This document shows, in pieces, positions 1 through 64,000 of a DNA stretch of 64,000 nucleotides. The number at the start of each line of letters is the position of its first letter. Position 1 is the first letter of the stretch. The position numbers were made by a program, and so were the translations under genes. Under the pieces are notes generated by a model that worked only from the letters and a program-made list of their open reading frames with translations, had not been told where the DNA came from and searched no databases. Source of the stretch: Acetivibrio saccincola (GTDB lineage Bacteria; Bacillota; Clostridia; Acetivibrionales; Acetivibrionaceae); contig NZ_CP025197.1 in NCBI RefSeq assembly GCF_002844395.1, positions 2,666,001 to 2,730,000 of the forward strand, given 5' to 3'.

Positions 1-485
1 CTAAATAAAACATCCTTTTCCCTTTCTGAAAAAAAGAATTTAATCAAAGAATTTTCCACCTGAAAATTTTTTTCAACATCCACCCCTATTCTTTTTTCTG
101 ACACCACTCCTATGCAGTACGGAAAAGAGTGGGTGATGGACACAGTTATATCAGGGTATTGATGAATATAAGGGGCAGAATCTGCCCCTTTTAAAACATC
201 CACACAGCTTAAATCCACTATGCACTTTCTTAAAGCTTTATATTCAAAAAGTGCTTTTTTTACCGCATACCTGCCGCAAAGCCACTGGAGTTTTTTTTTA
301 TAAACTTTAAAACTCTCTAAATACCCTGCCTCCTTCTCAGACAGCAGGGAAAAGCACCTGCTTTCCCCAAGCTGCAATCTTTCATGCATCTTACCCATAT
401 CCACCAATGCATAATTTAAGTCAATATGTTTTTTTATACTTCCCATATTAAGTTCAATTAAATGCTTTGTCCTTTGTGGTATCAT
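1..485 (-). CDS. 4'-phosphopantetheinyl transferase (Sfp/HetI type), C-terminus cut by window edge
   Basis: Reading the minus strand from the ATG at 485 gives 161 codons that stay open to the left edge. The protein would transfer phosphopantetheine from CoA to carrier-protein domains. Visible family motifs are WLCGRYAVKKAL (about 68-79), an ITHS block (117-120), IGVDVEK (133-139, metal-binding Asp136 and Glu138) and FFSEREK (151-157, with Glu154). The downstream W-x-KEA motif lies outside the window. Its start overlaps the stop of the giant synthase gene by 4 nt (ATGA), so the two are probably translationally coupled, and the synthase's carrier domains are the obvious substrates. The motifs are seen directly; the partner assignment is inference. 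Confidence 0.85.
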   Translation of the reverse strand, partial: MIPQRTKHLIELNMGSIKKHIDLNYALVDMGKMHERLQLGESRCFSLLSEKEAGYLESFKVYKKKLQWLCGRYAVKKALFEYKALRKCIVDLSCVDVLKGADSAPYIHQYPDITVSITHSFPYCIGVVSEKRIGVDVEKNFQVENSLIKFFFSEREKDVLF

Positions 486-3400
486 AAGCTAATCCGCCTC
501 TTTACAACATTTCTTACATAGTAACATAATTCATCGTACTCATTTAACATTATTACATCGTATGTTTTATATTCATCCCCATCCTCTTTTAGCCTTGCAT
601 AAACTTTATAGCTGCATACATCCCTTGGGACTTTAACAACCCCGATTTCATCCACCTTCCATGGCAGATACACTCTTTCATTGTTATAAGCAGTATGTAT
701 GCCGCACACCTGGAATATGGAATCCATAAAAGCAGGGTTAATTAACAGCTGGTCAAGTTTATACTCTTTATTGTTAATTTCCTCTGACGGAAGTGTCTTA
801 ATTGTAAGCACGGCACCCTTGCTGTTTCTCAAAAACCTGTTGTTTTCCGGATCTTCATCCATAAACAGAGTTCCTAATACTATGGCATTTTTGGTTATTC
901 TAAGCTGGCTTTCAAGGGCAGCCCTTGTAGAACCCTCTTCCCCGGGGTGGTGTTCTATATCCCTTATATCTAATAAATCACTGTAATCTGTAAGTTTTGT
1001 ACTTATCTCCATGCTGTTTAAATTAATAAGTTTTGAGATACCGTATTTAGAATCTAAATATGTATATACGTCTCCTTTAAAACTCTCTTCCCCTGTCTTT
1101 TTCACTTCCAATATAATTTCCTGGGGTCTTTCATAAAAGAGTTTACAAGGATTGTTAAGCATTAAGTTTTTAAAACAATACTGGTCTTTTCTTCCGTAAA
1201 TCATGCTGTGGTACTGGGCAAACATTTCCATAAATGCAACTGCCGGCATCAGAGGTGTTTCCCCTAACCTGTGATGGTTTATAATAGGGTCTCTTTTAAC
1301 TGAAAATACTTTAAAAGCCTTTTCAATAAAATCGTTTCTTTTGCTCACCCACTCAATAAAAGGAGTAGGGCTGTGCTTTTTATAAGCCATGTCTTCCGGC
1401 ATTATAAACCCAAGACCTTTGCTTACAATAATCTCACTTGCATTTGTTTTTCCCTCTAAGAGGTTTATAAACTCATCAGCTCCTCTTTCCGGCTCAATAA
1501 GGTTTAGCCCTATTTCTTCAAAATTCTCTTTTAAGTATTCATTTCTCCAGGCTATACCCACATCCTTCCAGCCAGACCAAGCTATGCTCAGTCCATGGAT
1601 GTTTTTATGCTTTGAGTTTAATGAAGAAATAAAGCTTCCTATAAAACCATTTGCTGCACAGTAGTCCAGCTGCGCCTCATTTCCAAACCTTCCTGAGATG
1701 GAGGAAAACCCAATTACGCTTTTTAGCTCCTTTTTGTCCAAAAGCCTGTAAAGGTTTAGAAGTCCCCTTACCTTTACTGAAAATATTTCATTAAATTCCT
1801 CCACACTCTTATCTTTTAACAGCCTGCTCTTTTCAATTCCTGCCCCGTGAATCAGTACATGGACAGGACCGTTATTTTTAACTGATTCTTTTATAACTTC
1901 TTTAAGCTCCTCATAGTTCCTGACATCACAGGACAAGTACAAAGCTTCATTTCCGTCATCCTTTATTTGATTCATCAGTTTGTAAACGGATACAGCTTTT
2001 TTTACCTTTTCCAGCTCCTTGCTTATCATTACAGGAGTAACTTTTTCATGTTCTTTTTTAAGCCTTTCCATTATTTCTGTTCTTTTGTTTTCTATTTGCT
2101 CCTCATCCAGCTGTGAAAGCTCATCCACATTGCTGTACAACTTAGTACGCCCTATAATGGTAAATTTAGCTCTGTATTTTTTTGACAGCTTCTTTGTTAT
2201 TTCAGAAGTTATACCGTTTCCACCACCTGTAATCAAAAAGTGAATATTTTCAGGGTACTCTGCCTTCTCCAGCTTTCCCCTATCTAAATAGTCGATTTTC
2301 AGCACCATGCGCTTACCCTTTTCATAGCCAATTTCAAAATCAGTAGAGGAACACTCCGTCTCTGCCTTAAGTATAGATGCAATTTCCATAAGGTCGCCTT
2401 CAAAAGCTCCCACATCCACCACTTTTACTATTGAATCCGGCCATTCCTTTCTAAGTCCTTTGTAAAAGCCGCTTAAAGCTCCAAAGAAAGGGTCAGGGAT
2501 TTCCTTTGTATCTTTTGCATATCCATGGCAGCCGTCCATTGAAATTGCACATACAATCCTCAATTTTGGCTGTGGAATTTTTTCACTAAGTTTTTTATAA
2601 AATATGAATCTGGCTCCACCGTTTAAAAACTCCAAAGCCTCTTCTTCCTTTGATATGCTGTCAATATCAAATACCTTACCTATGTGAGTGCAGTCAATTA
2701 TTATGTCTGCATTTTCATGTATGATTTCTAAACTGTTTTCAAAATCTTTAAAGTCTTCATTTTTATTAAATATAAATTCTTTTACAAATTTTGATTGTTC
2801 TTTAAAATAATCTGATATCTTACTTACCGTTTCCTCTTCATCACCTATAATCCATATATTTTTGTTATTTAAATCAAAATCCTTTTCACCTAAAGCTTCT
2901 TCTGCAAATACAGGTATCTGAAGGCTTAAATCTCTTTCAACTTTATGGTATTTTTCTTCCGGCTCTTTTATAGTTTCTGCTTTTATAGCTTCTGCATTTA
3001 AATCTTCTTTTTTTTCATTTTCTTCTCTTATATTGTTTTCTTCACCTGTATTGTTTTCTTCATTCTTTTTTGTGCTATTTTCTTCTTTTGACCCGGTTTT
3101 GTAAAATTTACTTTCTACAAAGTCAATTACATCCCCTATGGTTTTATAGGCGGATATATTTACTTCTGTCTCCTCCGGCATTCCATACTTTTCACCTATA
3201 AGGGAAAATATTGTTGCCTGCTTTACTGTATCTATCCCGAGGTCTGCTTCCATCTCCATATCCTTTTCAAGCATTTCTTCAGGATATTTTGTCACTTCTG
3301 ATATAATTTTTATAACAGCTTCTTCTGCACTAATTTCCGGTTTTGCATCTCCTCCTACATCCTCTTTTTCCATCTGTTTTGTTTCAATCTTCCCGTCTAA

Positions 3401-6400
3401 ATTTTCTTTCTTTTCTTCTTCATTTTTTTCTGCATTTTCATTTATAAGTCCCTTAAAATCCTTTTTTAATCCCTTTACAAAGTCAATTACATCCCCTATG
3501 GTTTTGTAGCTGGATATATTTACTTCTGTCTCCTCCTGCATTCCGTACTTTTCACCTATAAGGGAAAATATTGTTGCCTGCTTTACTGTATCTATTCCGA
3601 GGTCTGCCTCCATCTCCATATCCTTTTCAAGCATTTCCACCGGATATTTTGTCACTTCTGATATAATTCCAAGTACATCTGATTCATAATTGTGGTAAGA
3701 TACAGATTTACCATCCATCTGTACATCCTCATATTGAACTTTTTCTGCACCTGTTTCACCACTTTGGTTTTCTAACAAGTTGCTTTTAAAATCCGGCTTA
3801 CACCTTTGTACATCCGGAAGGCTTTCCCTTTGCTCCTCTTCTCTTCCTTCACCTTCAGCCACAAGGATTCTTCCCTGATTTTTTAACTGCACGTTTTCAA
3901 AGCCTGAAACTTCCTTCAGCCATTTATTATAAGTTTCACTGTCAAAAATCCTGTTGTCTTTGGAGGATATTCTTTCTAAAAGATGGTAGTTGCCCTGTCC
4001 TCCAAAGGCTATAACCATCCTTAGAGCATATCTGAAATTATGCTGTCCCCCCTTAGATATATTGAGACCTTCTAAGGAAGGATCCGGCTCTTTGAAATTT
4101 GGCACCGGTGGTATTTCCTGTCTTAATAGTGCTTTTGCCGCAACAGCCTCTTCTAAAGATGCGCCCATTGTATGCCCTGTCATTCCCTTTGTGTTTACAA
4201 TTTTTATATCCCTGTATCTGTCCCCGAATACATTTTCAAGTGCCATTTTTTCAGTTTCAGCACAGCCACCTTTTTTAGGTGAAAATGTCTCATGGGAAAA
4301 ATACACCGTTTCCTTTGCAATTTCGCTTCTGTTAATTCCATGTTCTTCTTCCATTTTTGAAATAAATCTCTCTAATTCATCACAAAACTTCCTGCCTTCT
4401 ATTTTGGATTGGTGTCCTGCAGTATTGAAAAGATGGGTTCCTAAAATACGGCAAATTCCATTCATACCACGTTTCTTTACATCTTCTTCCTTTTCGATTA
4501 CAAGACCTACAGCACCGGCACCTAGAACCATTCCACTTCTTCTGTTGTCAAAAGGCACAGCCGCTTCAAAAACATTACCATTGTCTGAAGCTGCTCCCAT
4601 ACTTAAGAAACTCGCTCCTACCCACGGAAGCATTTTCTTTGAAGTAGGGTTATCTGCACCTATAACAATCATCCTTCTGGCATGCCCGCCTCTTATCAGG
4701 TCTTCTGCAAGTGTTACGGCAGATGCTGTGGAAGAACATGCAGCACTTATGGTTAAATTAGGACCCATGGCACCTATAAACTGTGCCAGCTTGTTGTTTG
4801 CCAGGGAGGAAATCTGCAATAACAATTGGTGGTTGAATTCATATATATCCTCTTCACCAAAATTATTCATAAGTCTTGAATAGTGGAAATTAAACCAGTC
4901 GGTTAAAACTTTCCTTACCCCGTCATCTTTTACTTTAGAAATTACTTCCTCATAAAAATCTATTAAATCCCTTCTGGTTTTTCTTCCAAATTTACTTGCT
5001 ATATACTTTGATACCTCGGATATAAAAGGTTCAAATCCCGGAAAACCACACGCATATATTATCCCTGTATCCTTTTGCATTTCTTCCGGTAGCACCAGCC
5101 TTCCTTCTAAATAAGCCCCTGAAGACGTAACAATCTTTTCCCTGACAAGAGGTATTTGGGCATCCTTCAATGCCTCATATCCTGCTGCTACCCCTGCGCA
5201 CACATCTAAAGACATTTGATTTATTATCTTTTCATCTATTTTATAGTCATTTAACATGTCAATTTCACCAAGTTTTCCTGCTATTTGAATAACTTCATTA
5301 ATTGCAGAAAGCTTTTTAAATGTAACTTGGTGCTCATTCTTTAAAAGCCTCGTTATGTTTAAATCCAACAAGCTTTCTAACTCGTCATCAGTAAGTTTTT
5401 CAATTAAGTTTTTCCCTTCAAATATGTAATCAAAATTGTCATCTGAAAACACTTTCTTAAAAGTACCGGGAAGTCCTATTGATACTCCGCTATATACAAG
5501 ACTTTCTTTGGCTTTTACTAAACTAGCATTTGAAGTCTTTGAAGTTTCTGACCTAATGTCCTCATTTAAAAGGACATCCCCTTCTATATTGTTTTTTGTC
5601 ACTTTTTTCAAAATTTCCTTTGACGGAACATGCCTTACATTAACGCCTAGGGTAAATAACTGAGCCATAATTGTTTTATAAGACTCAATATCACTTCTTC
5701 CCTTCCTATTGGAAGTTAAAACTGTAACCTCCTTGTCACTTAAAATACTTTTCACAAGGTTTGTAAGTACCGTTGAAGGACCTGATTCAATAAAGACCCT
5801 TACCCCTTTATGGTAAAGGGATAAAATTGCATCTTTAAAATTCACCTTTGAAACAATTTGCTCTTTTAAAATATCCGGAACATCCTTTAACCCTTCCTCT
5901 GTATCCGGGTAAAAGTCCCCTGTATGACACGCCACAACCTTCTCCTTTGGCGCTTGGAAATGATAATTTTTAATTTTGTCATAAAACCTCTCTGATGCAT
6001 CATTCATCAATGGTGTATGAAAACCGTGGGAAACATTAAGCACCCTGGTGTGAATATTCATTTCCTTTAAATATTCCGACACTTTCTCTATTTCCTCAAA
6101 TTTTCCTCCTATAACCGTCTGCTCCGGGGAATTTATATTGGATATACTCACATTAAAACCCTGTTCTTTTATAATTTCTTCAACCTTTTTGCTGTCTGCA
6201 TTTACACTGAGCATAATACCCCTGTCTTGTTCCGGTATGCTGTCAAAGGATAAACCTCTTTCCCCAACAATATTTAAAGCAGTATTTAAATCCAGCATTC
6301 CACTTGCAAAAAGACATGCCATTTCACCTAAACTGTGTCCTATCATGTAATCTGCCTTTACCCCGGACTCAGTCAAAAGTTTATGCATTCCCACATTACT

Positions 6401-8461
6401 TAAAAACATTGCAGGATGAGTGTTTTTTGTATTCTTTAGCACTTCTTCTAATGAACCCTCATCTTCTCCGAATATAAGTGAAGTAATGCCATAACCATAT
6501 TTTGCCTCCCAGAAAGCATCTGCCTGCATATACAATGACTCAACACAGGTGTATTTTTCATACAGCTCCCTTAACATATTAGGGTACTGGGAAGCCTGCC
6601 CCGGAAACATCCATGCCATTTCGTCTGATTTTATGGTTTTTCCTTCCCTGAAAAACACACCTTTTCTATTAAGGGATGTTAAGTCCTTCTTTTCAATACA
6701 TTCATTAAAATATTCCCATTTATCCTTTAAATCATCTAAAGAACTGAATACTATAGCAAGCCTCAAATTATCTTTGGCATAATTTAAAGAATTGTTTATA
6801 AGTACTCCTTCTTCTACCGGCTTGTTTTCTTTTTCTATTAGGTGTAAAAACTTAAGGTATTTGCTCCTGATATCCTCAATTACAGCCCCTGAAAACATTA
6901 AGACTTCATATAATTTATAACTTTCCTGTGAAGCTGTATCTGCTGAATCAAATACACTTGCTGTATTTACAGTATTTACATGTTCATTATTTTTCATTGC
7001 AGCAGGATAAAATCTTTTTACAAATTCAGGTCTGAATTCCTCCATACAAAGATGAAAATCAGCACCTCCAAATCCATATGCACTGACATTTGCCCGTCTT
7101 GGGTGCCAGTTTGTTCCTTCCCATTTTTTCTTCTCAGTGACAATATAAAATGGTGAGTCTTCTATTTTAAGCTTAGGATTTACCTCTTTAACACCTGCAG
7201 TTGGAGGGAGGATTTTATTGTAAAGGGCCAGACAGCTTTTTATCATACCAGGTGCCCCTGATGCATATCTTAAATGGCCTATATTTGATTTTACCGAACC
7301 TAAACCGCAGTAGTTTTTCCTCTTAGCACCTAAATTTAAAAATGCTTCTTTAAGTGCCTCTACTTCAACTTCGTCCCCTACAGATGTGCCGGTTCCATGA
7401 GCCTCCACATACTCAATGGTGTCCACAGGATATCCTGCCATTTTGCATGAACTCTCTATTACCCTTATCTGACCTTCTTTATTAGGAGCGGCAATGCCTT
7501 TACCCTTGCCGTCACTTCCCTGGCCAAAGCCAGATATTATGCCATAAATTTCATCCTTGTCCCTTAATGCATCTTCCAACCTTTTTAAAACCAGCACTCC
7601 CCCGCCCAGTCCGATTACAAAACCATTTGCCCTTTTGTCAAAGGGGAATGAACCATCGGGAGACAGTGCATTGATGCCGGAAAAGACCACCATAGGAATT
7701 TCACTCATTGTAACTTCCACACCGCCGACAAATACTACATCATAGTCTTTTCTCAAAAGTCCTATTACCCCGCAGATGGAAGCCGTCAGTGCAGATGCAC
7801 ATGCAGAATCAACTGTATAAGCCGGTCCTCTGAAGTCAAATACATTACATATTCTCCCTGCAGTTATACTCTGAAGCATACTAGGAGCGCTATCTTCTGT
7901 TATTGGAAATGTACCTTTTATGGATTTTTCCGTTATGTCACTGATTATCTCTTCCAGTTCTTCCGGAGTAAAGGCAGATTTTATTTTAGGGTTATTTTTT
8001 ATATGTTCTCTCACTTTATAATAACTAAGTCTTCTTATAATGCTGTCATAATGTGTTCCAGGTGCTCCCGTGCCAAGAATTACCGCAGTCCGCTCTTTAG
8101 GGATAGGGGATTTAACTGATTGCAATGCCTGGTCCACACAGTATATTGCCGTGTGTTGATTTGGATCCATATATTCAGCTACAGTAGGAGGTATTCTGTA
8201 CTTTCTGCTTAAAGCAGCAAAACTGTCCTTATCAACTAAAGCTCCCACTTTTGTATATGACTTGTCCTGTTTGTTAATCTGCCCGTACATTTCTGGTCTG
8301 TAAAACACTTTTTTGTCAAAAATGTGTTCCGGTAAATCTTTAACAGATACTTTTTTATTTAAAATGTTTTCCCAAAAAGTACTTATATCCGGCGCATCAG
8401 GAAACAACCCACCCATACCAACAATTGCAATTCTCTCGTCAGAATAATAGTATTTTTTCAT
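482..8461 (-). CDS. Iterative type I polyketide/fatty-acid synthase, KS-AT-KS-ACP-ACP-KR-DH
   Basis: This 2659-residue multidomain synthase builds an acyl chain from malonyl-type extenders. KS1 spans about 8-470 (Cys221, His355 in EAHGTGT, His396). The acyltransferase spans about 615-930 (Ser710 in GHSLGE). A second KS spans about 1080-1500 (Cys1242 in AACSSTAS, His1390, His1430). Two carrier domains lie at about 1595-1665 and 1715-1785. A ketoreductase follows at about 1850-2340 (GGGNGI nucleotide site, Tyr2267 and Asn2271). A C-terminal hot-dog dehydratase spans about 2385-2659 (His2396/2397, Asp2580). The architecture resembles PfaA/heterocyst-glycolipid synthases, but the second complete KS is unusual. 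There is no enoylreductase or thioesterase. Both carriers read LGIDTVKQA, with Thr where the attachment Ser is expected. The linkers around the carriers are Glu/Lys/Asn-rich. The gene ends in a 4-nt overlap with the transferase gene. The product is unknown. Confidence 0.9.
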   Translation of the reverse strand: MKKYYYSDERIAIVGMGGLFPDAPDISTFWENILNKKVSVKDLPEHIFDKKVFYRPEMYGQINKQDKSYTKVGALVDKDSFAALSRKYRIPPTVAEYMDPNQHTAIYCVDQALQSVKSPIPKERTAVILGTGAPGTHYDSIIRRLSYYKVREHIKNNPKIKSAFTPEELEEIISDITEKSIKGTFPITEDSAPSMLQSITAGRICNVFDFRGPAYTVDSACASALTASICGVIGLLRKDYDVVFVGGVEVTMSEIPMVVFSGINALSPDGSFPFDKRANGFVIGLGGGVLVLKRLEDALRDKDEIYGIISGFGQGSDGKGKGIAAPNKEGQIRVIESSCKMAGYPVDTIEYVEAHGTGTSVGDEVEVEALKEAFLNLGAKRKNYCGLGSVKSNIGHLRYASGAPGMIKSCLALYNKILPPTAGVKEVNPKLKIEDSPFYIVTEKKKWEGTNWHPRRANVSAYGFGGADFHLCMEEFRPEFVKRFYPAAMKNNEHVNTVNTASVFDSADTASQESYKLYEVLMFSGAVIEDIRSKYLKFLHLIEKENKPVEEGVLINNSLNYAKDNLRLAIVFSSLDDLKDKWEYFNECIEKKDLTSLNRKGVFFREGKTIKSDEMAWMFPGQASQYPNMLRELYEKYTCVESLYMQADAFWEAKYGYGITSLIFGEDEGSLEEVLKNTKNTHPAMFLSNVGMHKLLTESGVKADYMIGHSLGEMACLFASGMLDLNTALNIVGERGLSFDSIPEQDRGIMLSVNADSKKVEEIIKEQGFNVSISNINSPEQTVIGGKFEEIEKVSEYLKEMNIHTRVLNVSHGFHTPLMNDASERFYDKIKNYHFQAPKEKVVACHTGDFYPDTEEGLKDVPDILKEQIVSKVNFKDAILSLYHKGVRVFIESGPSTVLTNLVKSILSDKEVTVLTSNRKGRSDIESYKTIMAQLFTLGVNVRHVPSKEILKKVTKNNIEGDVLLNEDIRSETSKTSNASLVKAKESLVYSGVSIGLPGTFKKVFSDDNFDYIFEGKNLIEKLTDDELESLLDLNITRLLKNEHQVTFKKLSAINEVIQIAGKLGEIDMLNDYKIDEKIINQMSLDVCAGVAAGYEALKDAQIPLVREKIVTSSGAYLEGRLVLPEEMQKDTGIIYACGFPGFEPFISEVSKYIASKFGRKTRRDLIDFYEEVISKVKDDGVRKVLTDWFNFHYSRLMNNFGEEDIYEFNHQLLLQISSLANNKLAQFIGAMGPNLTISAACSSTASAVTLAEDLIRGGHARRMIVIGADNPTSKKMLPWVGASFLSMGAASDNGNVFEAAVPFDNRRSGMVLGAGAVGLVIEKEEDVKKRGMNGICRILGTHLFNTAGHQSKIEGRKFCDELERFISKMEEEHGINRSEIAKETVYFSHETFSPKKGGCAETEKMALENVFGDRYRDIKIVNTKGMTGHTMGASLEEAVAAKALLRQEIPPVPNFKEPDPSLEGLNISKGGQHNFRYALRMVIAFGGQGNYHLLERISSKDNRIFDSETYNKWLKEVSGFENVQLKNQGRILVAEGEGREEEQRESLPDVQRCKPDFKSNLLENQSGETGAEKVQYEDVQMDGKSVSYHNYESDVLGIISEVTKYPVEMLEKDMEMEADLGIDTVKQATIFSLIGEKYGMQEETEVNISSYKTIGDVIDFVKGLKKDFKGLINENAEKNEEEKKENLDGKIETKQMEKEDVGGDAKPEISAEEAVIKIISEVTKYPEEMLEKDMEMEADLGIDTVKQATIFSLIGEKYGMPEETEVNISAYKTIGDVIDFVESKFYKTGSKEENSTKKNEENNTGEENNIREENEKKEDLNAEAIKAETIKEPEEKYHKVERDLSLQIPVFAEEALGEKDFDLNNKNIWIIGDEEETVSKISDYFKEQSKFVKEFIFNKNEDFKDFENSLEIIHENADIIIDCTHIGKVFDIDSISKEEEALEFLNGGARFIFYKKLSEKIPQPKLRIVCAISMDGCHGYAKDTKEIPDPFFGALSGFYKGLRKEWPDSIVKVVDVGAFEGDLMEIASILKAETECSSTDFEIGYEKGKRMVLKIDYLDRGKLEKAEYPENIHFLITGGGNGITSEITKKLSKKYRAKFTIIGRTKLYSNVDELSQLDEEQIENKRTEIMERLKKEHEKVTPVMISKELEKVKKAVSVYKLMNQIKDDGNEALYLSCDVRNYEELKEVIKESVKNNGPVHVLIHGAGIEKSRLLKDKSVEEFNEIFSVKVRGLLNLYRLLDKKELKSVIGFSSISGRFGNEAQLDYCAANGFIGSFISSLNSKHKNIHGLSIAWSGWKDVGIAWRNEYLKENFEEIGLNLIEPERGADEFINLLEGKTNASEIIVSKGLGFIMPEDMAYKKHSPTPFIEWVSKRNDFIEKAFKVFSVKRDPIINHHRLGETPLMPAVAFMEMFAQYHSMIYGRKDQYCFKNLMLNNPCKLFYERPQEIILEVKKTGEESFKGDVYTYLDSKYGISKLINLNSMEISTKLTDYSDLLDIRDIEHHPGEEGSTRAALESQLRITKNAIVLGTLFMDEDPENNRFLRNSKGAVLTIKTLPSEEINNKEYKLDQLLINPAFMDSIFQVCGIHTAYNNERVYLPWKVDEIGVVKVPRDVCSYKVYARLKEDGDEYKTYDVIMLNEYDELCYYVRNVVKRRISL
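3115..3668. repeat. Direct repeat encoding the tandem ACP domains of the synthase
   Basis: The blocks 3115-3308 and 3475-3668 are the same sequence offset by exactly 360 bp. Over the central 180 bp I count about 10 differences, roughly 94% identity, including at silent sites. Each copy encodes one carrier domain with the LGIDTVKQA motif. The near identity indicates a recent in-frame duplication or continuing gene conversion. Confidence 0.9.
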
Positions 8462-8501
8462 TTTAACCCCTCCCCAAAATAATTTTTAAACTTATCTTTG
8501 A

Positions 8502-9497
8502 TTAGCTTATCTTGGTAACTTTCATGAAAAAATTATAAATATCTTTTGATAGTTTAGGTACTCTTAAAATATTGAGATGACCTGCGTGATAAAGACTGAC
8601 GTTTTTTACATTGGTTTTTTCTATAAAGCTTTTGTATTTTTCTTCTTCAATAAGCTGGTCATAAATTGAGTACAAAAGTGCAACAGATTCAAAATCCACA
8701 TCTGTATATGTGCCGTTAAATATCTCCACTTCTTCAAATACAGCTTCTGTTGCCTTCTCATTCCATTTATGTTTTCTAAGATCGTTTCTAATGGATTCTA
8801 ATATATCACTTTCCCATACAAGCCTTTGCAAGCTGCCTACCGGATTAATGAGAACAATGCCTTTAATTCTGTTTTCTATAGCATTTGTCCCATCCTTTAT
8901 AACATAATACTTTAAAGTAACAAATCCACCCATACTGAATCCTACAAGCAACAAAGGCTTTTCATTGGCATGATTTATAAACTGAACACAAGCCTCAACA
9001 TCATAAACAGATTGAATAAAGGCTTTTTTTGTCCTGTACACATCAGCACTTAAGAAATATTCCCCGCTAAAAAGACTGTTTTTAGGCTTTCTTTTATAAT
9101 GATATGGCAGTATCATTATAAAAACATTGAATTTTAATTCATTTAGCATTCTGACTAAAAACGTATAATTCAGTAAATGTTCATCGTATAGTCCATGGAC
9201 AAACAATATATTTCCTATACTATCGTCACAGTAACTACTGTAAAGGTAAATGGTGTTGTTTTCTTTATAAGGTAAGGTAGTGTAAAAAGAAGGTATTTCA
9301 ATAACGTCATAGCCGCCTGGAGCCTTCCCGTATTTCAGTGTGGAAATATCAATTTTTTTGCTGCTTATATTAGCCAGGGATAATTCATCATAGATAAAAT
9401 ATGAATTTACCGGCGAATGACTTACTTTAAAAAGCTTTTCACTTTTGATTTTTTCCATAGCTATGTTGTCAACAAACTTTGAACTTGCTTCGTTCAT
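8502..9497 (-). CDS. Alpha/beta hydrolase, probably releases or processes the synthase product
   Basis: This 331-residue serine hydrolase shows the oxyanion-loop HGLYDE (101-106), the nucleophile elbow GFSMGG (Ser188), a plausible acid Asp280 and His307 in HAGHLNI. It has no signal peptide, so it should be cytoplasmic. The ATG follows a strong GGGAGGGGGGA Shine-Dalgarno stretch. It sits 33 nt downstream of the acyl ligase and 40 nt upstream of the synthase, inside the same minus-strand unit. The synthase carries no thioesterase domain, so an off-loading or acyl-transfer role is a reasonable inference, but the substrate is not shown by the sequence. Confidence 0.8.
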   Translation of the reverse strand: MNEASSKFVDNIAMEKIKSEKLFKVSHSPVNSYFIYDELSLANISSKKIDISTLKYGKAPGGYDVIEIPSFYTTLPYKENNTIYLYSSYCDDSIGNILFVHGLYDEHLLNYTFLVRMLNELKFNVFIMILPYHYKRKPKNSLFSGEYFLSADVYRTKKAFIQSVYDVEACVQFINHANEKPLLLVGFSMGGFVTLKYYVIKDGTNAIENRIKGIVLINPVGSLQRLVWESDILESIRNDLRKHKWNEKATEAVFEEVEIFNGTYTDVDFESVALLYSIYDQLIEEEKYKSFIEKTNVKNVSLYHAGHLNILRVPKLSKDIYNFFMKVTKIS

Positions 9498-9530
9498 AAA
9501 AATCCCCCCTCCCTGCCTTTTAAATGAAAC

Positions 9531-11030
9531 TTATTTTAGGCTTTCCCTGTTTTTCAGTGCTTTCTTGTCTATTTTTCCTACATTGTTTCTTGGTATCACA
9601 TCAATAAATTCAATGGTTTTTGGAATTTTAAAATTTGCAATTTTTCCGGAAAGATACCGTATTAAATCCCTTTCTTTAACATCCGCACCATCTTCTATGA
9701 CAACATATGCCTTTACAACCTCACCATAAAGCGGGTCGCTGATACCGATAGCTGCTGAATCAACAACATTTGGATGGGAATTTAATGCTGACTCAACTTC
9801 TATTGGGGAAATTTTTAAACCTGCAACATTTATAAACTCTGTTTTCCTGCCGCATACAACATAAGAGCCGTCTTCTTTTTTGTAACCTAAATCCCCTGTA
9901 TATACACATCCATCCCTTAGCCTCTCAGCTGTCTCTTCCGGACGGTTGTAATATCCAAGCATCAAACCTCTTCCCCTGACCCTTAACTCTCCTATGGCTC
10001 CGTCTTCCACCACCTGCCCGTTTTCATCCACCACATCTACCTCCAGTATCCCTGTAGGTGGAAAGCCCACATTACCTGAAACATCCGGAAGCTTTGATAT
10101 TCTTGTGGCTATTAAAGTACAAGTTTCCGACAGGCCATATCCCTCATCTAAATATATGCCCACCTTTTCCTTCCACTGTATGGCTGTCTCAGAACTTAAC
10201 GGCGCAGCTGCACAAAATGCCGCCTTTAGCTTTTTAAGTTTTTCTATTCCCTGCTCATACCTTAAAAGCTGCATATAGTGTGTGGGAACACCGTAGATAT
10301 GTGTTATATTTTCCTTTTCTATTGCCTCAACCACTTTTATAGGATGAAAAGATTTTAAAAACACAAGAGCCGCCTTATGTGCCAGGGAAGGAATAAGCAG
10401 TGATATTGAACCAAAGCCATGGGAAAAGGGTACAAAGCAAAGGAGCCTGTCCTCTTCTGTATATTGATACATTCTCATGTCGCTTTTTTCTAAGAATGTA
10501 TAGTAACACCCTGTAGAAAGCATAACCGCCTTTGGGGCTGATGTTGACCCTGAAGTATAAAGAAGCATTGCAAGTTCGTCTTTGTCAAATTTATACATAC
10601 CTGGTTCTTTGTCAATGCTTTGAGTGTTTTTATAAATCCGCCTTATATCTCCTTCCTCAAATATTTCAACTTCCCCCTGGTATACTTTTTTAACACTTTC
10701 CTTATCTAAATGTGTAAATATTAATGACGCTCCGGAGTCCTTTATATAATAAGGAAGCTCATCTGCTTTGTATAAAGGGTCAATAAGGCATATAACACAT
10801 CCTATGTACTGAATTGCCAATAAAGCAATGGCAGCTTCAGCACCGTTATTTAGATGTGTTGCTATAACCATTCCCGGCTTATATCCTTTTGATACTAGAA
10901 AATCCGCTACCTTTATGACCGCATCTTTAAGCTCCCCGAATGTAAGTCTTTCATCTTTTTCTAAATCAACAATTGCTTCGTTATCAATATATTTATCAAT
11001 ACTATCATATAAGAAATCACAGTAATTCAC
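9531..11030 (-). CDS. AMP-forming acyl-CoA/acyl-ACP ligase
   Basis: This 499-residue adenylate-forming enzyme activates a carboxylic acid with ATP and passes it to CoA or a carrier thiol. The phosphate-binding loop LLYTSGSTSAPK lies at about 156-167. The hinge YTGDLG and the GLKISPIEVE block are further down, and the adenylation Lys lies in NVGKIDKK near the C-terminus. Length and motifs match long-chain fatty acid ligases. The start is GTG, chosen because a GGGGGG ribosome site lies 6 nt upstream. It lies directly after the KASIII gene and just before the hydrolase. Context suggests it supplies a starter acyl group to the neighbouring carrier protein or synthase; the acid is unknown. Confidence 0.87.
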   Translation of the reverse strand: MNYCDFLYDSIDKYIDNEAIVDLEKDERLTFGELKDAVIKVADFLVSKGYKPGMVIATHLNNGAEAAIALLAIQYIGCVICLIDPLYKADELPYYIKDSGASLIFTHLDKESVKKVYQGEVEIFEEGDIRRIYKNTQSIDKEPGMYKFDKDELAMLLYTSGSTSAPKAVMLSTGCYYTFLEKSDMRMYQYTEEDRLLCFVPFSHGFGSISLLIPSLAHKAALVFLKSFHPIKVVEAIEKENITHIYGVPTHYMQLLRYEQGIEKLKKLKAAFCAAAPLSSETAIQWKEKVGIYLDEGYGLSETCTLIATRISKLPDVSGNVGFPPTGILEVDVVDENGQVVEDGAIGELRVRGRGLMLGYYNRPEETAERLRDGCVYTGDLGYKKEDGSYVVCGRKTEFINVAGLKISPIEVESALNSHPNVVDSAAIGISDPLYGEVVKAYVVIEDGADVKERDLIRYLSGKIANFKIPKTIEFIDVIPRNNVGKIDKKALKNRESLK

Positions 11031-11056
11031 ATAAATCCCCCCAAAATATAGTATTT

Positions 11057-12112
11057 TTAAAACCTGAAAAGCAATCCCCCACTGCTTGCTCCTGCACCAT
11101 GAGCCAGCATCATTACTAGATCCCCTCTTTTTATTTTGTTTGTCATAATTAATTCATTTAGTATTAAGGGGCTCATGGCTGCCACAGTGTTTCCATACCT
11201 TTCAAATAAACTTAAACTCTTTTCAAAGGGAATTCCTAAAGCTTTTACTTGTGCTTCCCATATCCTGGTTGACTGGTCAGAAGTTATAAAATAATCCACA
11301 TCATCTAAAGTCATACCGGCCATTGACAGGAGTTTTTCTGCTATCATTTTGGTATACTCCACAGCCGAATCTAAAATTACTTTGCCGTCCACTATTTTCA
11401 TGGTTAAAATATCGTCTTCAGTATCACAGAACCCTTTTGCTACCATAGTGGTTCCGCAGGGAATAAAAGCGTTGTCATATAATTTATGATTGGTAAAAAT
11501 ATAAGATGAGAGGAAATGCTTAGTATCAGAAGGTCCCAAAAGCATTGCAACAATGCCGTCCCCAAATAAAAACACCGTTTTGGTACTTGGATTTTTGCAC
11601 TGCTGCGTTCTAGTGGAAGATACTCCTCCTCCCAATATAAGAACATAATCATCCCCTGTAGCAATGTATTTTAATGCCATATCCATTACGTGTACAAAAC
11701 CGCTGCATGCACAAGTGACATCAAAGCCGGGTATTCCTTTTTTGGCTCCAAGCTTTTTTAGTACCGTTACAGCTGAGGCAGGAACATTTTGGGCACTAAT
11801 TAATTTTGTGTATATAATCCTGTCCACCTCTTCAATACTTACATTTGCCCTCTCTAAACACTGGGTAATTGCCTCAGCCATTAAGTCTTCAAAGGTTTCA
11901 TCTTCACTAACCCATCTTCTTTCTTTTATCCCAATGGAAAATTGAACAGCCCTGTCTGTAGCTACATAGTTGTATTTATCAATGATATCCTGATTGGTCA
12001 TAACCTTTTTAGGAACGCCAACACCAGTAGACATAATTCTGGCATATTTATTGATACGTAAAGGTTTTATATCTGGAAATGAAATATCTGAAGAATATGT
12101 ATTTCTTATCAT
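11057..12112 (-). CDS. KASIII (FabH)-like ketosynthase with Cys but without the usual catalytic His
   Basis: This 351-residue protein has the thiolase fold of 3-oxoacyl-ACP synthase III. The nucleophile is present: Cys136 in CACSGF, aligned with FabH FDVAAACAGF. The second triad position is present as Asn308 (GNT). The FabH HQAN motif is replaced by SDQS (278-281), so the decarboxylation His is missing. KASIII relatives lacking His often act as acyltransferases or use non-malonyl partners; that is family knowledge, not shown here. A GGGGGG site lies 4 nt before the ATG. It is downstream of the acyl carrier protein and upstream of the ligase. It may prime the synthase or join two acyl chains. 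Confidence 0.83.
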   Translation of the reverse strand: MIRNTYSSDISFPDIKPLRINKYARIMSTGVGVPKKVMTNQDIIDKYNYVATDRAVQFSIGIKERRWVSEDETFEDLMAEAITQCLERANVSIEEVDRIIYTKLISAQNVPASAVTVLKKLGAKKGIPGFDVTCACSGFVHVMDMALKYIATGDDYVLILGGGVSSTRTQQCKNPSTKTVFLFGDGIVAMLLGPSDTKHFLSSYIFTNHKLYDNAFIPCGTTMVAKGFCDTEDDILTMKIVDGKVILDSAVEYTKMIAEKLLSMAGMTLDDVDYFITSDQSTRIWEAQVKALGIPFEKSLSLFERYGNTVAAMSPLILNELIMTNKIKRGDLVMMLAHGAGASSGGLLFRF

Positions 12113-12221
12113 TTTGCCCCCCTAATATTACATAATGTTATTTTTACTTGAAAATACCTATTAGTATTGCTTTGAATAGTCCTGCATTTCAAACTTCTGT
12201 TTTAGGGCTTAATATGATTTG

Positions 12222-12482
12222 TTAACTTTTTACATTGTTTTTGACATTTATATTTTCTTTAACAAAATCCACAATGTTTTTTAGTACAAATGATTCTGGT
12301 CGCGCGTCCATCATAGGAACTAAAAAAACTTCTGAAAACTTAAAACCTAATTCCACCAATGCTATTGAATCAGCACAAAGATCTTCTACCAAATCTGTTT
12401 CTAAATGCACTTCATCCTCTTCAACACGCAAATAATCAGCTATTATTTCCCTTGCTTTTTGATAAATCTCATCATAAGTCAT
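12222..12482 (-). CDS. Free-standing acyl carrier protein
   Basis: This 86-residue acidic helical protein has the attachment motif DLCADSIALVEL with canonical Ser39. In this it differs from the two carrier domains of the giant synthase, which carry Thr. It lies between the two KASIII-like genes and follows a GGAGGGATG ribosome site. It probably shuttles the starter or finished acyl group between the ligase, the KASIII pair and the synthase, after activation by the transferase encoded at 1-485. It is not the housekeeping acpP by context, since no fab operon genes are adjacent. Confidence 0.88.
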   Translation of the reverse strand: MTYDEIYQKAREIIADYLRVEEDEVHLETDLVEDLCADSIALVELGFKFSEVFLVPMMDARPESFVLKNIVDFVKENINVKNNVKS

Positions 12483-12503
12483 ATTACATCCCTCCCTAAG
12501 TTA

Positions 12504-13553
12504 TTATACTCTGTAGATAATTCCCCCACCGCTTATGCCTTCCCCGTGGGAGATCATCATTACATTCATGCCTTCGGCAATTTTACCTGTGCTGATTCCT
12601 TTATCTATCAACAATGGGAGCATGGCAGACATGGTGTTTCCACAATCTCTTAAAATTGAAATGCTTTTGTCTTCACTAACTCCCAATGTTTCCAAAGTAA
12701 GTTGCCATATTTTTTTGTTGTTTTCTGTGACCAGTACTAAATCAATATCCTCCATTTTAAGTCCGCTTTCTTCAAGTAAGTTTTTTGAAACCACAGAGGT
12801 TGCCTCCCTGAAAAACTCCTCTGCTTCCTTCCAGTTCCCCATTCTATATGTATCATATATGTACGTTAACTCTTCAAAAGGCACCGTTTCATCAGTTCCA
12901 TCCACTGCACTTAAGGGGCTTATGGAAAGTGCCAGATGAGAGTACTCATGATTGGAATAAAAATAGCTTGCTAAAATATGTTGTTCTTCCGTTCTTCCAA
13001 ACAACAAAGAGGCAGAGGCATCGCCAAAGAGAAATGCCACCCTGGGGTCTTTTTTGCTTATAAGTTTTGTATGAATACCCCCGGAGGATAATAGAATGTA
13101 TTCATCCCCTGTATCTATATACCTTGATATCAAATCCACTGAATGTAAAAATGAAGTTATACCGCCGTCCACATCAAAAGCATGCATGGCGGTATTGCTA
13201 TTTAGTTTGCCCTGCAGCCTGCTGGCAGTCATGGGCAATAAATTGTCCCCATAATATTTATTCACTAAAATCCTAGATAAACGGTCAGGTTTTAATCCAT
13301 AGCTATCTAAGCATTTTTTAGCAGATTTTAAAAGCATCTTACTGTCGTCATAAGAATCATCTGCAATATGTCTTGTTTTTACCCCTATTGTCTTTTCAAT
13401 TACACTGCTTTTAAAGGGTAGAGAGTTTTTTTCTATTATTTCCTCATTTGTCAAAACTTTTTCGGGAAAAAATGAGGCTGTAGATAATATTTTGCAAAAC
13501 CTAGTGATGTTTTTTCTTTTGTTTTTTGGAAAATAAAATTTTAAGCCACCCAT
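12504..13553 (-). CDS. KASIII-like protein lacking the active-site Cys and His
   Basis: This 349-residue thiolase-fold protein is recognisably similar to the product of 11057-12112 along its length, sharing FDV, FLFGD, GNT and the same insertions. At the nucleophile position it has Ile132 (FDVDGGITSF) instead of Cys. At the HQAN position it has TENN (276-279). Asn306 of GNT remains. It should therefore not condense acyl groups itself. An analogy is the chain-length-factor partner of type II polyketide synthases, which also lacks Cys and forms a heterodimer with the active subunit. The gene is first in the cluster, preceded by a GGTGGGG site. The degeneracy is seen directly; the heterodimer is inference. 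Confidence 0.8.
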   Translation of the reverse strand: MGGLKFYFPKNKRKNITRFCKILSTASFFPEKVLTNEEIIEKNSLPFKSSVIEKTIGVKTRHIADDSYDDSKMLLKSAKKCLDSYGLKPDRLSRILVNKYYGDNLLPMTASRLQGKLNSNTAMHAFDVDGGITSFLHSVDLISRYIDTGDEYILLSSGGIHTKLISKKDPRVAFLFGDASASLLFGRTEEQHILASYFYSNHEYSHLALSISPLSAVDGTDETVPFEELTYIYDTYRMGNWKEAEEFFREATSVVSKNLLEESGLKMEDIDLVLVTENNKKIWQLTLETLGVSEDKSISILRDCGNTMSAMLPLLIDKGISTGKIAEGMNVMMISHGEGISGGGIIYRV

Positions 13554-13653
13554 TACATCCCCACCATTTTCTTTTTCTTTTTGTTTTCTCTAATTTTTAT
13601 CTATATCCTTTATTTGTTTATTAGTTCATTTCTTGATTTATTTTTAATAATTT

Positions 13654-15228
13654 TTATGACTGCTTTCTCATTATATTTACAAATACCTTTACAATTTCAG
13701 GATCAAAATGAGTACCGGCTTTTTTCTCTAATTCTTTAAGTGCCTGTTCTTCATCCATTTTTCTGCTGTAAGGGCGTTCAGACACCATTGCATCATAAGA
13801 ATCCGCTACACATATTATCCTTGCCCCAAGGCTTATTTCTTCTCCTGCCAGCCCGTCAGGATATCCCTTTCCGTCATATCTTTCATGATGATGACGTACA
13901 TAGTCTGTAAGCATATCCAATTCTTCCAGAGGCTCTAATATATTCTGGCTATACACCGGGTGCTGCCGCAACAGATCCAACTCTTCTTTGGTCAATGGTT
14001 CTCTTTTATTGAGAATAAATCTAGGTATTTCAACTTTACCTATATCATGCAAAAGTGCTGCATACTGAATTATACACACTTCTTTGAAATCAAGCTCCAT
14101 GGCATTTGCTATCTTTACTGCATATGAGGAAACACGTTCACAATGTCCGGATGTATACTTATCCTTAGCTGATATGGTACTAACCAGTCCCTTAAATATA
14201 CCTATTAACTGCTGATGGTCTGAACTAATATGCTTGCGAATTTGTAAAATAGCATCTTTGTATAAATGTACTTTGTCCTTTCCTAAGTTTTTAGCATTGT
14301 AAAGTGCCACATCTGTCTGGTAAATAAGCTCACTTTTGCCCTTAGCCTTATTTGGATATTCTGAAAAACCTATAGACAGTGTAAGTTTATCGTAAAGAAT
14401 TCCATGGTAGTACAAAACTTTTTTTTCTTCGAATTCTTCTTGAATTCTCTTTGCCTCTTTTTCTAAACTTTCTAAACTATCCCCTCTCATTATTATTGCA
14501 AATTCATCCCCGCCATATCTGCATATGTAAGCTTTTTTATCTTTCAATAAACTCTCTAGAATGGCTACTGTTCCTCTTAAAATTTCATCTCCGAAACTAT
14601 GTCCGTATATCTCATTGTACATTTTAAAATTGTCAATATCTATCATCATAAGTCCTAAGGACGACTTTTCTTTATCCGCCATTTCTATTTCCTCATCAAG
14701 GATGCTGTAAAAAAACCTCTGGTTATATGCCCCGGTCAGTTCGTCTGTAATAGCCAGCGTTTCAAGCTTTTTTTTCTGGATATCCTGCTTGTACGAAAGA
14801 ATTGCAACAAAAACAGTTATCACTCCTGTGGAAATTTTAAGAGACAGTCCTAAAATTCCCCAGGGCATCATTTCTAAATTATAATATATTACAAGCATTA
14901 AAACTACATCAAATGTAATAACAAAACCGGCTATAATAAGCCCTAAATATCCAAACCTAAAGGCAAGTATAAAAAGTATGGACGATTGGATATTAGTTAT
15001 AAATCCCCTTAAATTGTGCTCTGTATCAGGAGAAAGCATTATTTGAATTATAGAAAAGGAAAAAGAAATTAAAGTAAACAACAAAAACTCTGTTTTTCTA
15101 AATGCAGTATTTAAGTACTGCTCAATTAAGTGCATAAAATATCCTTTTAGTGAATTCTCTTTCCCGTTTGATAGTAAATTTAGTTTTTTATCCGAATCCC
15201 TTACAATATTGTCCATACTTAACTCCAT
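13654..15228 (-). CDS. Membrane GGDEF/HD-GYP cyclic-di-GMP signalling protein
   Basis: This 524-residue protein has four hydrophobic segments at about 47-146, then a diguanylate cyclase domain with intact GGDEF (239-243), then an HD-GYP phosphodiesterase domain with HDIGK (394-398) and HHERYDGKGYPDGL (447-460). No RxxD product-inhibition motif is visible ahead of GGDEF. Both the synthesis and degradation signatures look complete, so it could make or break cyclic-di-GMP at the membrane. It is separated by 100 bp of AT-rich DNA from the lipid cluster downstream and has no obvious operon partner. A second in-frame Met at residue 5 is an alternative start. Confidence 0.88.
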   Translation of the reverse strand: MELSMDNIVRDSDKKLNLLSNGKENSLKGYFMHLIEQYLNTAFRKTEFLLFTLISFSFSIIQIMLSPDTEHNLRGFITNIQSSILFILAFRFGYLGLIIAGFVITFDVVLMLVIYYNLEMMPWGILGLSLKISTGVITVFVAILSYKQDIQKKKLETLAITDELTGAYNQRFFYSILDEEIEMADKEKSSLGLMMIDIDNFKMYNEIYGHSFGDEILRGTVAILESLLKDKKAYICRYGGDEFAIIMRGDSLESLEKEAKRIQEEFEEKKVLYYHGILYDKLTLSIGFSEYPNKAKGKSELIYQTDVALYNAKNLGKDKVHLYKDAILQIRKHISSDHQQLIGIFKGLVSTISAKDKYTSGHCERVSSYAVKIANAMELDFKEVCIIQYAALLHDIGKVEIPRFILNKREPLTKEELDLLRQHPVYSQNILEPLEELDMLTDYVRHHHERYDGKGYPDGLAGEEISLGARIICVADSYDAMVSERPYSRKMDEEQALKELEKKAGTHFDPEIVKVFVNIMRKQS

Positions 15229-15336
15229 AATTATATAATCCTCTAATACTTATTATACTTCATTTAATGATATATTTCTATAAAAATCTTCACTAATTTC
15301 CCTAAAATATTATAAATTTAACAACAAAAATTCTAT

Positions 15337-16227
15337 TTAGTTAACGTATATATTGTATTTGTTTATGTATTTAATGGGGTTATAGGATTTTTTAGCCCTT
15401 CTGAGGCTTTCTATCCCTAAGTCCTGCTCCCTGTTTACATATAAAATATTCCTTAGCTCATATTCACAAAATTTCTGATTTATAAATGCATAAATACCCT
15501 TTATACTGCTGTTTGCTTTTTCAATATGAATTACTGCATACCGGTTATTTATTATTTCCCCGACGGTATATGCCTCAAATTTTCCGTTAACTTTTATAAG
15601 TGCACCCTTACAGTCTAATTTAGCAAAGTTTTTTAGTACTTCCCTGTTTGCCAGTCTTTCCGGGTACATTATTCCATTTCCTCCGTCTTCTTTCCCCAAA
15701 TTCCACTCTTCATCTATTCTCAGTGCTTCCTCTATATAGGATTCATTTAATTCAACATACTCATATTCATATGTTTTTAAAAAAATATTTATATGATTTC
15801 TTTTGCTGTGATACTTCCTGCCTTTTAAATTTATTAAATTTTCTGTCAAATAAATATAATCACTATTGTCCCTGTCATATTCAATTTTTATCTGACCGTC
15901 TGTATATCTTTCAAAATATTCAAGTTTGCTTTCCTCAACCCTTCTGAATACAAGCCTCCACTCTTTTTCACTGAAATATTCCCTTATAGCATTTACAGAT
16001 GATCTAAACCTTTCAGGAGTATAGCTTCCTATAGGGGCATAGGCAAAGGGCTCTTGACCCTTCGGGGAAGCTATAAGGCATATCATTTCATTTATTTCAA
16101 AAAACTCAAAATTATAAAAATCTCTCCACATAAATAAATTAGTGAAATTCATTTCTGAGGCCATAAAATCACTTTTATTTAAATAGCTGTCAAATAAGTT
16201 TTTATGTTCTAATGTTATTTTCTTCAG
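15337..16227 (-). CDS. DUF2156 protein (GNAT-fold, lysylphosphatidylglycerol synthase C-terminal-like)
   Basis: The first in-frame ATG is at 16164, which would give 275 residues beginning MASEMNFTNLFMW. Upstream in the same frame the codons read KKITLEHKNLFDSYLNKSDF, which matches the way this family normally begins. A GGAGG site (16235-16239) lies 7 nt before a CTG at 16225-16227. I therefore place the start at that CTG, giving 296 residues. The body shows the RKYHSKRNHINIFLKTY block and a VIHIEKAN segment typical of DUF2156. The family has an acyltransferase fold, but its substrate is unknown. The gene stands alone between the GGDEF protein and the peptidase. Confidence 0.75.
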   Translation of the reverse strand: MKKITLEHKNLFDSYLNKSDFMASEMNFTNLFMWRDFYNFEFFEINEMICLIASPKGQEPFAYAPIGSYTPERFRSSVNAIREYFSEKEWRLVFRRVEESKLEYFERYTDGQIKIEYDRDNSDYIYLTENLINLKGRKYHSKRNHINIFLKTYEYEYVELNESYIEEALRIDEEWNLGKEDGGNGIMYPERLANREVLKNFAKLDCKGALIKVNGKFEAYTVGEIINNRYAVIHIEKANSSIKGIYAFINQKFCEYELRNILYVNREQDLGIESLRRAKKSYNPIKYINKYNIYVN

Positions 16228-16299
16228 AAGAAAACCTCCCCATATATTTTTAATATTTTGAAATTTTAGAAGTTTTAAGATTTATAGTGTTTTATAATA

Positions 16300-17412
16300 T
16301 TAATTAATGGACTGTATTATAGAAATTAAAAACTCTGTAGCTTTTACCATATCGTCAATATTAATTTGTTCTTCCAAACTATGGACTTTGTCCATTCCTA
16401 CGCTTATGTTAACAGATTTTATCCCCTTGGAGTTTATTATATTTGTATCGCTTCCCCCTCCGGTTTGTCCTAATTTTAATTCTATTCCTGCTTTTTCAGA
16501 TGCAGTTTTTAAAATTGATATTATTTCTTCACTTTCATCAATGTTATAAGCAGGATATAGGTGTTCTGTTCTAAAAACAACTTTTCCGCCAAATTTGCCG
16601 GCAGACTCCTCAAAACAACTTTTTATGTGCTCTGTCTGTGTCTTTAACTTTTCATTATCCCTGCTTCTCGCCTCGGCACGTATTTCAACCTCTTCGCATA
16701 CAATATTGGTGGCTTCCCCGCCTTTTATGGTTCCAATATTGGCAGTTGTTTCATCATCCACTCTTCCAAGTTTCATATTTGATATTGCATCAACTGCTAT
16801 TTGAATTGCACTTATACCCTTCTCCGGTTCAATACCGGCATGGGCTGCTTTGCCTATTATTTTTATATCAAATGTATTCTGGGTGGGGGCAGATATTGCC
16901 GCATATCCAATTTCCCCTCCCAGATCTAGGACAAAACCGTATTTGGCGTTTATGTCACTAAGATCAAGATTCTTTGCACCTAATAATCCCAATTCTTCTG
17001 CAACGGTAAAAACAATATATATGTCACCATGATCTATTTTTTGCTCTTTTAATACCCTTACAGCCTCCAATATGCATACGATACCTGCCACATCATCAGC
17101 GCCAAGTATAGTGGTTCCGTCTGATTTTATTATATTCCCTTCTAATTGGGGTTTTTTGCCTATACCCGGCGTAACCGTATCCATATGAGCCATTAAAAGG
17201 ATAGGGGAAACATCTTTATTTCCCTTTAAAGTACATATGAGATTTCCCGCATTTCCCCCTATCTTCTTTGCCGTATCATCTTCCTTTACACTAATGCCCT
17301 CTTTCATCATCCTTATCTTTAATGCATCCGCCATATCCCTTTCATACAGGGATATACTGTCGATTTTCACCAAATGTATAAATTCATCTATTATCCTGTC
17401 CCTGTTTACCAT
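16300..17412 (-). CDS. M20 family metallopeptidase, tripeptidase T-like
   Basis: This 370-residue cytoplasmic zinc peptidase cleaves short peptides. Metal and catalytic motifs are AHMDTVTPG (His and Asp), GADDVAGI, EELGLLGA (general-base Glu) and DLGGEIG. A dimerisation domain lies in the middle (AHAGIEPEKGISAIQIA). The length fits the PepT/YqjE-like clostridial peptidases. The ATG at 17410-17412 lies 12 nt from the stop of trmL, so the two are probably cotranscribed. Peptide scavenging is the likely role. Confidence 0.85.
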   Translation of the reverse strand: MVNRDRIIDEFIHLVKIDSISLYERDMADALKIRMMKEGISVKEDDTAKKIGGNAGNLICTLKGNKDVSPILLMAHMDTVTPGIGKKPQLEGNIIKSDGTTILGADDVAGIVCILEAVRVLKEQKIDHGDIYIVFTVAEELGLLGAKNLDLSDINAKYGFVLDLGGEIGYAAISAPTQNTFDIKIIGKAAHAGIEPEKGISAIQIAVDAISNMKLGRVDDETTANIGTIKGGEATNIVCEEVEIRAEARSRDNEKLKTQTEHIKSCFEESAGKFGGKVVFRTEHLYPAYNIDESEEIISILKTASEKAGIELKLGQTGGGSDTNIINSKGIKSVNISVGMDKVHSLEEQINIDDMVKATEFLISIIQSIN

Positions 17413-17424
17413 TCACTTCTCTCC

Positions 17425-17913
17425 TCACCACGTATATTGTGTAAGTTCTCCTTTTAAATTCAGATTTTTAAAATTATTTTGCCTCAAAGCTTCATAAAGT
17501 ACAATTGCAACAGAATTTGAAAGATTTAATGACCTTGCACCTTCTATCATAGGAATCCTGATGCACCTGTCTTTATTATTTAATAAAATTTCCTCAGGCA
17601 AGCCTGCCGTTTCCTTGCCAAATACAATAAAAGCACCTTCGGGATACTCTACATCTGCATAAGAATTGACAGCTTTTGTTGTGGCATAAAAGAAAACACC
17701 ATTACTGTGTTTTTCAATCAGCTGATTAAAGCTGTCATAATAGCTTATATTGACTTTATCCCAATAATCAAGACCGGCACGCTTTAAATATTTATCTTCC
17801 ACAGAAAACCCCAAAGGTTTAACCATATGCAAATTAGTACCTGTTGCTGCACATGTCCTGGCAATATTCCCCGCATTCTGCGGTATCTCAGGTTCAACTA
17901 AAACTATGTTCAT
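17425..17913 (-). CDS. trmL: tRNA (cytidine/uridine-34 2'-O)-methyltransferase TrmL
   Basis: This 162-residue SPOUT methyltransferase modifies the wobble nucleotide of tRNA-Leu isoacceptors. The N-terminal EPEIPQNAGNIARTCAATG, the FGKETAGLPEE block and the C-terminal knot IPMIEGARSLNLSNSVAIVLYEAL are characteristic. The ATG is preceded by an AGGAG site. It is the first gene of a two-gene unit with the peptidase and has a plausible promoter at 17961-17989. Confidence 0.93.
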   Translation of the reverse strand: MNIVLVEPEIPQNAGNIARTCAATGTNLHMVKPLGFSVEDKYLKRAGLDYWDKVNISYYDSFNQLIEKHSNGVFFYATTKAVNSYADVEYPEGAFIVFGKETAGLPEEILLNNKDRCIRIPMIEGARSLNLSNSVAIVLYEALRQNNFKNLNLKGELTQYTW

Positions 17914-17960
17914 TGACTGCTCCTAACTCCTCTCAGCTGTTATTCAAAATCTTGTTAAAT

Positions 17961-17989
17961 ATTATAGCACATGAAAAGAGCAGCCACAA
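17961..17989 (-). promoter_or_regulatory. Possible sigma-A promoter for trmL
   Basis: On the minus strand a TATAAT (17961-17966) lies 17 nt from TTGTGG (17984-17989). The -10 is perfect and the -35 matches only half of TTGACA. It is about 50 nt upstream of the trmL start. Confidence 0.4.
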
Positions 17990-18136
17990 TTATAACTTAC
18001 CCATAGTCTTTCCACTTAAACAAGTATTTAACTGCATAAATTTTGTTACCGGGGTTAATGGTAGGAAAAGGAGAATATTATTGCAACTAAAAATACTCCA
18101 AAATCAATTATTTAAATATAATCAATTATTATATAA

Positions 18137-18601
18137 TTATTCAACTATTGAAACATCAATTTGCATTTGTTTATTATCACCCAGCAAAAGGGGAATACAT
18201 ATAGTTTTCATTTTTGCGTTGGATATTTGCATATTTTCTCCCATGAGAAAAGTAGGAGGGGTTATCTCAACACCAATTCCCCTATTATATAATATAGTCG
18301 CTGCATTCCCAAGAATCATATTGGCAAGTTCAGATATGGCACTTTTTGACATTTCGTCCAGTTCAACTGTTTCTATTCCCCCCATCATACTTGAAGCTAT
18401 ATCCAAAGCAACATACTGGTTCATGGCAAAAACAGCCTGTCCCCTGATTTTTCCGGTAAGTCCGACAATTATAAGTATATTGTCACTGGCATAAGGAGAA
18501 GTTTTTACAAATATCTTTCCTAACTTAGCATCTATCCCTGTTATCTGTTTTAATACTGTCCGGCTTGCTTCAATAAATGGATTTATATATTCTACATTCA
18601 T
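18137..18601 (-). CDS. cheX: CheX-type chemotaxis phosphatase
   Basis: This 154-residue CheC/CheX-family protein dephosphorylates CheY-P. The single ExxN catalytic motif is Glu91-x-x-Asn94 within SAISELANMILGNA. One motif rather than two points to CheX rather than CheC. It stands alone, 150 bp downstream of the small membrane-protein gene and not in a che operon. The window also encodes a chemoreceptor at 41789-43039, which may use the same pathway. Confidence 0.85.
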   Translation of the reverse strand: MNVEYINPFIEASRTVLKQITGIDAKLGKIFVKTSPYASDNILIIVGLTGKIRGQAVFAMNQYVALDIASSMMGGIETVELDEMSKSAISELANMILGNAATILYNRGIGVEITPPTFLMGENMQISNAKMKTICIPLLLGDNKQMQIDVSIVE

Positions 18602-18754
18602 ATTTTTACTACCACCTTATTTAAAATTAAACAATTGATATGCCAGCTTGTACCATTAGAGAAGTAAACTTTCCCAACCTTTAAAAGCATACTATATTAT
18701 ATTCTATGATTATCATATAAATCCTTCTTTTTTCCCAAATACTTTTTAAGCTTT

Positions 18755-18916
18755 TCAGAGTTTTTTTAAATTTAAAAAACTTTCTGTTACAAAAACACCC
18801 TTTGATGGAATTTCATTTTTCTTATAGAATCCGGTGTAAACAATTATAGCTCCAATTATTACTATTAAGGCTAAAATAATTAAAATTATTCTGTTTTTTA
18901 TTGCTGCTCCTGTCAT
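18755..18916 (-). CDS. Small single-pass membrane protein, 53 residues, downstream of sigF
   Basis: The minus-strand reading frame starts at the ATG at 18914-18916 with an AAGGTG site 7 nt upstream and ends at TGA 18755-18757. The peptide begins MTGAAIKNR. It has one strongly hydrophobic segment (about residues 10-27, IILIILALIVIIGAIIVY) and then a short Lys-rich hydrophilic tail. I do not recognise a family. Its position 78 nt after sigF on the same strand raises the possibility of a sporulation role, but nothing in the peptide proves it. Confidence 0.55.
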   Translation of the reverse strand: MTGAAIKNRIILIILALIVIIGAIIVYTGFYKKNEIPSKGVFVTESFLNLKKL

Positions 18917-18994
18917 AATTTCACCTTCATAATATTTTTAAAGAGTAGTATATAGTATTTGAAATTCTTAATACAATATGCAAAAAATCATTAT

Positions 18995-19735
18995 TTATAC
19001 ATGCTTCATTTTTTTCCGTATTTCTTCTAATATCTTTTTTTCAATCCTGGAAACCTGTACTTGGGATATACCGAGCATTTTTGCAATTTGCGACTGGGTT
19101 TTTTCTTTGTAGTACCTTAAAATAATTATTTGCTTTTCCCTTGGTTTTAATGTTTCCAGTACATTCCTCAAATCTATTTTATCCACAAGATCTAATTCGT
19201 TGTCACTTCTTTCATTGTCAATTCTGTCAATTAATAACATGGAGGAATTTTCTCCTTCTCCTACCGTACTATATAAAGATTCAGGAGTATAACTTGCTTC
19301 TAAAGCCATAACAATTTCTTCTTTTGGAATTTTCAGGTGGTTGGAAATTTCACTTATAGAAGGCTCCCTGCCTAATTCCTTTGTCATAATTTCTTTTGTT
19401 ATTCTGGTTTTATTAGCCAGTTCTTTTAAAGAACGGCTTACTTTTATCATACCGTCATCTCTTATAAACCGTTTAATCTCCCCTATTATCATAGGAACTG
19501 CATATGTAGAAAACTTTACATTAAAAGAGTCATCAAATTTATTTATGGCTTTAATAAGCCCGATACACCCTATTTGAAAAATATCCTCAGGCTCATAACC
19601 CCTGTTTTGAAATCTTTTAACTATACTCCAAACAAGACCTATGTTTTTTTCAACTAAAACAGATTGAACTTCTTTGTCACCTTTTTTAGCTTTTTTAATT
19701 AAATCCAAAGTTTCCTTCTCAAATAAATCATCCAT
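18995..19735 (-). CDS. sigF: Sporulation sigma factor SigF
   Basis: This 246-residue sigma-70-family factor directs early forespore transcription. Region 2 (GYEPEDIFQIGCIGLIKAI, then FSTYAVPMIIGEIKRFIRDD), region 3 and the region 4 helix-turn-helix (KEKTQSQIAKMLGISQVQVSRIEKKIL) are complete. It follows spoIIAB and spoIIAA in the classic spoIIA order. The assignment to SigF rather than SigG rests on this context. The ATG has an AGGAG site 6 nt upstream. Unusually, 122 bp separate it from spoIIAB. Confidence 0.93.
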   Translation of the reverse strand: MDDLFEKETLDLIKKAKKGDKEVQSVLVEKNIGLVWSIVKRFQNRGYEPEDIFQIGCIGLIKAINKFDDSFNVKFSTYAVPMIIGEIKRFIRDDGMIKVSRSLKELANKTRITKEIMTKELGREPSISEISNHLKIPKEEIVMALEASYTPESLYSTVGEGENSSMLLIDRIDNERSDNELDLVDKIDLRNVLETLKPREKQIIILRYYKEKTQSQIAKMLGISQVQVSRIEKKILEEIRKKMKHV

Positions 19736-19857
19736 GGCTACTCCTATAATTTACATATTTTTTGTTGCTTATTAATAGTTGCCTATTAATAGTTGTTATA
19801 AATATCATGTAAGTGTTTGCATTATGCAAGCAAATTTATATTTTTATTTTTATATAT
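19736..19857 (-). other. Long spacer between spoIIAB and sigF
   Basis: These genes are usually nearly contiguous. Here the AT-rich 122-bp spacer holds a direct repeat (TATTAATAGTTG twice, near 19775-19798) and a small inverted repeat TTGCAT/ATGCAA near 19818-19830. It could contain a secondary promoter or an RNA-stability hairpin; no clear -35/-10 pair is visible. Confidence 0.5.
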
Positions 19858-20289
19858 TTACTTTATGGATTTAAATGTTTTAAACATAGTTACCTTAGTA
19901 CCCTTTCCCAACTCTGATACCACTTCAATTTTGTCCATAAAGCTTTCCATAACGGTAAATCCCATGCCGGATCTTTCCATATCAGGTCTGGAGGTATACA
20001 TGGGCTGCCTTGCAAGGGATATATTTTCTATTCCCTTTCCTTCATCACTAATGGTAATTTCCACTGAGTTGTTATATAGTTTACAATTCATTTTAACCAA
20101 CCCGTCCCTGTTTTCATAACCATGAATTATTGCATTGGTCACTGCTTCTGAAACTGCAGTTTTTACATCTGCAAGCTCCTCTAAAGTAGGATCAAGCTGG
20201 GATACGAAAGCTGCTGCAACAACTCTTGCAAAACTTTCATTTCTTGATTTACTGGAAAATTCTAAATTCATCTCATTTATAGGCTGCAT
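19858..20289 (-). CDS. spoIIAB: Anti-sigma F factor SpoIIAB (serine kinase)
   Basis: This 143-residue GHKL-fold kinase binds SigF and phosphorylates SpoIIAA. The ATP-binding boxes are visible: [14 protein letters not shown] (N-box), SDEGKGI (G1) and [16 protein letters not shown] (G2 and lid). Its start overlaps the end of spoIIAA by 17 nt, which implies translational coupling and balanced stoichiometry. A second Met at residue 7 is an alternative start. Confidence 0.95.
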
Positions 20290-20635
20290 TTTTATTCCCC
20301 TTTACATTTTTTATAGCATCTTCTAAATTGTCGTATACTGGTATTATTTTGAGTAATCCTGACATCTCAAATATACGCCTCACCTGATTGTTTAAATTAA
20401 TTATTATAAGTTTTCCACTTAGTTTCTGAATATTTTTGTATCTTCCTATAACAACTCCTATTCCGGAGCTATCCATAAAGCTAACTTTTGAAAAATCCAA
20501 AATCATATCCCTGTTAGATGATTTCATTAATTCACTATCTATCTTCTGCCTCACATATTGGGCAGAGTGATGATCTAACTCCCCCTCTAGAGAGGCAATT
20601 AAAATAGTCCCCTTATACGAAATTTTAACTTTCAA
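20273..20635 (-). CDS. spoIIAA: Anti-anti-sigma factor SpoIIAA
   Basis: This 120-residue STAS-domain protein releases SigF from SpoIIAB. The phosphorylation motif FMDSSGIG carries Ser56/Ser57. The start is TTG, chosen because a GGAGG site lies 6 nt upstream. It is the first gene of the spoIIAA-spoIIAB-sigF operon. Confidence 0.95.
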
Positions 20636-20668
20636 AATAATCCTCCTTCACTAATGGTTATTGTTACT

Positions 20669-20744
20669 ATTTCTGTATCAGCAGTATTTTTCCTTCATAA
20701 AACATTGTAAGCTTTTGTCAAATAAAAAAAAGATATCGACAAAA
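20669..20744 (-). promoter_or_regulatory. Candidate sigma-H promoter and Spo0A box upstream of spoIIAA
   Basis: On the minus strand AGGAAAA (20688-20694) and AGAAAT (20669-20674) are spaced 13 nt apart. This approximates the sigma-H AGGAWWT / GAAT pattern known for spoIIA. Further upstream TTTTGTCGATAT (20733-20744) resembles a Spo0A box (TGTCGAA core, last base changed). A related TTTTGTCAAAT lies at 20713-20723 on the other strand. Both regulators are established for spoIIA in Bacillus; their use here is inferred. Confidence 0.5.
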
Positions 20745-20761
20745 TATTTGCATTTAAGTTA

Positions 20762-20810
20762 AAAAAGAAGCTGTGAAGCTAAAATCTTAAGCTTCACAGC
20801 CTCTTTTTGT
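20762..20810. terminator. Bidirectional rho-independent terminator
   Basis: An 11-bp perfect stem, GCTGTGAAGCT (20770-20780) with AGCTTCACAGC (20790-20800), is flanked by T-runs on both strands. It lies 68 nt downstream of the CotH-like gene on the minus strand. Confidence 0.85.
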
Positions 20811-20877
20811 ATTTTAAATGGAATTTATGTTTGTTTCCTTTATTAGAAGGCACTTCTTAGCACTAAATGCCCGCACC

Positions 20878-23800
20878 TTATGGGTTCCATGGATTCCAGC
20901 CGCCTCCGCCGCCGTTTCCAGGATCCCATGGATTCCAGCCGCCGCCACCGCCGTTTCCAGGATCCCATGGATTCCAGCCGCCGCCACCGCCGTTTCCAGG
21001 ATCCCATGGATTCCAGCCGCCGCCACCGCCGTTTCCAGGATCCCATGGGTTCCAGCCGCCACCGCCTCCGTTTGGAGTTGGTGCCCATCCGCAGCTATCT
21101 AACCAGGCAGCTCTTCTAATCAGGAAGTTTTTCAAAATGTCCAACTGCTCTTCCCAAGTTTGAGTAACTTGTGTACCCATACCGCCTACCATAGAAGTTC
21201 CTAATATATTCCATCTGTTAAAGTTTCGCGTAGGAGCAGTTTTTAATTGGGCAGCTAATGAATCAACCAAAGCTATAAGCTGCTGGTCGGAGTAAGGTCC
21301 CCTGCGCAGTTCCTGCCAACGGGTTCTTACTTTTTCTTGAAAACTTGGGTCATACATAAGTGTTACAAACCAGTCACATGGAGAGCCCATTCCCCAGCCA
21401 CCCATCATTGGCTGGAATTGGAATCCTTCTATTTGAGAGCCTCCTCCGCCACCAAAGAATCCACCCATGTTAAAGCAGTCATATGCCAGGTCATAATCCC
21501 AAAGGGGTCCTGCCGTAAGCTTTCCACCCCGGTCTTTATACATACGTGTACTTCTCATATATGAGTCTCCCTGACGGGCTAACTCATTGTGAATTATATA
21601 GTCTACAAAAGAATCCACATCTATGTATGCCGGATAACCGGTATTAGGATCTGATGGATTTGCACTGTGGATAGCATTGTGTGTTTTTTGGATATAGTCA
21701 GTTATCCACGCCAATTGTTCACTTGTCAAATCGTCCGGTTCTGTAACCTCAAGGTCACTCCAGCCATTACCTCTAATCAATGGCGGATCAGCTGCACCCA
21801 TGTTAAACTGCAGCAAATATCCTCCGCTAATCTCCGGTTCAGACAAATGCTCCTTTTCAAGCTTTGCTATGTTAAGACGTCTGGAGTTTATTTCTATTCT
21901 CTCAACAAGGAGATATACGCCCTGGTAAGCATTATCAGTTACCACATCACTGTTAAAGCTGGTATATACTTCTACAAACCTATACCTTGGTGCCTCCAGT
22001 CCCTTAGCTTTACCAAGTTCATAAGCAAGGGCATTACGTATTAAAGACTTATCAGGAAACGGGGAAAGCAATATCCAGTCCCCATCTTCCGGCATACCTA
22101 ACAGTGAGTATTTTGCATCATTGTTTTCATTATCCCACAGTTCAATTCTGTAAGGAGCTTTCTCAAAATTAGATGAGGACTGCCCACGCAGCCTGAAACC
22201 TGCACGGGTAGCAACAGCCGGCTCTTGTGAAAAAGATACGGTATTATTGTTTGTCGGCTCAAACAACATAAAGGCTGCATCTATATATTGACGGCCTGGT
22301 TTTGATTTTCCATAGGCATCTAAAATCAGCACAGGAAGATCATGTCTGGTGTTTATTTGAGTGGCAACATATATAGATGTTCCCATTTTCCCTGCCGGAC
22401 TCCCATTAACAAAAGCCTGAGCCCTAAGCTGTGTAGTTTTTGTAAAGGTTAAAGGACCGGTATACAGCATGGAATTGCTGTTAGGTACACTTCCGTCAGT
22501 TGTATACCTAATCTGTGCATTATTAATCTTAGAATCCAGTGTGACTGTGATCTGACCGCTAAAAGTCCTGCTGGGCTCTGAGAAAATAATGTCTCCAGTC
22601 AAAAGCTCTTTACTCTTATTAGATGCAAATTCATTTCCGCTTACTGTTATATTCAAGCGCCCACCATTTACCCTGACACGTCCGTTAATTGATTCAAGTT
22701 CTTCTCTTGGTTGTGTAACATTTAAAGTTCCACCGTTTATTATTATGTCATTTTCTGCACGAACACCAGAGCCGGCTTTTATCCTGAAGTTTCCACCATT
22801 TATTTCAACATAGTCATCAGATTGAATACCTTCAGACGCTGCCACAATATCAAAGGTACCGTTTTTAATTTTTACACTTTTAACTGCTTTTAACCCGTCA
22901 TTAGCTGACTCTATGTTGAATGTTCCATACTCAATCTGAAGGCTTCCATCACTGTCCACGCCATCTGAATCTGTATCAAGCTCAAAGTCTCCACCGGTAA
23001 TGATTGTGTCACCGCCTGATTTTAACCCGTCTTTAGCTGCTTTTATATCAAATTTTCCACCTTCAATTATAAGATTTATTTTGCTGTCTATGCCGTCCGA
23101 ATCAGCAGTGATATCAAAGGTACCACCTGTAATGGTTATATCTTCTGCAGATTTTATGCCGTCTCCCACTGCATTTATATCTAAAGTTCCATCTTCGATA
23201 GTTATAGCCTCTCCTGCATCAATACCATCTGAACCGGCGGTAATGTTAACATTTCCTCCTTTGATTTTCACTTTTTCATTGGTATGTATACCGTCAGTTA
23301 CAGCTTCTATGAAAATATTACCTTCTTCAATAATCAAATCATCATTGCTGTTTATACCATGTTTGTAATTCCCTTTTATATATAAAGTACCGCCGCCCTT
23401 AATTTCAAGGTCATCCCTGCTGAATATAGTAGCCGTTGCTTCCTCATCACTGTAAGAACTTCCGTCAGTAAGATAGTTTACAGTATCTTTTGATATTGTG
23501 ATAAACCCTTTATCCACATTTTCAAAATAAATAGCAGGTCCGTTAGGATTGGTTATGTTAACGCCTTTTAGTCTTAATTTAACTCTTTCTTCGGTGTTTA
23601 TGTATATCATACCGTTTGTTAATGTTCCTGTAACAACGTGGTCGCCACCGGCTGTTATATTAACAACTGAACCGTTTACAGATATTCCTTCTCCCGAAAC
23701 AGTTATCCTGCTTCCCAATTCAATTGTTCCGGTATTGTTTTTCCATGCTTCGTCATCCGGAGTAGGTGTCGGATCCATTTGCTCAACAGGGAATGAATTA

Positions 23801-24063
23801 ATTATACCTAAGACGTATCTGGTTAACAAAACATAGTCCCTAGAATCTACTATGCCATCCCCGTTAAGATCCATCATAGAAGTGTCATCAGCTTTTCTGA
23901 TGTCTAAAACATGCCTGCTCATAATGGCATTGTCTAAAGAGTCCACCGCCCCGTCCTTATTAATATCACCATATAATGGGGCTGCATTTGAAGTTACGGT
24001 TGCAATAACAAAAAGCATTACAACCAGTAGCGCACTGAAACGCCTTTTTTTTACATGTCTCAT
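20878..24063 (-). CDS. Dockerin / beta-helix / CotH-kinase fusion, secreted cellulosome component
   Basis: This 1061-residue secreted protein starts with a signal peptide (about 1-28). A type I dockerin at about 31-90 carries two calcium loops (DINKDGAVDSLD and DLNGDGIVDSRD). Residues about 110-490 form a repetitive beta-helix (repeats such as GGTFDITADSDGIDS) like the DUF4353/Cthe_2159 polysaccharide-binding family. A Fn3/chitobiase-C-like module lies at about 495-570. A CotH-kinase domain spans about 575-985, with PLWDYDLAYD at 853-862 as probable metal site. The tail is five Gly-rich WNPWDP repeats. CotH of Bacillus is a spore-coat protein kinase; in cellulosomal clostridia dockerin-CotH proteins exist but their role is unclear. 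The neighbouring spoIIA operon is probably coincidental. The start follows an AGGGGGAA site. Confidence 0.88.
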   Translation of the reverse strand: MRHVKKRRFSALLVVMLFVIATVTSNAAPLYGDINKDGAVDSLDNAIMSRHVLDIRKADDTSMMDLNGDGIVDSRDYVLLTRYVLGIINSFPVEQMDPTPTPDDEAWKNNTGTIELGSRITVSGEGISVNGSVVNITAGGDHVVTGTLTNGMIYINTEERVKLRLKGVNITNPNGPAIYFENVDKGFITISKDTVNYLTDGSSYSDEEATATIFSRDDLEIKGGGTLYIKGNYKHGINSNDDLIIEEGNIFIEAVTDGIHTNEKVKIKGGNVNITAGSDGIDAGEAITIEDGTLDINAVGDGIKSAEDITITGGTFDITADSDGIDSKINLIIEGGKFDIKAAKDGLKSGGDTIITGGDFELDTDSDGVDSDGSLQIEYGTFNIESANDGLKAVKSVKIKNGTFDIVAASEGIQSDDYVEINGGNFRIKAGSGVRAENDIIINGGTLNVTQPREELESINGRVRVNGGRLNITVSGNEFASNKSKELLTGDIIFSEPSRTFSGQITVTLDSKINNAQIRYTTDGSVPNSNSMLYTGPLTFTKTTQLRAQAFVNGSPAGKMGTSIYVATQINTRHDLPVLILDAYGKSKPGRQYIDAAFMLFEPTNNNTVSFSQEPAVATRAGFRLRGQSSSNFEKAPYRIELWDNENNDAKYSLLGMPEDGDWILLSPFPDKSLIRNALAYELGKAKGLEAPRYRFVEVYTSFNSDVVTDNAYQGVYLLVERIEINSRRLNIAKLEKEHLSEPEISGGYLLQFNMGAADPPLIRGNGWSDLEVTEPDDLTSEQLAWITDYIQKTHNAIHSANPSDPNTGYPAYIDVDSFVDYIIHNELARQGDSYMRSTRMYKDRGGKLTAGPLWDYDLAYDCFNMGGFFGGGGGSQIEGFQFQPMMGGWGMGSPCDWFVTLMYDPSFQEKVRTRWQELRRGPYSDQQLIALVDSLAAQLKTAPTRNFNRWNILGTSMVGGMGTQVTQTWEEQLDILKNFLIRRAAWLDSCGWAPTPNGGGGGWNPWDPGNGGGGGWNPWDPGNGGGGGWNPWDPGNGGGGGWNPWDPGNGGGGGWNPWNP
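20881..21069 (-). repeat. 39-bp tandem repeats encoding the Gly/Trp/Pro tail of the CotH-like protein
   Basis: About five in-frame copies of a GC-rich 39-bp unit encode GGGGGWNPWDPGN. Internal copies are almost identical at DNA level, so copy number is likely to vary between strains. The GC content contrasts sharply with the AT-rich surroundings. Confidence 0.92.
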
Positions 24064-24274
24064 ACATTATTCCCCCTAATTACTAATAATTTGATGTGCA
24101 TATATATGGTTGAACATACATATCCCCTGTGTTTGTAAGGTTCGTAAAAGGAATGAATTTTGATGTGGTTATAATTAATTATTTCTATATATTTTTTATG
24201 TAATGTATAATTTTCTTATAATATATTTTATTTAACATATTTATTATAATATTTTTATATAATTATATGTGTAG

Positions 24275-24538
24275 TTACTCTCCCAATCCGGATATAATGA
24301 GATCTTCAAGTTCTTTTATTGCTATTTCTTCATCTTCTCCTTCAGCGCCTATTACAATGGAAGTTCCCTTAGAAATTGCCAAAGACATAAGACCCATTAT
24401 GCTTTTGGCATTAACTTTTTTGCCTCCGTGCTTAATCCAAATTTCAGATGTATATTTACCGGCTGTTTGAACAAACAGGGCTGCCGGTCTTGCATGAAGA
24501 CCTGACGGGTTAATTATTTTAACAGTCTTTTCAACCAT
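24275..24538 (-). CDS. ptsH: Phosphocarrier protein HPr
   Basis: This 87-residue HPr-family protein contains both phosphorylation sites: His15 in [10 protein letters not shown] and Ser46 in KSIMGL. With both sites it is an HPr rather than a Crh, which lacks the His. It can carry phosphate for sugar uptake and, as Ser-P, serve catabolite control. The start overlaps the end of whiA by 8 nt. The matching HPr kinase is encoded at 30356-31354. Confidence 0.92.
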
Positions 24539-25499
24539 TTTCTATTTCTCCTTTCTCATGTCTGATTTTATCTGCAATTTTATCAAGCTTTCTAAGCCTA
24601 TGGTTAACGCCTGATTTTCCAAGAGCCGGAGTCAGCATTTCCCCTAATTCCTTTAAACTAAAATCACTGTATTTTAATCTTAATATGGCTATTTCCCTTA
24701 AGTTTTCAGGCAGCTTATCAAAACCCAAATTCTCTTTTATGTATGTAATGTTCTTAACCTGCCTTATTGAAGCATCTACTGTCTTTTGCAAATTTGCCGT
24801 TTCACAATTTACAATTCTGTTAACATTATTCCGTACTTCTTTAAGTATCCTGACATTTTCAAGTTCTAAAAGAGCTGCATGGGCTCCTATTATGTTTAAA
24901 AAGTCAACTATACTTTCCCCTTCTTTTAAGTATACAACATAATTACATTTTCTTTTAATTATTTTAGAATTTAGTTTAAAATCATTAATTAATCCGCTTA
25001 ATTCCTTTGCTAAGTCTTTTTTTTGAGTAATTATTTCCAAATGATAAGTTTTTTCCGGGTCGCTCATTGAACCTGCAGCTAAATATGCTCCTCTTAAATA
25101 CGCTTTTTGGTATTCCCTGTCTTTTGATAAAATTTTACAGGGCAGATATTTTACTTCTTTCCGATCTTCATTGCTGCATACAATATTCATATCGTCAAGT
25201 ATTTTCTTTAATCCTTTTGAAGAAGTTAATATCAAAATGTATACAATATTTTTCTTTAATTTCGGGCTGCGCCTTATAATTATTTCGGTATTTACACCAT
25301 AAAGTTCTTTTATTAGTGAAAAAACCCTCCTTGCCAAAGCTGAATTTTCAGTTGTTATTCTCAAATTTATTTCATTCTCATTAATCACTTTAACAAGGCC
25401 GTTAATCCTGACTACAGCTGCCAGTTCCGCCAGCATACAAAACCTGTCACTGGTAGTTATTCTGCACAATTCATTTTTAACTGCCGATGAAAATGACAA
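24531..25499 (-). CDS. whiA: WhiA family DNA-binding regulator
   Basis: This is a LAGLIDADG-fold plus helix-turn-helix protein of about 322 residues, linked to sporulation and cell division in Gram-positive bacteria. The middle holds the degenerate homing-endonuclease-like fold ([24 protein letters not shown]). The C-terminal HTH is [27 protein letters not shown] place the start at TTG (25497-25499), so that the protein begins [11 protein letters not shown] as in the family, with an AGGGGTG site 6 nt upstream. A GTG three codons earlier is the alternative. Confidence 0.92.
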
Positions 25500-25560
25500 T
25501 TCAAACACCCCTGCAAAACATTCTTCACATGTGTAATATATTCCCTTACTTTTAATTATA

Positions 25561-25611
25561 CACTATACAGACATTCAATTTTAAATATCTTTTCTGAATG
25601 TCTGTTTAGTG
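25561..25611 (-). terminator. Strong hairpin between the debranching-enzyme gene and whiA
   Basis: A 17-bp stem with one mismatch pairs 25561-25577 (CACTATACAGACATTCA) with 25595-25611. No clear U-tract follows on the minus strand, so it may be a weak terminator or a processing hairpin between the two genes. Confidence 0.5.
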
Positions 25612-25635
25612 GGACAAAATTAAATGGATTTTAAG

Positions 25636-27597
25636 TTATTTTAAAACATCTTCAATATATGCCCTTAGTATTTCTGAAACACTCCAGGCCTGTGCAAAAC
25701 ATCCTCTTGGCACTAAAGGCTCATCCCCGTCAAATATCTCTGATATAGAACCTAAACAAGCATCTTCTAAATGGTCTTTAAAAGGTTCTATAAATCTTAG
25801 TGCCATTTCCTTTGCTTCATCTGAATTTCCGTTTACTTTAACATATGCAGTTATAAATTGTCCCAAAGGCCAGGTCCAGACTGTCCCCTGGTGGTATGAA
25901 CCGTCCCTTCTCCACTGGTCTCCTGCATATATCCCTGCATATTCTTTTGATTCAGGGGATAAGCTTCTAAGACCGTATGCGGTATACAATTCTTTAAATA
26001 CCCTGTTGACTGTTTTTTTGGCCTTTTCCCCGTCCAGCACTGCATTTGAAAGACTTACAGCCATTATTTGGTTGGGTCTTACCTTGCCGTCTTTATAATC
26101 ATTTGTCAAACAATCATAAAGACACTGTTTTTCTTCATTCCAGAAGCTTTTCACAAAGGACTTTTTGACCTTGGAAGCCAAATCATTATAATAACTGTCA
26201 TCTTCTCCAAATTTATCTGAAAGATTTGCCATTACCTTTAGTGCATTATACCATAAAGCATTTATCTCCACTGCTTTTCCGTGTCTTGGCGTAACCACCC
26301 AGTCCCCCACTTTTGCATCCATCCATGTAAGCTGGGTATTTGCATCCCCTGCCGTAATTAAAAAGTCTTTATCCATTTTTATATTAAAGTGGGTTCCGTT
26401 GGCATAAGAATTGATAATGTCTTTTAGTCCCTGATATATGTGTTTTTTTATAAATTCATAGTCACCTGTATATTCAACATACTTATTAACAGCTTCAAAA
26501 TACCACAGGGCTGCATCCACAGTATTGTAAAGTGGTTCATGTCCCCCGTCAGGAAACATATTAGGAATCAATCCGTCCTTTACATATTTGGAAAAAGTAT
26601 ATAGTATTTCTTTGGCATCATCAAATCTCTTTGTTGAAAGAGTAAGACCTGTAAGGGCTATCATTGTATCCCTTCCCCAGTCTGTAAACCAAGGATAACC
26701 CGCTATAATGGTTTTGGCATCTGTTGATTCCCTGTATACTATAAATTTGTCTGCTGCCAGAACAAGTTTTTTTGCAAATTCATCTTTATACCCTGAACTA
26801 CTTATTAATTTTTTCTGTCTCTTTTCTTCTTTTTTTATTATGTCCAATCCGTCTTTATTTTTTATCTTCTTTTCAACAGTTGATATTATGGTAATGACTT
26901 TTTCTTCTTCAGGTTTTATATCAATATCAAAATAACCTGGAATGTAGTGGTCTTCTGTTGATTCAAGACCTCTTTCCCTCTCAATGGCATAATCCATATT
27001 GTAAAACCAGCAATCTTCAAGGCCTGTAAAAGTACCATGGCTGCAAAAAACATTTATATCAATATCATAATAAGAAGGCCTTACCGTGAGGATATTTGAA
27101 TTGTATTTTTTGGTAAAACTCATGTACTGTCTCTTTGAATTAAAGTGATGGTCCTTGAAATTTACCAAGGGAGTCAGTCTTAGTTTTATGGCATCAGTCC
27201 CGTTTTTAACATGATATACCACTGCTACAGTGTTTTCTCCATAAACCATACTGATTTTTTTGCTTATATACACATCCCTGACCCTGAAAATATATTCAGG
27301 CAGTAAATCATATTTAAATCTCTCAAGATGATGATAGCCTTTCATGGTAAAACCCGGGGTTTCATAGGAAAACAGGTTGTAAGAATCCCCATCAATTATA
27401 ACGCTTTCATCAATTTTTGATAAAACTAAATGTCTGTTAACAGGAGGCTTTAAAGCTGCTATTAAAAGTCCATGGTATCTTCTGGTGTTAGCTCCAATTA
27501 TAGTAGATGATGCAAAACCACCTATTCCATTTGTTAAAAGCCACTCTTTTTGTATTCCTTGTTCATAGGTTCTCCAATTTGATTTTCCAAAGTTCAT
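25636..27597 (-). CDS. Amylo-alpha-1,6-glucosidase (glycogen debranching enzyme type, GH133-like)
   Basis: This protein of about 653 residues has an N-terminal beta domain (LTNGIGGFASSTIIGANTRRYHGLL) and a C-terminal (alpha/alpha)6 barrel containing AGYPWFTDWGRDTMIALTGL, MFPDGGHEPLYNTVDAALW and DQWRRDGSYHQGTVWTWPLG. The Asp and Glu residues in these blocks are typical of glycogen-debranching C-terminal domains. The family removes alpha-1,6-linked glucose from limit dextrins. No signal peptide is seen, so it should act on internal glycogen. I choose the ATG at 27597 because GGAGG lies 8 nt upstream; an ATG 15 nt earlier would bury that site. The gene lies between rapZ and whiA, where yvcK usually sits. 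Confidence 0.87.
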   Translation of the reverse strand: MNFGKSNWRTYEQGIQKEWLLTNGIGGFASSTIIGANTRRYHGLLIAALKPPVNRHLVLSKIDESVIIDGDSYNLFSYETPGFTMKGYHHLERFKYDLLPEYIFRVRDVYISKKISMVYGENTVAVVYHVKNGTDAIKLRLTPLVNFKDHHFNSKRQYMSFTKKYNSNILTVRPSYYDIDINVFCSHGTFTGLEDCWFYNMDYAIERERGLESTEDHYIPGYFDIDIKPEEEKVITIISTVEKKIKNKDGLDIIKKEEKRQKKLISSSGYKDEFAKKLVLAADKFIVYRESTDAKTIIAGYPWFTDWGRDTMIALTGLTLSTKRFDDAKEILYTFSKYVKDGLIPNMFPDGGHEPLYNTVDAALWYFEAVNKYVEYTGDYEFIKKHIYQGLKDIINSYANGTHFNIKMDKDFLITAGDANTQLTWMDAKVGDWVVTPRHGKAVEINALWYNALKVMANLSDKFGEDDSYYNDLASKVKKSFVKSFWNEEKQCLYDCLTNDYKDGKVRPNQIMAVSLSNAVLDGEKAKKTVNRVFKELYTAYGLRSLSPESKEYAGIYAGDQWRRDGSYHQGTVWTWPLGQFITAYVKVNGNSDEAKEMALRFIEPFKDHLEDACLGSISEIFDGDEPLVPRGCFAQAWSVSEILRAYIEDVLK

Positions 27598-27691
27598 TGT
27601 CCAAACCTCCATTTCTTGTTATATTATCAGCTGTCGTATTATTCCTTATTTAACTTATATGGTGCATATATCTTTCCCGTTATAATATAAA

Positions 27692-27758
27692 CAATATAAG
27701 CATTTATAATATAAGCTATTCACATATTTAACATAAGCAGTTTATAAAATAAGCTATT
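27692..27758. repeat. Short direct repeat upstream of the debranching-enzyme gene
   Basis: About 26 bp (ATAAGCA, TTTATAA, ATAAGCTATT) recur at 27692-27720 and 27730-27758 with two or three differences, 38 bp apart. They lie between rapZ and the debranching-enzyme gene and could be operator sites or simple low-complexity DNA. Confidence 0.5.
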
Positions 27759-27766
27759 TAGCTGTA

Positions 27767-28624
27767 CTATTTTTTTATCATATCCCTGTGATTTATAACA
27801 ACCCTGTGCCCCTTTTTTGAAAGATGGGAAAACAAGGCCTCTGAAATAGCGACAGACCTGTGCTGACCCCCGGTGCATCCAATACCAATAACAAGCTGTG
27901 ATTTTCCTTCTTTTATATAGTTTGGAATTAAAAAGTCCAGCATTTCACGCAGCTTTATAAGAAAACATTGGGTTTCATCAAATCCTAAAACATAATCCCT
28001 AACCAATTCATTCTTGCCTGTCTGGTTTCTCATGGATTCAATATAATAGGGATTGGGAATAAACCTTACATCAAAAACCAAATCACAATCTATGGGTATT
28101 CCATGTTTAAAACCAAAAGAAATAATGTTTATTATTATTCCATTAAATTTTTTCCCATATTCAAATATATTAATTAATTCTTCTTTTAGCTGTCTGGGAG
28201 TTAAGTTTGATGAATCTATAATGTATGTAGCCTGCTTTTTTATTTCCTTAAGTATTTCCCTTTCTTTTTTTATACCTTCAAGAATTCTTCCTTCCGGGGA
28301 CAGGGGGTGTGTTCTTCTGCTTTCTTTGTATCTTTTTATAAGAACATTGTCTGAAGCCTCCATGAATAATATTTCGTATAAAATACCTAAATCTTTTAGT
28401 GCTTTAAGTTCCGGGAAAAGATCATTAAACAGTTCTCCCCCCCTGATATCAATAACCATTGCAATTTTATCAATTTTCCCCCTGCTCTGAATGCATATCT
28501 CGACAAATTTATGTATTAAAAGAGGTGGTAAATTATCAACGCAGTAAAAACCCATGTCTTCTAAGTGCTTTATCACAAGGCTTTTTCCTGCTCCTGAAAT
28601 ACCTGTAATTATAAGTAACCTCAT
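27767..28624 (-). CDS. rapZ: RapZ family nucleotide-binding protein
   Basis: This P-loop protein of about 285 residues has GISGAGKS at its N-terminus, a Walker-B-like MVIDIRGG and the C-terminal [17 protein letters not shown] signature. RapZ of E. coli is an RNA adaptor; in Gram-positives the homologue (YvcJ) hydrolyses nucleotides and affects competence. The start is taken at ATG 28622-28624, with GGAGG 5 nt upstream and MRLLIITG as in the family. An ATG four codons earlier would overlap the ribosome site. It follows murB closely. Confidence 0.92.
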
Positions 28625-28642
28625 TTGTACCTCCAAATTTTT

Positions 28643-29581
28643 TTACTTTTCTCCTATAATCCTCACTTCTGTTTGCAATTCAATACCGTAAGTTGACTTA
28701 ACCGTTTCTTGTATGTGCTTTATAAGACTTTGTATATCAGAGGCTGTGGCATTTCCGGTGTTTACAATAAACCCGCAATGCTTTTCTGACACCTGTGCCC
28801 CGCCTATCCTGTATCCTTTTAGGTTGCAATCTTCAATTAGCTTCCCTGCAAAATGCCCTTCAGGTCTTTTAAATACACTTCCTGCACTTGGCATCTCAAG
28901 AGGTTGTTTTTCCTTCCGTCTTCTGTTTAAGTCATCCATTAATTCTTTTATCTCTTGCTTGTTTCCTTTTTTTAGATGTAATACTGATTTTAAAACAATG
29001 TATGAGTTTTTTAAAATATGGCTGGTCCTGTAGCCAAATTCATGCTCACTACCACGCAGCACTTTAATTTCACCATTTAAATCCATACATTCTGTCTCAA
29101 CAACAACATCCTTCATTTCCCCGCCATATGCCCCTGCATTCATGGCAATAGCACCACCTAAAGTACCGGGTATACCTGCTGCAAATTCAAGACCTGTCAG
29201 CTCATTTTTAAGGGCAATATTTGATACTTTTGAAAGAAGCGTACCTGCATACACAGACATAGTGTTATTTTCAACTTTACAGCCGCTAAAATTGTCAAAA
29301 ATTTTAATTACCACTCCTCTGATGCCTTTATCTGAAACAATCAGGTTGCTTCCATTTCCTATTATAAATATCGGAACATTTTCTTTTTTACATAGCTTTA
29401 AAATTTCACTTAATTGAAAAGCGGAAGTGGGAGTGACCAATATATCCGCAGCCCCTCCAACTTTAAATGAAGAATGATTCTTCATTGGCTCATCAATCAT
29501 TACATTTTGTTCTCCCGCTATTTTTTTAATGATATGTGCTAAATTCATCTTATCCAATAATTCCATCCCCTTGTAAGTCAT
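28643..29581 (-). CDS. murB: UDP-N-acetylenolpyruvoylglucosamine reductase MurB
   Basis: This 312-residue FAD enzyme reduces UDP-GlcNAc-enolpyruvate to UDP-MurNAc in peptidoglycan synthesis. The FAD site is seen in [22 protein letters not shown] and [20 protein letters not shown]. Catalytic residues sit in [11 protein letters not shown] and the C-terminal Glu block. It belongs to the type with GYRTS, not the E. coli extended type. The first ATG, preceded by GGTGG, is used. It lies upstream of rapZ, as in many Firmicutes. Confidence 0.95.
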
Positions 29582-29591
29582 TGATTACCAC

Positions 29592-29622
29592 CACTATTAT
29601 TATATTAATGATAATAATAGTG
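29592..29622. other. Perfect 12-bp inverted repeat just before murB
   Basis: CACTATTATTAT (29592-29603) pairs with ATAATAATAGTG (29611-29622) around a 7-nt loop. On the minus strand the stem ends right at the GGTGG ribosome site of murB. It could dampen readthrough from the PHP gene or modulate murB translation. Confidence 0.5.
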
Positions 29623-29633
29623 TTTCATATATT

Positions 29634-30359
29634 TTATCTTTTCTGTAATCGCTGTTTTTTAAACCTGAAATATTCTAAAAAATTGGATACCGATGTATTC
29701 ATAACAAGTTCTTCAGGCATATCAATTTCCTCAAATAATTTGGACACCCTTTCAAATCTTCCAACATCAAAGCTTATATGGGCGTCACTTCCACATACCA
29801 CTTTTACTCCCTGCTTTTTGCATTCCAGCGCAAATTCTTTGCAGTTTTTATCACTGCCGGGTCTTATTACAAATGAATCGTTGTTTATTTCTATAAATTT
29901 ATTGTATTCTTTAGCGGCACTAACCACTTTGGGAATGTCCACCTGAAATACAGGGTTTCCCGGATGGGCAATGGCATCTACATAAGGATTTTTCATAACA
30001 TTTATTACCGCATTGGTGTGGTCCTCCACACTTCCCGGCTCAATACAAATATCATGAAAACTGGCAACAACAAATTCCAGCCTTCTAAGATATTCATCAG
30101 GTATATCCAATCTGCCTGAAAAATCTATTATATTGGCCTCAGCACCTTTTATAATTCTTACGTTATTTATGGTTTCCGGCACAACCCTGAGATTGCCAAA
30201 GTGGTATAAAAAAGGGCCTCCTTTCATAGCAGGACCATGATCTGTCACTGCAAACGCTTCTATGTTGTTTTTTGCAGCTTCTATTGCCATTTCCTGAATG
30301 GTGCTGTAAGCATGTCCGCTTGCTAATGTGTGAGTGTGTGTATCAACAACAATCTTCAA
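29634..30359 (-). CDS. PHP-domain phosphatase (YcdX-like)
   Basis: This 241-residue polymerase-and-histidinol-phosphatase fold metallohydrolase has the metal ligands DTHTHT (His8, His10), VTDHG, SFHD, AHPGNP and SDAH. Homologues hydrolyse small phosphate esters. The start codon is TTG, overlapping the hprK stop by 4 nt (TTGA), with GGAGG 7 nt upstream. It is translationally coupled to HPr kinase. Its substrate is not evident. Confidence 0.85.
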   Translation of the reverse strand: MKIVVDTHTHTLASGHAYSTIQEMAIEAAKNNIEAFAVTDHGPAMKGGPFLYHFGNLRVVPETINNVRIIKGAEANIIDFSGRLDIPDEYLRRLEFVVASFHDICIEPGSVEDHTNAVINVMKNPYVDAIAHPGNPVFQVDIPKVVSAAKEYNKFIEINNDSFVIRPGSDKNCKEFALECKKQGVKVVCGSDAHISFDVGRFERVSKLFEEIDMPEELVMNTSVSNFLEYFRFKKQRLQKR

Positions 30360-31354
30360 TTTTCATCCTCCAGTCCTTTATTTTCATTTATTCTTTGTAT
30401 TACTCTTTCCTTCATAATTTCTGCTGCATTATAACCCATCTTTTTTTGCCTGTGATTCATTGCAGCAACTTCTACAATTATAGCTAAATTTCTCCCTGGT
30501 CTCACCGGTATGGTAAGACGCGGAACTTTTAGTTCTAATATGGTCTCGTATTCTTCAACCAGTCCAAGTCTTTCATAATTTTTTTCCTTATTCCAGTTTT
30601 CAAGCCTAATAACCAAATCTATATTTTCCTTATTTTTTACAGCTCCTACACCGTAAAGTCTTCTGACATCTAATATTCCAACACCCCGTATTTCAATAAA
30701 ATGCCTTATTATTTCCGGGGCTTCACCTACAAGGGTTTTTTCTGAAACTTTTGTTATTTCCACTAAATCATCTGCCACCAGCCTGTGTCCGCGCTTTACA
30801 AGCTCTAAAGCAGTTTCACTTTTCCCCACACCGCTTTCTCCTAATATCAAAATGCCCTCGCCATATACTTCCACAAGACCTCCGTGCCATGTCCCCATTG
30901 GTCCTAATTTAACATTCAGGTAGCTGATTAATGCACTCAAAAATCTGGATGTTGTCCTGTCTGTCCTCAAAACAGGTATATTGTATTTATGTGCTACATC
31001 AATCATTTCTTGAAATACTTCCAATTTACGTGCTACCACTATACAGGGAAAGCCGGCTTTAAAAAAAGCATCTAATCTTGCATAACGCTCTTCCGGCGTC
31101 AAAGTAGCCAAATAGGATGTTTCCATGTTACCTATTATTTGAATTCTGTCTTTGCCGAAATGTTCTAAGTAGCCTACCAATTGCAACCCAGGTCTGTTAA
31201 CTTCTGTGGAAGTTATTAAAACTTTATCCAGGTTTTTAAAATTTGTCGCCTGTTCCAGTTCAAATTCTTTCATAATCGCAGTTAAGCTAATTTCTCTTGG
31301 TATATGCTGATTTTCATTTCCATCCCCTTGATTATACCGGTTATTTAAATGCAT
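30356..31354 (-). CDS. hprK: HPr kinase/phosphorylase
   Basis: This 332-residue enzyme phosphorylates and dephosphorylates Ser46 of HPr and thereby sets carbon catabolite control. An N-terminal domain is followed by the P-loop GESGVGKS (172-179), the LVADD Asp pair and the EIRGVGILDVRRLYG signature. Its substrate HPr is encoded 6 kb downstream in the same orientation. The first 20 residues are poorly conserved in character, and a later start is possible. Confidence 0.95.
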   Translation of the reverse strand: MHLNNRYNQGDGNENQHIPREISLTAIMKEFELEQATNFKNLDKVLITSTEVNRPGLQLVGYLEHFGKDRIQIIGNMETSYLATLTPEERYARLDAFFKAGFPCIVVARKLEVFQEMIDVAHKYNIPVLRTDRTTSRFLSALISYLNVKLGPMGTWHGGLVEVYGEGILILGESGVGKSETALELVKRGHRLVADDLVEITKVSEKTLVGEAPEIIRHFIEIRGVGILDVRRLYGVGAVKNKENIDLVIRLENWNKEKNYERLGLVEEYETILELKVPRLTIPVRPGRNLAIIVEVAAMNHRQKKMGYNAAEIMKERVIQRINENKGLEDEN

Positions 31355-31546
31355 GCGTCACCGCCCCTTTTAAATATTTTGCAGTGATACTATAAACAGC
31401 TGAAATTTCAGCAACTATAGTTTAAATAAATCCATTACTACAATATTATATATTAATTATGCGCAAAAATAAACCTGAGAAAAGGGGAAAAAAGAAATTT
31501 GACTTTTGAAAAGACTATGTACTAAAAAAGACTTCCAAAAATAAAA

Positions 31547-31620
31547 TGGAGCGGGTGAAGGGAATCGAACCCTCGCAGTCAGCTTGGAAGGCTGATGTTC
31601 TACCATTGAACTACACCCGC
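31547..31620 (-). tRNA. tRNA-Gly (anticodon TCC), CCA encoded
   Basis: The minus strand folds as a cloverleaf. The acceptor stem is GCGGGTG/CACCCGC, the D-arm contains AATGGTAGA, the anticodon loop CTTCCAA carries TCC, the T-loop is GGTTCGATTCC, and a templated CCA follows discriminator T. It is the second gene of a tRNA pair. Confidence 0.95.
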
Positions 31621-31629
31621 AAGTTTTGT

Positions 31630-31704
31630 TGGAGCGGGTTACGAGATTCGAACTCGCGACTTTCACCTTGGCAAGGTGACACTCTACCACTGAGTTAAAC
31701 CCGC
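31630..31704 (-). tRNA. tRNA-Gly (anticodon GCC), CCA encoded
   Basis: The cloverleaf has acceptor GCGGGTT/AACCCGC, D-loop AGTGGTAGA, anticodon loop TTGCCAA with GCC, T-arm GAGTTCGAATCTC and a templated CCA. It is only 9 nt upstream of the other tRNA-Gly, so the two are processed from one transcript. Confidence 0.95.
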
Positions 31705-31728
31705 ATCTTCTGATTAATCACAAGGACA

Positions 31729-31757
31729 ATTATACTCTTTATAAATGTATTTGTCAA
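31729..31757 (-). promoter_or_regulatory. Consensus sigma-A promoter of the tRNA-Gly pair
   Basis: On the minus strand a perfect TTGACA (31752-31757) and a perfect TATAAT (31729-31734) are separated by exactly 17 nt. The -10 is about 25 nt from the first tRNA. This is the best promoter in the window. Confidence 0.92.
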
Positions 31758-31912
31758 GGAACAAATTTTACTTTTTTTAAAATTTCCATATGTCTTTTTA
31801 ACTCTTCCTCCCGCTCTTTGCCCGGCTTTTTGCCACTGATGAAAAAAAGCATCAACTTCAATTGACGCCTTCCTGTGCTTTTCCCGGTTTAAAATACCGC
31901 TTAAACTTACCT

Positions 31913-33547
31913 CTATTTTTGATTTTGAAAACTTTTTCTATACTCTGCCGGGCTTTGGTTTGTATACTTTCTAAAAAGCCTGCTAAAATAACTTGCTTCC
32001 CTGTATCCTAACATTTCACTTACTTCGTAAGTTTTATAGTTACCTTCTTTTAAAAGCATTTTTGCCCATTCCATTTTTATCTTTGTCACATACTCTAAAA
32101 AATTATAGCCTGTTTCCTGTTTAAACAGTGAGCAAAAATAATTTTTGCTTATATTCAGATATTCAGCAATGGAAAGCAATGTAATGTCCTGCTCTATATT
32201 TCCTAAAACATATTCACATGCTTTTTTTATAAGAGGATTGCTTTGAGCAGGCTTGTACTCTTTTACAACATCTAAAACGCTTGTAACAAATTTAATAAAA
32301 TAAGCCTTTATTTCTTCCTTTGAATTAAAGTCAGACATATTAATGTTTGTAAATTCACTAAAATCATATATTTTATTTATAAATCCATAATGTATGTCAA
32401 TAAAATGAGATATGTTAAATATCAATTGACCTGTGGCAAAAGCTATTCTTTTAAGGTTGTCTTGCCCTCCTGCTGCAATATCATCAAATGTGTTTTCTGC
32501 AAGTTTTAAAGCCCTGTCATCCCCGGCCATTATGTACTCTGCCAGTATTTTTTCCCTCTCTACAGGATACAGAAGACTTCTGCTGTTATTTCCACTAAAC
32601 TGGCTTATATTTATAATTTTGTTCCCACCTAAAATATATTTATGCCTAAGTGCTGATTTTGCACCCATGTAGCTTAAACTTATATCATTCGGGCAGGACA
32701 CTATATTGCCTATGCCTACCGTTACCCTTACATTGTAATTTCTCTTTATTTCCTTTGATATAACTTCAAAAAAATCATTGGACAAATCTTCGAATTTCTT
32801 CATTTTATTTTCATTAACAGGTTGTAAAATAACACCTATAATGCCTATGTCCATATCAATGGTATTGCAAATTAAATTTTCATATCCTTTTGAAATGCTA
32901 TGTATCACTTCTCTTATTTTTTTAATTAGTTCGCCAAGTTTTCCGCTTTTTATCCACTCTTTAGATGTTGCATCAAAATTTCCTACTTCTATTAGTCCTA
33001 CCAAAACCATTCTATCTGAAATATCAATATCATATTCACTAATAAGCCCGCCTAATTTGCTGAATACCTCTTTACCCCTCAATAAATCGTATAATATTTT
33101 CTCCCTTGATATAGAAAGATTCAGCTCCAGCTTTTCTCTTAATTTTTTGCTTTTTTCCTTTTCCAGCTGCTTTTTTTTCAAAGCTTCATAAGCATTTTTA
33201 AGTAAATTGCATAATTTCTCAATGCTAACAGGCTTTTCAAGGTAGTCATATGCACCTAACAGCAATCCGTGTTTTGCATAGGAAAAATCCTCTTTTTTCG
33301 TTAAATATACCACCATTGTATCCTTACCATATTCTTTGACTGTATTTAACAGCTCTATTCCGTTCATTTTTGGCATATTGATTTCTGAAATTATAAGATC
33401 TATTTCATGCTGATTTAGTTTTTGCAAAGCATCTATCCCGTCTTTTGCAACACAAACCAGTTCAAAGCCATAATCATTCCATTTGACATGGCTTTGAAAC
33501 CATTCCCCCAACATCCGGTCATCTACCACAACCATAACATAAAACAA
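31913..33547 (-). CDS. AraC-type response regulator with atypical receiver (Asp to Glu)
   Basis: This protein of about 544 residues has an N-terminal receiver domain (about 1-120), a coiled linker, a long central region and a C-terminal pair of AraC helix-turn-helices (ITLLSIAEYLNISKNYFCSLF, then a second HTH to the end). I place the start at TTG 33545-33547, with GGAGG 9 nt upstream, giving MFYVMVVVDDRML. The acidic pair Asp9-Asp10, the Thr switch and the Lys of LEKPV are present. The phosphoacceptor position reads SEINMPKMNG, with Glu55 instead of Asp. No sensor kinase is adjacent. It may be locked in an active-like state or be regulated without phosphorylation. Such YesN-like proteins often control sugar genes. 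Confidence 0.85.
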   Translation of the reverse strand: MFYVMVVVDDRMLGEWFQSHVKWNDYGFELVCVAKDGIDALQKLNQHEIDLIISEINMPKMNGIELLNTVKEYGKDTMVVYLTKKEDFSYAKHGLLLGAYDYLEKPVSIEKLCNLLKNAYEALKKKQLEKEKSKKLREKLELNLSISREKILYDLLRGKEVFSKLGGLISEYDIDISDRMVLVGLIEVGNFDATSKEWIKSGKLGELIKKIREVIHSISKGYENLICNTIDMDIGIIGVILQPVNENKMKKFEDLSNDFFEVISKEIKRNYNVRVTVGIGNIVSCPNDISLSYMGAKSALRHKYILGGNKIINISQFSGNNSRSLLYPVEREKILAEYIMAGDDRALKLAENTFDDIAAGGQDNLKRIAFATGQLIFNISHFIDIHYGFINKIYDFSEFTNINMSDFNSKEEIKAYFIKFVTSVLDVVKEYKPAQSNPLIKKACEYVLGNIEQDITLLSIAEYLNISKNYFCSLFKQETGYNFLEYVTKIKMEWAKMLLKEGNYKTYEVSEMLGYREASYFSRLFRKYTNQSPAEYRKSFQNQK

Positions 33548-33676
33548 AACCTGTGTCCTCCTTTGTAAAAACCTTAGAGACAAACAGCAAATAAAGTTTA
33601 GTTATATTTTATAAATTAATATTAATACTATATTAATTTGTTGTCAAATCCTTTGCTTTTAACAAAAAACCAAAAT

Positions 33677-33704
33677 AAAAAAAGAGGAAGACTCCTCTTT
33701 TTTT
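33677..33704. terminator. Bidirectional rho-independent terminator
   Basis: A perfect 12-bp stem (AAAAAAAGAGGA with its complement, loop AGAC) has A/T-runs on both sides. It lies between the end of the starch-binding-module gene and the response-regulator start. Confidence 0.88.
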
Positions 33705-33738
33705 ATTTTTTAATATTAAATTTTTATACCTAAAAACT

Positions 33739-34185
33739 TTAGCTTTTTGTCTTTTTGGCAGCAGTTTTCTTTGTTGTCTTCTTTGATGTAGTCTTTTCCT
33801 CTGCGCTCTTTTTAGCACTGGCGGTCTTTTTCTCCGTAGTACTACTTGCTTTTTTTGTAGTTCTTGCAGGTTTTTCAGATACTTTAAAAGAGTAGTTTAA
33901 GTAGGAATTGTTGTCCCAGTTATCCCCGCTGTCTTTAAAAGCAATATTGAGACTATCAGGATGAGTCACTTTAATTTTAGCCTTAAAAACGTCATTACAT
34001 CTTTCCATAGGTATAAATTCCTTAGCTTCCCAATTCTCTCCGTAACCAATGTGTGCATAAACCGATTCCGCACCGCATTGTACTAATAGTCCACTATAAG
34101 AGAGAGTAATTTCATCTCCGACCCGTATTGATGATTTTGATACCTGAACGCCGTTTTCTTCATACAATTGTTTTGCTCTTGCCAT
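33739..34185 (-). CDS. Starch-binding module (CBM25/53-like) with Lys/Thr-rich tail
   Basis: This protein of about 148 residues has an N-terminal beta-sandwich of about 100 residues. It resembles CBM25/53 starch-binding modules, with SYSGLLVQCGAESVYAHIGYG, a WEAKEFIPMER strand and a NWDNNSYLNYSF terminus. It is followed by about 45 residues made almost only of Lys, Thr, Ala and Ser. There is no signal peptide or catalytic domain. The start is ATG 34183-34185, with AGAGGTG 7 nt upstream. The tail resembles histone-H1-like basic tails. It could bind glycogen granules while the tail contacts nucleic acid or an acidic partner; that is speculation. Confidence 0.75.
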   Translation of the reverse strand: MARAKQLYEENGVQVSKSSIRVGDEITLSYSGLLVQCGAESVYAHIGYGENWEAKEFIPMERCNDVFKAKIKVTHPDSLNIAFKDSGDNWDNNSYLNYSFKVSEKPARTTKKASSTTEKKTASAKKSAEEKTTSKKTTKKTAAKKTKS

Positions 34186-34590
34186 GATAATCACCTCTTA
34201 TTTTTGATTTTAATAATGTTATAAATACCACTTCGTATATTTTTATTAATACTGCTAAATCTAATATTATTCACTTACTTAATTGATAAATTAAACTAGA
34301 CTTTCATAAATGATTTCTTGCTAAAATTTATAAATCTGAAAACATAATCAAAACCATTCCATCATAATTAATCGGAATTTAATATAAAAAAGTTAATAGC
34401 AGGTTTGACTTCGTTTTTTTAAAATGACTTTACTTTTATTAAAAAAGTGAGATAATCAGTTAATCCTACATGCTTTTACAACACATTGAATTTATACCTA
34501 AAACTATTTTACAAAAAAAACTACTGCTAGTCAACCAATTAAAAGTAAAATCTAAAAGTTCTCAACATTAAATGTGCACAATATACTTTT
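34186..34590. other. Gene-free AT-rich stretch
   Basis: Both strands are riddled with stops and no reading frame, tRNA fold or convincing terminator is visible. A +strand TTGACT at about 34405 has no matching -10. It presumably carries the promoter of the starch-binding-module gene. Confidence 0.5.
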
Positions 34591-35755
34591 TTATAAAATA
34601 AATTTTTCTAAAGAAGGTTCTATATTTAGCATCTTTTTTAAGATTTTATACTCTTCTAACATTTTGTTATTCTTCTCCCTCAACTTCTGAGCCCTTATCA
34701 TAAGATTTTTGGGTGTATCAATGGGGGATATATATTCCACTACTGAAACTTTGTATCCAGAAGCCTCTAATAATATAGCCCTTATACCGTCAGTAATAAT
34801 ATCTGCCATACGTGCCTTCAGGACACCATATTTTATTATGCTTTCAAAGGGCTTAAAGGAGTACTGGCTTAGTATTTCCTGCTGACAGCATGGTACCGCC
34901 ACTACCGCCTCAACATTATTGTTTATTGCAAATGCAATGGCCTCGTCGGTTGCGGTGTTACAGGCATGCAAACTGATGACTAAAATGTACTTTTTTCTGA
35001 GGTATATAATTTTTTATATCTGTCACTTCAAATTCCATGTTTTTATATCCTAAATTAGAAGCTGTTTTTCTGGAAGCTTCAATAACAGAATCTGAATTGT
35101 CCAATCCTATAAAATAGCAAGGCTTTTTCAAAACTTCCCTGATATAATAATTTAAAACAAATAAAAGATATAATTTCCCCCATCCGCTATCTAAAACAGT
35201 TATGGAATCATTTTTTTCATACAGTTCTTTTATTATATCATCAATAAGCTCAACAAAATGGTCAATTTGATTGTATTTTCGTATCATATTATTTTTAACT
35301 TTATTATTAGCTCCTAAAATACCTATTTCCCTTAAAAGCTCATTTGCCTGCCCAACTTTTATATAATAATCCCTGTTGGATATCTTAGGGGAATCAGCGT
35401 GCCCTGTCTCTAAACCGCTTTCTTTGCCGGAATTTTCAGTCCTCATTTTAACATTTTTATCATCAGCCTCTATAATAATAGTGCTGCCCCTCTCTTCGTA
35501 TATAAAGACTAAGCTGTCATAATCCTTAGCATACATGGATATTTTATTTGCAAATTCTTCTATTCTTATTTTTTCAGTCCGGGTGTTAAAATTTAGGTTC
35601 AATATATCATCATCTGCCCAAACACTTCCTGTAAAATCCCTGTTTCCAGACTTAAAATTAAAACTTATCTTTTTAAAAAAGTCTATATTATCTTTGTACC
35701 TCTGCTCTAAGCCTGTTAAAAATAAAGCTAATTTATTTATCACCTGCTTATTCAT
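34591..35755 (-). pseudogene. SAM-dependent methyltransferase split by a frameshift in an A6 run
   Basis: Two overlapping reading frames (35755-34958 and 34971-34591) are consecutive parts of one methyltransferase of about 388 residues (Methyltransf_32-like). The upstream part holds the SAM motif region LDSGWGKLYLLFVLNYYI and IGLDNSD. The downstream part begins at the conserved LHACNTATDEA and continues AVVAVPCCQQE. Dropping one A from the six As at 34991-34996 (minus strand) joins them as QKKYILVISLHACNT. This could be a real mutation, a sequencing error or polymerase slippage. Motif I is also unusual, with Trp where Cys is normal. Function is unknown. Confidence 0.8.
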
Positions 35756-35795
35756 AAACTCTACCTCTTCTTTACCTCTCTTTTTTTAAAAGTAT

Positions 35796-36536
35796 TTAAT
35801 TTATATCAGAATCATTTGATATTTTAAGTAATGCCACTTCTTTTTTGGATAATTCCCTGCACTCCCCTATTAAGAGGGTGCTGTCTAACTTTAATTTTCC
35901 CATCTCAATTCTTTTTAAATATTTAACTCTTTTACCTACCGCCTGGAACATTCTTTTAATTTGATGAAATTTTCCTTCATAAATTACAACTTCCACATGG
36001 GAGGTGTCTTCTGAATTTAATATATTTAACTCTGCCGGAAGGGTCTTGTAGCCATCATCTAATACAACACCTTCTTTAAAACGCCGTACATCTTCTTGAG
36101 TAACTGTTCCTTCAATGATGGCATGGTATTTTTTGGGTACATGTTTTTTAGGCGACAAAACTTCATGGGCAAACTGTCCGTCATTTGTAAGTACCAAAAG
36201 CCCTTCTGTATCTATATCCAGCCGACCTACCGGGAAAAGGTTAAAACATTTATACTCCTCAGGTAAAATATCTACAACTGTCATATGTCTTTTATCATAA
36301 GTTGCAGATATTACCCCCTTAGGCTTATTCATCATGACATATATATATTCCCTGTATTTGACTACTTCTCCTCCTACTTCAACCAGACTGTTTACCGGAT
36401 CAATATGAATACCAGCGTCTGTTATAACTGTCCCGTCAACTTTTACAGCACCGCTTTTAATTAGTTTCCTGACTTCTTTTCTGGTGCCAAACCCTGAATT
36501 TGACAGCAGCTTATCTACCCTTTGAGTTTCCCGCAA
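35796..36536 (-). CDS. rRNA pseudouridine synthase, RsuA/RluB family
   Basis: This 246-residue enzyme has an N-terminal S4 RNA-binding domain (RVDKLLSNSGFGTRKEVRKLI) and the catalytic block PVGRLDIDTEGLLVLTNDG with the nucleophilic Asp. The C-terminal IYEGKFHQIKRMFQAVG fits RsuA/RluB. The start is TTG, 1 nt after the stop codon of the upstream RsmF-like gene, with a GGTGA site. The two rRNA modification enzymes are probably translationally coupled. Which rRNA position it modifies cannot be told. Confidence 0.88.
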   Translation of the reverse strand: MRETQRVDKLLSNSGFGTRKEVRKLIKSGAVKVDGTVITDAGIHIDPVNSLVEVGGEVVKYREYIYVMMNKPKGVISATYDKRHMTVVDILPEEYKCFNLFPVGRLDIDTEGLLVLTNDGQFAHEVLSPKKHVPKKYHAIIEGTVTQEDVRRFKEGVVLDDGYKTLPAELNILNSEDTSHVEVVIYEGKFHQIKRMFQAVGKRVKYLKRIEMGKLKLDSTLLIGECRELSKKEVALLKISNDSDIN

Positions 36537-36537
36537 A

Positions 36538-37902
36538 TTAAGTCACCATCCTCCATCCCTTAGGATAAAGATTTTTCAACATAGAACCTGTCTGTTTAGC
36601 CCATCCAACAGTGTACCCGTTTACCAATACACCGGTATACCCTTTATTGCCGTCAACTATCAATGTTTCACCCTTTAAATACTTAAATATCTCCAGTGAA
36701 TCACAATCAAAATTTATAGTGTTTACAATATTCTCTTTTTTAAGAGCCATTATAAATGAGTGGCTGGGCTCAAATCTTTCCCTTTTAAACTCTCCCAGGT
36801 ACCACCCGAATTTAGATACTTTTATACCTGATAAATCAGGGGTTTTCACCGGCAATAGATACAAATGCTTTTTTTTCAAGGTTAAAAAACCCTTTATTTC
36901 CCAGGCCATATTTTCTTTTATAAAATCATAAAAAGGCTTAAGCTCTTCATTTTCAATATAATCTTCTTTACCTTTATTTATTCTTTCTGCATCACCTGAT
37001 TTTTTAATAAGAGCTGTAAAATGCCCCTCACCCTCTAATTTATGAGGCCAAAGTCTTGCAGTCTTTAAAAGCTCACAATTTCCATCCGCCCACTCAGGTC
37101 TGCCGCTTTCAATACCCGCTGTTTTTGTTATACCACAAAGCTTACAATCCTTAAATTTATCTAAAAACCAGCTTATTACCATTTCATTTTCTTCCGGTGA
37201 AAAAGTACAAGTTGAATAGACCAATTGACCGCCTGGCTTTAACATTTTATAGGCATTTTCTAAAATACCCTTTTGCATACCGGGATACACGCTGCAATCA
37301 AAGTTTTCAATGCTTTTTGCAGCATTTTCATCTTTTCTCAGCATCCCCTCCCCTGAACAAGGTGCATCAACAAGTATTTTGTCAAAAAATTCCGGAAATT
37401 TACACGCAAGATTTTCAGGGGTTTCATTTGTAACTATTGAATTTGTCACACCCAGCAATTCTATATTTTTTACCAACGCCTTTACCCTGTTAGAACTAAT
37501 ATCATTCGCCACCAACAGCCCCTTTCCCTTCATTCCTGCTGCCATTTGAACGGTTTTTCCTCCCGGGGCAGCACAAAGGTCCAATACATATTCTCCGGGT
37601 TTGGCATCAATTACAGCCCCCGTGAACATGGCACTGGGCTCTTGAATGTAATAAAGACCTGCATGATAAAAGGGGTGCTTTCCAGGGCTGTCCTCCTTTG
37701 AGCAGTAAAACCCATCCTTTGTCCAGGGAATGGGTTTTAAATTAAAGGGAGAGATTTTTAAAAACTCTTCAACGCTTATTTTAAGGGTGTTTACTCTAAG
37801 CCCTCGGTAGCCAGGGTAGTCGTAAGACTTTAAAAATGATTTAAATTCTTCATCTCCAAGGAGCATTTTCATTTTTTTTAAAAACTTCTCTGGAATTCTC
37901 AT
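36538..37902 (-). CDS. rsmF: 16S rRNA m5C methyltransferase, RsmF/NOL1-NOP2-Sun family
   Basis: This 454-residue protein has the SAM motif LDLCAAPGGKTVQMA, the catalytic Cys pair in DAPCSGEGMLRKD and YSTCTFSPEENE, and a C-terminal PUA-like region (YLKGETLIVDGNKGYTGVLV). It makes 5-methylcytosine in rRNA. Length and C-terminal extension fit RsmF rather than RsmB. It is the first gene of a two-gene unit with the pseudouridine synthase. Confidence 0.88.
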   Translation of the reverse strand: MRIPEKFLKKMKMLLGDEEFKSFLKSYDYPGYRGLRVNTLKISVEEFLKISPFNLKPIPWTKDGFYCSKEDSPGKHPFYHAGLYYIQEPSAMFTGAVIDAKPGEYVLDLCAAPGGKTVQMAAGMKGKGLLVANDISSNRVKALVKNIELLGVTNSIVTNETPENLACKFPEFFDKILVDAPCSGEGMLRKDENAAKSIENFDCSVYPGMQKGILENAYKMLKPGGQLVYSTCTFSPEENEMVISWFLDKFKDCKLCGITKTAGIESGRPEWADGNCELLKTARLWPHKLEGEGHFTALIKKSGDAERINKGKEDYIENEELKPFYDFIKENMAWEIKGFLTLKKKHLYLLPVKTPDLSGIKVSKFGWYLGEFKRERFEPSHSFIMALKKENIVNTINFDCDSLEIFKYLKGETLIVDGNKGYTGVLVNGYTVGWAKQTGSMLKNLYPKGWRMVT

Positions 37903-37928
37903 ATTACTAACTCCTGTTTATAGGGAAT

Positions 37929-37977
37929 AAGTCAAATAATAAAATCCGTTTAAAAATGGGATTTTATTATTTGACTT
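37929..37977. other. Perfect 19-bp inverted repeat between aconitase and rsmF
   Basis: Positions 37929-37947 (AAGTCAAATAATAAAATCC) pair perfectly with 37959-37977 around an 11-nt loop. A T5 tract follows on the plus strand, where no gene ends. On the minus strand no U-tract follows. It may stop aconitase transcription imperfectly or be an mRNA 3'-end stabiliser. Confidence 0.7.
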
Positions 37978-38013
37978 TTTAACTTAAAAATATTTATTCA
38001 AATAAATATTTTT

Positions 38014-39942
38014 TTATTTACTTTGCTTTTTTGTATAATTAATAAGGCCGCCTGCTAATATAATTTCCACTTGTCTTTCAGATAAACTTACATTAACTGG
38101 TATATCTTTGTTCTTTGTTTTGTTCTTTACAATAAGCCTGCTGCCGCTTTTAATCTGATCTATAATGTTTTCTATTACAATCTCATCTCCCATATCTATT
38201 TCATCATAATCCCCTTCATTTTCAAAAGTCATAGGAATAATACCGGAGTTTATCAGGTTTGCCATGTGAATCCTTGCAAATGACTTTGCTATAACTCCTT
38301 TTACTCCTAATTGAAGCGGCGCAAGTGCAGCATGTTCCCTGCTGGAACCTTGACCGTAATTGGAACCTCCCACAATAAATCCTCCGTTGTTTTCCTTTGC
38401 CCTCTTAGGAAAATCAGGATCACACGGTGTGAGGCAGTACTCTGCAAGATAAGGGACATTTGACCTGTATGGCAAAAGCTTTGCATTTGACGGCATAATA
38501 TGGTCAGTAGTTATGTTATCCTCTACTTTTATAAGAATTTTGCCTCCAATTTCATTTTCCAATTCCTTATTTAGTGGGAACGGCTTGATGTTAGGTCCCC
38601 TTACAACTTCCACTTCTTCTCCTTCAGGCGCCGGTGGCACAATCATATTGTCATCTGCAATAAATTCTGAAGGCATTTCAACTTGTGGCGCCTCTCCAAA
38701 TTCTTCAGGATTTGTAAGCACCCCTGTAATGGCGCTGACAGCTGCCACTTCCGGGCTTACAAGGTAAACCTGGGCTGATTTTGTTCCGCTTCTGCCTTCA
38801 AAATTCCTGTTAAATGTCCTAAGGGATACTGCATTGGTTTTAGGTGCCTGCCCCATTCCTATACATGGCCCGCACGCACTTTCTAAAATTCTTGCTCCTG
38901 CTGCAACCATGTCTGCTAAAGCACCATTTTTGGCAATCATTGTAAGCACCTGTTTGGAACCTGGTGCAATTACAAGGCTCACGTCAGGGTGAACTGTCTT
39001 ACCCTTTAGTATTTTTGCAACTTTCATCATGTCCATGAAAGAAGAGTTTGTACAGCTACCTATAGCAACCTGGTCCACTTTAATTTTTCCTATGTCCTTT
39101 ACCTTCTCAACGTTGTCAGGACTGTGGGGCTTTGCTGCTAAAGGCTCTAAGCTGCTTAAATCTATCTCCAGTTCTTCATCGTATACAGCATCAGGATCAG
39201 GCTTTAATTCTACCCAGTCCTCTTCTCTTCCCTGCGCCTTCAAAAACTCTCTTGTCACTTCATCACTTGGGAAAATAGAAGTTGTTGCCCCAAGCTCTGC
39301 TCCCATGTTTGTAATGGTAGCGCGCTCCGGCACAGTTAAGCTTTTAATGCCGTCTCCCGCATATTCAATTATCTTTCCGACTCCGCCTTTTACAGTCATA
39401 ATTCTTAAAACCTCTAAAATGATATCCTTTGCACTAACCCACGGTCTTAATTTTCCCTTTAAGGTTACTTTGCAAACCTTTGGCATTGTAAGGTAGTATG
39501 GTCCTCCACCCATTGCAACTGCAACGTCCAATCCCCCTGCACCAATGGCAAGCATACCCAGCCCGCCTGCTGTAGGGGTATGGCTGTCAGAGCCTAAGAG
39601 AGTCATTCCAGGAACGCCAAACCTTTCTAAATGCACCTGGTGGCAAATACCATTTCCGGGTCTTGAAAAATAAACACCGTGCTTTGCTGCCACTGTCTGT
39701 ATATACTTATGGTCATCTGCATTTTCAAAACCAGCCTGCAGGGTATTGTGGTCAATATATGCAACGGATTTTTTTGTCTTAACCCTTGGTATTCCCATAG
39801 CTTCAAATTGCAAATAAGCCATTGTACCGGTAGAGTCCTGGGTCAGAGTCTGGTCAATTCTTATAGCTATCTCTTTTCCTTCTACCATTTCCCCGCTTAT
39901 TAAATGTTCTTTAATTATTTTTTGCGCTAAATTAAGTCCCAT
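38014..39942 (-). CDS. acnA: Aconitate hydratase
   Basis: This 642-residue iron-sulfur enzyme interconverts citrate and isocitrate. The cluster cysteines lie in IGSCTNSS and ACGPCIGMGQAP. The substrate-binding GSDSHTPTAGGLG and GSSREHAALAPL are complete. The length fits the shorter clostridial aconitase rather than the 890-residue AcnA. It follows the citrate synthase gene by 116 bp, so the pair makes isocitrate for glutamate synthesis. Confidence 0.92.
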   Translation of the reverse strand: MGLNLAQKIIKEHLISGEMVEGKEIAIRIDQTLTQDSTGTMAYLQFEAMGIPRVKTKKSVAYIDHNTLQAGFENADDHKYIQTVAAKHGVYFSRPGNGICHQVHLERFGVPGMTLLGSDSHTPTAGGLGMLAIGAGGLDVAVAMGGGPYYLTMPKVCKVTLKGKLRPWVSAKDIILEVLRIMTVKGGVGKIIEYAGDGIKSLTVPERATITNMGAELGATTSIFPSDEVTREFLKAQGREEDWVELKPDPDAVYDEELEIDLSSLEPLAAKPHSPDNVEKVKDIGKIKVDQVAIGSCTNSSFMDMMKVAKILKGKTVHPDVSLVIAPGSKQVLTMIAKNGALADMVAAGARILESACGPCIGMGQAPKTNAVSLRTFNRNFEGRSGTKSAQVYLVSPEVAAVSAITGVLTNPEEFGEAPQVEMPSEFIADDNMIVPPAPEGEEVEVVRGPNIKPFPLNKELENEIGGKILIKVEDNITTDHIMPSNAKLLPYRSNVPYLAEYCLTPCDPDFPKRAKENNGGFIVGGSNYGQGSSREHAALAPLQLGVKGVIAKSFARIHMANLINSGIIPMTFENEGDYDEIDMGDEIVIENIIDQIKSGSRLIVKNKTKNKDIPVNVSLSERQVEIILAGGLINYTKKQSK

Positions 39943-40058
39943 AAATTTATCCCCTCTTTATATTTTTTATAGTTACAATAATTTTTTACTGTTGCATTTT
40001 AAATTGTCTTTTAATTCCTAAAAGAATTTGTAAATATTAAAGAATTTATAAAAAATAT

Positions 40059-41438
40059 TTATATACCCAAATCAAAAATGTCAGGAGTAAGTTTTCGTAT
40101 AACTTCTTCTAATTCCTCATCCCCTATTGAGGTAACACGACCGTTTTTGTACTGTTCATCCACCCATTCTTTTATTTTCTTAATCCTTTCATCCTTTTTA
40201 TCAATTCTCTTTTCCCCCTCAAGACCAAAATGGCTGTTAACCCAGTGGGCAATACCGGCAAGGCCGCAAGTCTGGTTTACAGCAACTCCCACAGGTTTGT
40301 TAAGGAGCTTGGATGTATTAAATATATTGTAAATTTCTTCATCTTTTAAAAGTCCGTCTGCATGTATGCCTGCCCTGGTGACGTTAAAGTACTTTCCTAC
40401 AAATGGTGTCCTTGATGGTATTCGGTATCCAATTTCTTTTTCGTAATACTCTGCAATTTCTGTTATAACAGTGGTGTCCATTCCGTCTGTAGTACCTCTT
40501 AATTGGGCATATTCAATAACCATAGCTTCTAAAGGGGTGTTTCCTGTTCTTTCTCCAATTCCCAATAAAGAGCAGTTTACCGCTGAAGCACCGTACAGCC
40601 ATGCGGTAGCTGAATTAACCACCGCTTTATAAAAATCATTATGTCCATGCCACTCTATAAGTTCACTTGGGAAACCTGCATAGTGGTTTAACCCGTAAAT
40701 AATTCCGGGGACACTCCTTGGCAAAGCTGCGCCGGGATAAGGAACCCCGTATCCTAAAGTATCACAAGCCCTTATCTTTATTGGCATTTTAGTTTCTTCC
40801 ATAAGCTTTTTCAATTCTAAGGCAAAAGGAACAATAAATCCATAAAAATCAGCCCTGGTAATATCTTCAAAGTGACATCTTGGCCTTATACCCACTTCTA
40901 TTGCACTTTTTATAATGTTAAGATAGTGCTCTAATGCCTGCTTCCTTGTCATATTAAGCTTTTTAAAAATATGGTAATCTGAACAGCTTACCAGTATCCC
41001 GCTTTCTTTCATACCCATATTTTTTGCAAGTTTAAAATCTTCTTTTGTTGCCCTTATCCAGCTTGTAACCTCAGGGTATTTATAACCTCTTTCCAGACAT
41101 TTATATACTGCTTCTTTATCCCTGTCACTATACAAAAAAAATTCACACTGACGGATTATTCCTTTAGGACCTCCTAACTTATGTAGAAGGTCAAAAAGCC
41201 TTAGTATCTGCTCTACAGTATAAGGTGCCCTGGCCTGCTGCCCGTCCCTGAATGTGGTATCGGTTATCCATATTTCATCTGCCGGCCGCATTGGAACCTT
41301 TCTATGATTAAATGTACATTTTGGTATCTCATCATAATTAAATAAATCCCTGTAAAGATTGGGCTCCTTTACATCTTGAAGTGAATGTTTATATTTAGTT
41401 TGCTCAAGTGTATTGGTCTTTTTGTTAAATACTATCAT
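40059..41438 (-). CDS. Re-type citrate synthase (HMG-CoA-lyase-like family)
   Basis: This 459-residue TIM-barrel enzyme has the catalytic DTTFRDGQQARAPY, the RCHFEDITRADFYG block and the metal site EWHGHNDFYKA with GIGERTGNTPLE. Isopropylmalate and homocitrate synthases share this fold. The length, the adjacent aconitase and its similarity in layout to the Clostridium kluyveri enzyme point to Re-citrate synthase, which makes citrate from acetyl-CoA and oxaloacetate. Homocitrate synthase is the main alternative. A good promoter lies at 41573-41601. Confidence 0.8.
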   Translation of the reverse strand: MIVFNKKTNTLEQTKYKHSLQDVKEPNLYRDLFNYDEIPKCTFNHRKVPMRPADEIWITDTTFRDGQQARAPYTVEQILRLFDLLHKLGGPKGIIRQCEFFLYSDRDKEAVYKCLERGYKYPEVTSWIRATKEDFKLAKNMGMKESGILVSCSDYHIFKKLNMTRKQALEHYLNIIKSAIEVGIRPRCHFEDITRADFYGFIVPFALELKKLMEETKMPIKIRACDTLGYGVPYPGAALPRSVPGIIYGLNHYAGFPSELIEWHGHNDFYKAVVNSATAWLYGASAVNCSLLGIGERTGNTPLEAMVIEYAQLRGTTDGMDTTVITEIAEYYEKEIGYRIPSRTPFVGKYFNVTRAGIHADGLLKDEEIYNIFNTSKLLNKPVGVAVNQTCGLAGIAHWVNSHFGLEGEKRIDKKDERIKKIKEWVDEQYKNGRVTSIGDEELEEVIRKLTPDIFDLGI

Positions 41439-41572
41439 AAATTAACCCCCTTAGAAAAACCCACTCCATGAACCATGTACAAAAAACAATTGTCATTTGG
41501 ATTACTATTGATAATCTTGAAAATGTAGTAATAAAAAAGTCTAATTTGTATATGTATTACTATTCCCGTTTA

Positions 41573-41601
41573 ATTGTATACAATTATATAAACCATGTCA
41601 A
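41573..41601 (-). promoter_or_regulatory. Sigma-A promoter for the citrate synthase/aconitase pair
   Basis: On the minus strand TTGACA (41596-41601) and TACAAT (41573-41578) are 17 nt apart. It lies about 135 nt upstream of the start codon and leaves a long leader with no riboswitch I recognise. Confidence 0.7.
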
Positions 41602-41707
41602 CTCTCTTAAAACAAAGGGTTTTTGACAAATTTTAAGATACAGGATACATTTACCAAACTCAATAAAATTAATAAAGAAGGATTTTTAAAATTTTTATAG
41701 AAATATA

Positions 41708-41734
41708 TAAAGTGACAGCGCTTTAGGCTTATCT
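41708..41734 (+). promoter_or_regulatory. Possible flagellar (sigma-28/SigD) promoter before the chemoreceptor
   Basis: TAAA (41708-41711), 15 nt, then GCTTATCT (41727-41734) approximates the sigma-28 pattern TAAA-N15-GCCGATAA. It lies 55 nt ahead of the chemoreceptor ATG. The -10 matches incompletely. Confidence 0.4.
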
Positions 41735-41788
41735 GTTTTTGCATAATAATTCTTTTTTCTGTTCTACATATTTAATGGAGGGAAAAAT

Positions 41789-43039
41789 ATGAAAAAATTC
41801 TTCAAAAACAATCCAAAGCTGGTATTCTTATTGGCAATAGCAGCAGTTTCCATAATGTTTAGCGTCATAGCAGGGGTTATAACAAAAAGCTGGCTCACAT
41901 CAATTGTATTTTTTATTGGAAACGCTATATGTATATCCGGTATTATAACGGTATCTTATCTCATATTTAAAAAGATTATAAAACAGTTTCAAGATGAGGT
42001 GGATTTAACAAGAAAAGAAAAAGATTTTTCTCACTCCTTTGAAAATTATGAGAATTTCATATTAAAATCAGCTGCCATGTCTGTTAAGGAGTCCTATAAG
42101 AACATTCAACAGCTAATTGATAATTTTAATGAATTATCAAAATCAATACTGACTGCAACCCAAACTGTAAGCGCCAGTGCCGAACAAGCCACATTGGCAA
42201 TGGACGACATTGCAAAGACAATGGATGATATTGCAAAAGGGGCATCAGAACAGGCATCACAGGCACAAAAGGGTGTTGAAATGGTGGATAATCTTTCTGA
42301 GCAAATTGACTCTGTATATGAAAGTTATTCCGGTATTACCGAGGAAACAAGAAAAATAACGGAATTAAATAATATAGGTTTAGATTCTGTAAACATACTA
42401 AGGGCTAAGTCAAAGGAAAACTCTGATACCGCTGAAAAAATATTTGCAGTTATTAGAAAGCTCACCGACACAACCCAGGATATCGGTCTTTTTGTGGAGT
42501 CCATTGAAAATATAGCGGAGCAGACTAACCTTCTGGCCCTAAACGCTGCAATTGAGGCTGCAAGAGCCGGAGAGGCGGGAAAAGGTTTTGCTGTTGTTGC
42601 AGAGGAGGTAAGAAAGCTGGCAGACCAAAGCAGGCAGTCCACAGAAGAAATAAGCCTTTTAATGCAGAGCATACAGGAAGAATCAAACCTGGCAATAAAA
42701 TCTATGGAAACCATGAAAAAGGTTTCTCAAGAGCAAAATGAAGCAGTTAACAAAACAGGGGATGCATTTAATAATATAGCCAACGCAATAAACTATATTA
42801 TAGAAAAAATCAATGATGTTAACCAGTCAGTTAATAAAATGCAAAATGACAAAGTACAGGTTAACACCGCCATTGAAAATATTTCATCCGTTTCAGAAGA
42901 AACTGCAGCTGCAAGCCAGGAAGTTGCAGCTACCACAGAACATGAGCTTAAAGCTTTAGAAAATATAAGAGGATCTGCCCTAAGCCTTGAGCAATTAGTT
43001 CATGAACTTGATAATAAATTAAAAGAGTATAAAAAATAA
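41789..43039 (+). CDS. Methyl-accepting chemotaxis protein without a periplasmic sensor domain
   Basis: This 416-residue protein has two closely spaced membrane helices (about 11-32 and 36-60) with only a few residues between them. A long helical cytoplasmic signalling domain carries the hairpin tip [23 protein letters not shown] and [14 protein letters not shown]. No ligand-binding domain lies outside the membrane. It may sense the membrane state or an internal cue, or work with another receptor. A GGAGGG site precedes the ATG. It is one of only three plus-strand genes in the window and is not within a che operon. Confidence 0.9.
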
Positions 43040-43045
43040 AATTTT

Positions 43046-43107
43046 AAATCACCTTTTGGTTATTTGCAATGGTTTTGCCTTTTGCTTAATCAGAAGGTGG
43101 TTTTTTT
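43046..43107. terminator. Terminator between convergent genes
   Basis: AAATCACCTTTTGG (43046-43059) can pair, with GU pairs, with CAGAAGGTGG (43091-43100), followed by T7 on the plus strand. It separates the chemoreceptor from the convergent cobC. Confidence 0.65.
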
Positions 43108-43109
43108 AT

Positions 43110-43700
43110 TTATTTCCCAAGGGAAGTTAATATTCCATAACCATCTGTGACTTGGATTTTTGCCATTTCACAATTATCCAGCCTGAACCTCCAGGAACCT
43201 TCAATTCCCATTCCAAGTAAATAACTTAACATAAATCTTATTGTCCCTAAATGGGACACTATTAATATCCTACCGCTGTCAAAAGAATTTAAAATGTTTT
43301 CTGTAAACTTTATCACTCTTTCATAAGAGTCCATCCCGCTTTCCCCGCCTTTAACGGGATAGTTCTTCCAATCCTTTTGCCAGGCATTGTACTCTTTTTC
43401 ATTGAGTTTTTTTATTTCATCGTCTGTTAAATCATCCCATATGCCAAAATTTCTTTCTTTTAAATTGTTGTCATAATGAATGTCAAGGTTAAAGTTTTCA
43501 TTTATTATTTCAGCGGTTTTTCTGGCTCTTTTTAGCGGGCTTGAATATATCTTGTCAACGGATAAGTTTTTCAGCTTCTCCTTCAAATTACGGGCTTGCC
43601 TTATTCCCTCTTCATTTAGCTCCACATCAGTCCAGCCCACATAAGTCCTTCTTTTGTTGCTGTCTGTCTGCCCATGTCTTATAAGTATTAATTCCAGCAT
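43110..43700 (-). CDS. cobC: Alpha-ribazole phosphatase-like histidine phosphatase
   Basis: This histidine phosphatase of about 196 residues has the phospho-His motif LIRHGQTDSNKRR, then SPLKRARKTAE and VSHLGTIR. The position after cobS indicates removal of phosphate from alpha-ribazole phosphate or adenosylcobalamin phosphate in cobalamin assembly. The start is ATG 43698-43700, with GAGG 9 nt upstream. A general phosphoglycerate mutase-like role cannot be excluded. Confidence 0.83.
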   Translation of the reverse strand: MLELILIRHGQTDSNKRRTYVGWTDVELNEEGIRQARNLKEKLKNLSVDKIYSSPLKRARKTAEIINENFNLDIHYDNNLKERNFGIWDDLTDDEIKKLNEKEYNAWQKDWKNYPVKGGESGMDSYERVIKFTENILNSFDSGRILIVSHLGTIRFMLSYLLGMGIEGSWRFRLDNCEMAKIQVTDGYGILTSLGK

Positions 43701-43731
43701 TATAATCAACCTCGCATATTCTTTATATTCT

Positions 43732-44511
43732 TTAAAAAATTTTAAAAATTACCCCTTTATAAAGCATAAAACATATAAGAAAAAATGTCTGGTTTAATTC
43801 ACAAAGTGCCCCTAAAACGTCCCCTGTTGCCCCCTGTATCTTTTTTTCTATTAGTTTTAAAATTATATAGGGAAACAAAATTGTTAAAGAAGCTATAACC
43901 AATCCTTCCACACCAAGGCCAATGTATATTGCCAGCGTGTAGATAAGAGAGCCGGCTATAACTTCTTTGAGATCGCAAAAATCAATGAATGATTTGCCAA
44001 GCCCCCAGGTTTTTCTTGCATATCCGGAGGCTCCGGCTCCAATTAAAGAAGCCATTCTGCCTGCTGCAGGAAATAAAATTAAAACTGTTTTAATATCCTG
44101 TAAATCCAAAGATACAAACAATGCGTAGTTTAGTAAAAGCAAGGATACAATTGCCAGCACCCCATTAGTTCCAATCCTGCTGTCACGCATTATTTCAAGA
44201 ATTTTTTCCTTTGACTTTCCGGAAAATAGCCCGTCAAATGTATCGGCTAAACCGTCAAGATGAATTCCTCCTGTCAAAACAATATATGCAATTATTATAA
44301 ATGCAAATACTACTTCATGAGGAAAAAAAAGCTCCAAACCGCAGTATATACCCATTAATATAATTCCTATAATTAACCCGGTAAAGGGGGCAAAAACCAG
44401 TCCCTTTCCATAATCCTCTGCATGGCAATTTATGTTTTCCTTTATGGGTATTGTTGTAAAAAACTGTAGCATTATAATAAATCTTTTAGCATACCTCTTA
44501 ATTCTTTTCAT
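43732..44511 (-). CDS. cobS: Adenosylcobinamide-GDP ribazoletransferase (cobalamin synthase)
   Basis: This 259-residue membrane protein joins alpha-ribazole to adenosylcobinamide-GDP. The metal motif is seen in GGIHLDGLADTFDGLFSG, and DSRIGTNGVLAIV follows. There are about six hydrophobic segments. It lies between cobU and cobC. Confidence 0.93.
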   Translation of the reverse strand: MKRIKRYAKRFIIMLQFFTTIPIKENINCHAEDYGKGLVFAPFTGLIIGIILMGIYCGLELFFPHEVVFAFIIIAYIVLTGGIHLDGLADTFDGLFSGKSKEKILEIMRDSRIGTNGVLAIVSLLLLNYALFVSLDLQDIKTVLILFPAAGRMASLIGAGASGYARKTWGLGKSFIDFCDLKEVIAGSLIYTLAIYIGLGVEGLVIASLTILFPYIILKLIEKKIQGATGDVLGALCELNQTFFLICFMLYKGVIFKIF

Positions 44512-44521
44512 ATATTACCTC

Positions 44522-44565
44522 TGAAGCTATACTCTTATTATCTCTACTTTTGAAGCTATACTCTT
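44522..44565. repeat. 15-bp direct repeat between cobU and cobS
   Basis: TGAAGCTATACTCTT occurs exactly at 44522-44536 and 44551-44565. It lies in the 129-bp spacer. An operator or a local duplication is possible. Confidence 0.6.
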
Positions 44566-44640
44566 TTAAAATTATACTTTTTTCTTAAAAATAAACTTCT
44601 GCACCTAAGTTTAAAATAACTTAACCCGGTTTTAATGAGC

Positions 44641-45249
44641 CTAACCTTTAATTTTTACAGGAATGCCGGATACACAAAAATAAACTTCACTGGCTACTTT
44701 CGAAAGTTTTTGATTAACCCTTCCTGCAATATCCCCGAAAATCCTTGATAATTTGTTTGCCGGGATAATACCCATCCCTACTTCGTTTGTAACAGCTATT
44801 AAAGTGGCATTATTTTCTTTTACTGCATCAAGAAGTTTATCTATCTCATTCTTTATCTTGTTTTCCACATAATTCATTTGGTTTTCCCCTGCATTTTCCC
44901 AGTCTGAATTTTCTTCAAACATTATATTAGAAATCATAAGGGTTATACAGTCAACTAAAATGATTGTCTTTTTGTTTTCATCTTTTTTTAAATGCACATC
45001 AAAATCTTTATATGCTTCAAGGGTATGCCAATGGGAAGGTCTTTGCATCCTGTGTTTTCTTACCCTTGTTTTCATTTCTTCATCAAAAGGTATGCATGTG
45101 GCAATGTATAATACATCACCTTTTTTGTTGTATTCATAGCCTTTGGCAATTGATTCAGCAAAAGTGCTCTTACCGCTCCTGCTTCCACCGGTAATCATAA
45201 TAAAATTTAGAGAGCATGACGGCTCTCTTTTTTTAAAACAATTCTCCAT
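44641..45249 (-). CDS. cobU: Adenosylcobinamide kinase / adenosylcobinamide-phosphate guanylyltransferase
   Basis: This bifunctional enzyme of about 202 residues activates cobinamide with GTP. The P-loop is GGSRSGKS, and KHRMQRPSHW contains the guanylated His region. VDCITLMISN and AVTNEVGMGIIP match CobU. I start at ATG 45247-45249, with AGGTGA 8 nt upstream; a GTG 12 nt earlier overlaps that site. The N-terminus is about 20 residues longer than usual before the P-loop strand. Confidence 0.92.
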   Translation of the reverse strand: MENCFKKREPSCSLNFIMITGGSRSGKSTFAESIAKGYEYNKKGDVLYIATCIPFDEEMKTRVRKHRMQRPSHWHTLEAYKDFDVHLKKDENKKTIILVDCITLMISNIMFEENSDWENAGENQMNYVENKIKNEIDKLLDAVKENNATLIAVTNEVGMGIIPANKLSRIFGDIAGRVNQKLSKVASEVYFCVSGIPVKIKG

Positions 45250-45345
45250 ATTAACACTCACCTGTTTGATTTACGCAAAATGCTTTACAATATTCTTTAT
45301 GTAAAATACTTTATAAATACTTTATAAATACTTTATGCAAACACT

Positions 45346-46401
45346 TTATGCAAAAAACCCCTTCAAAAAGTACACAGATATATAAAAAATGGTAAACAAA
45401 ACCATTGATAAAGCAGATGCAATATACATAAGAACTATTGCCTGGGTTATATTCCTGATATCCAGTTCATTTACCGGATCCCCTATTATAGGCTTTTCAA
45501 CTATGTCACCAAAATAAAGACCACTGCCTCCAAGCCTTACACCAAGGGCACCTGCAACTGCAGCTTCCGGATAACCGGAATTGGGGCTAAAGTGTTTTCT
45601 CCTGTCCCTTCTCATTATAGCATAACTTGATGAATAGTCATTTTGGCTTATAAAGGCACTTACCACTATAAGAATCCCTGTAAGCCTTGCAGGGATAAAA
45701 TTTGCAATATCGTCCAGTCTTGCAGAAGCCCATCCTAAATACCTGTACTTTTCATTTTTATATCCTACCATTGAGTCTAAAGTACTAATGGCTTTAAATG
45801 CATACACAAAGGGTGCTGCCAGCCCGAAAAATGAGCCTGCAAAAGTATAAAAAACAGGCGCTATCACATTATCAGAAGTACTTTCTGCAGTTGCTTCAAC
45901 TGCCCCTTTTATTACTTCCTTCTCATCTAAATTCTCCGTGTGCTTTCCTGCCACTGTGGAAAGAAATTTCCTGGCTCTGAAAATATCCCTTTCTTTTAAG
46001 GCATCAAAAACTTTAAAGCCTTCAGCTGCTGTCCTTCTGGCTGCAAAAGCAGTATAAATGAAATAAATATTTATTACACTGGCAAGAACAGGATGCACCT
46101 TATACGCTGCCCGGATAATTATGTATACAGAAAAGAAAGCAAAAGCTGTAATAAATATTGCAAGTACAACACCTGCTATTTTTTCATTTCTTTTTTTCTT
46201 TTTGGTATTGCGGACCACATCGTCCCCTAAAGCTTTTACTTTCTTTGCGGAAAATACCTCCACAATACTTCTTATAAGTTTTTCTGCATGTTTAATAAGC
46301 CATTTTAAAAACTTAACCGGTTGAGGGAGCCATGGAGGGTCTTCTAACAAAATATCAAGAACATATGCAATAAAAATTTCCAACAGCAGGTATAAACTCA
46401 T
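45346..46401 (-). CDS. cbiB: Adenosylcobinamide-phosphate synthase CbiB
   Basis: This 351-residue integral membrane protein attaches aminopropanol to adenosylcobyric acid. Typical blocks are AYVLDILLEDPPWLPQPVK at the N-terminus, ATAESTSDNVIAPVFY, STLDSMVGYKNEKYRYLG and PNSGYPEAAVAGALGV. A charged insert near 60-75 (KKKKRNEK) makes it slightly longer than usual. It is the first of the cobalamin genes, with cobU, cobS and cobC downstream. A promoter but no cobalamin riboswitch is visible upstream. Confidence 0.93.
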   Translation of the reverse strand: MSLYLLLEIFIAYVLDILLEDPPWLPQPVKFLKWLIKHAEKLIRSIVEVFSAKKVKALGDDVVRNTKKKKRNEKIAGVVLAIFITAFAFFSVYIIIRAAYKVHPVLASVINIYFIYTAFAARRTAAEGFKVFDALKERDIFRARKFLSTVAGKHTENLDEKEVIKGAVEATAESTSDNVIAPVFYTFAGSFFGLAAPFVYAFKAISTLDSMVGYKNEKYRYLGWASARLDDIANFIPARLTGILIVVSAFISQNDYSSSYAIMRRDRRKHFSPNSGYPEAAVAGALGVRLGGSGLYFGDIVEKPIIGDPVNELDIRNITQAIVLMYIASALSMVLFTIFYISVYFLKGFFA

Positions 46402-46514
46402 TGGTTCGTCCCCCTATATTATTTGTCGCTTGTATCTCTTTAACTGTAAAAATAACCTCTTCTAAGGAATATTTCCTTCAAAAGTGGTAATTATATTACC
46501 TTTAATGCAAGTTC

Positions 46515-46543
46515 ATTATATATATTTTTTACCGGTTTTGCAA
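46515..46543 (-). promoter_or_regulatory. Sigma-A-type promoter for the cobalamin genes
   Basis: On the minus strand TTGCAA (46538-46543) and a perfect TATAAT (46515-46520) are 17 nt apart. It lies about 115 nt upstream of cbiB. Confidence 0.65.
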
Positions 46544-46582
46544 GCACAGGTTTAAAACCTCATTGATTTTCATAAAATTTCG

Positions 46583-47932
46583 TTATTTAAAAAATTCATC
46601 ATATAATGCCCTTACTGCCTTTTCGTTGTCATCCTGTTGGACCCCAAACATCATGCTAACCTCTGAAGAACCCTGGTTTATCATCACTATGTTTACACCT
46701 GCTTTTGCAAGAGCTGTTGTTGCCCTGCCGGCAATACCTACTGTTTCCCTCATTCCCTCACCTACAACCATTACTAAAGCCAAATCACGTTCTATGGATA
46801 TATCATCCACTTCCAATTCTTTTATAATGCGTTCTTTTACACGGCGCTCTTTTTCTTCATCAAGCTGGTTTTGTTTTAATATTATGGATATATCGTCTAT
46901 TCCGGAAGGTGTATGCTCGTATGATAATCCTTCATCTTCAATGATGGACAATATTTTTCTACCAAAGCCTATTTCCCTGTTCATCATGTATTTTGTAACG
47001 TAAATGCTGCAAAATCCCCTGGCTCCTGCAATCCCTATAACGGTACTGCCCTTAGAATCCCTCTCAGGGGTAATTAATGTTCCGGGAGCAGTGGGGTTGT
47101 TTGTGTTTTTTATGCATACAGGGATTTTCTTTCTGTAAACAGGCTCAAATGTTTCTTCGTGTAAAACTGAAAAACCTGAATATGCAAGTTCCCTCATTTC
47201 CTTGTAGGTAAATACAGGTATTGGTTTTGGGTTTTCAACCATCTTAGGGTCTGCTGCAAATACTGAATCCACATCTGTGAAGTTTTCATACACTTCTGCA
47301 TTAACGGCTGCTGCAAGTATTGAGCCTGAAATATCTGAACCTCCTCTGGAAAATGTAACAATATCACCGTTTTTGGAGCAACCAAAAAATCCAGGGAAAA
47401 TCATTATTTCTTTTCTCTCAGAAAGTTTTTTCAAATTATCATATGCTTCAGGCAACGCACGGCCGTTCCCGCACTGTTCACTCAGCAGCATACCTGCATC
47501 TTTAGGGTTAATATATATTGCATCAACACCTATACTTACTAAGTATTGTGCAATTATTTTGGCATTATTGTCTTCCCCTGCCGCCTTCATTACATCTATG
47601 AATTTTTCCTTACTGTCATAGCTTCCCTCAAGACGTCCTTTTAAGTCTTCATAGACCATATTTATTGTTTCCTCGCCTAATCCTAATCCTTTAACTATCT
47701 CATCAAACCTGTCAATAACCCTTTTAAATTCTTCTTCAGCTTTTTTAGTTTGGTAATACTTTTCCCCTAAATCTATTAATAAATCTGTTACTTTAATATC
47801 ATCATCAAATCTTTTACCCGGAGCGGAAACAACTATTAAACGCCTTTTAGGGTCGGATAAAATAATATCACAAACTTTTTTAATCTGGTCTGCACTTGCC
47901 AGTGATGTTCCTCCAAATTTTACAACTTTCAT
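46583..47932 (-). CDS. lysC: Aspartate kinase
   Basis: This 449-residue monofunctional enzyme performs the first step of the aspartate family pathway. The N-terminal KFGGTSLA, the TFSRGGSDISGS block, DVDSVFAADP and EMRELAYSGFSVLH are catalytic-domain motifs. Two C-terminal ACT domains (from about 295) imply allosteric feedback. A GGAGG site lies just ahead of the ATG. It follows homoserine dehydrogenase on the same strand, which favours a threonine/methionine role. Confidence 0.93.
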   Translation of the reverse strand: MKVVKFGGTSLASADQIKKVCDIILSDPKRRLIVVSAPGKRFDDDIKVTDLLIDLGEKYYQTKKAEEEFKRVIDRFDEIVKGLGLGEETINMVYEDLKGRLEGSYDSKEKFIDVMKAAGEDNNAKIIAQYLVSIGVDAIYINPKDAGMLLSEQCGNGRALPEAYDNLKKLSERKEIMIFPGFFGCSKNGDIVTFSRGGSDISGSILAAAVNAEVYENFTDVDSVFAADPKMVENPKPIPVFTYKEMRELAYSGFSVLHEETFEPVYRKKIPVCIKNTNNPTAPGTLITPERDSKGSTVIGIAGARGFCSIYVTKYMMNREIGFGRKILSIIEDEGLSYEHTPSGIDDISIILKQNQLDEEKERRVKERIIKELEVDDISIERDLALVMVVGEGMRETVGIAGRATTALAKAGVNIVMINQGSSEVSMMFGVQQDDNEKAVRALYDEFFK

Positions 47933-47944
47933 AACAATCCTCCA

Positions 47945-48060
47945 AATCTCAGTTTAATATCTTAAATTTTACTTTAATATTTTAAATTAAATTTTACTTT
48001 GATATCTTAAATTTTGCTTTAACATCTTATTTTACTTATTTTAAATATTACTATATCTTA
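47945..48060. repeat. Low-complexity repeats between hom and aspartate kinase
   Basis: Degenerate copies of an ATCTTAAATTTTACTTTA-like unit of about 18-25 bp run through the spacer. No stable hairpin or leader peptide is apparent. Confidence 0.5.
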
Positions 48061-48068
48061 CTATGGCA

Positions 48069-49325
48069 TTAAGGTCTATAATCAAATACCCTTATTGTAC
48101 TTAAAACTTCCTCCACACAATCTAATTGGCTAACTTTTTTCAGCATATCTTTTGCATCTTTTTCTAATATACATTCAGTTATAAAAACTAATTCTTCACC
48201 ATTGGCAGCTTCTAAAGGTTTTAGCCATTCAACTTTTTGGTATAACTTTTCTATCTCATTTGTTCCTTTGTCTTTATCATTAACCTTTACTCTTACAAAA
48301 AATTTAGATTCAGTTTCCATAATGTCAATCACATTGTTTTCTTCTTTTACATTCCAGTTATACCCGCCAAAGGAGCCCCAATGTTTTACAATTTCAATTA
48401 CATCTGCAACTACAGCGCTGGCTGTAGGAAGTTTTCCCGCACCACGGCCGTAAAACATAGCTTCCCCAATGGCATCGCCATTTACCAAAATAGCATTAAA
48501 AACATCTTCAACCCCTGCCAAAGGATGGGTGTTTTCTATTATAACCGGGCTTACCCTTGTTTCTATCATTCCATTCAGCTTTTCACTCATGGCTATTAAT
48601 TTTATTGTAGAATTCATTTTCTCAGCATACATTATGTCAGAAGGTGTAATCTTAGTTATTCCTTCTGTATAAATCTTTTTATAATCAACAAATTCATCAT
48701 ATGCAATGGAAGATAAAATTGCAATTTTCCTGCATGCGTCATGCCCCTCTATATCTGCAGTAGGGTCTGCCTCAGCATAGCCGTTCTTTTGAGCTTCTTT
48801 TAGCGCCACATCAAATTCTTTTCCTTCTTTTTTCATCTGGGTTAAAATATAATTGGTGGTTCCGTTTAAAATTCCAACAATGCTTCTTATTTCATTAGCT
48901 GCAAGACACCTGTTCAAAGGCCTTATAATTGGGATTCCCCCTCCCACACTTGCCTCAAATAAATAATTCACCCTATTTTCACGGGCAAGTTTTAAAAGCT
49001 CCGGTCCATGTGTTGCAACAAGCTCTTTATTTGATGTCACAACATGTTTTCCCTGTGTAAGGGCTCTTTTGGTAAATTCATAAGCAGCTGTTATACCGCC
49101 GATTGTCTCCACAACTACATTTATATCAGGGTCATTAAAAATATCATCAGCATTTTTTGTAAGTATATCCTTGTCAGGGCTATCAGGAAAATCCCTTATA
49201 TCCAGTATACGCTTTACTGTAATTTGTTTCCCCGCTTTTTTGGATATACTTAAAGAGTTCTTTCTAATTATTTCAACAACTCCTGAGCCAACTACCCCAT
49301 AACCTAATACAGCTACATTAATCAT
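48069..49325 (-). CDS. hom: Homoserine dehydrogenase
   Basis: This 418-residue NAD(P)-dependent enzyme reduces aspartate semialdehyde to homoserine. The nucleotide-binding GYGVVGSGVVE, the ASVGGGIPIIRPL block, GILNGTTNYILTQM and the catalytic DPTADIEGHDACRK are all present. A C-terminal ACT domain (from about 345) gives threonine feedback. It lies between the ACT-domain regulator and aspartate kinase. Confidence 0.95.
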   Translation of the reverse strand: MINVAVLGYGVVGSGVVEIIRKNSLSISKKAGKQITVKRILDIRDFPDSPDKDILTKNADDIFNDPDINVVVETIGGITAAYEFTKRALTQGKHVVTSNKELVATHGPELLKLARENRVNYLFEASVGGGIPIIRPLNRCLAANEIRSIVGILNGTTNYILTQMKKEGKEFDVALKEAQKNGYAEADPTADIEGHDACRKIAILSSIAYDEFVDYKKIYTEGITKITPSDIMYAEKMNSTIKLIAMSEKLNGMIETRVSPVIIENTHPLAGVEDVFNAILVNGDAIGEAMFYGRGAGKLPTASAVVADVIEIVKHWGSFGGYNWNVKEENNVIDIMETESKFFVRVKVNDKDKGTNEIEKLYQKVEWLKPLEAANGEELVFITECILEKDAKDMLKKVSQLDCVEEVLSTIRVFDYRP

Positions 49326-49410
49326 ATTACTTTTTACCTCCTTGAATTTTTACCTGGAAAATATTCTTTTCAATTATCCTCTTACAATTACTCCCCGTAT
49401 GCTCTTCTAG

Positions 49411-49854
49411 TTATTCCCTGGCAATAATTTCTTGACTTTTAACTCCTTTTATTTTGTTTATCTCTGTTAAAAGAGCCTTGATATCAGTTAGCATTCCTCC
49501 TGTTTCAATTGTAATTGTAATGTTTGCAAATCCATTTATAGGTATATTTTGATTTATCGTAACCACGCTTGCCCTTGAAGCTGCTATTTTATTTAAAATG
49601 CTGGACAGTATTCCTGGGGAATCTTCAACAGTGAAAAAAAGTGTTATAACTTTCCCCCTGGATGTTTCATAAAATGGAAACACAAAATCCTTGTACTTAT
49701 AGTACGTACTTCTGCTTATACCTACCTTTTTAACAGCTTCATTTACATTTTTGATTGTCCCGCTTTCTAAAATTCTCTTTACTTCTACCACCTTTGTAAA
49801 AACTTTTGGTAAAACAGAAGAATCAACAAGGTAGTACTTAGAAGCATTATCCAT
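49411..49854 (-). CDS. UPF0735 ACT-domain protein
   Basis: This protein of about 147 residues begins MDNASKYYLVDSSVLP. It has a helix-turn-helix-like segment (VNEAVKKVGISRSTYYKYKD) and a C-terminal ACT domain. The family lies beside homoserine dehydrogenase in many Firmicutes and was once labelled PheB. An amino-acid-responsive regulatory role is inferred. I chose ATG 49852-49854, with GGAGG 9 nt upstream, over an ATG 54 nt earlier whose extra residues (RLHRINTNVRRWRT) look unlike the family. Confidence 0.85.
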   Translation of the reverse strand: MDNASKYYLVDSSVLPKVFTKVVEVKRILESGTIKNVNEAVKKVGISRSTYYKYKDFVFPFYETSRGKVITLFFTVEDSPGILSSILNKIAASRASVVTINQNIPINGFANITITIETGGMLTDIKALLTEINKIKGVKSQEIIARE

Positions 49855-49964
49855 ATCCTCTGTCCTCCACCGACGAACATTTGTGTTTATCCTGTGTAAT
49901 CTTAACATAAATTTTGTTTCTTATCAAGGTTTTTTATTAATTTATTTAAAATTTTAGAGCATAA

Positions 49965-50006
49965 AAAAAACAAGATGTCCTTAAGTTTAAGAATATCTTG
50001 TTTTTT
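49965..50006 (-). terminator. Rho-independent terminator downstream of the zinc-ribbon gene
   Basis: A 12-bp stem, AAAAAACAAGAT (49965-49976) with ATCTTGTTTTTT (49995-50006), is followed on the minus strand by more T. Confidence 0.85.
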
Positions 50007-50053
50007 AAAAAGTTAATTATTTTAATATTAATTTTTAATAACACTCATCAGGC

Positions 50054-50431
50054 TTAATCTTTTTTATTAGCTTCCAATTCTTTCATTTGCCTTATAAAAT
50101 TAATCTGGGTTTCAGTCCTGATAACCCTTCCTGTATCCATAGCCATATCATCTCTCATTATATCCTGTTTAAAAAACTGTTCATCTACCCTGCCCGCTTT
50201 CTCTTTTAACTCTTCAAACTCTTCTCTTTCCAATTCTAAAGAATATCCGCAATCAGAACATACTAATAAATATTTCATATGGTATGGTATTACAGGTATA
50301 AAAAACAATGTAATCCAACTTGTTACTTTCCTTAAATGCCAGCTGGTTTCATTTCTGCACTTGCTGCAACTGGTTTTCTGTACCGGACCAAATCTTTTTA
50401 AGGTTTGATAACCCCATCCAAAAATTATCAT
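50054..50431 (-). CDS. Zinc-ribbon membrane-associated protein
   Basis: This 125-residue protein has two CxxC pairs (Cys22/Cys25 and Cys58/Cys61) flanking a hydrophobic stretch (about 37-55, SWITLFFIPVIPYHMKYLLV), then a charged helical tail. It matches the general zinc-ribbon family of Firmicutes with no known function. A strong GGAGG lies just before the ATG. It is monocistronic, with a terminator downstream. Confidence 0.7.
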   Translation of the reverse strand: MIIFGWGYQTLKRFGPVQKTSCSKCRNETSWHLRKVTSWITLFFIPVIPYHMKYLLVCSDCGYSLELEREEFEELKEKAGRVDEQFFKQDIMRDDMAMDTGRVIRTETQINFIRQMKELEANKKD

Positions 50432-50907
50432 GTACTACCTCCTGGTATTTAATTGTTGTTAACATACATATCTCCTACATATTTTTAAAATAAAAAACGA
50501 AATGATTTAACTGTATGTGGATTTACTTTCTAAGAAATGAATCAAACAGTCAGTAAAAAAATCCTTATATTTATATTTTATTTCATAATAGATGTTTTTA
50601 CAAGTCTCATTTTTTTAATCGATAGCGTCAATTTATTGTAGGAAAAAGAAAAGTAGATGGCATCCCATTTTTTATACAACTATTTCAAATAACGGTCTCT
50701 TAGTAACGAGAGTATTTTGCATAATTTGCATGCTGAGCTAATTATTTTCTTTTATAACTCCTCTAACTTATTCTCTATTATACCATATAACTCTTTCTTC
50801 CTATAAAGAATCCATTTTACTCAATGATTGTCACAAATCAGTACATTTTGTTATCTATGTTCCTTCACATTTTAACGCTACTTTTAAAAGAAAAAAGTAT
50901 TTCTATT

Positions 50908-50991
50908 GTACCATTTTCCATTTTGTCAAGGCTAAAACAAGCGGGCAAAGCCCGGCCTTGACAAGTAGTAGGGCTTCGCGGGTCATGGTAC
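50908..50991. other. Nested hairpin inside the insertion sequence
   Basis: Outer arms GTACCAT/ATGGTAC (50908-50914, 50985-50991) enclose TTGTCAAGGC/GCCTTGACAA (50923-50932, 50955-50964), which encloses CGGGC/GCCCG (50942-50946, 50950-50954). The block is GC-rich against AT-rich DNA. A polypyrimidine tract of about 55 nt (50999-51056) lies beside it. The rest of 50643-51131 holds no reading frame. Confidence 0.8.
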
Positions 50992-51131
50992 TAAAGTTTT
51001 GCTTTTTTCTTTTCTTTTTCTTTTTTTATGTTTTTTCTTTTTCTTTGTCTTTTTTTAGATATGTATAATTCCTATTGGATAGGCTTACTTGTAAACTTTC
51101 CCGTAATTTTTGCTTTATTATTACCTCATCC

Positions 51132-52583
51132 CTATCCGCATATACCTATAATACGCCTTAATTCTTTATATAAACCAGTTTTACACCCCTTATGAATAAC
51201 AGTTAAATTACTATTCCATACACTCTCATACCTGTTTGATGACTTCTTTAATTCCTTAATTAATTTTTCCTGAATTTCTTGCCTACTAGCTGCTAACTTT
51301 TTTTGTTTTTGTGCCATAACTATGTCATATACCTTACCGCCATTCTTCTTGTATATTATCAGCTTTGACATCTTTTCTACACCTTTTCTCGACCAGCCTT
51401 TAGGTCTTGAACTTAAACGGGATGAAAATACATGACTCACATGACCTTCAGCACTACAACCCACTATTCCTCTGTTTGACCTTATTTCTATACCATCCCA
51501 ATTATTTAAAATATATCGCTTTGCATTTTTTATAGCCTTTATTTTACTTTCATTATCGCCTGTCTTTTCGATTATCTTTTTAAAAACCTTTGTTAGCTTT
51601 TTTTTATCAGATAAATTCAATGCGTCCTGTAAATCTTGGCTTATTGCTTCATCATTTAAATGTGTGGTTGCAACTCTTACGTATTTTTGAAGATGGTATC
51701 TATCAAGTACAAATTTACTTTTTGAAAGCCAGTTAACTCCTTGCCTTATCCATGACGCCCCATCTCCTAATATATACACCGTCTCTAAAAAATCAACGTC
51801 ATATTGTTTATATATGTATTCCGATACTTCAAGCCACAAATTTTCTGAATTATTATACACACCCCCAAAATATCGAACATTCTTTAATACTTTTCTCTTC
51901 TTATTACTTTTTTCAAAGTCAATTCCCTCATGCACATATACAAGTTTTGGCATAATTGTATTTCTCTTGCCCTTCTCATTCTGTCTCAATATACTTTTTT
52001 GTTGTAATGCTACATGATCCTCGTCTGCCTCAACATACAATATTTTTACTTTTCTCTTTTTATCTACTTTTATTTCAGGCTCAACTATTTCAATATTATG
52101 TATTTTATTCATCACAGCTTGTTTGCTGATTTCATCAATATATGTCGCCTTTTCTCCTGCCTTTCTGTAGCTGCTGTCAGCTGCTTCTTCTATTGCATTA
52201 ATTACAACATCGGCACTTACTCTGTCATGTGGTTCTACACCTACAATCCTGTCGACCAGGTGTTGTCTATTACCATTTTCCTTATGCTTAAAATATGTCC
52301 TGTTATAACTTAGTGTTCCAAATGTCGTTAAAATAGATGTTTTATCTTTTCTTATAATTTCCCAATACTGTTTCCTTATTTCACAGTTACGTAAATATTC
52401 ATCCATATCTTCAAGCACTTCTTTAAGTATATCGCGTCCAAGTTTAAATAAATCTTCTTTCAGACCAAGAATAAGATCAGCTAAGTCTTTTCCTTCTTCA
52501 ATAAAATTTTTTATCTTTTTTTCAATTCTTTTTGCCCCAAATTCATTAAAATGTTGTATACTATTATACATAGAAGATGTCAT
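51132..52583 (-). CDS. ISLre2-family (UPF0236) transposase
   Basis: This 483-residue transposase is full length for the family. It shows LTTFGTLSYNRTYF, an acidic catalytic region with YVEADEDHVALQ and YILGDGASWIRQGVNW, and FVLDRYHLQKYV. No frameshift or stop interrupts it, so it is probably functional. Two in-frame ATGs (residues 1 and 5) are near an AAAGG site; the second has better spacing. Confidence 0.92.
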   Translation of the reverse strand: MTSSMYNSIQHFNEFGAKRIEKKIKNFIEEGKDLADLILGLKEDLFKLGRDILKEVLEDMDEYLRNCEIRKQYWEIIRKDKTSILTTFGTLSYNRTYFKHKENGNRQHLVDRIVGVEPHDRVSADVVINAIEEAADSSYRKAGEKATYIDEISKQAVMNKIHNIEIVEPEIKVDKKRKVKILYVEADEDHVALQQKSILRQNEKGKRNTIMPKLVYVHEGIDFEKSNKKRKVLKNVRYFGGVYNNSENLWLEVSEYIYKQYDVDFLETVYILGDGASWIRQGVNWLSKSKFVLDRYHLQKYVRVATTHLNDEAISQDLQDALNLSDKKKLTKVFKKIIEKTGDNESKIKAIKNAKRYILNNWDGIEIRSNRGIVGCSAEGHVSHVFSSRLSSRPKGWSRKGVEKMSKLIIYKKNGGKVYDIVMAQKQKKLAASRQEIQEKLIKELKKSSNRYESVWNSNLTVIHKGCKTGLYKELRRIIGICG

Positions 52584-52805
52584 CCTTTCTGTTAGATTTT
52601 TTTTGTATTAATATCTTAACAGGATGTCATCTTCTTTTCAATTTTATATGGTATTTTATGTCTCATTCCCTACAATAACTTTACGCTAACTTTTTAATCA
52701 AATTGTTCTATTTTTTAAAAAAGCCTTGTATGATATCCTGATTAATGAGACAATATTTATAATTATTAATGTTTATAATTATGGTAATTACATGGAGGTG
52801 CAAAA

Positions 52806-55007
52806 ATGAGTGCTATTTACACTGACCCGTCTAAAAGTCCAAAGGAAAGGACTAAAGACCTCATTTCAAAAATGACTTTGGAAGAAAAAATAGGACAAAT
52901 GTGCCAAATTGACGGAAACGAAAATGCTGAATTCTGGATAAAAGAAAGGAACATAGGATCTTTTTTGCATGTCAGAGGGGAAAAGGCAATTAATTTGCAA
53001 AAAATGGCTACAGAAGAGACCAGACTTGGCATACCCTTATTATTTGGAATTGACGCAATTCACGGACATGCATTCCACAGCGGTGCAACTGTATTTCCAT
53101 CTCAACTGGCTCTTTCTTCTAGTTGGAATCCCCAGCTAGTTGAGAAAGTAGGAAATATAACTGCCAAAGAGGTAAGTGTAACGGGGTTGCACTGGACTTT
53201 TTCACCTGTTATCTGTCTTGCAAGAGATATAAGGTGGGGACGTGTGGATGAAACTTTCGGTGAAGATCCATATCTTGCAGGTAAACTGGCTGCTGCCATG
53301 ATAAGAGGGTACCAGGGTGAAGACCTTTCCCACCCTGAAAGTATACTGGCTTGTGCCAAGCACTTTATAGCATATGGCGAAACCCAGGGGGCACGAGATG
53401 CTTCTGAAAGTGATGTTTCTGAAAGAAAACTAAGATCTATTTTCCTGCCTCCTTTTAAGGATGCCGTAGATGCCGGCTGTGCCACTTTTATGGTTGCCTA
53501 TCAGGCAATTGACGGAGTTCCTTGTTCCGCTAATAAGTGGCTGCTTAAAGATGTATTAAAAGATGAATTAGGATTTGAGGGTATTGTGATTACAGACTGG
53601 GACAATGTGGGTCATATGCACAACTTACAAAAAATTGCCTCTACCATGAAAGAATCTTGTGAAATTGCCATTAAAGCCGGCAATGACATGATAATGTCCA
53701 CTCCTGACTTTTTTGAAAATGCCGTTGGATTAGTGAAAGAAGGTGTTATACCTGAATCCCTAATTGATGAAGCCTGCTCCAGAATCCTTGAAATTAAATT
53801 TAAGCTGGGATTATTTGACCACAAAAGGTACCCTGACTCTGATAAATATAAAATATATATGGGCTGCAGCGAACATATACAGGCTTCATATGAAAGTGCT
53901 CTTGAATCCATTGTTCTTCTTAAAAACAATGATAATATCCTGCCTATATCGGATAAAATAAAAAAAATTGCCGTAATAGGACCAAATGCAGATGATGTAC
54001 AAGCCCAATTAGGAGACTGGTCTTTTGGCCCTAGATACCACCCGGAAATACCAACTTTTGATTATCATCCTGATTATGACATATCCAAAATTGTAACCAT
54101 TTTAGAAGGAATAAAAAAACGTGCAGGCGAAGACTTTGAAGTTTACTATGAAAAAGGCTGTGACGTAATTGACCCGGAAATTGAAAATATCAAATGTGCA
54201 GTTAAAATTGCAGAAAAATCTGATATTGTAATAGCTGTTGTGGGCGATACAATAGTTTTAAATGGTGAAACCCGTGACAGGTCTAACTTAGACCTTACAG
54301 GGGCACAGGAAAAATTACTTAAAGCATTAAAAGATACAGGCAAACCCCTTGTTGTAGTCCTCATTAACGGAAAACCCCTTACAATACCATGGATAAAGGA
54401 AAATGCCGATGCCATAGTGGAAGCATGGAATCCCGGTATGGAAGGGGGAAATGCAGTTGCATCAATTTTATTTGGGGATTATAATCCATGCGGTAAACTC
54501 TCTATTTCTTTTCCTAAAACAGTGGGACAGCAGCCTGTTTATTATAACCAGCTCCCTGGCTGGCATGGAGGAAAGTACGCTGATGTAGATGCCGAGCCTC
54601 TTTTTAATTTTGGATACGGACTGTCTTACACAACTTTTGAATACTCTGACCTTAAAGCATCAAAGCCGGTAATTGATTGTGATGAAAACTTAATTGTATC
54701 AGTACAGGTGAAAAACACAGGTAAGATGGCAGGTTCAGAAATAGTGCAGCTTTATATAAATGATATTTATACTTCTGTAACTACACCTGTAAAAGAATTA
54801 AAAGAGTTTAAAAAAGTTTTTCTAAATCCCGGCGAAACCAAAACCGTTGAATTTGAGCTTACATTTATGTCATTTTCATTTGTAAATGCCAACTGCAGAA
54901 GATGTGTGGAGCCTGGGGAATTTGAAATTATGGTTGGAAGTTCCTCAAAGGATGAAGATTTACTTAAAATAGTAGTGGAATATAAGGGAAAAGTTAAAGA
55001 GTTTTGA
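52806..55007 (+). CDS. bglX: GH3 beta-glucosidase, cytoplasmic
   Basis: This 733-residue family 3 glycoside hydrolase has an N-terminal barrel with the nucleophile Asp in GIVITDWDNVGHMH. The second alpha/beta sandwich contains AWNPGMEGGNAVASILFGD. A C-terminal Fn3-like domain starts after about residue 620. There is no signal peptide and no dockerin, so it should split cellodextrins or other beta-glucosides inside the cell. GGAGGTG lies before the ATG. The gene starts 115 bp from the end of the insertion sequence, and a cellulosomal cellulase lies downstream. Confidence 0.9.
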   Translation: MSAIYTDPSKSPKERTKDLISKMTLEEKIGQMCQIDGNENAEFWIKERNIGSFLHVRGEKAINLQKMATEETRLGIPLLFGIDAIHGHAFHSGATVFPSQLALSSSWNPQLVEKVGNITAKEVSVTGLHWTFSPVICLARDIRWGRVDETFGEDPYLAGKLAAAMIRGYQGEDLSHPESILACAKHFIAYGETQGARDASESDVSERKLRSIFLPPFKDAVDAGCATFMVAYQAIDGVPCSANKWLLKDVLKDELGFEGIVITDWDNVGHMHNLQKIASTMKESCEIAIKAGNDMIMSTPDFFENAVGLVKEGVIPESLIDEACSRILEIKFKLGLFDHKRYPDSDKYKIYMGCSEHIQASYESALESIVLLKNNDNILPISDKIKKIAVIGPNADDVQAQLGDWSFGPRYHPEIPTFDYHPDYDISKIVTILEGIKKRAGEDFEVYYEKGCDVIDPEIENIKCAVKIAEKSDIVIAVVGDTIVLNGETRDRSNLDLTGAQEKLLKALKDTGKPLVVVLINGKPLTIPWIKENADAIVEAWNPGMEGGNAVASILFGDYNPCGKLSISFPKTVGQQPVYYNQLPGWHGGKYADVDAEPLFNFGYGLSYTTFEYSDLKASKPVIDCDENLIVSVQVKNTGKMAGSEIVQLYINDIYTSVTTPVKELKEFKKVFLNPGETKTVEFELTFMSFSFVNANCRRCVEPGEFEIMVGSSSKDEDLLKIVVEYKGKVKEF

Positions 55008-55014
55008 AAAAAGA

Positions 55015-55030
55015 TTGGTAAATTTACCAA
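55015..55030. promoter_or_regulatory. 16-bp perfect palindrome after the beta-glucosidase gene
   Basis: TTGGTAAATTTACCAA starts 8 nt after the stop codon. It has operator-like symmetry and no following T-run. A LacI- or MarR-type site or a small hairpin is possible. Confidence 0.45.
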
Positions 55031-55229
55031 ACTAATGTTATAATGATATTATAAGAACCTTGAAAAGCAAATAACTCTTTCCGTTAGTTTGTTATGACAT
55101 TTTAAACCGCTTTTAAAAGACAGATTTGCTTTGTATAGAGCGCTATTTGTACAGCATTAAAGAAAGTATTACCAGTTGTACAGTAACAGTATAAAAAATA
55201 AGCAATTCTATGTAAAAAATATAAATCCC

Positions 55230-55263
55230 ATCTTACACCACATTATATAATGTGGTGTAAGAT
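55230..55263. promoter_or_regulatory. 34-bp perfect palindrome upstream of the cellulase gene
   Basis: The half-site ATCTTACACCACATTAT (55230-55246) is mirrored exactly by 55247-55263. There is no spacer and no T-run. The 543-bp intergenic region otherwise has no reading frame. It could be an operator for a dimeric regulator or an mRNA hairpin. Confidence 0.6.
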
Positions 55264-55367
55264 TTACAGTTCTTAAGCTGTGTTTTCTAAGTTTAACTTC
55301 AAACAGCATATCATAATAATCATTTGTTCAGGTAAATTTTATTAAAATAATTTAGATAGAAGGTATA

Positions 55368-55473
55368 TTTAAGCATATTTAGCACATTTAGCACATTTAG
55401 CACATTTAGCATATTTAGTGTGTTTTGTGTATTTTGTGCATTTTGTACTTTTAGTGTTTTTTGTAGATTTGTA
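55368..55473 (+). repeat. Decaying 9-bp tandem repeat upstream of the cellulase gene
   Basis: Four near-perfect units of TTTAGCACA (55377 onward) pass into variants TTTAGTGTG, TTTTGTGTA, TTTTGTGCA and TTTTGTACT, keeping the 9-bp period for about ten units. It ends 78 bp before the cellulase start. Confidence 0.85.
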
Positions 55474-55550
55474 ATTGATTTTTTATTATAAACAAAGATT
55501 AAAATTTTATTTTATTATAAATTTTATTAATTTTAGGGAGGAGATAAAAA

Positions 55551-57254
55551 ATGTTTTTTTTTAAAAGAAGCAAATTTTTTAAAAGTTTATTTTTAATTGT
55601 ATTTTTATCTGTTGTTGCTTCTGTGTTTACTGCAACTCCTGGCAGTGCATCATCTGACTTTGTGGCGACACATGGTCAGCTTCAGGTAATCGGAAACCAG
55701 TTGTGCAACCAGTACGGGCAACCTATCCAGCTAAGGGGTATGAGTTCCCACGGGCTTCAGTGGTATCCCCAGTTTGTCAACTACAACAGCCTTAAAACAT
55801 TGAAGGAAGATTGGGGAATGACTGTATTCCGTGCTGCTATGTACACCGATTCCAAAGGATACATCCACAATCCTTCAGTTAAAAACAAGGTAATAGAAGC
55901 GGTGGAAATCTGTATTGATTTGGGTATATATGTTATTATTGACTGGCACATACTAGAAGACGGAGACCCTAATATATACAAAAACCAGGCAAAAGACTTC
56001 TTTAACGAAATGTCATCGAGATTTGGTCAATATCCAAACGTTATTTATGAAATATGCAATGAGCCTAATGGATGGGGAGTGAGCTGGAACGGGCAGATTA
56101 AACCATATGCTGAAGAAATTATCCCTGTTATCCGTGCAAATGACCCTGACGGTATAGTCCTGGTAGGTACCAGCATGTGGAGCCAGGATATACATCATGC
56201 AGCTGACAACCCTCTAAACTTTGACAACATAATGTATACCCTTCACTTTTATTCCGGAACTCACGGACATGACTTAAGATCCAGGATAGACTATGCAATG
56301 AACAAAAATGCCGCTATCTTTGTTAGTGAGTGGGGAACAAGTGATGCAACCGGGGACGGCGGTCCGTTTATCCCTCAGGCACAAGAATGGATTAACTATT
56401 TAAACGAAAGAAATATCAGCTGGGTAAACTGGTCCCTTTGTGACAAAGCTGAAGCTTCAGCAGCACTTAATCCCGGTGCAAATCCAAACGGCGGCTGGAA
56501 TGACTCTGAATTAAGCCAGTCAGGAAGGTTTGTGAAATCTGTAATGAGGCAAAACTACAATCCTCCTATACCACCTTCGCCTACTACCACACCTACTACC
56601 CCGCCTACATCTCCCACACCGCCTATACCAACTGATTCCCCTATACCACAACTGCCTAAGTCAAGAATACCGGGTGTTATTGAAGCTGAAAACTATGACA
56701 GTATGAGTGGAATTGAGCTGGAACCATGTACAGAAGGGGGACAAAATGTAGGTTATATAGATGTAGGGGATTGGTTGAGTTATGTCGTACTTATCCAAAG
56801 ATCAGGAACCTACAAAGTGGAGTTTAGAGTAGCAAGTGAATCCGATTCAGGTAAATTCTCACTAAGAAGCGACAACAATGTACTTACTACCGTTACAGTA
56901 CCAAATACCGGCGGCTGGCAAAACTGGACCACCATATCCTCTGAAGTCTACCTGGATGCGGGAATTCAGACTATAAGACTTTATGCTGACGGCGAACTGT
57001 TTAATATTAACTGGATGAGCTTTGAATTAAAAGACTCTCCAACAGGCAACTACACCCTTGGGGACATTAACAACGATGGGTATATTGATTCAAGTGATTA
57101 CACTTTAATGAGCAGGTATATATTAGAAATAGTTAAAACTTTCCCTTTCCCTGAAGGTGAGCTTGCAGCAGATATAAACGGTGACGGAATAATTGACTCA
57201 GCAGATGCTATATTACTAAGCCGCTACCTGTTAGGTGTTATAAGTACTCTTTAA
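55551..57254 (+). CDS. Cellulosomal GH5 endoglucanase with CBM6 and dockerin
   Basis: This 567-residue secreted enzyme has a signal peptide (about 1-33). A GH5 catalytic domain spans about 37-335, with acid/base Glu171 (YEICNEPNG) and nucleophile Glu260 (FVSEWGTS). A Pro/Thr linker covers about 338-368, and a CBM6 about 372-493 ([12 protein letters not shown]). A type I dockerin covers about 502-567, with calcium loops [12 protein letters not shown] and [12 protein letters not shown]. It hydrolyses internal beta-1,4-glucan bonds and should dock onto the scaffoldin. AGGGAGGAG lies ahead of the ATG. Confidence 0.93.
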
Positions 57255-57276
57255 TTGATAAAAAATATATAATAAG

Positions 57277-57306
57277 GGTTCTGTCTCTTGTAAGGCAGAG
57301 CCTTTT
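57277..57306 (+). terminator. Terminator after the cellulase gene
   Basis: GGTTCTGTC (57277-57285) pairs, with two GU pairs, with GGCAGAGCC (57294-57302), followed by TTTT. It lies 22 nt after the stop codon. Confidence 0.75.
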
Positions 57307-57372
57307 AATAATTATTTCAATTTTCTTTTTAAAGCAACGGTTTTATTTTAAAATACTATCTAAATTCTCTTT

Positions 57373-58659
57373 CTATCCTAAAATCCTCTTTGCTGTTTTT
57401 TCAACTTCAAATTTAACCCTTTCTTCATCTATTGTTTTAATTTCTCCCTTTTCCATTACAATATTTCCGTCAATAATTACGGTATCCACGTCTGAGCCCT
57501 GTACTGAATATACAACTGCTGAAACTAAATCATTTACAGGCCACATATGGGGTTTATCCATATCAATTAATATAACATCTGCTTTCATTCCCTCTTTTAT
57601 AACACCTATTTCCCCTTCAAAATCCAAAGCCTTTGCCCCATTAACAGTTGCCATATTTAAAACATCATATGCACTAACACAAGTTGGGTCCATATTAACC
57701 CCTTTATGTATCAGTGCTGCTAAATGCATTTCTTCCATCATGTTAAGATTGTTGTTGCTGGCTGCCCCGTCAGTTCCCAGTGCCACATTTATACCTGATT
57801 TCAATAGTTCAGGTACTTTGGCAATGCCGCTTCCCAGCTTTAAGTTGCTGCTGGGGTTGTGAACCACATCCACCTTCTTTTCTTTTATTATCTCAATATC
57901 TTTTTGGGATAAATGCACACAGTGGGCTGCAGTCACAGGCACATCTAAAATCCCTGTTTTTAAAGCTATCTCAGCAGGACTCATTTTGTACTTTTTAAAA
58001 CTGTCTTCCCTTTCACGTACAGTCTCAAGTATATGTATATTTATCCTTGCACCCAGTTTTTTTGCACATTCCGCCGACCTAGTCAACGACTCTTCATTGT
58101 AAAGATAGACAGAATGGACTTCCAGGGATGTCTTGAGCCTTCCGTTTTCTCCATTGTGCCATTTTTCAAAAAAGCTGTAATCCTCATTAATTACCTTTCC
58201 GTTTTCATCAAAATCCAAGGGGTTTTTCGAAAGATTTGCCCTAATGCCGGCATCCGCCACCGCTTCCGCCACCTTGTCCATGTGGAGGTACATATCCAAA
58301 AATGCGGTGGTGCCGGTTTTAATCATTTCGGAAATTCCCAGCAAAGTGCCCCAGTACACATCTTCCGGCAATAGTTTTTCTTCTGCAGGTAAAATATTAT
58401 TAAAAAGCCATTCCTCTAAATTAAGGTCATTTGCAAAATTTCTAAAAATGGTCATGGCACAGTGGGTATGGGCATTAATTAAGCCCGGTATTAAAACTTT
58501 GTTTTTCCCGTCAATAACCCTGTCAGGTTTAAAATCCTTTTTTTCATCATTGCCAATATAGGTTATATACCCGTTTTCAATTGCCAAATATGCATTTTTA
58601 ATTATTTTCTTATGATTATCACATGTAATTATATCAACATTTTTAATTAGTATTTTCAC
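57373..58659 (-). CDS. mtaD: 5-methylthioadenosine/S-adenosylhomocysteine deaminase
   Basis: This amidohydrolase of about 428 residues deaminates MTA or SAH. Zinc ligands are seen in INAHTHCAMTIFR, HILETVRERED and AAHCVHLS, and in LGTDGAASNNNLNM. The start is GTG 58657-58659, with GGAGAG 6 nt upstream. It follows the HTH-methyltransferase gene by 12 nt. A SAH hydrolase gene lies 5 kb away. Confidence 0.88.
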   Translation of the reverse strand: MKILIKNVDIITCDNHKKIIKNAYLAIENGYITYIGNDEKKDFKPDRVIDGKNKVLIPGLINAHTHCAMTIFRNFANDLNLEEWLFNNILPAEEKLLPEDVYWGTLLGISEMIKTGTTAFLDMYLHMDKVAEAVADAGIRANLSKNPLDFDENGKVINEDYSFFEKWHNGENGRLKTSLEVHSVYLYNEESLTRSAECAKKLGARINIHILETVREREDSFKKYKMSPAEIALKTGILDVPVTAAHCVHLSQKDIEIIKEKKVDVVHNPSSNLKLGSGIAKVPELLKSGINVALGTDGAASNNNLNMMEEMHLAALIHKGVNMDPTCVSAYDVLNMATVNGAKALDFEGEIGVIKEGMKADVILIDMDKPHMWPVNDLVSAVVYSVQGSDVDTVIIDGNIVMEKGEIKTIDEERVKFEVEKTAKRILG

Positions 58660-58671
58660 GAACAACTCTCC

Positions 58672-59490
58672 TTAAAAGTCCGTATTTTTTACCGCTGTAA
58701 GTGCAAATATTTTTGCTTTTGGAGCTTTGGATTTTTCTTTTTCATTTTGCTTAATTGCAGTAATTTTAACATCTGTAAATCCACAATCTAAAAACCACTT
58801 TTTTATTTTTTCAGTGTCAAACCCAAGCCATATATCATGCAATTTTTCTTTAAGTTCCATATCTTTGTGCTGGTAAAAATCGCACAAAAATACAATTCCT
58901 CCGGGCTTTAGCACCCTCCTCATTTCTTTAATGGCAAGTGTAGGCTCTTCTTTATGATGAAGATACATATTAGCACAAACTACATTAACCTTTTCATCTT
59001 CCACAGGAATATCAATGCCGTCACTTTCAATTGCATAAATATTTTTAATGCCATTAGCCTTTGCATTTTTCTTAAGTTCTTTTATCATTTCTTCAGATAT
59101 ATCAACTGCTATAACTTTTTTTACATGCTTTGCCACAGCTATTGAAATATATCCGTTTCCTGCTCCTAAATCCATGACAGTTTTATCTTTTTCAAGTATC
59201 CCTAATTTAAGAAGATGGTCTTTGATGGATTCGTCATAGTAATTTTGGCGAATTTCTTCCCATTTAGGTGCAACTTTGTTATAGTATTCCTTTGTATCTG
59301 CTTCACTTGCTGAATAATACTGGGACTCCCCTGTTGAAAGCCAGTCTATAAGGGCTTTTCTACTAAATCTCCACTCTCTCCCTATTTTCCTTGCAGGAAC
59401 TTTTTCTTCTTTAAGAAGCTTTATAAATGTCTTTACACTGACGTTAAAAAGCTCCGCCGCTTCTTCTAAAGTAAGAATTTCCTTTTCCAT
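58672..59490 (-). CDS. Excisionase-type HTH domain fused to a SAM methyltransferase
   Basis: This protein of about 272 residues begins MEKEILTLEEAAELFNV. The N-terminal 55 residues form an excisionase/MerR-like DNA-binding domain (VPARKIGREWRFSRKALIDWL). Residues about 70-260 are a class I methyltransferase with VMDLGAGNGYISIA and ANMYLHHKEEP. I start at ATG 59488-59490, with GAGGTG 6 nt upstream, rather than 26 codons earlier. It probably couples metabolite methylation to DNA binding, but the substrate is unknown. Its by-product SAH would be the substrate of the next gene. Confidence 0.82.
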   Translation of the reverse strand: MEKEILTLEEAAELFNVSVKTFIKLLKEEKVPARKIGREWRFSRKALIDWLSTGESQYYSASEADTKEYYNKVAPKWEEIRQNYYDESIKDHLLKLGILEKDKTVMDLGAGNGYISIAVAKHVKKVIAVDISEEMIKELKKNAKANGIKNIYAIESDGIDIPVEDEKVNVVCANMYLHHKEEPTLAIKEMRRVLKPGGIVFLCDFYQHKDMELKEKLHDIWLGFDTEKIKKWFLDCGFTDVKITAIKQNEKEKSKAPKAKIFALTAVKNTDF

Positions 59491-59514
59491 CAGATACACC
59501 TCAATATAAAATTT

Positions 59515-59548
59515 CTCTTTAAGTAGTTTTTCCAAACTACCTAAAGAG
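59515..59548. other. Hairpin in the leader of the HTH-methyltransferase gene
   Basis: CTCTTTA (59515-59521) and GTAGTTT (59523-59529) pair with AAACTAC (59534-59540) and TAAAGAG (59542-59548), leaving one A/C mismatch. A T-run follows on the plus strand. It lies 25 nt before the start codon and could be a terminator of upstream transcription or a control element. Confidence 0.55.
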
Positions 59549-59655
59549 ATGTATTTTTTAAGTTTCAATGTTTTTGTATGTATTAAATTATATAACAGTC
59601 ATTTTAAATTATCAACGTCTATTTACATTTATATTCACTGTATTTGTGCTTATTT

Positions 59656-60333
59656 TCAATGTCTAAAATCATCACTTATAATTTCCCCGTCGGAAATTTG
59701 TATTCTTCTCTTTGTATAATCTGCAACTTTAGGGTCGTGGGTAACTATTATCACTGTTTTTCCAAATACTTCATGTGCTTTTTTAAGAAGTTCTATTACT
59801 TCCGTACCTGATTTGGTATCTAAGTTTCCTGTAGGCTCGTCACACAGGAGAACTTCCGGATTGTTAATCAGTGCCCTGGCTATTGCCACTCTCTGCTGCT
59901 GGCCTCCGCTCATCTGGGAAGGAAGATGCTTTAATCTGTCGGATATCCCCAATGTTTTTACTATTTCATCCAGATAATCTTTATCAACTTTCTTTTTATC
60001 TATAAGTAGAGGCAGTATTATATTTTCATGTGCAGTAAGCTCAGGAATCAGGTTGTAAAACTGAAATACAAAGCCTATTTTTTTGCATCTTATTTCTGAA
60101 AGCCTTTTATCATCAAGGGTATAAATATCTTCCTCACCGTAAAAAACCGTACCAGATGTAGGGGTTTCAATTCCTCCTAGCAAGTGAAGCAAAGTAGATT
60201 TTCCGCTGCCGGACGGTCCTGTAACTGAAATAAACTGTTTATCAGGTATCTCAAAAGACACGTTGTTTAACGCCCTCACACCATATTCAGTGTTTCCGTA
60301 AACCTTTGTAAGATTTTTAACTGATATATTCAT
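59656..60333 (-). CDS. ABC transporter ATP-binding protein, MacB/LolD type
   Basis: This 225-residue ATPase has Walker A GPSGSGKST (39-47), signature MSGGQQQRVAIARAL, Walker B VLLCDEPTGNLD and the H-loop THDP. It lies 2 nt after the permease stop, so the two form one unit. The family powers FtsX-like permeases that export peptides or sense antimicrobials. Confidence 0.93.
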   Translation of the reverse strand: MNISVKNLTKVYGNTEYGVRALNNVSFEIPDKQFISVTGPSGSGKSTLLHLLGGIETPTSGTVFYGEEDIYTLDDKRLSEIRCKKIGFVFQFYNLIPELTAHENIILPLLIDKKKVDKDYLDEIVKTLGISDRLKHLPSQMSGGQQQRVAIARALINNPEVLLCDEPTGNLDTKSGTEVIELLKKAHEVFGKTVIIVTHDPKVADYTKRRIQISDGEIISDDFRH

Positions 60334-60335
60334 TT

Positions 60336-63215
60336 TTACTCCTCCTTAAAACTGCTCCTGATTTTTTCAATAATACTGTCATCTGATTTTCTAAGTATAA
60401 CAAGGATGATAATTGCTGAAAGCAAGGCTATACCAAGGCTTATGGCAACAAGCGGTGATATAAAATCCTGCTCCCAAAGTTTAAAGTCCATAAAAAACTT
60501 ATTTTGGATATTTGTATATTTTTCCGTAAGTACCATAACTTCATCCGGAGATGCTCCCGGAGCTTTAACTGTAAGCAGTGCCTGCTGATAGTCAAAAAGC
60601 AATTTATATGCCTTTTTTATTAAAAAGCATATTATCCCGGATATTAGAGCACAAATTACAGGAAGTTTTAAAGATTCAACTATAATATGCTTTTTAAGGT
60701 TTCGCCGACTTATTCCAAAGGCACGAAGGGAAGAAAAATGCCTCATGGAACTGTTAAGGTACATTGTAAATGAATTGGCAAAACCTATCACGAATATTGC
60801 CAACATAAGTACAAGCATTACCAGGTATACAAAAGCTTTGTTTTTCATTTGCCTTTGGATACCTTTTAGCTCCTCTGACATACTTACATATGTTACTCCC
60901 ATTTCAGAGGATAATTTACTATAAATAAACTCATCAAGTTCTTCTGCATATTCTTCTGAGGTAAGATTTATACCCACCTTGTCATAATTCTTTTGTGGAA
61001 AACCCCATGCCTGGTATCCTTCAAATGAGGTAACAAAATTGAATCCCGGGGTTTTATCGGGATTATCCCCTATGTACTCAAGGAGACTTGAAATTTCCGG
61101 ATCTGTAACGGTAATAATTCCTCCCACCACCGGATGAGCAAAAAATGGTTTCTGCGGAAGATAGGCAAGCCTGTCATAAATAAGCTCTGATATTTGTTTT
61201 TCATCAACTGCAACTGAAGTTAAAATATTAACTTTGTCCCCTACTTCAAATGCGTTCTTAACCTTCCTTAAATTGTCAATATGTTCAATAACAAGAACCT
61301 GTTCCCCGCTATTTAAAGCTTCTATATTTATTTCTCCGTCTGTAACATATTCTTCTAACTGTGACAAAAGATAATCATTACATGCAGCTACGGGAATACT
61401 GTAATACGCATAAGTATCATCAAGTCCAAAGTCTTCAAAATACTGCAAATAGTTTTGCCATTCACGGTCAAAATCAATCGTTTTATCTATTTGACACACC
61501 TTTTCAACCTGATTTTTTAATTCAATGGAAGATAATTTCTTTCTTAATTCATCTTCTCTTGTCCCTTCCCCTAAATAAACCCTTACAGTATGATCTGTAA
61601 GCACAGCTGAAACTGATGAAACATATTCTTTCTCCTCAAGCTCAGAAATTATATCCGATGGAAAACCTTTATCATAATTTATATTTGCAAACTTACTGGT
61701 ATCATTCCACTTATTTCTTGAAATATATCCGTCAAAACCAGCAGTCATTACTTGTGCTGTAAATGACTGTCTTTCTATACTTGCCACATTACCTGCCCTT
61801 ACCATCATTCCAAGAGTACTGCTTAATATGGTTATAAATATAAAAAGCATCATAAGTGCAGTACTTCTGCGAGCAGTTATGGTTTTTCTTAGGGCATTTC
61901 CATATTTCTTTACTCTGATTTTTTTAACAATTTCGCTGCTACCTATAGGAGTTTTCAAAACTTTTATAAAAGGATAAATAAAACCTATAAGTACCGTTAG
62001 CCCGGTGACAATAACGGTAAATATAAACGGATTAAATGAACGGGTTTCAAGAACATACTCAATAAAATATCCCCTGTAAATAGGTACATTATAAATTATA
62101 TGTCTTATAAACAGAGTAATTTCATGGGCAAGAGAAGCAATAACCATACCGGCTGCTGTTCCTATTATCCCAAATATAAACATCTCCATAACCATTATTC
62201 TCAAAGTCCTTTTCCTTGTCATACCGCATAAACGAAGCAGCCTGAAACTTTCAAGACGTCTTAATAAGTATATGGATATAATCATATAAATTGATATCGC
62301 AGATATTATAAGACATATAAATGCATATATTCTTATAAGCCTGTATTTGTTAGCAAGTTCTTGTTTTTCTCCTGCCATTAACTTTTCAGAAATATTCCCA
62401 CCAGAAGGATAATAGACAAAACTTGATATTGCCATTTTTCTTCCTCCAAAAGCATTAGAACTTTTTTCCTTAATAATCTTTGCCACATCTTCATCAAACT
62501 CTTTTAAAGACGGAAATCCCATCTTATCACCATTAACATAAGTAAGATGCACATTGGTATATAAAGCAGGATATTTTTCTCCCTCCTCTTTTGATACAAT
62601 TGCTAAAGGGTCAGGATATTCCGATACATAATTCCATGGATCAAGATTTGATATATCATTATTTTCACGAAAAGAATTATAAGAAAGATCATCAATAATT
62701 CCAACAAGAGTATATGCTTTTTCCCCTATTAGCTTTTTATCCATGCCATAGAGTACAAATTTTATCTCACCTCCAACTAAAGGCTGAATATTCATGGAAA
62801 TAAGTGTAGACATCTCAACTGCAATTTCATCTTCTTTCTCAGGAAATCTCCCTTTAGAAATGGGAAGGTGCATTAATTCCTTTTCTATATCATCATCAAA
62901 ATATCCAACTGCTACCGTACGGTCAGAGTAATCCGGACTTCCAATACGTCCAAAAACAATTGTTTTTCCAATTAAATCTATCTCTTCTTGTTCTTTTAAT
63001 AACTCAATTTCCTCTTCCGTTAAATTATATAATCCCTCATCAAAATTACCGCACATATCCAATGATTCATGAAAACTATAGCGGTCTTCTGAACGGGTAA
63101 GAAGTGAAATAAACATCACTGCCGATGACATTATAATTATGGATATTAATATGGACAAAGCCTGCTTTTTATGAGACATCCAGTATTTTTTCAGTAGAAA
63201 AAGTTCAGTTTTCAC
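60336..63215 (-). CDS. ABC transporter permease with FtsX/MacB domains
   Basis: This 959-residue permease has one N-terminal helix (about 16-40) and a large external domain. Three helices follow near 295-420, then a further helix near 455 and a second external domain. Three C-terminal helices carry the FtsX core (VYLVMLVLMLAIFVIGFANSF, then ICALISGIICFLI, then LVAISLGIALLSAIIILVIL). This duplicated layout is typical of Firmicute antimicrobial-peptide or lipoprotein-type systems. The start is GTG with a GGGGGA site. No two-component system lies beside it, so its cargo is open. Confidence 0.88.
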   Translation of the reverse strand: MKTELFLLKKYWMSHKKQALSILISIIIMSSAVMFISLLTRSEDRYSFHESLDMCGNFDEGLYNLTEEEIELLKEQEEIDLIGKTIVFGRIGSPDYSDRTVAVGYFDDDIEKELMHLPISKGRFPEKEDEIAVEMSTLISMNIQPLVGGEIKFVLYGMDKKLIGEKAYTLVGIIDDLSYNSFRENNDISNLDPWNYVSEYPDPLAIVSKEEGEKYPALYTNVHLTYVNGDKMGFPSLKEFDEDVAKIIKEKSSNAFGGRKMAISSFVYYPSGGNISEKLMAGEKQELANKYRLIRIYAFICLIISAISIYMIISIYLLRRLESFRLLRLCGMTRKRTLRIMVMEMFIFGIIGTAAGMVIASLAHEITLFIRHIIYNVPIYRGYFIEYVLETRSFNPFIFTVIVTGLTVLIGFIYPFIKVLKTPIGSSEIVKKIRVKKYGNALRKTITARRSTALMMLFIFITILSSTLGMMVRAGNVASIERQSFTAQVMTAGFDGYISRNKWNDTSKFANINYDKGFPSDIISELEEKEYVSSVSAVLTDHTVRVYLGEGTREDELRKKLSSIELKNQVEKVCQIDKTIDFDREWQNYLQYFEDFGLDDTYAYYSIPVAACNDYLLSQLEEYVTDGEINIEALNSGEQVLVIEHIDNLRKVKNAFEVGDKVNILTSVAVDEKQISELIYDRLAYLPQKPFFAHPVVGGIITVTDPEISSLLEYIGDNPDKTPGFNFVTSFEGYQAWGFPQKNYDKVGINLTSEEYAEELDEFIYSKLSSEMGVTYVSMSEELKGIQRQMKNKAFVYLVMLVLMLAIFVIGFANSFTMYLNSSMRHFSSLRAFGISRRNLKKHIIVESLKLPVICALISGIICFLIKKAYKLLFDYQQALLTVKAPGASPDEVMVLTEKYTNIQNKFFMDFKLWEQDFISPLVAISLGIALLSAIIILVILRKSDDSIIEKIRSSFKEE

Positions 63216-63410
63216 AAAAAAATCCCCCTTTAAATTAAGATGTCATTTCACTTATATTTAATATAATTTACCCATATATTGTATCATTTTTTTGATGTGC
63301 CAGCTAAATAACGCTTGAATGGCAAAAAAGGGGGGGTGAATTGTCATTAAACGCACTTGAATTATAAGTTGCTTTGTGCCTATACTCATTTATTTATTAA
63401 AAAAATCTAT

Positions 63411-63441
63411 TAAAAAAAGCTGATGCTTTTAACACCAGCTT
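63411..63441 (-). terminator. Terminator overlapping the end of the SAH hydrolase gene
   Basis: On the minus strand AAGCTGGTG (63433-63441) pairs with CATCAGCTT (63417-63425), followed by T6. The first arm lies within the last codons and the stop of the gene. Confidence 0.8.
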
Positions 63442-64000
63442 TCCAAATATTTTTTCTGTTCCTCAGTAAGTTCATCTATTTCTATTCCCCAGGATTTTAA
63501 TTTCATTAGTGCAACCCTTTTATCAATTTCTTCAGGAACATCAATTACTTTATTCCCAAGCTTTTCATAGTTTTCTAAAACATATTTTGCACTAAGGGCT
63601 TGGAGGGCAAAGCTCATATCCATTATTTCAGCCGGATGCCCGTCACCTGCCGCAAGATTAACCAACCTTCCTTCCGCTAAAAGGTTAATCCATCTTCCGT
63701 CTTCTATTTTGTATCCCATTATATTTTTTCTCTGCTCTTTTTTCTCACAAGCCATTTCTTCCAGTTCCGGTACACAAACCTCCACATCAAAATGACCTGC
63801 ATTGCAAAGTATGGCTCCGTCTTTCATTTTTTTATAATGCTCGCCATGTATAACCCTCTTACATCCTGTGGCTGTTATAAATATATCGCCTATGGATGAA
63901 GCTTTGTCCATTGTCATAACTTTAAAACCGTCCATAACTGCTTCAGTTGCTTTTATAGGATCAATTTCGCATACAATAACTGATGCCCCAAGCCCTTTAG
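63429..64000 (-). CDS. ahcY: S-adenosylhomocysteine hydrolase, N-terminal part outside the window
   Basis: The frame is open to the right edge, reading [20 protein letters not shown] before the first internal Met at 63935. About 190 C-terminal residues are present: the NAD-binding strand [34 protein letters not shown] and [14 protein letters not shown]. The enzyme splits SAH to adenosine and homocysteine. The C-terminus ends in ESWC rather than the KPDHYRY of many eukaryotic and proteobacterial forms, as in short thermophile/clostridial types. The start lies outside the window. Confidence 0.9.

What the first reader, a model, noticed from the sequence alone, without database searches (positions are those of the whole stretch)
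1..13553. Uncharacterised lipid/polyketide cluster mixing a giant type I synthase with KASIII-like partners
Seven same-strand genes with short spacing encode two altered KASIII proteins, an ACP, an acyl ligase, a hydrolase, a KS-AT-KS-ACP-ACP-KR-DH synthase and a dedicated phosphopantetheinyl transferase. The set is self-contained: activation, carrier, chain building, release and carrier priming. It resembles PUFA/heterocyst-glycolipid synthases in domain type but matches no pathway I can name. In a strict anaerobe this may make a membrane lipid, a spore or envelope lipid, or a secreted metabolite.
Basis: partly seen in the sequence, partly recalled or inferred. Interest (0 to 1): 0.75.

Follow-up and report, generated by a model that had tools for sequence, protein, structure and literature searches.

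The report
Known yellow cellulose-pigment gene cluster
These seven genes are the published recipe for a yellow, cellulose-binding pigment of cellulose-degrading anaerobic bacteria, so the cluster itself is not new, but its giant enzyme carries an unexplained oddity: threonine where carrier domains normally need serine.

Summary
The window is Herbivorax (Acetivibrio) saccincola GGR1, DSM 101079: its contig has exactly the published length. The seven genes match, in order, cexA-G, the celluxanthene ("yellow affinity substance") cluster of Clostridium thermocellum, tied to the pigment there by gene deletion; the paper lists DSM 101079 among holders. The C. thermocellum genome searched here has the same order. 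The product is an arylpolyene-tetronate-indole pigment, not a membrane or spore lipid.

Two features go unmentioned in the main texts of both product papers. (1) In 51 of 56 carrier domains embedded in the synthase, over 21 loci, threonine replaces the phosphopantetheine serine; none has serine, five have decayed; all four threonine codons occur. The free ACP keeps serine in 18 of 18. In E. coli ACP this change blocks priming. Either the cluster's own transferase primes threonine, or the free ACP carries the chain. (2) CexA lacks the catalytic cysteine in 17 of 17; CexC keeps it but lacks the histidine.

Known cluster; the threonine carriers deserve a test.

The parts
1..485 (-). CexG: 4'-phosphopantetheinyl transferase, cut by the window edge (complete gene 234 aa, L007:17782-18486)
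   Evidence: Pfam ACPS 54.2 bits on the full gene; one of only two ACPS-family matches in the genome; start overlaps the end of cexF by 4 nt
482..8461 (-). CexF: iterative type I PKS, KS-AT-KS-ACP-ACP-KR-DH, 2659 aa, no ER found
   Evidence: Pfam/NCBIfam; catalytic motifs (their meaning recalled) aligned in 15 rows, window included
7028..8437 (-). CexF KS1 (Cys and both His present)
5639..6613 (-). CexF AT (GHSLGE Ser, HGFH His)
3962..5344 (-). CexF KS2 (approximate bounds; Cys and both His present, so not a chain-length factor)
3482..3694 (-). CexF ACP1, attachment site LGIDTVKQ: Thr codon at 3587-3589
3116..3328 (-). CexF ACP2, attachment site LGIDTVKQ: Thr codon at 3227-3229
   Evidence: predicted helix II starts at this Thr; ACP fold matches
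1562..2239 (-). CexF ketoreductase
491..1309 (-). CexF dehydratase
8502..9497 (-). CexE: alpha/beta hydrolase
   Evidence: Pfam Abhydrolase_1; lost or moved in some relatives
9531..11030 (-). CexD: AMP-dependent acyl ligase (GTG start)
   Evidence: Pfam AMP-binding 256 bits
11057..12112 (-). CexC: KASIII-like, Cys-Ser-Asn in place of Cys-His-Asn
12222..12482 (-). CexB: free-standing ACP with the ordinary Ser (ADSIALVEL)
12504..13553 (-). CexA: KASIII-like without the catalytic Cys and His
13654..15228 (-). Conserved neighbour, not among the genes the paper lists for the cluster: GGDEF + HD (HD_5) protein, 100 nt upstream, same strand
   Evidence: Pfam; beside cex in 9 of 16 mapped loci

Best explanation
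This is the celluxanthene (cex; also faf/flavoaffinin) biosynthetic gene cluster of Herbivorax/Acetivibrio saccincola GGR1 (DSM 101079). Published model, inferred there from labelling, gene content and deletion of the PKS gene in C. thermocellum: CexF iteratively extends a phenylacetyl or p-hydroxyphenylacetyl starter with malonyl units; a conjugated arylpolyene results, which fits KR and DH without an ER. [quoted passage not shown] My additions, inferred from sequence: only CexC can form an acyl-cysteine; CexA is a cysteine-less partner of it, much as in PqsB/PqsC (a comparison recalled, not tested); and the embedded carriers of CexF use threonine, most likely primed by CexG. CexE's role stays open (the paper suggests regulation). 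Shown elsewhere: product, building blocks, need for the PKS gene in C. thermocellum. Shown here: identity of the strain, homologues, gene order and residues. Inferred: the product in this strain and every single reaction step.
For: Host contig length 3,604,547 b equals that published for GGR1T, DSM 101079, CP025197. Gene set and letter order in the celluxanthene paper equal the window's. In G013, whose CipA cohesin is identical over 140 residues to the PDB chain 3kcp_A, all seven genes lie in the same order with BLAST identities of CexA 67, B 60, C 62, D 62, E 48, F 58 (best segment, 1782 of 2659 residues), G 50%. 13 of 14 genomes of the family, own included, hold a full or near-full CexF, in pieces in G012. 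My maps show the three arrangements the paper describes: hydrolase between D and F, hydrolase elsewhere (after the PPTase in G038, G072), hydrolase absent (G001, G002, G003). The catalytic motifs of KS1, AT, KS2, KR and DH (meanings recalled) are intact in the window, fitting a non-reduced polyene.
Against: No product data for this strain could be read here: the paper says 'most strains of group I' make the pigment, and its figure 3 and supplement are not held. That DSM 101079 is in group I is my inference from gene order. IorA, a possible source of arylacetyl-CoA, is over cut-off in C. thermocellum but not in this genome. The Thr carriers do not fit textbook priming. No KS tree was built. The CexA model was too poor to use.
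Confidence: 0.95

Rival explanations
1. Same cluster type but a shifted product in this strain (other chain length or other aryl cap), as the paper reports for Pseudobacteroides cellulosolvens.
For: The paper found a distinct congener profile in one group I strain; CexF here is 58% identical to that of C. thermocellum over 1782 residues; IorA is not over cut-off here.
Against: Same gene set, order and catalytic motifs.
Confidence: 0.15
2. An uncharacterised membrane, spore or envelope lipid synthase.
For: CexF's best NCBIfam hit is the PUFA synthase PfaA; Shulse and Allen 2011 listed C. thermocellum as secondary lipid synthase Type T, product unknown (passages).
Against: The C. thermocellum cluster was later tied to a pigment by gene deletion; PfaA cut-off not reached, 727.9 against 1010.1 bits; no pfaD enoyl reductase in this genome.
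Confidence: 0.02
3. The embedded Thr-ACPs of CexF are not primed at all; they are conserved scaffolds, and the free ACP CexB (Ser) carries the growing chain in trans. (A rival on one step inside the best explanation.)
For: E. coli ACP S36T cannot be primed (passages of PMC3340395); CexB keeps Ser in 18 of 18; with Rhodococcus RerA, free ACPs collect polyenes when the embedded ones are inactivated (passages of PMC11563203).
Against: All four Thr codons occur at the site, and ACP domains are as conserved as the catalytic ones while linkers are not; each of 21 loci keeps at least one Thr-ACP while some last copies decay; a Nonomuraea PKS of the same layout also has Thr, at one site.
Confidence: 0.3

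Closest known systems
Celluxanthene (cex) cluster of Clostridium thermocellum DSM 1313, PMC12144888
   Same: All seven gene types in the same order; DSM 101079 is on the paper's list of cexF holders
   Different: Proteins 48-67% identical to those of the C. thermocellum genome searched; two embedded ACPs here, three there; product in this strain not seen by me
Flavoaffinin (faf) cluster, PMC11839114
   Same: Same organism, same molecular formulae and a single candidate type I PKS cluster
   Different: That preprint names the cluster as a strong candidate from feeding experiments; its main text (parts 1 and 2 of 3 read) reports no deletion
Secondary lipid synthase Type T (Shulse and Allen 2011, PMC3098273) and CtheA (Behnken and Hertweck 2012, PMC3250452)
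   Same: Earlier listings of the C. thermocellum synthase; CtheA with two KS domains (passages)
   Different: No product known then
PUFA synthase PfaA and the Beijerinckia (Type P) and Rhodococcus synthases
   Same: KS-AT-(ACP)n-KR style; Beijerinckia also has two annotated KASIII-like genes and a PPTase beside the PKS
   Different: Embedded ACPs have Ser in 18 of 18 domains of five records examined; the window has Thr and a second KS after the AT
Nonomuraea gerenzanensis KS-AT-KS-ACP-KR-DH PKS (L073)
   Same: Same domain layout and a Thr at the one ACP site found
   Different: About 33% identical, followed by a biotin-carboxylase-like protein; product unknown to me

Membership tests
celluxanthene (cex) gene cluster | Seven genes in the order KASIII, ACP, KASIII, AMP-ligase, hydrolase, iterative PKS, PPTase | tested here: met
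celluxanthene (cex) gene cluster | Each protein homologous to its counterpart in C. thermocellum | tested here: met
   7 of 7, 48-67% identity in G013; G013 named through CipA
celluxanthene (cex) gene cluster | KS falls in the CexF clade of a KS tree | not tested
   no tree built; only pairwise similarity
celluxanthene (cex) gene cluster | Strain makes celluxanthenes | not testable with these tools
   paper says most group I strains do; DSM 101079's own trace is in a figure not held
PUFA synthase (PfaA, TIGR02813) | Score above the curated cut-off | tested here: not met
   727.9 bits against 1010.1
PUFA synthase (PfaA, TIGR02813) | Embedded ACPs with LGIDS attachment site (recalled as typical; seen here in Persicobacter L075 and L085) | tested here: not met
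   Thr at both sites
PUFA synthase (PfaA, TIGR02813) | Companion pfaD enoyl reductase (feature list) | tested here: not met
   TIGR02814: 0 matches in the whole genome; 3 of 14 control genomes rang
PUFA synthase (PfaA, TIGR02813) | Companion pfaB acyltransferase; pfaC not searched | tested here: inconclusive
   TIGR02816: 0 matches in the genome, but no control genome rang either
Ordinary FabH-type KASIII | Cys-His-Asn triad | tested here: not met
   CexA I/V/T-T-N in 17 of 17, CexC C-S/T-N in 17 of 17; two other KASIII of this genome have C-H-N

The most novel reading that the evidence does not exclude
The embedded carrier domains of CexF are working threonine-ACPs: the dedicated transferase CexG attaches phosphopantetheine to threonine, a priming that E. 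coli ACP with the same change does not undergo. A lineage of KS-AT-KS iterative synthases would then use threonine instead of serine.
Probability: 0.5. Interest if true: 0.75.

Novelty: already known. Interest (0 to 1): 0.4.

Why it matters
The cluster explains the 'yellow affinity substance' of cellulose-degrading clostridia; that question was answered in print in 2025. What remains open and can be tested directly is how a synthase works whose conserved carrier sites bear the residue that two E. coli studies use to make a non-functional ACP. If threonine is primed, the rule that carrier proteins are primed on serine needs an exception, carrier finders that look for serine would misjudge this family, and CexG would be a new tool enzyme. 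The cysteine-less CexA also narrows the published 'both or one' of two KASIII to CexC as the only possible acyl-cysteine enzyme.

Tried and rejected
Membrane or spore lipid: rejected, see rivals. KS2 as a chain-length factor: rejected, Cys and both His kept. My first reading of the KASIII histidine column was off by one and its FabH row was a wrong frame; one search corrects both. The words 'His->Asp' for CexC in my note are therefore wrong; it is His to Ser or Thr. In one search the script printed L for the second ACP of L052; by eye and it is Gly. CexA structure model: mean pLDDT 43, not used. Promoter/terminator scan of 11000-15400: 26 promoter-like sites against 18.5 +/- 5.3 in shuffles, 1 terminator-like against 2.2, nothing usable. 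Literature searches for threonine-bearing ACPs: searches found 0 papers; one search found 13, none on carrier proteins by title; led to the E. coli S36T papers (two of them looked at by passages). This shows only that these terms found nothing in an open-access library. Of the comparison records fetched, Nostoc L077 and Azospirillum L087 showed no ACP site by pattern and Gloeothece L078 showed one, with Ser; these three were not put into. Distribution outside the phylum could be sampled only through plasmid records.
Full report
OBSERVATION. Seven minus-strand genes fill 1-13553 as described. Pfam names ACP_syn_III_C twice, PP-binding, AMP-binding, Abhydrolase_1, a ketoacyl-synthase/acyltransferase/KR/dehydratase giant, and ACPS. 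The PPTase runs off the left edge; the genome gives the full 234-aa gene. Downstream lie a PGA_cap-family gene and what I read from the sequences as gap-pgk-tpi-gpmI (names mine, no family search).

WHO. The window is G000:C1:2666001-2730000 in one contig of 3,604,547 b. The genome announcement of Herbivorax saccincola GGR1T (DSM 101079, CP025197; whole text read) gives exactly 3,604,547 bp. A genus-mate found by the scan is 'Herbivorax sp. ANBcel31' (L009, same place as G007).

WHAT. I read parts 1 to 3 of 4 of the main text of PMC12144888 and parts 1 and 2 of 3 of PMC11839114; supplements and figures are not held. Ishida et al. 2025 isolate celluxanthenes from C. thermocellum, show by labelling that phenylacetate, acetate and tryptophan are incorporated, delete the PKS gene and lose the pigment. 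Their cluster has two KASIII (CexA, CexC), an ACP (CexB), an AMP-dependent synthetase (CexD), a hydrolase (CexE), a PKS (CexF) and a PPTase (CexG): the window's set, and in letter order the window's order. They list A. saccincola DSM 101079 among holders of cexF orthologues, saw no pronounced growth or cellulose-use difference in the mutant, and report moderate activity against Gram-positive bacteria. Kountz et al. 2025 describe compounds of the same formulae from the same species as flavoaffinins. Earlier, Shulse and Allen 2011 (passages) called the C. thermocellum synthase Type T, and Behnken and Hertweck 2012 (passages) listed it as CtheA with two KS domains.

COMPARISON. It holds all seven genes in order, followed by gap-pgk-tpi as the window's genome does after one extra gene. 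Of 14 family genomes, own included, 13 have a full or near-full CexF, in pieces in G012; G009 does not (all 14 pass E 0.001 because fatty-acid synthase genes also match). Of the 16 loci mapped, 9 show all seven genes in the window's order (L045, L046, L047 with its PPTase cut by the contig end, L048, L049, L051, L054, L011, and L053 in broken frames); L042, L043 and L044 lack only the hydrolase, L041 lacks hydrolase and PPTase, L052 lacks the PPTase, and L050 and L012 are contig-end pieces. G727 (L079) has the full order, and G038 and G072 have the hydrolase after the PPTase. These are the three arrangements the paper calls groups I to III. In samples, CexA is found in 9 of 391 genomes of the class at E 1e-60 and CexF in 3 of 398 of the phylum at E 1e-90, own genome counted in both.

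THE KASIII PAIR. Against Cys-His-Asn in two other KASIII of this genome, CexA reads Ile/Val/Thr-Thr-Asn in 17 of 17 and CexC Cys-Ser/Thr-Asn in 17 of 17 sequences (L053, with broken frames, was left out, as were loci without the gene). The paper leaves open whether both or one KASIII condense. With no cysteine CexA cannot form an acyl-cysteine enzyme, so CexC must, if that step uses one. A CexA/CexC heterodimer is inferred.

THE THREONINE CARRIERS. In CexF both embedded ACPs read LGIDTVKQ. A profile in which the Ser/Thr site was masked finds 56 embedded ACP domains in 21 cex loci of at most 19 genomes: 51 have Thr, none Ser, and 5 have lost the site (Asn twice, Gly once, and the fourth, last domains of L081 and L082 with Asp and Lys; the last three read by eye) (the first, stricter count was 51 Thr in 54). 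The free ACP CexB has Ser in 18 of 18 loci where it was found (15 by script, 3 by eye). Five comparison records have Ser in 18 of 18 embedded ACPs (Beijerinckia 2, Persicobacter 6 and 5, Rhodococcus 3, Embleya 2, which also gave one 6-bit hit in Beijerinckia whose site was not read). Carriers of other PKS/NRPS clusters in two same-family genomes have Ser in 9 of 9 by pattern (the profile scores these stretches poorly, 3 Ser and 3 unread). The five PDB entries shown aligned all have Ser. One Nonomuraea PKS of the same KS-AT-KS layout has Thr at its single found site. The site is not drifting: all four Thr codons are used (ACA 24, ACT 15, ACG 9, ACC 3), and against four genus-mates the two ACP domains are as conserved (61-93%) as the catalytic ones (58-90%) while the linkers around them are at 7-55%. 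A model of ACP2 (mean pLDDT 71.5) starts helix II exactly at the Thr and matches ACP structures (best E about 7e-4, TM-score by target length about 0.8). In E. [quoted passage not shown] The genome has only two ACPS-family matches, one of them CexG. Neither product paper has the words threonine, serine or cysteine in its main text.

MECHANISM. I commit to the published route with two refinements: CexC is the condensing KASIII with CexA as its cysteine-less partner, and the CexF carriers are primed on Thr by CexG (about one in two). The rival for the second point is that CexB carries the chain; the Rhodococcus RerA work shows free ACPs collecting polyenes when the synthase's own are inactivated (passages).

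AGAINST. I could not see this strain's product trace. IorA is over its cut-off in C. thermocellum but not here, so starter supply may differ. Threonine priming has no direct evidence here, and the one experimental precedent seen, E. coli S36T, speaks against it for an ordinary ACP and transferase.

VERDICT. Known cluster, ordinary as a finding; one feature inside it deserves a bench test.

Noticed in passing
window 3587-3589 and 3227-3229 (minus): Threonine in place of the phosphopantetheine serine in both embedded ACPs of the synthase, kept in 51 of 56 such domains across 21 loci with all four Thr codons.
   Followed up: yes
window 13654-15228 (minus): A GGDEF + HD protein sits 100 nt upstream of cexA on the same strand and beside cex in 9 of 16 mapped loci. 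G009, which lacks cex, reads trmL, M20, a 337-aa gene, gap at this site, with no such gene between; its homologues there lie after gpmI (43%) and on another contig (50%). It may regulate or travel with the cluster.
   Followed up: partly
L079 (G727): A genome of the phylum but of another class holds a complete cex set as similar to the window's as that of C. thermocellum (CexA 67%, CexC 65%), which hints at horizontal transfer. No tree was built.
   Followed up: no
L041 and L042 (G001), L050 and L051 (G010): Two cex-like copies in one genome; one copy lacks hydrolase and PPTase (L041) or lies at a contig end (L050).
   Followed up: no
L053 (G012): cexA, cexC, cexD and cexF are broken into several frames; pseudogenes or assembly errors.
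   Followed up: no
L073:7896-15647: Nonomuraea gerenzanensis PKS with the same KS-AT-KS-ACP-KR-DH layout and a Thr-ACP, followed by a biotin-carboxylase-like gene.
   Followed up: partly
G000 whole genome: No indolepyruvate oxidoreductase alpha (TIGR03336) over the cut-off, unlike C. thermocellum, although the pathway needs arylacetate and a tryptophan-derived unit.
   Followed up: no
window 15337-16164 (minus): A protein of the LPG_synthase_C family (phosphatidylglycerol lysyltransferase C-terminal, 184 bits) stands one gene beyond the GGDEF + HD gene here and in L045 and L048.
   Followed up: no
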